NCBI RefSeq assembly: GCF_024713945.1
Contig: NC_134684.1
Coordinates: 412,001 to 476,000 of the forward strand
Reading direction: 5' to 3'
Length of the DNA stretch: 64,000 bases
Origin: Dermatophagoides farinae
Lineage: Eukaryota > Arthropoda > Arachnida > Sarcoptiformes > Pyroglyphidae
The notes below the pieces were generated by a model. That model had not been told where the DNA came from. It ran no database searches and saw only the letters and a list, made by a program, of their open reading frames with translations. A program made the position numbers and the translations under genes. This document shows, piece by piece, positions 1 through 64,000 of the stretch. How positions within the stretch are numbered: the first letter of the stretch is position 1; each line of letters starts with the position of its first letter.

Positions 1-1718
1 GCAAACAACAATGGGGCATGTACATGAATGAATTTGTGTCGATTAGTCGATCGATCAAAAAAAAAAAAAAACAAAAAATAAAAAAATGTGAAAGAACAAA
101 AAAAAAACAGACAGACAGACAGCTCAGCCAACACATGATTGATGGGTGAGAATCCGTTGTGTGTGTGTGTAAGAATCAAAGGTTATATACCACATGAATA
201 TTCCTGCGTTATTATTATTATGAAAAACTTTAATATCCGGAACGGTACAATTATTTTTTTTTTGTTGAAATTATTCTGTGTGTGTGTGTGTGTGGTTATT
301 TTGTTATCATTATTTTCAATTTGCCATTCACATATTACATACAAACACACAGAAAGTGAAAAAACTTTTTTTTTCAGAGAAAAAAAACGTCTAATGAATC
401 CTTAATGATCTCTTTCAGTTCTGTTGATTCTTTCATATATTCATAATCACTATTATGATTATCATAATTATCATTAACATATAGGTAGGGTGTGTGTGTG
501 TGTGTGTTGGTAGGAACAAGTGGAAAAAAATGAAAAAAAAAAATAAAAAATACATAAACGACGATCATCATCATCATAATCATGATCAAGGCGAATCGAT
601 CAGTATTATGTAAATATAATAGGGTTATAATTGCACTTTTGAATAATGAATGAACAAATGAATGAATGAATGAATGATGATGATCATCATCAATTATTAT
701 TATTTTGGGAATCATCTATCAATTCTCAATTCATTATTAAAAGTTATTATTATACATCAGAGAAATCAAAATGAAAGAAAAAAAATTTATTTTTAAACTA
801 ATAGATAGATGTTATATATGTGTGTAATTGATGAAGTTTCAGCCATTAGGAATCGGAATTGGATTTTTTTATTGTTTTGCTTTGTTAAAAAATGAAAAAT
901 TTTCGAATACTTTTAATTTAAATCACGAATCATTGTGTGTGGGTGTATCGGTGTGAATCGGTAGTGGTGGAAACCATATGTGATTCTGTAACGAAAAACC
1001 ACACCGCGTGTTGTCATCAAAGTCTATGTTTTTTTTTTGTTGTTGTTGTTTGTATTTCAGGCTCTATAATTAGATTTAAAATTTTTTTTTTGCCACCAAT
1101 ATCAGTGTGTGTGTGTGCGTTTGATGTCTCGATTTGGTTGGTTGATTTTATTTTGTTCTTTCTTTCTACATTAGTTATGAATTCTATACACAAGCTGTTT
1201 TTTTTCTGGTACATCATATGTGTACATACACAGGATGACATTCTGACCGATTCTTCATCATATTCATAGAGGTGGTTATATTCTGGTGGGTGTAGAGTAG
1301 TTGAAAAGAATCATAATTTTGTGTTTTTTTTTTTTTTTTTTTTTGGTTTCTTGTGAGTGAAAAACAAAAACCAAAATAGAAAAAAAAATAGGTCTCATGT
1401 ATACATGTAGTGAAATGACACTAGAATAATGATGAATCGTCATTTGATTGATTCAACAATGATGATGAAGATGATGATGATGACTCACGCCATTATTTTC
1501 TAAAAGAATTCATTGACGCACTTGAAAGAATTGGCCAACCAAAGAAACAAAAATGGAAAACACTTAATAAATGAATCATTGAAATGAATTTACAACAGTA
1601 AATTTGAAAAATTCAATGAAATAGAATTTATTGTCGAACAAAAACAACAACAACAACAATGATTGACATTTGGATTTATTTAAAATTTGTTCAAATTCAT
1701 TCATTCATAGTTTACAAC
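1..1718. other. Noncoding, repeat-rich leader of the window
   Basis: No supported gene. The stretch holds A and T runs (a run of about 20 T near 1325), short (GT)n tracts, ATGA and GAT repeats. The last bases (1695-1710) read TTCATTCATTCATAG, a plausible 3' splice site just ahead of the ATG at 1719, so part of this stretch may be a 5' intron or UTR of the next gene. Open frames here are translations of simple repeats. Confidence 0.5.
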
Positions 1719-2450
1719 ATGGGATCATGCCTTGGTCACTGTAGTAATATAAAACCATTTAGTAGACAAAAACTTCATACAATGACCACGACAATAATAA
1801 CGAAAACACCGACAATGATGAAAATTGAAATTCCTAAATCTTCTTGTTGTTCTGTTCACAACAACAACAACAACAACAACATAACACCAACTACAATAAC
1901 AAAGAAAAAACCATATACATCAACATATATAAATTTATCTGAATTAGATCACACTGGTGATGATGAAAAAAGCAATCGATTAATAATCGATTCATTAATA
2001 ACAACTAGTAAAACAATGAAAAATGGTCGAAAAAATCGTCGAATCATTCCATCATCAAAATTATCATTATCATCAGCATCATCATTATCCAGTGAACAAT
2101 CATCATTAGATAGGCCACCGATTGTATTCAAAATTCGTCCAACATCGAGATCTTTTTCATTTAGAAAAAATTGTAAAAAACAACCACAACAACAGCAACA
2201 ACAACAAAAATGTGTATGGATCGACGATTTAAATGGCAATACAAGACAAAGATTAAAAGAGAAACAAGCGTTTATAAGAAAATTATATGAAACTGTTTAC
2301 AATAATCATGAATGTAAAAAACAACAAAATGGTGACAACAAAGAATTGGACAATAATAAAAGCGAACAAAGTGATTCTGATAGTGAACAATCATCATCAT
2401 CAGATGAAACATTGGCATTTAAATCGAAAATTTCGCAAAATAAATCATGA
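1719..2450 (+). CDS. Hypothetical protein with dual-acylation N-terminus (243 aa)
   Basis: I do not recognise the family. The frame is open from 1659, but the ATG at 1719 is preferred: it has a good context (ACAACATGG), follows a possible acceptor AG at 1709-1710, and starts a protein with MGSCLGHC, a classic N-myristoylation motif (Gly2) with Cys4 and Cys8 placed for palmitoylation. This suggests attachment to the inner face of the plasma membrane (inference). Residues 48-54 are poly-Asn and 155-163 Gln-rich, both from (CAA/AAC)n expansion. The middle is Ser-rich and basic. Residues 134-195 look least repetitive (PPIVFKIRPTSRSFSFRK, then VWIDDLNGNTRQRLKEKQ and an amphipathic FIRKLYETVY). The tail is acidic and Ser-rich. 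If the Ig gene on the opposite strand continues leftward, this gene lies inside one of its introns. Confidence 0.55.
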   Translation: MGSCLGHCSNIKPFSRQKLHTMTTTIITKTPTMMKIEIPKSSCCSVHNNNNNNNITPTTITKKKPYTSTYINLSELDHTGDDEKSNRLIIDSLITTSKTMKNGRKNRRIIPSSKLSLSSASSLSSEQSSLDRPPIVFKIRPTSRSFSFRKNCKKQPQQQQQQQKCVWIDDLNGNTRQRLKEKQAFIRKLYETVYNNHECKKQQNGDNKELDNNKSEQSDSDSEQSSSSDETLAFKSKISQNKS

Positions 2451-5400
2451 AAATAACACACACACACAACTATCTTAATTTATTGAATCACAATACAATC
2501 GATTTTTTTCCATTTTCAATCGATTTTGTGCCATTCAAAGAAAAAAAAAATTGAATTGGAATGAATCTAATCGAATTTTTTTCTTTATCAATGAGAGAGA
2601 AATGCATGTGTCATGAATGTGATGTTAAATTAGCTTCTCCCCACCCATCAAAGTTAAAATGTTGATGACCGTGATAATGATGATGATTGAGACCAAAAAA
2701 AAAAAAAAAAAAACGATCCATCATAGTCAATTTTCATTCAATTGGTGAGAATTACAAAAAATTACCATTTTTTTTTCTTGTCCTAATTCATTTGATTAAC
2801 TATCCACCCATCAATTGACGCTTTGAATATAGAAATTTTGCTTCTCTCTATTCTTCTGACACCAATACATACGTAATACAAAATTTTTTTTTGCTATACA
2901 CTTCTAAATCTTTTGCACGTTCGTTAGAAAAAGGGGACACATTGAATATCGAGGTCCATGTTCAATGATGATGATGATGGTGATAATATTACACAGAGGA
3001 AAAAAAATAAAAAAAGGAAATTCTCAATGTTGGCAAATAATAAAAAAATAAACGTGACGAAGAAACAAATGAAACAAAAAAAGCTTTTGTTTATTCAAAT
3101 TCATCATATTCTTGTCCTAAAAAAAAAATATTTGGAATCAATGGGAATACATTGTGTCAACCAAATGGATAAATTCAAAAGTGCGTGATTTCTAAATTCG
3201 ATTCTGGTCCAATGTGTGGAACTCAAACACACACACGGACACAAATATATAGAATTTTACCATTTTTGTTTAACGAGAAAGGAAAGAATAGAAAATATAC
3301 ACAGATGGGCGCCATATAATCATCACCATCATCATCAAACATTATTAACGTTGTTGTTGTCGCTATGACAAAGAATTTCAGCCAAATCAATTGTGCCCAT
3401 GGCCAAAAAAAAAATTATTCCGTGAACAAAAAAAAATGATGATGAATAAAGAGTAAAAAAGGGGTAGTAGCAGAATTCACCAGCAGAGAAAAAAAATTGG
3501 AAAGAATCCAAAAAAGCAAATCATTTTAAACAATTTACTTTCACTCTTTCTCTCTCATATACACACCGATAATATTCTCAAATTTCAATCGACCAAAAAA
3601 AATGAATCTAGAATAAAATCACTAATTAATAATAATGAGAAATGATCATTAAGAGAAAAAGGACAAGATTTACACTTGGAAAATGGATATCGTTTTGTCT
3701 TTTTTTTTCTATCGAATGAAAAATGTTTGAGAAAATGCCAAAGACCTCAAATATAAAACAAAAAGGTTCTCGATTACACAGCATATTATAAATTCGAATC
3801 GTGTGTAAATATTCCACCAACCAACCAACCAACCTATCATCAGTGGTATGAATCAAGAATATCGTAGAGAATCAGAGATCATGACTTCAATACCTAATGT
3901 GTGTGTGTGTGCGTGTGTGGTTTTCTGTTACATTCTATTATTTACAGCAATGCTAATTACAACAACGCGACCCAAAAAAAAATATTTCTAGCAATGAATT
4001 GCCAATATTTATGTGTGACAAAATAACATTTAGCTAATGATGATGATGATGCCTGTGCTACAGAACCCCCAGAATAACTGGCTAGATAGATCCTGAACAA
4101 CAACAACAACAAAAGTTTGCTCCCGGGCTCTTTTATTTTCCTGATCAATTCAACCGGAAACTTGGAGATAAACATTTGAAAATAAAAAAATAGAATGTAT
4201 TCATTCGTTCGTTCGGTCACTATCGAGCAAATGTGTTTTTTTCTCATAAGTTTGATGAACCTAAATAAGGGACCAAAATATTAACCAAAGGTTTTACAAA
4301 CGCCCATGTTGTTTAGAGTAGTATTGTTGTGCATTGCATGTATTTCTGGTAATTGTTGTAAAGAAAAGAAAAGAAAAGAAAAAAAAAATTTTCCACAGAC
4401 ACCTCTAGGGACTTTTAGCAATGATGATGTGATGGGATATTTCATATATATTAGTGTGTGTGTGTGTATTAAGATTAACTCTCTACGTTTTTTTTATGCA
4501 CGGTAATGATTCGAAATAATCCTTCTTCATTCATGTGAATGAATGAATAAATGAATGAATAGTTCCGATAAATATCAAGAGAAATATAATCTGATCTGAT
4601 AATATTCTGTCTGTGTGTATGTGTGTGGATGCTCATGATTTAGTTAGCTTGAGCAACAAAAACACATTGTATTACAATGTATGTTTTTGTATACTAGTTC
4701 CCAAATGAAGATGAATCATTCAATTTTCATTCATTCATTAAACAGCATTGTGTGTGTTTCGGATGTTTATAAAGGTTTTCAGTTTTAATTCAATTTTCCT
4801 ACATAAAAACAACACACACACACTCACACACAAAGCAAAAGTTCTCATTATTCTTCGTTTATTTTCATTTTTTCTTTCAAGTTTATATACAAAAAAAAAA
4901 AAAATAAAAATCTCGGCATGTTAAAAAACCGGATGTGGAAATGACACATGATAGCAATCATCAATGACAATAGAATCGGGGACGAAACAAAATATATATG
5001 GTGATAACACAAACAAAAAAAAACAACTACGGAAATCAGTGGAAAAAAAATAAACCGAATTACACAAGAATCATTGTGCCATTTTATTTGTATGTGTCAA
5101 AGATCACGTGTCAAAAATGTCATAATCACAACTCGTATATAATGAATCATTTTCATTTCTAAAGGTCACACAGTTTAACATGTAAAAATGAGAAAAAATT
5201 CACATAAAAAGAAAACATTATTCTCATCATCAAAACGAAAGGGTTATGAAATTTCATTCATTTTCAACAACAACAACAACAAAAACAATAACGGAATTTC
5301 ATTCATCAACATCGTTTTTTTCTGTGTTACATAAATAGCTAGTAATGAATCAGCAACAATGAATCTATTCGTGAAAAAAAAATCTCATAAATATGAATGA

Positions 5401-6613
5401 ATGAATGAATGGAAAACAGTGGAACATAATAAATTTGGCAATAAAGAATAAAGCCAATGTGAAGCTCTGAAAGAAACGTTTTTTGTATGTGTGTGTGTGT
5501 GTGTGTGCTGCAAAATGGATGAAAATTACAAAAGAACAATGCTCGCAAACACACACAAAATGGAGCTCCCAGAAAAAGAAATTCATCATTCATTTTCAGA
5601 GTTTGATTCCATTATTGTGGCTGTTGTTGGTGGAAAAAAATCATCATCAAAAATTCTTATCAACACACACACACACACAAACACACACATTCATTCATTG
5701 ATTGTCTGTGTTTCTCTTGGGGTCGAATATAATGAATATATGGAAAGGCTAAATCTATCTATTTGTTGATGACAAGAATATTCTAAACAGGGAAAAAATT
5801 ATTACCAAACTATAGACATTTACAAACATTGTGAAACGATAATTGACAAATTGTAATTATTATCAACATGAATTCAAAACAATTATCAATGTGAATTGTA
5901 ATACACAAAGTGTGTGCATAGAAAAACATTTTTTTTATGCATCAAAAACCGATCATCATCATCATCATCTGATCTGATGATGTATTCAATTTAATCATTC
6001 AAGTCAAAGATTTTTTTTCATATATCCATTTCAAATTGAAATTTTCATTTCAATTTCAATACACACACTATCACCGACCAAACCAACTAACCAACCAACC
6101 AAACGAGCAAAAAAAAAAAATACTACATCCAATTGAATTCCAGTTCTATATGAATACATACAATGGACAATTCCAACCGAAAAAAAAGAAGAAAGAAAGA
6201 AAGAAAAACCTTCTGATTCACCATCTCATACTAATTTGATTTGATATCATATTTTAAATGATGATGCTATCCACGAATAGTGGTGTGACAAAATACAATA
6301 GTGAAAGAACGAAAAAAAAGTGATCACTTAGGGTGATATTAATGGATCTTGTTGCAGCAATGGATGAAAATACCAAAAAAACCGACTGACGACTGAACGG
6401 CCCAAAATGTGTTTGTGTGTGTGTGTGTGTTTGGGGGATAAATGGATTTGTCATTTTTTTTTTTCGTTGTTCATTGTGTTTTGTGCACAACATTTAAAAG
6501 TAAGTAAATAGGGTTTCAACCACCACCGAAAAGTTTTTTCTTTCTTTCTTTCTTTCATTGGTGGAACGAATAAACATATAAGTGTAGTGGAAAACTTATA
6601 AACGATGCTAAAA

Positions 6614-6645
<32 letters not shown>

Positions 6646-9600
6646 TATCATTTTGGTTGAGCGCAAATCTAATTGGCTCTAGTTTGTTCGTTCATTCGTT
6701 TAGTTTAACAAAATAAAAAAAAACGGTCGGTTGGTTAGTCGGTCGGTCGATCGGTTGCAAACTTTCAACTTTCAACTTTTATCATCAACAACAAAACTAA
6801 AAAAGTGAACGAGACGAAAATTGTTTTTGTTATACGCGATTTTCAAGTGAAGATTCATACATCTGAGCCTTGTTTTTATTATCATTATTGTTTCCCTGTT
6901 TTTATCATCATCAATGAAACATCAGATAGACAGACAAAAAAAAACCAAAAAAAAAAGAAAAAATCCTGCCTTATGTAGAAATCGATTTTATTTTCGATTC
7001 GCCATTCTCTTACACACACACACACACACACATGAAAACACAGATAGAAAAAAAAGCAAGTGGCCATCAGCATTTTTTTTCACGATTCGAGACGCCCCTT
7101 TTCATTCATGGAACGAATCCATGAAAACTAGAATTGAATCGAATGAATGAATCGAATGGATGCAAAGAAATCCATTTAACTATGACTAATTTTTTTTGCG
7201 TGTGTGTGTGTGTGTTTCGAATGGAACATTAAATCAAACATATCTATAGATAGCAATTCTTTTCATTCATCTACCACAAATGAATGAAAATGATTGGCAA
7301 GCAAGAATCAATTTTGGTAAAAAATCTTTTTTTTTGATGAAAAAGATTTATACATACAATCTATATGATCGTGTTTGTACTTGATATTAAATAATATATA
7401 TATATCGATTCAATAGAAAATGTTTAATCATTGACTAATTGAATTTGTTGATGATATACGAGTATAATGAAATATAAAGTAAAATATAGCTGACGTTATG
7501 CGATTCATTCATTCATTCATTCATTCCATTCACAAACAATCATCATTTGAATAATAATCGTCATCATCGATGCTGGGGTATTTTTTTCACCATTGTATAG
7601 TAATATTTTGGTGATGACAGCAACACTACTGCTGCTATCATAATCATCATCATCATCATCATCAGCAGCAGTAGTAGTAACGAAAAAAAAATCAATGAAA
7701 AAACCCTAGATGATCTTTATGATTCAAACGACGTTATGTGATTATATTATATGAACACACATCATCCAGTGAGGAAACAAAGCAAAAAAAAGTCAATTTA
7801 GAAAATAAAAACTTTCAATATTGTCAAATTGTTTCAAGTGAACAATAAAAACAGAAAAAAATGCGCATATGAAATACAAATCAAATGGGCGTAACACACA
7901 CACACACACACACATACGCCATGGAGAAGAGAAATGAACAATCATCAATTTCAATTTCAAAAATACTTTTTTTCTATATTCACATGCATCATTATAGTAT
8001 TACATTCGGTATGGAGCTGCCTACTCTTTTTTTTCATCATAATATAACAATGATGAGGATGATGATGATTTGCAAACTACAGCTGGAACAAACAAAAATA
8101 ATGTGACAAAGTGATGACATCTATTCATCCATCCATTCAACCATTCATTCGAGAAAAAAAAGTCAATGACAAAGAACTTGAAAATGGATAATCATTATGA
8201 TCATTCATGGACATACACGCACACACACACACACACACACACACCCCAAAAAAGGGTTATACAGATGATGATGATAATGATGAGAGAAGCCAATGAACTT
8301 TAGCCCAGATGGACCATTATAATGATGGAATATTTTGATTTTGGAATATCATGTAATTGATCAATTAATGTGGTCAAATTTTAGATGATTTCTTTTTTTT
8401 TTTTTTTTGAAGAAAAAATCAATCAATATATGGATTATCAGAAATAAAAAGATAACACACACACACACACATAAACACACATTTGGGATTTTCAATTTAA
8501 TAATAATGACATTATAATGGCCAATCATTCACCAACACCACCACCACCTCTTCAAAAATTTCAAATAAAATACTGTGAAATAATAAGAATTAGAGAAGAC
8601 GAAAAAAAAAATTTATTCCATCAGTAAAGCAAATACAAACACTACACACAGCAGCAGCAGCAGCAGCAATAGAAGTAGTAACGAAATTATTCATTAAAAC
8701 GAGAGAGAGACAGAGAGAATGGATTTTTCGTGGATAATGTGGCTGTAATCATAATAATAATAATCATCATCATCATCGTCGTTGTCATTGTCATTGCCAT
8801 AATAATAACAATAATAATAACGACAACAACGACGATAATAATAAAATTTGGACAAGATTTTCCCGTTAACACACTGCTATAACAGATAGAAAGAGAGAGA
8901 GAGAAATCATAAATCACATACATACTAAAAATTCTTGCGTTCGTTTATAATCAGAAAAGATTCTATATTCTGTTTCGTTTGCAGATACATTGACTGAAAT
9001 TTCTAACTAGAATTTCGACCAATATTTTCTTGTTCAATAAAACATTATCGATCATTATTAACAACAACGACAATGGCAACGACAACTACAACAACAGCAT
9101 TAATATGGATATAATAATATAATGGAAAGATGTATATGTGCCCAAACAAAGTGAAACTAGAAATTTTTTATTCTGGAATTTTCATTTCATATCCAACCAA
9201 AAAAAAAAAACATCGAATGAAATGAGGCTTTATTATTATGCAATATAGGAATATTATGCTGAATGAAATCAATGTGCGCGCGTTGGTTGGTTGGTTGGTT
9301 GGTTGTCCCAATTAATCACAATCAATATATTAATAATAATGAATTATATCATCCAAAAGAAAGGATGATTTGAAAATTTCTTAAATTTTTTTTCCTGTCA
9401 CCATCATTTGGACAAAGAAAAAAACCAAATTTATCAGCTTTTGATATGCGCGGATAATATAGATTGCAGTGTGGTCAACCCGGTCATTTTTATTCGATTA
9501 GAAAAAAAAATTTTTCTTTTTTTTGTGTGCCCGTCACAAACATTCTTTCGGGTATTATATATTTGTATTATTGTTATTATGATACCCGATTATATTTTGT

Positions 9601-10049
9601 GCTGGCATTTGAGCTTCGTTATTTATATCATCATCATCATTGTTATAACCGGACCAAGATCATAATTCATTTTGTACCATACACACACACACACATATCG
9701 AAACAAACAAACAAACAATGGATGAAAAACTGAATGAAAATTTCGTGTATAATCATCATCATCGTATCATATAAATTGTCTTGTCCAGAATGTCATCATC
9801 AGCCAGTAAAAAGCAAGCAAGTGATAATGGCCATAAATGATGGCATCAAGCTGAGGAAAAGAATTTGTTTTTTGTTTTATTATTCATTTATGGAATATAA
9901 TAATATTCTCTAGGATCTAGATAGAATGAATTGTATATTGCATTCCATAATAATTAAATGTAATTGGCTCAATATCTCATTAGATGTTGTGCGTGCGTCT
10001 GTGTATGTATGTTTTTTACAAATAAATAAAAATAAAGAGAAAAACTTAC
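2451..10049. other. Gene-poor, microsatellite-rich stretch
   Basis: No supported coding exon. The stretch carries many (CA)n, (GT)n, (CAT)n, (CAA)n, (TTGG)n and A/T runs, for example (AC)n at 8221-8244 and (TTGG)n at about 9282-9303. It may be intron of the minus-strand Ig gene whose last visible exon ends at 10050. I looked on the minus strand for further Ig, FN3 or transmembrane exons of that gene and saw none. A GC-richer patch near 6720-6760 is reported as a finding. Confidence 0.5.
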
Positions 10050-28590
<18,541 letters not shown>

Positions 28591-31500
28591 GATTTCCGAT
28601 GATGATGGTAATTCATTTCATTTCATCATCATTACACACAATAACAACACATCCAAATGTGAATAATTCACAGTGTTCAGGCCATTTTCCAAAATGTTCA
28701 TTCATTCATTCACATTCACAAGACATGAACACCGGAAAAAAAAAACGAAAACAAAGTTCTTTAATTTTTTTTTTGTTGGTTTTCGGGAAAAATTGTACCC
28801 AAATGGACAATTAACTTATGAGAAAAAGGGCAGAAAAAAAATTGTCAGCATCGGCACAAAAGAAAAAAAAATTAAATAGTCAGCAATGACACATTTGGTG
28901 ATGATGATGAACTTTTATAAATGTTGAATCAGAAGAATATTCTGTATGTTGATGAACAATAAAACAAAAAAAGAATGAGAAAAAGGTCAAAAATTCTTAA
29001 TGCAATACATTATTGATTCGGTTCAGACAAACAAACACAAAATTGGACTTTGATAAATCTTTTTTTTGTTTTGTTTTTTGGCGATGATCCCCATATTAAG
29101 TATCATTTTTATATATTTTTAATTAAAATAATAACCAGTTATACCGTGTTTATCATTGTAAATTGTCGTTGTTTTTTCTTCTATATTCAAATAATAATGA
29201 TCTTTGTGTGTGTGTGTGTGTGAGTTGCATAAAGTGTAGAGGGAGATTCAAGCACCAAGAAAAAAAAAGAGTTTGCCCGAGATATCTTTTTTCTGTTGTT
29301 GTTTTTTTTCAGGATCCTATCTAGTCACTATCGTTGGGCTATGTTTATCCAATTCAATCTATCTTCAACTATCTGTCACTGTATTACAATACAAGCTGAT
29401 ATTCTGTTTTCATTTTTATTTTTTTTGGTACATACTCGATTTCGAATGGCGTCATAGAATTTTTACTGGTGCTGGTGGTGGTGCTGACACGCGATACAAT
29501 ATGTTGTCGTTTTTTTTATGTCATATACAATCAAAGGGTCTATTATACATACATACACACATGAATTCATTAAAAACATTCACGTTTCATAAGGTTTGCC
29601 AATCAATTCATAGTATTTAAAAAAAAAAAATAGAACCCTCTACAAGACACAGGGCACAAAAAAATTGAATAAAATTACAACAGGAAAATAACCGCTGGCA
29701 TACACATGCACACACATGCAAAATATAAACAACCGAATTAGCAACAATAAAAATAAAAATAATAATAACACAGCAATGAACCAAAAAGAATCCAAACGAA
29801 ACAACACAAATATTATCAGTACATTATTATTAATAATAATAAAACAAGGAGAGACTAGAATACTAGGTAAAACAAAACAAAACAAAAAAATGGAATAAAA
29901 AAGAAAAAAGAAAATTCTTTTGGACCGAAACAAGACACACAGAATCTGGTTAACGAGTGTGAAAAGAGAAAGCAATCACGAACTTGGTGGAAAAAGAAAG
30001 AACAAGAAAAAAAAAACGAAACTTGAATTGTCGATTGATCCTTGGATATGAAACAAAGAAAAGGAAAAATATAATGTGCATTCGGTGTGTGTGTATGTGT
30101 GTGTTATGTATCGCCAACACTTTTAATGTTCATGTCATTATTGGGATTATATTCTGGCGCCCAATAATCATCATCATCATCATCATCGCAAGAATAGGCC
30201 TCTAAACATCGTATTTTCTTTTCATTCATACATCTGGGCAACATTGTATACATCACACACACACTATAACGGCAATAATGTCATTTTTTGTCATTATAGC
30301 TGAATTTTTGTTGCAAAAAAACATTGTTTCGACAACAACAACAACAACAAAAACAACATTTGAAAAGTTTCAGCATTCACAATGTTTGTGTGTCCTTTAA
30401 ATTGAAAATGTTTTCTGCCATGAACAACATTGGAAAATGAAAAAAAAAATCAATGTTATTAACTATTGATATATGTGTAAAAAATCGAATAGAAAAAAAT
30501 TGTCAAAAACAAATGGATCGATCTTTGACCTTTTTTTTCTCGCTCTCAATTGACCTCGATGATATGAATTACATTCGGAAAGAATTTACATTCATTTAAT
30601 GATGATGATGATGATGATGAGACAATTATGGAACTTGAATTGAATCGACTATTATATTATCTGCTGGAACCAAAAACGTCCACTACCACTACCAACAGGG
30701 AAAAAAATCCAAAAATCACACACACACACACACACAGTTATCAACATCAAGAAGAAATCATAAAAATCAAAATGACTCTATTAAAGAATCCAAGAATAGA
30801 GAAACAGATTTCCCAATAAAGATCATCATCATCATCAGTTATCATTGGTGAAACAATAATAATGGCTAATGGTAATCATCATGAAGAGAACACCCATAGA
30901 TTCAAACCAAAAAAAAAAAAAAAAATGAGCAGTGAAAAACTCATTGTACGTGAATTATTTGTGATTTGTGATCGCCCAAAACAAAAATTGTTGTTGTTGG
31001 TGGTGTTAATATGATTTGCGATGATATAGATGACCACACACACACAAAAAAAATTATCTCATCACAATGAATATACAGAGAAAAAAAATCAAAAAACAGA
31101 ATCTTCTACCGGTCTCGATTGCGAAATTCATATATTCCATTCTATATCTGTTCACAAACAAATAGCTCAATATTCACGTAAAAGCTATAAAAAAAACGAA
31201 TGAAAATTTTCATTTTTTTTCCAAATTAGAAATATGGAAAAAGTTCATTGAGATTGAATGAATTCGTTGTTGTTTGTAATAGCCCTAATAGTCAGTAATA
31301 ATTATCATTATTACACGGTTATTATTATTATTGTGTTATGGATAGCCATGGCAAGTACATGCAATTTCTATCTAAATCACTGATTTTATTGTGTGTGTGT
31401 TAATAGAATCAATGGAATTTATAAAGAATGAAAAAAACAACGACCATGAAAACGACGAAAACTTACCCTTTATGAAGACTGAATTGAATGGTAATATTGA

Positions 31501-32492
31501 TTTCAAATACACACACACACACAGGAATATCGATATGAATTCAATTTTGACAAATATACTAGATTGAAACAAACACACAGAGAAAAAGAAAAAAATTGTA
31601 AGAATCTATAGAAAATCTATTTTCATCACCATCGTCATCGTCATCGTCATCACCATCATTACTGATCAAGCGTCAAATGGCAAATGATGAATAAAGAGCA
31701 CTTACACATTGTACACACACATATATAAAAGGCGCGAAATTAGATCAAGCTTGAGCGTCGTTGATGTGATATTGGATGCCACTACCACATCATATATAAA
31801 TGGATCTTTTTTTTCATAGTTTTCAATTATGCTACTAGCTAGTTATGGATAGAATATTCTGAATTTATTCCATCATAAACTACTACTACTATAGTAGTAA
31901 ATTGGAAACTTTTACTACCATTGTGATGGAAAAGAATCAATTTTAATCAAATACTTTGTATCTTTCAGTTAAATAGACAAAACAATCAATTTTTTTTTCT
32001 CAAATAATAATGCTACTACCATAAACGGTTATCCATCATTTCTGTACAACGCCAGCTAGTGGCAAGAATCGTCGCTGGAAATTTATTGGCCGAAAAAAAA
32101 TTCAGAAATAAAAACAGGTAAATGGACAGAATAACAAATAAATGCAATTGATCAATTATTATTTTTTTTTATTCAACTAAATTGGATTGGATGAGTAACT
32201 TATTTTTCGTTTTTCACAATCATTCATCATCGATATTTCCAATTATTTTTCAACAAACAAACAAACAACACTTGAGTTTCTGATAATTGGTTTTTCGTCT
32301 TTGAATAAAAACGACCCAATTATGAATTGCTGAAAAAAAAATGAAATGAAATCCATCAAAATTGATTAATAGCCCTGTGATGTGATTTTGTTTTTGTTTC
32401 ATTTAGCGATTTAGAATGCTAAAATGAAACAAAAAAAAGGAGAAATTCGGAAATTCATCATCATTCATCAGTGGACAATCCAATGAATGAAT

Positions 32493-32494
<2 letters not shown>

Positions 32495-32523
<29 letters not shown>
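32495..32523. repeat. (GT)n microsatellite, 29 bp
   Basis: Pure GT dinucleotides, read directly. Confidence 0.95.
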
Positions 32524-35500
32524 CACAACCAAAGAAAAAAAATCACAATCGCCATCATCATTGCTGCCGGATCCTATAAATTAAAAAAAAATCGGACCTG
32601 ATTCGGCGTAAATATAAATAAATGTCATGTAATGTCATTGGCGCTATTCTTTTTTTTTGGTTTACGTCCTTGGAATCATAATAGATGACAAGAGAAAGGA
32701 CATTTGAAAAAAAGACTAACCCAAGAATATCATTGAGCCGAATGGATTCTCTAATCTAGCTATTAATCTTGTCTTGAGACATTTTTATTTGGTCACAGAT
32801 TTTGTTTGTTAAAATTATGATAATTTCAATTGATTGATTGATCAAATGAACGAATACAATGTCATCAACTTGCTGTTTGTGTCAATTATTGATTTTTGCA
32901 GTGATTTTTTGTCAAAGTATTATTTGGTAAACAAACAAAACGAAACAAAAAAAAGTGAATTGCAAATTTGACAAAAATAAAAATGAATTCAATAAACAGC
33001 AAGCCAAACTTGTAAATCATAAGAAAATGGGCAATTCTAAAAGGAAAGAAAAGTAAAAAAGAAATTTTGCGACCTAATCAATATGCATGCAAAACATTCC
33101 TTTCTTTTCATCTTGTTTTTTATGGCCAGGGCAAAATGTGACAACTGAAACTGGCTGCTGCTGCTGTTTTTTTTTCGATAATGTTGACATTCACACAAAC
33201 ACATTCACAGAAAAAGTGAAAAAGCATGGGAAGAATAAAAAAAAAGTTGCTGAATTATGCTTATGACATGTTGTTGGTAGTGATGATGGTGTGACAACAA
33301 CAAAAAGGCAAAAGAATCTAAAGAGAAGAAAAAATTCATAAATTTTAAAATATTCATCAAAAATAAAAAATCGACGACAGCAATGGATGCTGAACAAAAC
33401 AAAACGCAAACCAAAGCATATATCTTCTTTGCATCTCCCAAATAAAGTTTTCCTGGATCACTTCAATTGATGTGTGTGTGTGTGTGTGTGACTTGACACA
33501 TGGATCGATTCGAATGAATGAATAAGAAATATATTTCTTTGGACAAAATTGTTCGATACTATCGATACTATCGATCCATGTAAAAAAAAATCCATCATTG
33601 ACGATAATTGGAAATTGAAAATGAAAACTTTTTGAAAAGAAAAAAAAAAGTAATTCACGTTATGGATATTTTTTTTTGTTATTGTGAAAATTCTATCCGA
33701 CAATGTCCACTTACAATAAACAACAACAACAACAACAACAAAACGTAGCGCATAGAAAGTTTAGATCTTGGCAACGAGAGAAAAAAAAATTGAAATTTGA
33801 ATAACCGACAAAATGATAGGTTTTAAACCGTGAGATTGATACCATCGGTACCACAGTGAATGTATAAACACAGCACAGCACAGCAAATAAATAACAACAA
33901 CAACAACAACAATGGAAACGAGAAGAAAAAAACAAAAAATTTCACATCACAAATATAGTCCAAACATTATAATCATCTTATATTGTGATGAATGAAAAAA
34001 AAGAGAAATTCTGATCCATCACATTCACATTAAACATTACACAAATGGTGGCTATATATATATGTCAATGATTATTCATCATCATCATCGAAATATCACG
34101 CAAACAAAAAAAGAGAGAGAGTGAGATTCTTATTATATAGAAAGGTAAAAGATAAAAAAAAGTTGATGATACCACACACCATTAATGCTGAAATTAAAAC
34201 AAACAATGACGACTAAAAAAATAAAAGAATCCAGAATATAATAATATGATGATGATGATGATGATGATAATCTTTGATTCTCATCATTATCAAGAGAAAA
34301 AAACAAAAACAAACAAACAAAAAGATCAAAGAATAAAGAAAGAAAAAAAAAGAAAATTAGAAACGAATGAATGAATGTGATCTCAATAAGAATATTCTTT
34401 TCTTTTCTCTTTCATTTTTCCCATTCAATGATGAACGTGATCCAATATATATTGGAATTCCAAGAAGAAGATCAAAAAAAAACTAACGTGTTCCAAATAT
34501 CGCAATAATAATAATAATAATAATCTACACACACACACACTTATTCTTGAAATTCTATAGTCCGTTTTTTTTCATTCATTCGCTTCGTTTATTTTTGTAT
34601 TTTTTTTCTCTTTTGGATCGAATTCCAATTGACCAATATCTGAAAAAAAGAGAGAGAGAGATGGAAAAAAAACATTGAACTTTAGTAGTTATGGTTGACT
34701 TGGTTTTTGTTTCATTTCACCAACAAAACTAACCAAATATCAATCGCCATCGTTATATTGATATTGCTCGATCAAATTCAAAAAAAAAAATTTGGGCAAA
34801 AATAATATTCCAAATGGACTCACGAAGAAGTTGCCAAAAAAAAAATGATTTTGAAACGAAAAAAAAAATTTTCATCTTCATCAAACAAACAAATGGTTAA
34901 CAGTGAAACAAATTCACAACCATCAAGTGTACACCAACGATATACCAGAATATTCGATACGTGATGTTTTATTATTACGGCACCGAAAAAAATTATTTAC
35001 ACAAACGAATATTCATCACGATTTTTTTTGTTTCATTTGAATGAATTTTTTTTCTGAATTGGAAACTGGAGGTTTGTATTTTTTTTTAAAAATCAAAAAA
35101 TAAAAAGATCATCCCCAACTCAATGAGCTACACAACGAAAATGGTTGAACCAATGAATGTTCAGTTCAGTTCAGCCAGTAGTCAGTTCATTAATTCCTAG
35201 TTGTTTTTTTTCTGCAGATTCTGACAAGGAAATTGCTGTTGTGTTGTTGTTTGTATCCAAGCCAGCAATCAACCAACCAACCGGCAAGCTGTTAAGTGTT
35301 TTATTGTTGTTGTTGCTGTTGCTGATGCTGCTGCTGTTGGTCATCATCATCATCATTATTATGGATGACACGAGACCAACGAACCGATGGATCAAGCAAT
35401 TGACACCATCATCATCATCACGCGAAATAAAACGAGAGCAGATGATAATCGCAACAACAATGATCGTGATGAAAATAACATGACTTGTTCGTTGTTGTTT

Positions 35501-36624
35501 TCAAGCATAACAAAAAAAAGGAAAAAAATAAAAAATCGAAAACATCAGCAAATAATAACCAGAATCAACAGCGAAACAAAAAAAAAAAAATGAATGATTC
35601 TTTGATGATCTTCATCATCAAAAATGATCCAAAAAGGAAGGGAAAAAATCTGAAAACACAAAGCAAAAGACAAAATTCTCTCAATTGTGACACAACTGGT
35701 GCTGTTGGATAATCTCAATTTTGTCATATTTCTGGTCGTGTGCGTATCGTGGCTCGACAAATGGAACAAGAAAAAAAGTGAAACTTTAACTGTTTCAGGG
35801 TTTTTCATTAGATGATGATGATGGAAACCAAACAGAAAAAAAACAAAACAAAAAAAAACTGTTGGTGCCATGAAAAAAAAACCTAAAACCAAGTGACTTC
35901 AGCAGAAAAAAAATATATTGAAAACGTGACATGAAAATTAACAACAACAAGGACAACCAACATCTACCCACCCATTGATATTGATAGACTAAAAACAACC
36001 AACTAGAAAACGTCAAGCAACAACTAAACAAAAAAAATTGAAAAAAAGTTCATCATCAACATCATCATCGTCAAAGTCATCATAAAGTTTGATGATGAAC
36101 TACCCTCGGGAGTTTTTTTTGTTGTTGTTGTTCTTTTCACCATGATGGCCATCATCATCATCATCATCATCATAATCGTGATCACTCTGTACAGAATAAA
36201 AAAAAAATTCTGTGGTTAAATTTTTGGTCGGGTTATCATCATCATCATCATCAATAACCGGACCAAAAGAAAAAAAAACAAAAACAAAAAAAACGCTGTA
36301 ATGGCAAATTGCACACACAAACACACAGGCGATACGACCAATTGATTTGAAATGGACAATTAAACATTACAGTTTTGTTTCACCAACGATATTCTTTGCA
36401 CAATAATAATAATAATAACAAAGAAACACTTTTGCCATCGTGTGTGTGTGTGATACATTTTTTTTTTTTTTTTTGAATGAAATTGCGTTAGAGAAAACTT
36501 TCATTTCCATAGATGTGATGGATAAATGAAATTTCCAATTTTCACCTGTTCGATTTGTCGATAAATCGATTCATTGAACGAAAAAAAAATGGAAAATTGA
36601 ATCAAATAATACAGAAAAAAAAAC

Positions 36625-36661
36625 TTTTCTCTTCATCCCATTTGATTGGATGAAGAGAAAA
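36625..36661. repeat. Perfect 14-bp inverted repeat (hairpin)
   Basis: Arms TTTTCTCTTCATCC (36625-36638) and GGATGAAGAGAAAA (36648-36661) are exact reverse complements around a 9-nt spacer. No coding frame is associated with it. Function unknown. Confidence 0.85.
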
Positions 36662-38285
36662 AGCAAAATGCATATGCATAGAAAGAGACATGCATTGATC
36701 AAATTGCCAAATATTCACATGAGTAAAAAATCTTGACAAAAAAAAGGCTGCAAAGAAAGAAAAGTTTTTTTTTCTTGGTGCATGAACGACTAGAAAGAAA
36801 AAGAGATTTACCGTCGTCTTGGGTTTTTCATATATATACATGAAAAACAATGAAAATGATTCCAGGATACGAATTTTATGACAAAGAAAGAAAGTTGCAT
36901 CAATTCATCCAATATAATAGATATTTCGCCCAAAAAAAATATTATTTTCTCGAATTCTCGAAACAAAAAAAAGACAAGGGATTTAAGATTGGGCTTGTTG
37001 TGTATGTATATGTATTGAATTCGATATCCATGGATTTTGAATTCAAGTTTTTTTTTCTTTTGGTTCTTCTATAACATTCAGTCTGTAGATGGAAAAAAAG
37101 TCGAAATGAAATGATATAGTAATGGAGAAAGAAAATAATAAAAGGCTTAAAACGTCAGGATTCTTAATTTTACCCAGACATTTACATTGATTTATATAAT
37201 TCATTTTTGTGGATACAAAAAAAAAAATTCTGTGGCTCCATTTTTCCATCGATTCTCTCTTTTGATCCATTTGATATGTCTCATTGCTTGGAAGCCATAT
37301 TTACACGTTCATTTCTATTGAATCAAAATGTCGACGATTGATTGTGAATGAATATAAAAACTGGGCGATTGTAGATAGAGACAAATCAAACGAACGAAAA
37401 GAAAAACAAGACAAACAAGACAAGAATAATCGTTTTTTTTCACATTCTTGTCGGTGAACAAAAAAAATAATCCAACAAAAAAAAAATTTTTTTCTCTTTC
37501 GCTCCAACAGCAAAACAAGAATGTTTAGCATTATCTTCTTACATACACAAACATTTGGATGGAAACTTTTCAACTCTGGTTGAATTCAAACATGGACAAC
37601 ACACTCACAACACACACATGGCAAAAATCAAATGAACCCAATTAATCATGACGCCTTTATTTTCTCTGATAGAATGTTTATCGACAAAAATCATGACGCC
37701 TCAAAAAAATAAAAAAAATAAAAACCAAACAAATAAAACTATTACATATGCAAAATTGTAAATAAATGAAACGAATTGAACCGAAACAAAAAAACAAGAA
37801 TCAAAAAAAAAAAAAAAAATGAAATGAAAAACAAGCAGAAATCAAATTACAATTCAACAAAATGGAAAAAAATTACGATTCTAAAATGAACTTAATGAAA
37901 TGATGATGATTTTTGTTCTTTGCTTCTAAACTGTCCAGCAAAACAACAAATAAGAAAAGAGATAAGAACCATCAGAATCAAAAACAAAAAAAAATAAAAA
38001 ATAAAGACTCGAATAGTTCCAAGAATTCTAACTACATGGACAGGCCGAAAAAAAATGAAATGGCCACACAGAAAAAGAAACTGGAATGGACTGACTAGCA
38101 AAGGAAATGACAAAGATTTCCACTTGATTTGGTTTTTTGATTTTTTGTGTTTTTTTTTTTTTGGTTCGATCAACCAACTTGACTTACAGTCAGTGGATCA
38201 GTGAATCATTTGTGAGGAAGAAGAATTTTCCACTATACAGTATCGACAATGTCAATGAAAATCTTGGAATAAATAAACGAGCAAA

Positions 38286-38289
<4 letters not shown>

Positions 38290-38320
<31 letters not shown>
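38290..38320. repeat. (AG)n microsatellite
   Basis: Uninterrupted AG repeats upstream of the copia element, inside a possible noncoding exon ending at 38374. Confidence 0.92.
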
Positions 38321-38321
<1 letters not shown>

Positions 38322-39671
38322 AGGCTCAATTCAATTGCACAATTCCGGAATGATTTCGACCATTTTCGACAACAGTAAGTTTGTTGGATGAAAAATAAGA
38401 AAAAAAAATTCAAGCGTTTCTTCATCTTCATCTTTTTATTTGTTAGTGAATCGTATTCCAGATTCGAATGAGAATGAGAATTTGAAGCAAAAGAAAGCAA
38501 AAAAAAAAAACATTTCACCCATGGGAAGAATCATTGTGTGGATGTAAAGTCGTGAATGGCAGTAAAGGGCAGGAGAATGGAATCGAAAATTTATTGCAAA
38601 AATAAAAAAAAAATTCTTGAAAACGAAAACGAAAGAATCAAATGGCCAAAAACGATATGAATCGGGGAGAAAAAAAAACCACAAAAAAATGAAGAAAAAG
38701 ATCATGACCATCTTTAGGAGACTAGGCACATTTGGGAATTTTGAATTTTTTTTTTATTAAATGTCACCCTGATACATTTTTTTCAGAAATAAAAAAAATT
38801 GATAAATCCAGAATTTTAATTATAACAACAACAACAACAACAATTCAGTGGAATTCATTTTTTTCAATTGAAAACCACATCTACATGGCCACTCATGGAG
38901 TGTCTACAATGTGAAAAAAAAATTTTACAAGTTTCATCCATTTAACCATCATCAGTATTTGAAAATTGTAGCGATGTGATGCTGATGATGATGATGACAA
39001 TAATAAAAATGGAACAACAACAACAACAAAAAATGACAAATGTCAACCAAAAATATTTCAAAGCAAAGGATTTTGTTGTTGTTGTTGTTGTTTGTTTCTG
39101 TCGAAATAACAACCAACAAGCATCCATATCCATGAGAGAAAAATATCAAACTGGCACAATGGAATGGGAAATGAATGAATAGGAAAATATCAAGCATCTG
39201 TCACACACAAGCATCATAACGACGACGACGACGACGATGATGACAAAATGGCGGCCAATGAATAATTATATGGGAAAATAAAATTTGCTTGGATACAACA
39301 ACTAATTAAGAATCAAATGATGATGAAATTTGTATCGAAAATCAATCAATCGGTCCAACAATGAAAAAAAGTGTCCAAAAATTCAAATCAAACCAAATAA
39401 TGGTGATCACCAAAAAAAAAAAAAAAAATTCGAAATAAACCAAATCGAAAATGAAACGAGAAAATTTTTTTTCTCTACTTTTTTCTTTTACATTGTAACA
39501 AAAATGAATGGAACACAGTTACAATCATGGCATGATATGATATGATATCTTTCACTTTTTCCAATCACCATCATCATTATTTCGTTTTTTTTCTGGTTCA
39601 TTTTGATTTGATTCTAGTGCTGCTGCTGCTGCTGCTGCTGGAGATATATCGCCCAAAAAGAAGAAAAAACG

Positions 39672-39676
39672 ATTCC
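39672..39676 (+). repeat. Target site duplication, left copy (ATTCC)
   Basis: The five bases directly before the 5' LTR are ATTCC. The same five bases follow the 3' LTR at 44293-44297. A 5-bp duplication is the usual size for Ty1/copia integrases. Confidence 0.95.
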
Positions 39677-39922
39677 TGTTAAAGCAATTTGAACTTTATT
39701 CATCATACATACACATTGTCACATATATAAACGACACATTAATACATGTAGTCAGTTGATTGTTTTCTTCAACACGAACACACACATCATCAACACATCA
39801 CCATTCGTTTTGTTCTTCTTTCTATAGATATCATTTTCTATGTGCTCTATCTGTTTTTCATTTATGTTTACATTTATTATTTTTCGGCTAAATTAATTAA
39901 ACATTATTAAATAATTTCAACA
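39677..39922 (+). repeat. 5' LTR of the copia element
   Basis: 246 bp, starts TGTTAAAGC and ends TTTCAACA (TG...CA with TGTT/AACA inverted ends). By eye it matches 44047-44292 base for base. It carries a TATATAA (39724-39730) and a TCAGTT initiator (39752-39757). Confidence 0.97.
39724..39757 (+). promoter_or_regulatory. LTR core promoter: TATA box and initiator
   Basis: TATATAA at 39724-39730 lies 30 bp upstream of the A of TCAGTT (39752-39757), the arthropod initiator motif. This spacing is the textbook one for RNA polymerase II. It would place the U3/R border near 39754. The same pair is present in the 3' LTR. Confidence 0.65.
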
Positions 39923-39933
39923 GGTTATGGGCC
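39923..39933 (+). other. Primer binding site, initiator tRNA-Met (internal, half-tRNA type)
   Basis: The bases right after the 5' LTR read GGTTATGGGCC. This is the reverse complement of the anticodon-loop region (GGCCCATAACC) of metazoan initiator tRNA-Met. Drosophila copia primes from this internal tRNA region using a cleaved half tRNA rather than the 3' end. The match breaks after 11 bases, where one extra T precedes CAG. Confidence 0.8.
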
Positions 39934-40038
39934 TCAGTTGCCTTCCAAGCTACGTATCGTTCTTTTAAAAATTGTGTTGATAATTAATTTTGTGCTGTTT
40001 CTTCTTTCCATGGTTATTTTTTTCAACAAGAATCGATC

Positions 40039-43000
40039 ATGACGCAATTAAACCCGAAGAATGTTCAATTCTTGAATCTGGATAAAGTACCATACCATCA
40101 TTGGTATGAGTCAATAAAAGAATGTCTCATTGCCATGGAATGTGACCAGTTTATCGATCCCAAATTCGACTATAAGCCGAAAAGTGGCTTAACCAAAGAG
40201 CAGAAGATTGGTATAAACAGTAGCAAAAATTTAATCAAATCATCACTGAACTCTATGGACCGCGAAACAGTCATCAACTGTGAAACGCCATTAGAGATGA
40301 TAAATAAATTGGAATACAAATATCGATCCTCACATACGCGAAACGTTTTTGATCTCTTTAGACAAAACCACAAGATCAAATTTGAAGGCGATATATCAAA
40401 ATTATTCTCAGAGGTGAAAAGAAATTCGTTACAATTAGCCGAAAAGAACCTAAAACTACCAGATTCGTGCATTGTGGCAAAAATTATTGATGTCCTGCCC
40501 AATGAATACAAAGACATATGCAATCAAGTTGAATTGCTCAATATTAAAGATGAATCTAGCATTACAAGTGATGTCTTTGAATCTATGCTCCTCCGTCGTG
40601 AACGTGAGCTTAAAGATAATGAATCCGAATCTACTGGTGTCACCTTGGTAACAGCCAAAAACAGGAAGAAGTCCAATTTGAAATGCAATTTTTGTGGCCT
40701 GAATAATCACCTTGAAAAAGATTGTTACCGTAAAAATCCGTCGAAATCTAAAAATCAAAAACGACCGTTTTATCGACAATCTAATCAGCAAGCGAAGAAA
40801 AAGCATGATAAAAACAACGATGACGATGATAACAATTTAGATGTTGCCACTACCCTTGTGTTAGCTGCATCATTGGTTGCTACAAACAGTCAATCTCCAA
40901 AATTTTTGGCCGATACTGGAGCTAGCTATCACATTGTCAACGATAAAAGCTTATTGGTGAATCATCGACATGCCGAACGCATGATCAGAGGCCTCAAGCA
41001 TAGCACGAAAATCAACGTGATTGGCGATCTAAAATGTGAATTTTTCAACGGAACCATGTGGTCGTCTGGATTAATAACGGATGTGGCGTATGTCCCTGAT
41101 CAACCATTCAATTTAATTTCGGTGGGTCAGCTTTGTCGAAAAGGAGCGAAAATCAACACCAACAAGGATGGCATGGTCATTAGTAGATTCGGCAAACCAA
41201 TAATCGTGGCAAACTGGTCAAAAGACTATGAAAATTTGTTCGATCTACAAATTCGTGTTAAACAAAATGTTATAGCTTCTGCAGCCTCATCTATCGATTC
41301 AATGGCACTTTGGCACGAGCGATGCGCTCATTTTTCAACAAAGACGATCTCAAAAATGATGAATAACAAATTGGTCGATGGTGTTCCGAGTAATATTGGC
41401 AACAATATCTCATTCTGCGTCTCCTGTAAATCGGGTAAAATGACGGGAACCTCCCATCTTAAAAGTTCCAATCATCAATATTTGAAACCTGGCTTAAAGC
41501 TTCATCTTGATATTGGCGGATATACAACAAGATCCATTCACGGAAATATGTATTATCTAGTTGCAGTTGATGAATTTACAAATTACATCAAAATTGCTTT
41601 CATGAAAAATCGACAAGAAACCTTGGAAAAGTTTCGTAAAATAGTTAATGAAATCAAGCTTGATACTGGTAATGATGTCCTGAGCATTCGTACAGATCAT
41701 GGCTCTGAATTTCTTAGCAAAGACTTTAAGTCGTTCATCAATAGTCGAGGTATCCTTCATGAATTAGCCACTGTCAAAACACCACAACAGAACGGGCGGG
41801 TGGAGCGGGCCATACGAAACATTGTTGATCATTCGATCTCCATGTTATCGTCATCAAATTTGCCATTATCCCTTTGGGATGAATCAACAAATTGTTCTGT
41901 TTACGTCATAAATCGTATGTTAAATTCAAGAAATGAAATTCCATTTGAAAAATATTTTGGTCGTCGTGTTGATCTTTCAAATCTCCGTATCTTCGGCTCA
42001 TTAGGCTATGCCTTAATTAAAAACGATCGACATAAATATTCATCAAAGACCAAGAAAGTTTTTATGGTTGGTTATCATTCAAGTAACACTTATCGTGTTT
42101 ATTGTCCAACCAATCGACGTATCGAATTTGCTTGTGACGTGAAATTTAATGAACAGGCTAAATGCCATATATCGACGAACAGCTCAAATATTGACAAAAA
42201 TTTAAATTCAATTAATAACGATGATCAAAATTTATCATTTTCATCAAACGAATCAACCGATTTGAATCATCATGATCAAACTGTTACAAACCCCAACATC
42301 GTTATCGTTAACGGGGGAAGTGACGTCAATTCTATCAACGACCCGATTGGGGGAAGTGACGAAAATGTTATCGATACCGATCTTGATGACAATGATTCCG
42401 AAAATGTTGTAACAACCAATCGACGATCAATTGGACGTCCCCGTGGATCATCAAATCGTAGATATGAAATTAATCCGGAACGAATAAATTCTTTGCGACC
42501 ACGTTCAAATGAAAGTGAAGCTGTTGTGGCCATTGCTGGCAGTGAACCGAATACATTTGATGAAGCTGTAAGCAGTATTGATTCCGACAAGTGGAAACTG
42601 GCCATGCAACATGAATTTAATCAATTAATTAAAAACAAAACGTGGGCTCTGGTTGAATCACCGTCTAATGTACGGGTAATATCAGTTAAATGGGTGTTTA
42701 CAATCAAAGAAGACGGTCGGTATCGTGCGCGTCTGGTAGCAAGAGGTTTCGAACAGGATGATAAATCATCTTATGATTGTTACGCTCCAGTTGTTTGCAT
42801 GGAAAGTGTTCGCTTGTTCTTCTCACTGGTTGCATCCATGCACATGTCATTGGTTCAATTCGATGTATCCTGTGCCTTCCTGAATGGTCAAATTACCGGA
42901 GACGTATATATTAAACAACCACCTGGTTACGATGATGATTCCGGCCGTGTCTGCAAATTATTTCGAGGTTTATACGGATTACGTGAAAGTCCCAGGAGCT

Positions 43001-44052
43001 GGAACTCCGTATTTGATCAAACCATACGTAAGTTTGGCTTTAATTCTACTAATCTCGATCCCTGTTTTTATTTCATGCGAGAAAATGCCGAATTCACAAT
43101 AATGATCATTTACGTCGACGATGGCATCATTGCATCAACGAACAAGAAGAAACCGCTCGAAATTTTTGATAAATTGTCTAAAAGATTTGAAATCCGTAAA
43201 GTTGAATCATCTCGTTTCCTCGGTATTGAATATGAACGAAATTATCGAAATCGGACTATATATTTAAAACAAGAACAATATTTATTGGACAAGTTGAAAA
43301 ATTTTGAAATGAATGAATCGAGACATTCTGATACGCCGTTTGCCTGCGGTACGAATCCATATGACACCGAATCTCCAACCAACGAAGATTATCCATATAG
43401 ACAGGCCGTCGGTGCTCTTCTATATTTGTCCTGTAAAACACGTCCAGATATTGCATATACCGTATCATTATTAGCAAGGTTTACGAACGCACCAAATGAA
43501 ATTCATGTGAAGTCAATAAAACGTCTTTTTCGATATCTTAATGGCACACGTTCGGTCGGTATTTGCTTGGGCGGTGAAGTTCCAAAATCGATTGTGGGAT
43601 ATGCAGACGCTGATCTCGCTGGTGACAAAATTGGTGGAAAAACAACCACTGGACACATTGTTTATTTTGGAGGTCCAATCATTTGGAAGACTCATTTACA
43701 AAAATGTACTATTGATAATACTTGCGAGGCCGAATATATATCTGCATCATTGTGTTCCAAGGACATGAAATATATCCGAAATCAATTGGTCGAAATTGGA
43801 ATCGAAACAGACATTCCTATTTTAAATTGTGATAATCGTTCTACTGTCTATCAAATTTATGGTCAATCTATTACGCCAAAACTTCGTCATATTGCTATCA
43901 AATTTCATTCGATTCGTAACGATGTAATGGACAACAATCTAATCGTAAAATGGATTCCCACCGATCAACAGGTTGCGGACGTACTTACTAAATCTCTCCC
44001 TCCGGCTAAATTTATTCCTTTGGTACGTTTGCTGAATCTGGGGAAGTGTTAA
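40039..44052 (+). CDS. Copia Gag-Pol polyprotein (1337 aa, intact)
   Basis: One uninterrupted frame from the ATG at 40039 encodes the whole polyprotein. Gag spans about 1-210, with a CCHC zinc knuckle C216-C219-H224-C229. The aspartic protease active site is D292-T-G-A-S. Integrase has the HHCC finger H426, H431, C460, C463 and the catalytic triad D491, D553, E589 (exactly 35 residues between the last two). After an acidic Asn/Asp/Ser-rich linker (about 711-800), reverse transcriptase has KWVF at 884, the first catalytic Asp near D942 (FDVSCAFLNG) and YVDD at 1025-1028. RNase H has D1190/D1192, E1230 and D1265. No frameshift or stop separates gag from pol, as in Drosophila copia. All catalytic residues I could check are present. 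The last codon and the stop TAA lie in the first six bases of the 3' LTR. Confidence 0.97.
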   Translation: MTQLNPKNVQFLNLDKVPYHHWYESIKECLIAMECDQFIDPKFDYKPKSGLTKEQKIGINSSKNLIKSSLNSMDRETVINCETPLEMINKLEYKYRSSHTRNVFDLFRQNHKIKFEGDISKLFSEVKRNSLQLAEKNLKLPDSCIVAKIIDVLPNEYKDICNQVELLNIKDESSITSDVFESMLLRRERELKDNESESTGVTLVTAKNRKKSNLKCNFCGLNNHLEKDCYRKNPSKSKNQKRPFYRQSNQQAKKKHDKNNDDDDNNLDVATTLVLAASLVATNSQSPKFLADTGASYHIVNDKSLLVNHRHAERMIRGLKHSTKINVIGDLKCEFFNGTMWSSGLITDVAYVPDQPFNLISVGQLCRKGAKINTNKDGMVISRFGKPIIVANWSKDYENLFDLQIRVKQNVIASAASSIDSMALWHERCAHFSTKTISKMMNNKLVDGVPSNIGNNISFCVSCKSGKMTGTSHLKSSNHQYLKPGLKLHLDIGGYTTRSIHGNMYYLVAVDEFTNYIKIAFMKNRQETLEKFRKIVNEIKLDTGNDVLSIRTDHGSEFLSKDFKSFINSRGILHELATVKTPQQNGRVERAIRNIVDHSISMLSSSNLPLSLWDESTNCSVYVINRMLNSRNEIPFEKYFGRRVDLSNLRIFGSLGYALIKNDRHKYSSKTKKVFMVGYHSSNTYRVYCPTNRRIEFACDVKFNEQAKCHISTNSSNIDKNLNSINNDDQNLSFSSNESTDLNHHDQTVTNPNIVIVNGGSDVNSINDPIGGSDENVIDTDLDDNDSENVVTTNRRSIGRPRGSSNRRYEINPERINSLRPRSNESEAVVAIAGSEPNTFDEAVSSIDSDKWKLAMQHEFNQLIKNKTWALVESPSNVRVISVKWVFTIKEDGRYRARLVARGFEQDDKSSYDCYAPVVCMESVRLFFSLVASMHMSLVQFDVSCAFLNGQITGDVYIKQPPGYDDDSGRVCKLFRGLYGLRESPRSWNSVFDQTIRKFGFNSTNLDPCFYFMRENAEFTIMIIYVDDGIIASTNKKKPLEIFDKLSKRFEIRKVESSRFLGIEYERNYRNRTIYLKQEQYLLDKLKNFEMNESRHSDTPFACGTNPYDTESPTNEDYPYRQAVGALLYLSCKTRPDIAYTVSLLARFTNAPNEIHVKSIKRLFRYLNGTRSVGICLGGEVPKSIVGYADADLAGDKIGGKTTTGHIVYFGGPIIWKTHLQKCTIDNTCEAEYISASLCSKDMKYIRNQLVEIGIETDIPILNCDNRSTVYQIYGQSITPKLRHIAIKFHSIRNDVMDNNLIVKWIPTDQQVADVLTKSLPPAKFIPLVRLLNLGKC
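44040..44046 (+). other. Polypurine tract for plus-strand priming
   Basis: GGGGAAG lies directly before the 3' LTR, where a plus-strand primer is expected. It is short and overlaps the gag-pol coding sequence (codons for Leu-Gly-Lys near the C-terminus). Confidence 0.7.
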
Positions 44053-44292
44053 AGCAATTTGAACTTTATTCATCATACATACACATTGTCACATATATAA
44101 ACGACACATTAATACATGTAGTCAGTTGATTGTTTTCTTCAACACGAACACACACATCATCAACACATCACCATTCGTTTTGTTCTTCTTTCTATAGATA
44201 TCATTTTCTATGTGCTCTATCTGTTTTTCATTTATGTTTACATTTATTATTTTTCGGCTAAATTAATTAAACATTATTAAATAATTTCAACA
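44047..44292 (+). repeat. 3' LTR of the copia element
   Basis: 246 bp, the same sequence as the 5' LTR by eye. It is followed at once by ATTCC (44293-44297). ATTAAA at 44266-44271 could serve as a polyadenylation signal. It supplies the Cys codon and TAA stop of gag-pol. Confidence 0.97.
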
Positions 44293-44297
44293 ATTCC
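44293..44297 (+). repeat. Target site duplication, right copy (ATTCC)
   Basis: Identical to 39672-39676. Confidence 0.95.
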
Positions 44298-47200
44298 AAA
44301 TGTAAAAAACAGTCAAAAGATAAGGCAAAGCCTTTTTTTCACTTTTTTTTGGGCTTGACACAATAATGATTATCAAGAAACTGGTGTGTGTGAGTGGGTG
44401 GCTGGGTGTTCATTAATTGAGTTTTTTTTATGTTACTTCAAATTGACAAATCAAAGCAATCAGATCAATTAAACAGTGGGTAAAAAAAAAAATAAAGCAA
44501 AATCGACACAAATATGCATGCATACACACACTAGATAGATTCGATAATTTTTTTCTTTCTTCTTCTCGGTTAAAGATTTTTTTTTTCATTTACTTTTCAT
44601 TCGCTTCACTTGATTTTGTTTGTAAAAAAAAAATCAAATCTTCAGTTCATCGAATCATCATCATCAGCATCGTCGTTCGTTCGTTTTTTTTGTTGTTTAA
44701 TTTTCCAAAGAAAAATCAGTTTGAGTTTTTCGTCGTCGTCGTCGTCGTAGTCGTTTCGTCGTTGTTCTTAAATTAGATTAGATTCTGTCTTTTGATTTCG
44801 CCTAAAACATCATTTACTTTTTTTTTCTTTTTTTTGATTTCACTGAAAATGAAAAATTGTACAACATGGCCTGGTGTCTTGATTAAACCTAGCATTTCCG
44901 ATGACAATGATTAAATCACTTTTTTGAGAAAATAAAAAAAAACATTATTCAAGACCTTAAACAACGACAACGACCGAAAAAAAAATCCAATGAATCCTTG
45001 AAAATCATCATCGTTTCCGATATTATCAAACGGATGTATTTGGAATTTGGTATTTGTGTGCGAGCAACCGAACGAGCGTGCGTGGGTATCGAGTTTATAA
45101 TTTCAATTTTTTTTTTTGTTTTTCTGAAAAAATTTCCCAAACCAAAACAAAGAATTGGTTATTTTTAGCCAAAATTTTTCGACAAAAAGATCGAAATGTC
45201 AGATATCGAATGAAAAAAAATGAGCTGTATGTTGGTAGAGATATTTTGAACATGTTATGCAATTTAGAAAAAAAAACAGAAAAATGAAGCAAATCAAATT
45301 GGTGATGATGGTCGACCTAATAATAGAATATGTAGGAATATATAGAATTTCCATATACATACATAACATTGATATCGACAAAAAAAAATGACAAGTAGAA
45401 TTAAGAGAAAATAAAGATAAAAACTGTAACCCCTAAAGACAAAAAAAAAAAAAATTTTTTTTTTTTGTAGATGTGAATGTGTGACATATCGTTTTGACAT
45501 TTATTTATAAGAAAAGCTACAGCCATCAGTGGGTCACATGCATCACATGATGGTTGTTTTTTTTTTGCAACTTGACTTTTCTACTATGGTCAATTCGATC
45601 GAACAAGAGATATTTGATACATCAAACAAACAAACAAAAATTCGTTGTTTCATTAAAAAAAATAACCTAAATCTCATTACCATTATACGATTGATATGGT
45701 GTTAATTATTGTTTATCATGTCCACCACCACCAGCAGCAGCAGCAGAAGCCATACTGCCAACAATAAGCACCCACAGACTAACCAACATCGACACACACA
45801 AATCGCACGAAAAAAAAACACACACAATTCACCATTAGTCAATCTGTGAAATTGCATATATCTGTAAAATTGACTAAACGTTAATTAAACACACACACAA
45901 ACGAATTTTTTTCAAAATAAACATGAAAGATATGTCAAGAAAAAAAATTGCTGATTACACACACACACACAATGGTTAATCATCATCATCATATCATATA
46001 TATGAAAACACCTAAGCTTCACATTGGTAAATTACAAATATCCATGTATTCATACTGCCTACATCAAGATCTAGAGATATGTAGATCATATGAATGAGAA
46101 TGAAAATGAATAAGTCATACCATGACATGAAATGAGATGATGAACTTTTAGGGTGCTGCCACACATACAACCGACAACAAAAAAACAAACCGACCCAGCC
46201 TATTCATCTTATCTGATATGATCAAACCTTATGTGTGCGTGGCGTGTGTGTGTGTGTGATGAGTTTGCACACCTTATGACGCCCACACACAAAATGAAAA
46301 TGTTTCTTTCTTATTCATCATCCTAAAAATGTTCATATAATCAAAGAGATTAATGAAATATGATCACTGGAAACAAAAATGAACCAATGAATTAGATTTC
46401 AACATGATCATTCTGTACATTTCAAAGTTGAAAACAATGTGTAAAAGATAAAATCGCAACAAAAAAAAAAAAATAGAGATTACATGAACTAATGAAATGT
46501 AATAAACAACAACAACAACAACAAAAATTAATGACTTTTTCTCGTTGATATCGGGATTTTTTTTTTTTTGAACAAAATAATCACGTGATCAGTGTTTTTT
46601 TTTGTTTTCTGGACATATCTTTGAGCCATAAAAAAATAGACAAATGAACAAACGAACGAAGAAAAAAAAATAGAAAATTAAATTCATCAATAAATAATCA
46701 ATAATCAATAATGTAGAGATTTTCGATATATCGAAAATTTGAAAATGGACAACATACATACAGATTATGTGTGATGATCAATATTTTAAATCGAAAAAAA
46801 ATTGAAAAATCAGAATTCAACCACTGGCCAGGTAAGGTCTCTATCTATAGTTGCTGTTCAATGGTCATAAAAATAGTTCATGACCTTTGAACCAACAAAG
46901 AAAAAAGTAGCCGCAGCCGACAAATGAATAATTTTTTTTTTTTGATTTTGAATCACGTACACACATACACACACACACACAGAGAGAGAAAAATTACGCC
47001 CGAAAAGAATCGAAAAGTTTTGTTTCGTTGTTGTTGTTGTTGTTGTTGGTGTTATTGCAGGTACAAATCTAATTACACACGAAATCGAAAACAAAACGAA
47101 AAAAATTACAGTCAAATTATCAAAACGAAAAACGTGTTTGAAACGGAAACCAAAAAAAAAAAAAAAAAAAAACGAATGAATGATGATGATGATGATGAGC

Positions 47201-48864
47201 TTATCATAATCTAAATGTCTAGATTTAGATATTCAAAAAAAATGTATCAATCGAATTACAAGCTAATTAATCATCATCATGGATAACATAGAAATACATG
47301 TTATTTATGTGAATGATATGAGATAAAAAGACTTTTTTCTTTTTCTTTTGAAAGAAAAAAAAAATTTCAACAAAACAAAAAATATTTAGATTCAGATTCA
47401 TTCTGAAAAAGATCAAATCTTGATCATATTCACCTGCCCATTTTACTTTATTCATAAATGATGATCATGATGATGATGGTCATACATTCATTATATCCAT
47501 TTTAAGAATGGACATCGCTTTGAATTATCCATAATCTAATCATCATATACAGAGAATAATGTATTTAAATCATATGCTTTTTTTTTTGCTCAATTTATAG
47601 ATTTAGTTAGGGCTGTGCATGATGACACATACACAAAAAACATAGTAATCACCATAGGGAAATCAATCAATGACACCAAGACTCGGGATCAGTCAGCTCG
47701 ATTCATTCATCAGATACATGCATGTATGTAATGATAAATGTGCGTGCCACAAAAAAAAAACGATGAATGAATGTGTGGATAATTTTGGTTGACATTTTTT
47801 TTTGTTTTGTTTTGTTTTGGGCTCATTCTTTTAGCTCATAGAATAATAATGCATTCTATATAATCTTTGTGTGGCCTTTGACTTGACTTCTTTTTTTTTC
47901 GGTCGACAAAGGTCGACATTTTACAATACAGCTCTGGATTGTGCATAGAATACATGGATGAATAACAAAACAAAAAAAAATCCAATCAAACGCAAAATAC
48001 AAAAAACAAAGATTATTCTTTTTTGCTTGAATTATAGAATATATAAAATTACAGAGAGATTGTGTTTTGGTAAAAGAACCGGAAGGAAACTTGGTGACGG
48101 TTTTCTTTTGTATTTCATTTTTGGCAGTTTTTGTTGCCTTATAGCTAGAGAAAGAGAGGAAAAAAAACCACAAACAGAGCATATCAATTCAATTTTAATT
48201 TCCTAAAAGTAACGCCATCTGGAACAATCGATTGAGATTGATCAATAGATAGATAGATAGATTATCAAACAAATACAAATGAAGACCAAAACAAGATCCA
48301 AAAGAGAATTTTGAATCCATTTAGATTTTTGACAATTGATGCGAATGATTATAATCACAATGATGATCATGATGATCATGATGGTGGTGGTGGTGGTATT
48401 TTCCGCTATGTTTGTTTGTTTGTTCGGAGCTTAATATTCGTTGCACGGTCAAAAAAAAAAAAAAAAAAATGGCTACAATCAAAAAAAGATTCGATTCTAT
48501 ATGGATGGATTTTTCCAATTTCTTTTGCAAATACACCACAGCGTGTGTGTGTGTGTATGATTCATTCGGTACGATGACGAATTTATGTTGTCAGAAAAGA
48601 AAAAAAGAAATAAAGAGAAAATCAAGGGAAATATAAAAACTGTCAAATCACGTTTTTTTTTTGATTGATTGATCGATCGATTGATCAATCGATCTTTTTT
48701 CAAACTATCCACACACACACACACACAGTGCACCACATATATATCATAAATAAAGCTTAAAGGCATCGACGATGATGATGATGATGGATAATAATATTTC
48801 GATTAAGCAAAAAAAGAAGTAACAAACATTGATGCCATACTTAATTTGGTGAATTAATATTTAC
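44298..48864. other. Noncoding, simple-repeat-rich stretch
   Basis: No supported gene. A/T runs, (CAT)n, (CAA)n, (CA)n and GTC repeats dominate. It may be an intron of the minus-strand gene whose exons lie at 48865-48920 and 51118-51212, but no downstream exon was found. Confidence 0.45.
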
Positions 48865-48920
48865 CGATTCTTTTTCGGTTCTTGTTTCTTGTTGTTGTTG
48901 CTGTTGTTCATCATAATAAA
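48865..48920 (-). CDS. Candidate 56-nt internal exon of an unknown gene
   Basis: On the minus strand a strong pyrimidine tract and acceptor (ending GTTCGTTTTCAG at 48921) precedes 56 nt. These encode, in phase 1, (V)YYDEQQQQQQETRTEKES, and then a GTAAAT donor follows (48864-48859). The entry phase matches the donor of the candidate exon at 51118. The product of the pair is unrecognised; the Gln run comes from a (CAA)n tract. Short length and repeat content keep confidence low. Confidence 0.35.
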
Positions 48921-51117
48921 CTGAAAACGAACAAACAAAACAAAACAAACGAATGGCGTCGACGACGACAAAATAATTGCCATCTTCATCATCATCATCA
49001 TCATATTCTTCTGTTACATTTTTTTCATTGAAGCACATGGATCGAAATTTGAGTTTGATGAGTTTGATATATATTCTCTGTGATTAGTTGAGCAAAAGAA
49101 ACAGATTGAAAATAAACTCGTATAAGAATGTGTCTGTGTGTGTATGTGTGAGTGTGTTTGATGTTTGACACGTGTCACACGTGCAACATGCAATAACAAC
49201 AAACTCTATATCGATCGATTCTGCATCTGAATCTCTATTTGGTGTTTTTATTCAAATTGAATTTCAAACGAGACCTTTTTTCTGCAAACGATGTGATTGT
49301 TGAGCACAGAATAAACAAACAAACATTAAAGTAGTAGTGAATTAATCAGGAAAGAAAAAAATAAATGCAAAGACGAAAGTTTCCCGAAAATTAATTTTTT
49401 ACGGGAAACTTTCGTTTTTTTTCTCATTTCAAACGACAAATTTGAATATTCAACATTGAACAGTAATCCATCGTTTGGTTGGTTAGTTTGCGTGATTAAT
49501 TATACAAAGTGATTCAAAAAAAAAACAACCAACGAAAACAGCCTGAATATATTTTCAATATGTGTCACATTCATTGTTTTTGTTTTGTTTTCCTGGTGAA
49601 TATGAAAACAAATCATCAGATTCAATTCGAATGATGATGATGAGATAAGACCAAGCAAAAAAGATTTTTGTTTCTTTCTCAAAAAACCAAAAAAAAATAT
49701 GGCCATTTTATCCAATCATTTGATTAGTCATTCGACCAGTTGGTCCATTCATCTGTGACAAGTTTTTTTTTTGCTGGTTTCATTTCTTGTTTAGATGACT
49801 GCGAATGATATTATTACACTACCATCATTATCATCGACCCGAAAAATGAATGACATGGATACATTTTGAAAGCCTAGATTTTTGCTAAAAGCATACCACA
49901 CACACACACAGCTGGGGACAATAGTCCAGAAGCAAAGAAAGCAAATGCATCAAATTCAATCAACGAAAGAAAAAAAAATCTTGACATCTCTACGGTGGTT
50001 GGTTGGTTGGTTGGTGGTTTCAATTCAATTTATACACGGTATGTATATGTGTGTGTGTGTGATTAGATTCGATTTCAAAAAGTTGTCAAGTCACACACAC
50101 ATTTTATTTGATTGAAATGTGAATGAACGAACGAATGAATGAAAAAACCAAACAAAAAATCTTGATGGATTCGATTCAATTTTTTTTGAGGAGGAGCAGG
50201 ATTCTCACTCAAAGAATTAATAGAAATACGTATTTTGTGATGACCACAGCACGCGTTTATTTGGACATTTTTAAATATCCAGAACCATAAAAACATTGTG
50301 GCCATTGTGAAGAATCAACTTTATTGGTTCACATTGAAAATTTCAATTTTCGTCTCTGTATCAAAAAACTGGACAATGGTCAATTCTCTATAGAATAAAA
50401 TGAACGAACGAATGATTCATCATTCATTTTATTCGTTCGTTATCAGAATTTAAAAAAAATAAATCTTGAATTTTGCATTTTTTAAAAAACTTTTGGAAAA
50501 TTGAAATTTCAACAACAAAAAAAAAAATTTGAATTTAAAAATTTTTTTTTGCATATAAAACACTCGAGAACATTGACAATATTGCTATTGTTGTTGTTGT
50601 TGAAAAGAAAGAGATGCTGTCAAATGGTTTTTTTTGGAATGTCCGCTGTTTCAAATTCAAATTGAACAATCTAATCATAGCAAGCGAATCAATCGATCGA
50701 TGGATCGATCAGAAATTTTTTTTTCAAAACTTCAAGTGAAGACAATTGATGCGAATGAGCCTTTGGTTTGGAACCCGAACCAAAATTGAGAGAGTGGAAA
50801 TTTTGATCGATCGAGTGAGTGTGTGTGTGTGTGTTTGGGTGTCGGGCTTCTGTCGCTGCATAAAAAACGAATTAAATCGGGACCCGATAATGAAAAGCAA
50901 TAGTCTAGCAACACATCATCATTGTATTGTTTGTTTGTGTGACATGGTCAAAATCGAGAGAAAAAGAGAATGCGGGAAAATTGATTTAATTTTCAATAGA
51001 AAAAAAAATTGAATGTCAATCAATTTTAATCAAATTGAATCAATAAAATTCACAACAAAATTTGGAAAATTTAATTTACAAAAAAAAGAAAATAAATTGA
51101 AACGAAAACAAACCTAC
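48921..51117. other. Candidate intron; simple repeats and one hairpin
   Basis: No supported exon between the two candidate minus-strand exons. It contains a perfect inverted repeat at 49373-49415, (TTGG)n near 49995-50014 and usual microsatellites. Confidence 0.4.
49373..49415. repeat. Perfect 14-bp inverted repeat (hairpin)
   Basis: Arms ACGAAAGTTTCCCG (49373-49386) and CGGGAAACTTTCGT (49402-49415) are exact reverse complements. The loop is AT-rich and can add three more A-T pairs after one mismatch. The GC content of the arms stands out from the surroundings. Confidence 0.85.
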
Positions 51118-51212
51118 CTGAGGTATTTTCCGGTGGTTTTTTTATCCAAATTTTGCCCGGATGATCTTTCTTTTTTGTTGTTTTTGTTGTCGTGTTGTTT
51201 TGCTCACTCTGG
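51118..51212 (-). CDS. Candidate exon of an unknown gene
   Basis: The minus strand has a strong donor CCTCAG|GTAGGT (exon end 51118, phase 1). The frame reads QSEQNNTTTKTTKKK, then DHPGKIWIKKPPENTS. The upstream border is less sure: GACAG at 51217-51213 is the likely acceptor, with a long T run (51272-51246) upstream as pyrimidine tract; CCAG at 51212-51209 is the alternative. No in-frame ATG, so this would be an internal exon. I do not recognise the protein. Confidence 0.35.
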
Positions 51213-51245
51213 CTGTCCCGTTCATCCACAACGTGACATTTATTC

Positions 51246-51350
51246 AAAAAAAAAAAAAAAAAAAAAAAAAAATCAAATCCGTTGTTTCGATTATTGTTGC
51301 TCATTTATGGTGACAATGAACAAAAAAAAAAAAAAAAAAAAAAAAAAAAA
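51246..51350. repeat. Two long poly-A runs (A27 and A29)
   Basis: A27 at 51246-51272 and A29 at 51322-51350, 49 bp apart. On the minus strand they are T runs just upstream of the candidate exon. Confidence 0.9.
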
Positions 51351-54300
51351 CGCAGAGATTTACCATCGTCGTTACCGTTTATTTTATTTTTTTTTTCATT
51401 ATTGAAAATTCAATTTATCAACGGCTTAACAACTTTCTATTCATTCATTTGTATCAAGTTTTCCTGCCACACACATGGTCGGTCGAACATCATTATGATT
51501 ATAACCCGTTCTTAAAATTTATTCATTGCATCTGATTAAAAATGATGATGACTATGATGATTGAATGAATGATTCAATTATGCGAAATAAGCCATACGTA
51601 ATGACGAAAGGAAAAAGTTTTGTTTGAAGCCAAAAAAATGAATAGAAAACGATTCCATTTGGACACACAGAAAAAAAAGATTTGTGGCATTTGGATCGAA
51701 GAAAAAAAAATATAAAAAAAAAATACCGTACCACACACCAACTAATCAACCATTTTTTTTTTCTCTGCTGGATTCATTCATTCGTAAGAATAATTATCTA
51801 GTGATTCAATCAAATGATCAATTCCTGATCAAGTCTGAAATCGAATGAAAAAAAAACAACAGCATTATCAACTGAAATCATCGATTCAATCATCATCATC
51901 ATCATCATCATCATCAGTTGATCAATATAAGAAACAAATCCAATGGCAGACAACAACAATTATTGTAATATGAAACTTGTATTTGTTTTTTCCGAATTCT
52001 AGAAAAATCTGTTTTGATATTTTTTTTTTATGTTTTATGTTTCATTTGTGATTCTTTTTATACTTATTCTTGTGCTGTGTGTAGAAAAAAAAATATCTCG
52101 CCATCATGATCAAGATGATGATGATGATGATGATTCAACGAAACTCTATCCTTGGATATTTTATTTTCTGAAATCAAAATGAATCAAATGGATGGATGGA
52201 TGGATTTGAAACAACAAAACGAAAAACAAAAAAGAAATTATCTTTTTGTTTGTTTGTCTGTGAATAGGTTTTTTTTTGTTTTTTTTTCTCAATTTGATGA
52301 TACAAAAATTTTCAGTTTTTTGCCATTTTGATTTGTGGAAATGCGTGAACTGGCTGACTGACTAAGTAAGCTTTGTATTTATTTTTTTTTTATAAATTTC
52401 AGTGTCCAATTTCATTTTCATGATGAATGTGAATGATTGAATGAATGAATGAAAAAGACAAACATCATGGATGAATGATAAACTCATCATTCAAGACTAT
52501 AGAAGAAATAAATATGAAACTCATCATAATCATCATCATCATCATCATCATCATGGTTTTATGATTTTCATCTAAAAATTTTTTTTCCATCTTGTGATTC
52601 TCAATGGCCAGGATTAATCCTGAATATATATGGACGAATGGACGAATTTGTGCATTTATTTTTTCATTTTCAAGTATCGAGAGAACAAAACAGAAAATTG
52701 AGAATCAGAATCATTTTTGGGATTCTTTTTTTTCTGACTGTCACTTGGTCCGTAGTGTATATCGATTGGCTTTTCTTTTTTGTTCACTGCTTTTTCTCCA
52801 TTGTTTTCTCTTTGACGTTTCTTTTTTTTCGATCAAAAAAAAAAAAAAAAAAAATGTTTTTGATACACACGCAGAAACCTACACAAACACACAACTTGTG
52901 ATGATTAATTATCCTAATCATAGAAAAAGAGATGAATGAATGAATGAATGAATGTTTTATCGATCTTGATTTTCTTTTCCATCCGGTTTTTTTTCTTCAT
53001 TTCTAAAAGTGCAAAACAAAACAAAACAAAAAAAATGAAATGAAAAATTGACACTCTCCATCCTAGCCATTGTTATCTGATATTCAATTGAAGAAAAAAA
53101 AGTTTTGTTTTGTTTTGTTTTGTTTTCCATACAATTCAGATTTGAGTTTCAAGAATTTTAAATTCTAAATCGATTTTTTTCTCTCTCTGTGTGTGTGTGT
53201 GTCTTTTTTTTTGACAAATTAATTCCAGAATTAAAACTTTTTAAACGATATGAAAATAATAATGTTTTCTCACTTGAGAATATTCTGCTCTGTGTGTATG
53301 ATGATGATGACTGAAATTTCATTTAATTTAAATTAAATTAAAAAGGCACAGCTTTTTTTGGAAGATGATTCCAAGTCTTAGTAGTAGTAGTAGTAGCCCT
53401 GTATTCTTTCAATTGAACGTACAACACACACCGTTTGTTGAATTGAATTGATTCGCAGAATAAAAAAAAACTTAACTCAGGATTCTGTTTCCAGTACATA
53501 AGTGTGTGTGTGTGTGTGTGATGAATCCATAAAATCCTTATTTATTATTCATCCTCATCATCACCATTTTTTTTTTTTTTTTTTTTGAAAGAGAGTGAAA
53601 AACAGAAAGAAAGTTGGAAAGCAATTTAATTAATCGTTTTTCGTCATCATCGTCACTGCTTGTCAGCTTGGAAAAAAAAACTTGTGTGTGTGTGTGCAAG
53701 TTTTCTTTCTTTTTTCTGTGTTTTTTATTCATTTGAATTTTTTTTCGCTTCTTCTTCTTCGTGAAACAATGGACCAGAACAAAAAAAAACAATACTGGAA
53801 CACAGACCAAAAGAAAAAAGAAAAGTCCAATTATTAAATGAGACGATGAAATCAAATCCAAATTGAATTATTATTCAATACAACAACAACAGTAAGTAAA
53901 CCAGAAAAAAAACTGATAATGAAAGTTTGTGTGTGTGTGTGTGATGAGAATGGGTTGCAATTTTCTCTCTCCCACACACACACACACACATCTTATAATT
54001 CTGGAACCACCATTGTTTGTTTTTGTTTTTGTTTTTTTTTATTGATTCAATGGCAATCCAAAAGAAAAAGATTGCTTTTGAAATGGAAAAAAAATCAATA
54101 TTTGAGTTTGTTTGTTTTTTTTTGGATTCTTTCCTGATTCTTTTTTTTATTTCGTGAATGATTAATTAGCATTCAGCATCGCGACTAGATAGCAAAAAAA
54201 AAAAAAAAAAAAAAAAATTATGATGGTGAATTTTTTCTTTCACATCCCGTCGTCCGTGATTCTAAACAAGAATTTTTTTTTCGTGGGTTTGTGTTTTCTT

Positions 54301-57300
54301 TATTTATTTTATTCTGGTTTTTGAGATTGTTTAGTATGATGATGATCAGATAAGATTTTTTTTTTTGGATAATTCACGAGCTCATTTCTGTGTTGTATAT
54401 GAATGGATGCTGAATCTGAAATCGGGCATATCATCATCATCATCATCTACGAAGAATCAAAATTCGTTGTCTCATCATCAATCTATATATAGTTCTGTTG
54501 TGTTTGTTTTCTCGGTCGTTGTGATTTTTTTTCCATCCGTTTGTTCATTCATTCAATACATTCAGGCGACTGACGACAACATGAAATCTACTCATACTCT
54601 GCATGTGGTGAATGAATGAATGGATGGATGGATGCAAGAAAAAAATTCCTAGATATCATCACCGATGTTTGTTTGTTGTTTGCGTTGAAATAAACCCTTT
54701 TTTTTGGTTGTTACTTGCGTAATCGTTATGCATGAAATGAAAATAACACAAGGGTGTACCAAACAAAAAAAAAACAAAAACAAAAAGAATATCCATCAAA
54801 TTTATTCCATGAAAACATGTAGATTCATAAATTTTTTTCCATCTGAAACCCACATACCCACACAAACACAAACACAAACACGTAGTTTCATTCAAAATAA
54901 TCGACATTTTTTTCACTATAAAAATTTAAACATCTTTTAAATTTTGCTACATTATATCCAGTAAAAACCAGAATCGGGTTAATGACTTTTTTTTTGCAGG
55001 GAAAATGAATAAAAAGAATCGCGTTTTATGATTATGTGTATTTAGTGTGGTTTTAAGTATATATTGCACAACAACAACAACAACAACGATCTGATCGGAT
55101 AAAAACCATTCATCATCAAACGATATCTGTTTTTTTTCTGTTCTTGTTTTTATATTTCAAAACCATCACCATCATCATCAATTGATCCGAATTCGTCGTC
55201 GTCGTCGTCTTCGTTGTTGTGGAAAGCAAGAGTTTTTTTTTCGGGTTTGTTGACAAATCATTATTCATCATCATCATTGAGATAGAATGGGATTTTAGTG
55301 GTATTGTTTTTGTTTTGTCAATACAAACAACAAGAAGAAAGAAAACCCAAAAAATCTCGTAAATGAATGCGATGACTAATGATGATGATAAGTTTTTGAA
55401 CAAAAAAAATGAAATCAAATAAAATAAAATAAAAGCCAACAAACAAACAAACAAACACATCAATAAATAGCTCTCAAAGATATGGGCCATCATTTTTCAA
55501 AATTAACAAACCCTACAAAACAAAACTACCGAATAGTCGAATTATCGAATATAGCTCGTTGTGATGGTTTTATTGTGGTGAACACACACACACACACACA
55601 CACAAACAACGCATGAAATCACTCGATCGGTCGATGTTTCTCTCTGATCATCATCGTTATAAATAATAATAATAATGGTTAATAGAGAAAATTAGAAAAA
55701 CAAACAGAATCAAAAAACGAAAAACATACAGAATAACAACAAGAAGCAAGAATTGGATCCCACATTCATTTCTAAAGAACTTTTTTTCATTCATTCATTA
55801 ATTCTATTATTTGGACTGATTAAAAGTAAACAAACAAACACACACACACAAACACACAGAGAGAGAGAAAGGCCAAAATATTGTAAACAAAATGAAAAAA
55901 AGGTTACGTTGTGTGTGTTATCATGATAATTTCATCATCATCATCATCATCCTGTTGAATTCAGTTTTTTTTTTATTGAAAGTCAGCGGCGGCAGCAGCA
56001 AAAGTTTATCCAATTAAATAATAAGCAAGGAGATGAAAAGTTTTTTTTCTCTGTTGAATGTGTGTGTGTGTGTGTGTGAACATTGTGGACAAATGTACGC
56101 ACGAGATGATCCCGAATAGGGCCAGCAAAAATAAAAAAAAACCGATCTACCCAATGAAAACAAATCGATTTTCGCTTCACTTATTTTTTGTATTTTTTTT
56201 TCAATGAATTTTAAACATTTGGTTTCGATGAAAATTTTTAAATCGAATTTAATTTCAGACAAACATCAATTTAATTAGTTTTTTTTTCAAACTATCGTTG
56301 TATATACGGAATAAATTAGTGTGTGAACAAAAAAAAAATTCTGTTCTCTGTTGATCGGTTGGCTGGCCGGATGATTGGATAATACCCCCGCATACATCGT
56401 GTGTAATCAATCTTCTTGACGAATTTTTTTTTTTTCTCTCTCTCTCTCTCTCTCTCTCGACACGATTTTTGCAGAAAAAGAAAAAAATTCTGTTTGCATC
56501 ACACACAGTTGTGCTATTATAACCCTTTTAATGTTTTTTTTCTGCAAGATAATGACTATTTATTTTTTTTTTTTTTTTTGGATCACCAATTCTATGGATC
56601 CATCAAGGTCATTGGATATAACATTTAATATGTATGTCATTGTATTTGCGTGTTTTTTCATTTCCTTTTTACATTCATTCAAAGGTGGCTAATCCAAATG
56701 AATAGATGGTAATACCATAAGAAAATGGTGATGATTAATTTAAAGTTTGATTGAAAAAAATTATAGCCATTGCATTCAAAACAAAACAAAACAAAAAAAT
56801 TGTGATGGTGGAAAAAATCAATTATCTGTATCAATATGGTTATTATTCATTTGATTTGATTGCGAAACAAAGTGACAGAAAATGCAAAAGAGATTCATGT
56901 GATGTAGCCTTCTATGATGAAGTCTTATAAATTGATTAATTGTCACATTTATATGTATTTATTTAATTTAATATTCATCGATTTTTCAAACAGTGATTGA
57001 TTGATTGACAAAAGTAACTAAGTAAATGAATGAAAAGTCAATCAATCATGATCAATATGATCATTATCATCATCGCGAGCAACAATGACAACAACAAAAA
57101 AAAAAGAAAAATTGTTAATCGGAAAACCGAAGTTCAAGCCATTATTTACCGCAACAGAGTAATTTCTCTTTCTTGATTTATATGATGATTTACCGGATAT
57201 GAGAGAAACCACTATCAATTATTGAACCATAACGCGTACAACATGTGTTTTATATAAATCTATTTGAGTACTCATAAACTGATCATTCAAAATCATTCAT

Positions 57301-57493
57301 TCATTCATTCAATTGGTAATCATTAATTAATGGATTTAATTTGAAAGGAAATGTTTATGACAAAAACAACAAGATCTCGATCAAGTACAACGACGATCGA
57401 TCAATATTTTGCCCATCTATCTATCTTTGTGGTAAAAATTGTTTGTTTTGAATATAATCACACCACAGCCAGCGAATCATCAACATCAAAAAA
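51351..57493. other. Noncoding, simple-repeat-rich stretch
   Basis: No supported gene. (GT)n at about 53503-53520, (TAG)n near 53381, (CAT)n, (CAA)n and A/T runs dominate. A GTAAGT preceded by CAACAACAACA at 53881-53897 could be a donor on the + strand, but no coding exon is attached. The part next to 57494 should contain the promoter of the next gene. Confidence 0.45.
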
Positions 57494-58441
57494 ATGGTTT
57501 TCGGATTAATGACATCACCAATTCGAATGATATTCTCATTATTGTTGATGCAAGGAATATCGCTGACAATGTTTCGTGCTTTTCTTAATCAAGCAATACA
57601 ACGTGTTGATCCATTGAAATTTCAATTTAATTTGGGCAATACCAATCTGACCGGAGGTGCAGGAACAGCGACAACAACATCAGCGCCACAATTACCACTG
57701 TTACAAACACTTTTGCATCAATTTCAACTAAGCCAACAACAACACCAGCAGGTACCGACTCCTGCACCATTAGTAGATCAAAGAATCATTGATCTGGTAC
57801 AATTTATACGTGCAATTCAACCACCACAAGCGTCACAATCAACGCCAACACAATCATCGCCATCCATGCTGCAATCAGCACCAACCGTACAATTGTTACC
57901 ATCACCAACGATTATGTCATCACCAATTATTTCATTAAATCCAAATGGTATTCTGAGTGCTGCAAATAAATTACAAACACAAACTACAACTCCAACACCA
58001 CCACCGAATGCTTTGCAAATTCCAATACCATTATCATCAACAAATTATCCTGGTGGTATAATCATGGTACTTTCATCACCACAAATTCCGGTAACATCAT
58101 CACCAACATCATTTTCAGTGTCAGCATCGAATAAAATTGAAAAAATAATCCATAATCAAATCGATGATGTCGATGTTGAAGATGAGGATGAAGATGTTGA
58201 AAGTTTACGGCTATCGACAACAACAACAACAACATCAAAACCAATACTTGATCAAGAAATGATGAAAAAACAATGGAAAAAATCAAAGAAAAAGAAAAGA
58301 AAACGAAGTCAATGGATGAACGAGAAAAAAACATCAAAAACCGAAGAAGAAGCTGATAATATGATTGTTTTTGAAGCTGTTGGAGATTTGCCATTTGATA
58401 TGGATTTAGCTGCTGCTGCTGGTGGTGATGATGAAAATTAA
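57494..58441 (+). CDS. Hypothetical protein with hydrophobic N-terminus and P/Q/S-rich body (315 aa)
   Basis: Single open frame, ATG in good context (AAAAAATGG). Family not recognised. Residues 9-30 (PIRMIFSLLLMQGISLTMF) form a signal peptide or anchor. Residues about 55-210 are rich in Pro, Gln, Ser and Thr with a less repetitive patch at 94-110 (VDQRIIDLVQFIRAIQP). Residues 224-236 are acidic (DDVDVEDEDEDVE), 258-271 strongly basic (KKQWKKSKKKKRKR), and the tail is acidic with an Ala run. The basic block could be a processing or nuclear-import site. A secreted or membrane protein is the simplest reading, but this is inference. The stop lies 57 bp from the stop of the convergent PIX gene. 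No near AATAAA was seen before the one at about 58716, so its 3' UTR may run antisense into PIX. Confidence 0.6.
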   Translation: MVFGLMTSPIRMIFSLLLMQGISLTMFRAFLNQAIQRVDPLKFQFNLGNTNLTGGAGTATTTSAPQLPLLQTLLHQFQLSQQQHQQVPTPAPLVDQRIIDLVQFIRAIQPPQASQSTPTQSSPSMLQSAPTVQLLPSPTIMSSPIISLNPNGILSAANKLQTQTTTPTPPPNALQIPIPLSSTNYPGGIIMVLSSPQIPVTSSPTSFSVSASNKIEKIIHNQIDDVDVEDEDEDVESLRLSTTTTTTSKPILDQEMMKKQWKKSKKKKRKRSQWMNEKKTSKTEEEADNMIVFEAVGDLPFDMDLAAAAGGDDEN

Positions 58442-58452
58442 AAAAAAAAAAT

Positions 58453-58458
58453 TTTAAT
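58453..58458 (-). terminator. Possible polyadenylation signal (ATTAAA) of the PIX gene
   Basis: On the minus strand ATTAAA lies about 40 nt after the PIX stop codon. It is the second most common animal poly-A signal. It falls between the two convergent stop codons. Confidence 0.4.
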
Positions 58459-58498
58459 TTTCCAGAAAAACGAAAAAATCATATGAAAGTCAAATTAT

Positions 58499-61400
58499 TT
58501 ATGTATTTAAAGTTTGTTGTTGTTGTTGTTGTTGATGTAATTTGGCCATTGAATGTTGTAGTCGTTTTCGTTGACGACGTTCATCACGTACTTTTTCACT
58601 TAGATGACTCATTTCATTGCGTATTACTCTTAGTTGATCATAGATTTCATATAAAACATCACGATCCATTGATGATCTAGTGTTTAAGGGCAAAAGAAAG
58701 AAAACACGAGTATTAAATAAATAAAAATAAAATTGTACAAAACTCGGCATAATACATACAACGATAATTTGTTAATTTTCTGTGCCAACATGGTCAATGA
58801 ATTTTTTCTTGCATTTCGAGCCGATGGATTTCGATGTAAATGATGACCAAATGATGGTGATGATTTATTTATGCCAAGTATTTCCACATATTGGTAAGGT
58901 TCTAATTCTTGTTGTGGCTCACATGATTCTGCTGATGGATTGGAGTGTTTGTGGTGAATAACAACTTTACCCGATGAAGAAGATGCTGATGATGAAAGTT
59001 GTTGATGTTCACCACCACTACCACGAGAATTATTTGAAGGAAATTTGCATCGATGATATGCATCAATTACATTCAATAATTGCATATCATCATTTGTAGA
59101 TTCTTGTATCAATGTTCCAGTGTCACCAGCCGTAGAGCAAATCGAGTGATTCAAATGATGAATAGGCAAATCTGTAGGTCGATATGGTGGGTTTGTTGTT
59201 AGAATCTGATTTGACCAATATCCTGTTGATCGTTTAGGTAAGGATTTCAAGACAGATTCGATACTCAACTTCGGTGCATCCAGCGGTGGTGCAGGTGGTG
59301 AACGACGATGATGTGGCAGCGGTGGTGGTATTTCATCCATTAAAGGAGGCATCATATGCTGAATCCTATACTGAGGAGGTTTAGGTGGCAATGACATTGG
59401 AACCGGCTGATCTGGTGATGTAATCGACAATGATGATGATTGTGGAGAAAATATTGCAGATGATGATTGCGAGGATGATGATAAAGATGAAGTAACTGTT
59501 GTACCGCTAGTTTGCGGCATTGATGAACTAGAAGATTCGGCCAACGGCGGATGTGTTGTTGTTGTCGTCGACGGAATTGTTTGATGGCGAATTTGTTTTT
59601 GTAATTGTTGATAATATTCACGCCATATTTCTTCATCATTAAAACGAACAACGTATTGAAGATTTTCATTGGATGAATCGGATTGTGGATGGGCATTTTG
59701 ACCAGTGATTTCCAATGAAAAATCCGATCCGTTTCGGGCGTTCGTAGTAGCTGTATTAATTGGCTGTAATTTAGCATTCTCTAATTTTATCATTGCCTGT
59801 GGACAGTATGAACAAAATTTTTATTGAAAAATTTCAATAAAAAAAACATACCTCATAAGTAAAAGAAGTCATTTCTTTGCCAACCGAAAGAATCATCAAA
59901 ACCTTTGGAAATAAAACTAGATAGCAATCTTTTTTTGGTTCTTTCCATAATGGCAACAATAAAATGGTGACGGGTTCCATTTTTATAATTTGTCCATAAG
60001 ATTCAATATTCTATAGACAGTATTTGCAGTTAAATGGTTGTAATCGATTTTACTTTTTTCTTACCATTTTATCAAAATTTTTGATATTTCCCAACATTAC
60101 TTCTAGTTCCATTTCTTTACGTCTGCGTAATTCTAAACAAGACATCTAAAGAAATCATCGATTAATATTGTATGGCAACATTAAATTTAAACATACGGAT
60201 ATTTCACGATAAAGAAAGCCAGCACGTTGAATATCTCCACGATCTGAATGATTTTCCTCAGTATAACGTTGAAGTTCTTGTAATAAAGCTGGATATTTAT
60301 CCAATCGACGAAACGATACACTTAATAATGCAGTGATTTGTACGTTTGGCATCGATGCTAGATTGGCGGATGATGGCATGTTTGCCATCTGATGTGATGG
60401 TGAAGCCAGTGTTTGAGCTAAACTTACCGGCACTGGTTGTGGATTGGCAGCGAAAAAGGCACAGATTTCTTTTCTAAAACACAAAAAAAGATGGTCAATC
60501 AATGGATTTATTCATCAGGAACTTACTTGTATTTTTCAATCACATGAACAAATTTGGCATGATGTGAACAATAGTCAAAATGAGCATGTTTAAATTGTGG
60601 TGCATATTGCATGAATAAACCACCGATACGATTATCTTTGTGCGGAACACTATAGAAAACATACATATAGAATTTTCAATGATGATGATGATCAGATTTC
60701 ATACATAACAAAAAACCAAACCAACCTTTTGGTTTTTTCAATCGATGTCAGAAATCTTCGATGAACAGAACAAATTTCCGTGATTGATCGTAATACGGCA
60801 TTCAATTCAGTTTCGGTGGGTAATCTAGAAAATAGAAATAGAATTGTTCACAGTTTCAGTTATATGAAAAAAAAAATTTGTTGATGTGTTAAAGATTTAC
60901 ATTTTAAACTGATAAACGGGCATTAAATAATGATTGATAGCATCTTGTAATGATTCGATGAATTGTGTTTCTGAATCTTCAATTACTTTCATTACGATTG
61001 AACGATATTCAGCCAGATGATCACCGATTAAATCACCAGTCATCATAGGTGTACCAGGATGGCTATTCCAATCACCAGAATGATATCCACTATATAATTC
61101 TGTTGATCCTGAACGTGGTTCGATGCCACCAGAATCCTGTTGCTGACCGTGTACAAGTTGTTGATATAATGGATCTTGATTGGAAATGGGTTGAACATAA
61201 TTGGCTGGAAACCAACCAGTAATCCCATCCAATGTTCCTTCCCACCATCCACCGGATGGTGTTTGTGTCAATGTTATAATCTTTGAATAGAATAAAAAAA
61301 CAATGAGAATGATTGCGAATAAATGTGTTCCAAAAAACAGACTTACATCATCTTTTTTCATACACAATTCATCATTGTTTGAACCACGAAAATTATGCAA

Positions 61401-61634
61401 TACTCTGACATGAGTAAAATGATTTTTAATCTCTTCATCATTATTTAGATCGATTTTGTCCATTAGATTGTTGTTGAATTGTTCATCGATTTCATTCAAC
61501 AGGCAGGGCGTCGTCTCTTTTATTCGTGGTTTATTGTGTTCGGCAACAATGTTGTTATTGTTTTCAGCTGACGATGATCCACTACCACTATTATCGATAT
61601 TATTGATTTCAACACCATCTAATTTGTTGACCAT
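58499..61634 (-). CDS. Pix: PIX-type Rho guanine nucleotide exchange factor (ARHGEF7/rtGEF ortholog), 9 exons, 873 aa
   Basis: PIX proteins activate Rac/Cdc42, bind PAK kinase through their SH3 domain and GIT proteins near their C-terminus. Exons read from splice sites: 61634-61347, 61280-60901, 60824-60726, 60649-60527, 60473-60197, 60145-60065, 60010-59852, 59796-58760, 58676-58499. All phases agree. Introns are 51-83 bp; all donors are GTAA/GTAT types except intron 3 (GTTGGT). The SH3 domain (75-128) has GGWWEGTLDGITGWFPANYV across exons 1-2. The DH domain is about 185-400 (RRLDKYPALLQELQRY, HSDRGDIQ), the PH domain about 405-540 (DCYLVLFPKVLMIL; last helix EEIWREYYQQLQKQ). A Pro/Ser-rich region, the PIX-specific NDDMQLLNVIDAYHRC (704-719) and a C-terminal coiled coil (about 816-860) with six Gln follow. 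The last residues are LNT. The ATG at 61634 has good context; an upstream ATG overlaps it as a short uORF. Shares its upstream region with the divergent phosphatase. Confidence 0.92.
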
Positions 61635-62135
61635 TTCTCATGCAACCATGATGATGATGAATATTATTAAGATTGAAAAATCAAAAAAAAAATTCTCGAA
61701 GCCGAAATTGGGAAAAAATAAACAAAAAATGAACGCCGTTCATATACAACGTATCGTTGGAATTTGATTCGAATTTCCTGCATCTTTTTTTTCTGCCATG
61801 GTATCATCACGTACGTTTTTATCATCAAATCAAATTTAATGAATTTTTTATTATGATTTCCCCAAATATTAAAATCAATCAAAGATAACATTGTAATTGA
61901 AATAAAAATTTTGATTTTATTGTTTATTGATACTGATTAATTGTGTATAGTTTTTATGGATGATAATTGTACACAATGTACACAATGTACTAAAGTTTTT
62001 TTGATATAAAAAAAATTTATTGATTATAAGCCTGATCATTTACGGAACTGAACGATGATCAAACCAATCTAAAAAAATCTATAAACTAACATCGAACAAA
62101 ATCCAACAAAAAATCGAATCAAAATTGCAACAAAA
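61635..62135. promoter_or_regulatory. Divergent promoter region between PIX and the acid phosphatase
   Basis: About 500 bp separate the two divergent start codons. The stretch contains a 9-bp direct repeat TGTACACAA in two full copies plus a partial third (61968-61991) and a TATAAA at 62005-62010, about 125 bp before the phosphatase ATG. Transcription starts are not known from the sequence. Confidence 0.5.
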
Positions 62136-63542
62136 ATGTTTGATCATCATCGTTTGGTCATCTTTTTAGTATTATCATGTGTTCTTATTTTTAAATCGAC
62201 AATAGTTTCTTCTTCTGTAATTCACCATCCAAAACAATCTAATGATGAGAAATTGAAACTTGTTTTCTTGGTAAGTTGATAAGTCTTTACAATAAATGAA
62301 TTCATTTTCACTTTTACTTTCACTTTTAAAGTTTCATCGTCACGGTGAACGAACACCGTATATGCTTTATCCGAATGATCCATATAAAAGAAACATTACC
62401 GAAACTGTTGGTATTGGACAATTGATCAACAAAGGTAAACAACGTCTTTATCGACTAGGTGAATATCTATCGAAACGTTATTATAACAAATGTGGTGATC
62501 GTTTTCCAATCGAACAAAAATCACCAAGAAAAGTATATGTTAGAAGTTCAGGATCAGAACGTTGTTTACAATCCGTGTCATTATTATTGGCTGGAATGTT
62601 TCCACCGGAAGGTGAATGGAAATGGAATCAAAATCTAGGAAGTTTATGGCAACCATTCGCAATACAAACAGTGCCATTTGATCATGATACACTTTTAAAT
62701 CCTGATTATAAATGTCCAGTTGCCGAACATATATTAGACCAGATTTATCATTCGGAAGAAACACAGAATATTCATAGAAAATATCAAAATCTATTGCAAA
62801 AAATTGCCAATTGGACTGGTTATAAACCTGAAGAAATGAATATTGTGAATGCTTCATATATTTATGATGTTCTTTTATCTGAACATAATTTTGGTTTACC
62901 ATACCCTGAATGGCTTGATAATAATATCTGGAACGATTTGAAAAATATAAATAATGAAGTATTTAGATTTAATTCTTCTAACAGAAAAATTCAAAGATTT
63001 CGTTGTGGTTAGTATCTAAAAAAACAAAAAAAAAATTCATTAAATGTGTGTGCGTTTTTTTTTCAATTTCAGGATCAATGTTTGGTGAAATTTACCGACA
63101 ATTGAAAGCCCATTTTGGTAATGATAGCCAATCCAATGATAATCATCATCAGATTTATATCTATTCAACTGTAAGTTGGATTTTTTTTTGTTTCTGGTTC
63201 ATTTTGTTCACTGACTCGATCATTTTTTTATCATCAAAAAAGCACGATGAATGGTTGGCACAATTTTTAAGCTCAATGCAAGTCTATAATGGTATACCAC
63301 CATTTTTTGGTTCAACCATAATGTTAGAAGTGTATCAAGAACCACAGAATAATGGTGAACCATATTTTAAAGGATTCTATTTGAATTCAACAGAAACTGG
63401 CCACGCATATCCATTACAATTTCCTAGCTGTAATGAACCGTGTACACTGACGAAATTTCATGAATCAATCAAAGATTTGATGATTGAAGATCCAAAAATT
63501 CTGGAACATGAATGCTATGTTGATATACAAAAATATTTGTAA
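62136..63542 (+). CDS. Histidine acid phosphatase, lysosomal/prostatic type, 4 exons, 402 aa
   Basis: The enzyme hydrolyses phosphomonoesters at acid pH in lysosomes or after secretion. Exons: 62136-62270, 62332-63007, 63073-63170, 63243-63542; introns are 61, 65 and 72 bp with GTAAGT, GTTAGT and GTAAGT donors and phase-consistent acceptors. Residues about 6-26 form a signal peptide (LVIFLVLSCVLIF). The phosphate-binding motif is R48-H49-G50-E-R52-T-P54, with H49 the expected nucleophile. YVRSSGSERCLQS supplies a further active-site Arg, and the second catalytic motif is H304-D305 in YSTHDEW, split exactly by the last intron between T303 and H304. GMFPPEG, LWQPFAIQTVP and late cysteines match the prostatic/lysosomal branch. 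Length is normal for the family. There is no C-terminal transmembrane helix, so a soluble form is expected. Several N-glycosylation sites (NIT, NWT, NAS, NSS, NST) are seen. AATAAA follows at 63555-63560. Confidence 0.93.
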
Positions 63543-63554
63543 TTCGAAAAAAAT

Positions 63555-63560
63555 AATAAA
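63555..63560 (+). terminator. Polyadenylation signal of the acid phosphatase gene
   Basis: AATAAA starting 13 bp after the stop codon. It lies in the 48-bp gap before the convergent neighbour's stop codon. Confidence 0.6.
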
Positions 63561-63590
63561 ATTTTATAAGCCAGGCCTATAATCAATAAA

Positions 63591-64000
63591 TCATTTCATT
63601 GTCGTAGTAGTAGTGGGAGTCATTGACGATGCTTGTTTTGTTGTGGTTGTCGTTTCAGTCTTTGAAAAACTTGTCTTTGATGTTTTTGTCTTTGATTTTG
63701 AATTTCTAACACCTTTCTTACCACTTTTGCCATCATTATTAATTGATGTTCGTGAAGCAGCATTATTATTATCTTCATCATCTAATTTTGCCATTGCTTT
63801 TTCTACGGTAGCACGTAATTGTTTTTCAATTTGTTCACGTTTTCTCATCGACCATGGTTCATAACGCATTCGTGCCATTAAATAAATCATTGATAATATA
63901 TAGCACAGTAGAAACATTCCAATAGTATTGCCAATTAAATTTGCTTGAAATACTAATTGATCATCCAATTGGCCATCTTCTATTGATGTTGTTGTTGCCA
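63591..64000 (-). CDS. Partial single-pass membrane protein, 5' end beyond the window
   Basis: The minus-strand frame is open from the right edge to a TGA at 63593-63591. It reads ATTTSIEDGQLDDQLVF, then a hydrophobic segment (NLIGNTIGMFLLCYILSMIYLMA) followed by a basic juxtamembrane stretch (RMRYEPWSMRKREQIEKQ), a short amphipathic helix, and a Lys/Ser/Thr-rich tail ending in a Thr run and MK. The juxtamembrane half is non-repetitive and looks conserved. I do not recognise the family; a small integral membrane protein is the fitting description. No ATG is claimed as start, since the frame continues off the edge and the first in-window candidate is not an ATG. It is convergent with the phosphatase. 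Confidence 0.6.
   Translation of the reverse strand, partial: ATTTSIEDGQLDDQLVFQANLIGNTIGMFLLCYILSMIYLMARMRYEPWSMRKREQIEKQLRATVEKAMAKLDDEDNNNAASRTSINNDGKSGKKGVRNSKSKTKTSKTSFSKTETTTTTKQASSMTPTTTTTMK

Follow-up and report, generated by a model that had tools for sequence, protein, structure and literature searches.

A complete, low-copy Ty1/copia-type LTR retrotransposon with signs of recent insertion in the genome of the dust mite Dermatophagoides farinae

Copia of Drosophila is the type element of Ty1/copia. It has the domain order protease, integrase, reverse transcriptase (RT) and RNase H, a single gag-pol frame, a 5-bp target-site duplication, and the initiator tRNA-Met as primer tRNA. Ty1 of yeast has two frames with a +1 frameshift. 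For Drosophila copia a half-tRNA primer has been reported (PMC5371799). GalEa-like Copia elements have been described from crustaceans, namely CoRex1 and CoRex2 with LTRs of 217 and 133 bp that start with TGTTA; the Gag of CoRex1 is reported to contain a CX2CX4HX4C motif, CoRex1 has two frames, and the primer binding site (PBS) of GalEa1 and CoRex, TGGTAGCAGAGC, is given as the complement of the tRNA-Met 3′ end (PMC3587641).

Our analysis of a 64,000-nucleotide stretch of D. farinae DNA (the window; positions 412001-476000 of contig C8) identified a complete Ty1/copia-type LTR retrotransposon at window positions 39677-44292. Its features are given below in window positions, with the strand in brackets (a dot where none is assigned) and the basis of each assignment at the end of the line.

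39672-39676 (.), 5′ target-site duplication ATTCC; read from the sequence
39677-39922 (+), 5′ LTR of 246 bp with TG...CA ends; base-by-base identical to the 3′ LTR
39724-39731 (+), TATATAAA, a candidate TATA box for the LTR promoter; read from the sequence
39923-39933 (+), primer binding site GGTTATGGGCC; complement of the tRNA-Met anticodon arm (half-tRNA type)
40039-44052 (+), single gag-pol frame of 1337 aa; ATG at 40039, stop ends at 44052
40684-40725 (+), Gag zinc knuckle CX2CX4HX4C; motif check, CCHC residues 216-229
40903-40923 (+), protease motif (A)DTGA; motif check, with Pol_BBD at 290-369 by Pfam
41314-41817 (+), integrase HHCC zinc motif, then D491, D553 and E589 (D,D35E); Pfam, motifs and PDB integrase matches
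42634-43341 (+), reverse transcriptase RVT_2; Pfam, YVDD at 43111-43122 (residues 1025-1028)
43600-43842 (+), RNase H acidic motifs D, E, D; motif only, without a Pfam match
44040-44046 (+), polypurine tract GGGGAAG; within the last codons of the gag-pol frame
44047-44292 (+), 3′ LTR of 246 bp; identical to the 5′ LTR
44293-44297 (.), 3′ target-site duplication ATTCC; read from the sequence

The original prediction had described an intact and very young copia element with two identical 246-bp LTRs, a perfect ATTCC duplication, an unbroken frame of 1337 codons, and all catalytic motifs of protease, integrase, RT and RNase H. These structural claims held throughout. Base-by-base alignment of the two LTRs, both with TG...CA ends, gave 246/246 identical positions, and ATTCC is present directly on either side of the element. 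The gag-pol frame runs from its ATG to its stop codon without an internal stop, the stop codon being located inside the 3′ LTR and starting 3 nt past the first LTR base. All of the catalytic motifs were found, RNase H by motif and not by Pfam. Six Pfam families scored above their curated cut-offs (Retrotran_gag_2, Pol_BBD, gag_pre-integrs, rve, SH3_retrovirus and RVT_2). Specifically, RVT_2 reached 175 bits against a cut-off of 31.6, and Retrotran_gag_2, with 33.7 bits against a cut-off of 27, is accompanied by the CCHC knuckle. Integrase is encoded ahead of RT in the order protease-integrase-RT-RNase H (RNase H by motif only), and the spacing of D553 and E589 is 35 residues, as in D,D35E. Among solved structures the best match of the polyprotein was the integrase 7z0h (E 1.6e-14, residues 425-795), which we take to be that of Ty1. 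The element thus combines the features of a Ty1/copia LTR retrotransposon, namely an LTR pair with target-site duplication, the domain order, RVT_2, a Gag with CCHC, and a PBS together with a polypurine tract.

A search of the genome for further copies had been suggested with the original prediction. In the 62,435,336-base assembly (22 contigs) we found one more full-length copy on contig C1, a 5′-truncated copy on C5, and several solo or partial LTRs. The LTR search gave 9 matches including the pair in the window. C1 contributed the pair of the full-length copy (97%) and a solo LTR (92%), and the remaining matches were two partial LTRs on C5 (93%) as well as one partial (89%) and one short match (88%) on C3. 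A 1747-bp pol query yielded 12 matches, three with 98-100% identity (C8, C1 and C5) and the other nine in shorter pieces with 65-89%. The LTRs of the full-length copy on C1 are identical at 250/250 positions, its target-site duplication is ATAAG, and its 1337-aa frame begins at the same start. Since this separate copy repeats the layout with other flanks and another target duplication, the layout is far beyond chance. The internal regions of the C8 and C1 copies are 99.2% identical, with 33 substitutions in 4124 bp, and their LTRs differ by substitutions and indels. The solo LTR on C1 is flanked on both sides by AGAAC. On C5 the match covers the internal region only from base 1327 onwards; a 917-codon frame is kept, and the terminal LTR (214 bp) is partly different. 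The C5 copy lies within a local segmental duplication (L031, C5:1613200-1622600), with one unit carrying the truncated element, one carrying a 214-bp solo LTR with ATAGC on either side, and one without an LTR; the last of these is a within-genome empty site. The Copia family of the window is small and of low copy number. In the assembly no other copy exceeded 99.2% identity across the internal region, and daughters of the C8 copy were not seen. With the nearest full-length copy only 99.2% identical internally, the family shows no sign of a very recent burst.

LTR identity over 246 bp is by itself weak evidence of youth and a blunt clock, as zero differences over this length still permit a divergence of about 0.6% per LTR (95%). 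The coding regions of the C8 and C1 copies provide a comparison that does not lean on LTR identity. Between them we counted 27 synonymous and 3 non-synonymous changes (dS 0.032, dN 0.001, dN/dS 0.029), whereas neutral accumulation after insertion predicts about 79% non-synonymous changes, or about 24 of 30. The probability of three or fewer non-synonymous changes among 30 under neutral accumulation is about 1.5e-15. With 27 synonymous against 3 non-synonymous changes, the divergence of the two copies arose during replication under selection, and because little change has accumulated since, the last insertions of both copies are recent; from the three non-synonymous changes, the neutral divergence of each copy is bounded (95%) at about 0.12%. 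Constraint on the C5 copy is weaker (dN/dS 0.20 to C8 and 0.24 to C1). The claim that the element is intact and very young is supported by this comparison.

With high confidence we interpret the locus as a complete, recently inserted and autonomous Ty1/copia-type LTR retrotransposon that belongs to a D. farinae family of low copy number, an interpretation carried by the intact structure, the 5-bp duplication, the second full-length copy, the solo LTR and the separate duplication around it, and the strong constraint on the polyprotein. An older insertion, the two LTRs of which were homogenised by gene conversion, would be compatible with the LTR identity taken alone, and the LTRs of the C1 copy are identical too. 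Conversion of the LTRs would, however, leave internal non-synonymous changes in place, yet these are far fewer between C8 and C1 than expected for changes acquired after insertion. Since the coding argument is independent of the LTRs, gene conversion does not explain away the youth of the element, and we consider it very unlikely to be the source of the identity. The original prediction had also named an assembly artefact as a possible objection. High-identity repeats are prone to misassembly, by which a single element may be placed at two sites or a repeat may be collapsed, and the copies were compared here as assembled. Such an error is nevertheless highly improbable, since the two full-length copies differ by their internal substitutions, by the substitutions and indels of their LTRs, by their flanks and by their duplications. 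In addition, a joined-flank query of the assembly for a second, empty version of the ATTCC site returned 2 matches, both of them the flanks in the window itself. The strong purifying selection seen between the copies could furthermore be the mark of a domesticated polyprotein, with a Copia element turned into a host gene. Full LTRs, PBS, polypurine tract and target duplication at two unrelated sites, together with solo LTRs, are instead those of a mobile element, and we give domestication hardly any credence.

A different alternative concerns present activity only and is compatible with a recently inserted autonomous retrotransposon: the element might be young and yet already silenced by the siRNA pathway of the dust mite. 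D. farinae has been reported to be without Piwi and piRNAs and to control its transposons by Dicer-made siRNAs; these siRNAs were described to map to transposable elements, and each Dicer knock-down derepressed multiple elements (PMC5805368). The words LTR, copia and gypsy are absent from the main text of that study. The coding constraint, on the other hand, shows replication in the recent past. We regard silencing at present as quite conceivable, although we lean slightly towards its opposite. An active family, as originally suggested, would be compatible with these sequence features.

For the recently inserted element we infer transcription, priming and present mobility from its anatomy. The RNA would begin in the 5′ LTR, and one Gag-Pol precursor would be translated and cut by its own protease. 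Reverse transcription would be primed by the 5′ half of a tRNA-Met paired to GGTTATGGGCC, the plus strand would be primed from GGGGAAG, and the D,D35E integrase would insert the copy via a 5-bp staggered cut.

The PBS abuts the 5′ LTR without a spacer, and its sequence is the complement of the anticodon arm, and not of the 3′ end, of tRNA-Met. Its 11-nt core pairs with both the initiator and the elongator tRNA-Met of the genome. Five occurrences of CAGGTTATGGGCC were found in the genome, two of which are the full-length copies of this family, and another one on C9 is located 2.6 kb upstream of an RVT_2 match. An extended pairing of the 38 nt after the 5′ LTR with almost all of the 5′ half of the initiator tRNA-Met (-40.1 kcal/mol versus -31.8 kcal/mol for the elongator) was considered and rejected, as shuffles that kept the core equalled it in 379/2000 cases and the part outside the core was equalled in 584/2000. 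Outside the core, the pairing does not exceed that of shuffled sequences, and we therefore rely on the 11-nt core alone.

The initiator tRNA-Met gene (L038:1792-1932, C8 about 1069945-1070085) contains a 69-nt intron in the usual position, after nucleotide 37 in tRNA numbering, and was located by pattern and by eye because of this intron. The PBS matches the spliced form of this tRNA. A second copy of the first exon lies 297 bp upstream, with no second exon directly behind it. An uninterrupted initiator tRNA-Met gene was not found in the genome with the patterns tried, and neither the window nor L038/L039 gave a tRNA with ARAGORN in its bacterial setting.

The flanks suggest a possible insertion into the final codons of a host gene; inspection by eye of upstream stop-to-stop frames revealed no convincing coding exon. 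Pieces of host genes were observed in the window at 9910-11082 (-), 60897-61634 (-) and 62296-63012 (+), encoding immunoglobulin, SH3 and histidine-phosphatase domains. No PDB hit was obtained for one neighbouring frame of the window. In the same genome a gene fragment agrees almost perfectly with solved Der f 2 across 122 residues (270.8 bits, compared with about 246 for Der p 2). When the flanks are joined (39618-39676 to 44298), one frame reads SAAAAAAAGDISPKKKKKRFQM followed by a stop after a possible splice acceptor (partly by eye), and might represent a terminal exon.

The window element is accompanied by other LTR elements in D. farinae. At least 45 RVT_2 matches were obtained in a profile search of the genome, at least 40 of them over the cut-off. 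Open frames of at least 1247 codons contain at least 19 of the matches above cut-off, the window element and the C1 copy included, and at least 7 of the RVT_2 matches contain stops. In a comparison of six pairs of loci, identity reached 98.8 to 99.9% across about 3 kb in four of them, the two members always lying on different contigs; L003/L004 gave no match, and L005/L001 were at most 68% identical. LTR pairs were sampled at 8 loci, mostly with weaker RVT_2 matches. The pairs of L048, L050 and L054 were without substitutions (one gap in L050), and at the other five loci a pair was unclear or none was found; statements on the youth of other D. farinae LTR families refer to this sample. Other D. 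farinae Copia families share 65-69% DNA identity with the window element in pieces of about 275-580 bp, and 75-89% in a few shorter ones. A PBS starting with GGTTAT after the LTR is also present in L048 and L054. In L008, L029, L053 and L054 the sequence TGTTA comes directly behind a GGGGAG-type tract, and the stop of the long frame lies 3 nt past the tract. L028 and L048 have a GGGGA-type tract and TGTTA as well, but with only 48 open codons before, and in L001-L007 the same locus search found no such combination. An LTR start at TGTTA was seen directly in the family of the window, L048 and L054 only. The integrase zinc domain PF17921, which we take to be a mark of Gypsy/BEL-type elements, gave 32 genome matches, many in long frames.

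The published repeat table of the D. farinae assembly, which we take to be the one analysed here, records 8 LTR elements with 370 bp (0.00%) and 2083 Unknown elements with 203,508 bp, and the repeat methods name LTR_FINDER, RepeatScout and RepeatModeler (PMC11074847, Table 2 and methods). As far as this table goes, intact LTR elements were left out or were placed in the Unknown class. In the literature collection searched we found no paper joining Dermatophagoides, Copia and retrotransposon. Tentatively, D. farinae might carry a set of currently mobile, intact, low-copy LTR families, the present Copia family among them, with comparatively little broken debris and with fast turnover of insertion and loss under siRNA-only control, an idea that we would sooner doubt than accept. 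If true, this turnover would go on although the published table records almost no LTR elements. LTR retrotransposons have in any case recently replicated under selection in a dust mite that is reported to be piRNA-less (PMC5805368), and clean junctions make both siRNA-only transposon control and strain-level insertion polymorphism directly testable in D. farinae.

The element itself is ordinary and represents a further example of an already known Copia type. It resembles Drosophila copia in domain order, in the single gag-pol frame and in the 5-bp duplication. Ty1 has two frames where the D. farinae element has one, and the two are alike in integrase, provided that 7z0h, the best solved-structure match of the polyprotein, is of Ty1 origin as assumed above. 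With the GalEa-like CoRex1/2, as described in PMC3587641, the element shares its nature as an animal Copia, the TGTTA start, and the CX2CX4HX4C motif reported for the Gag of CoRex1. It differs from the GalEa type in having one frame and not the two of CoRex1, and the PBS TGGTAGCAGAGC characteristic of the GalEa clade is replaced by one complementary to the anticodon arm. This half-tRNA-type PBS of the D. farinae element instead resembles the priming reported for Drosophila copia (PMC5371799).
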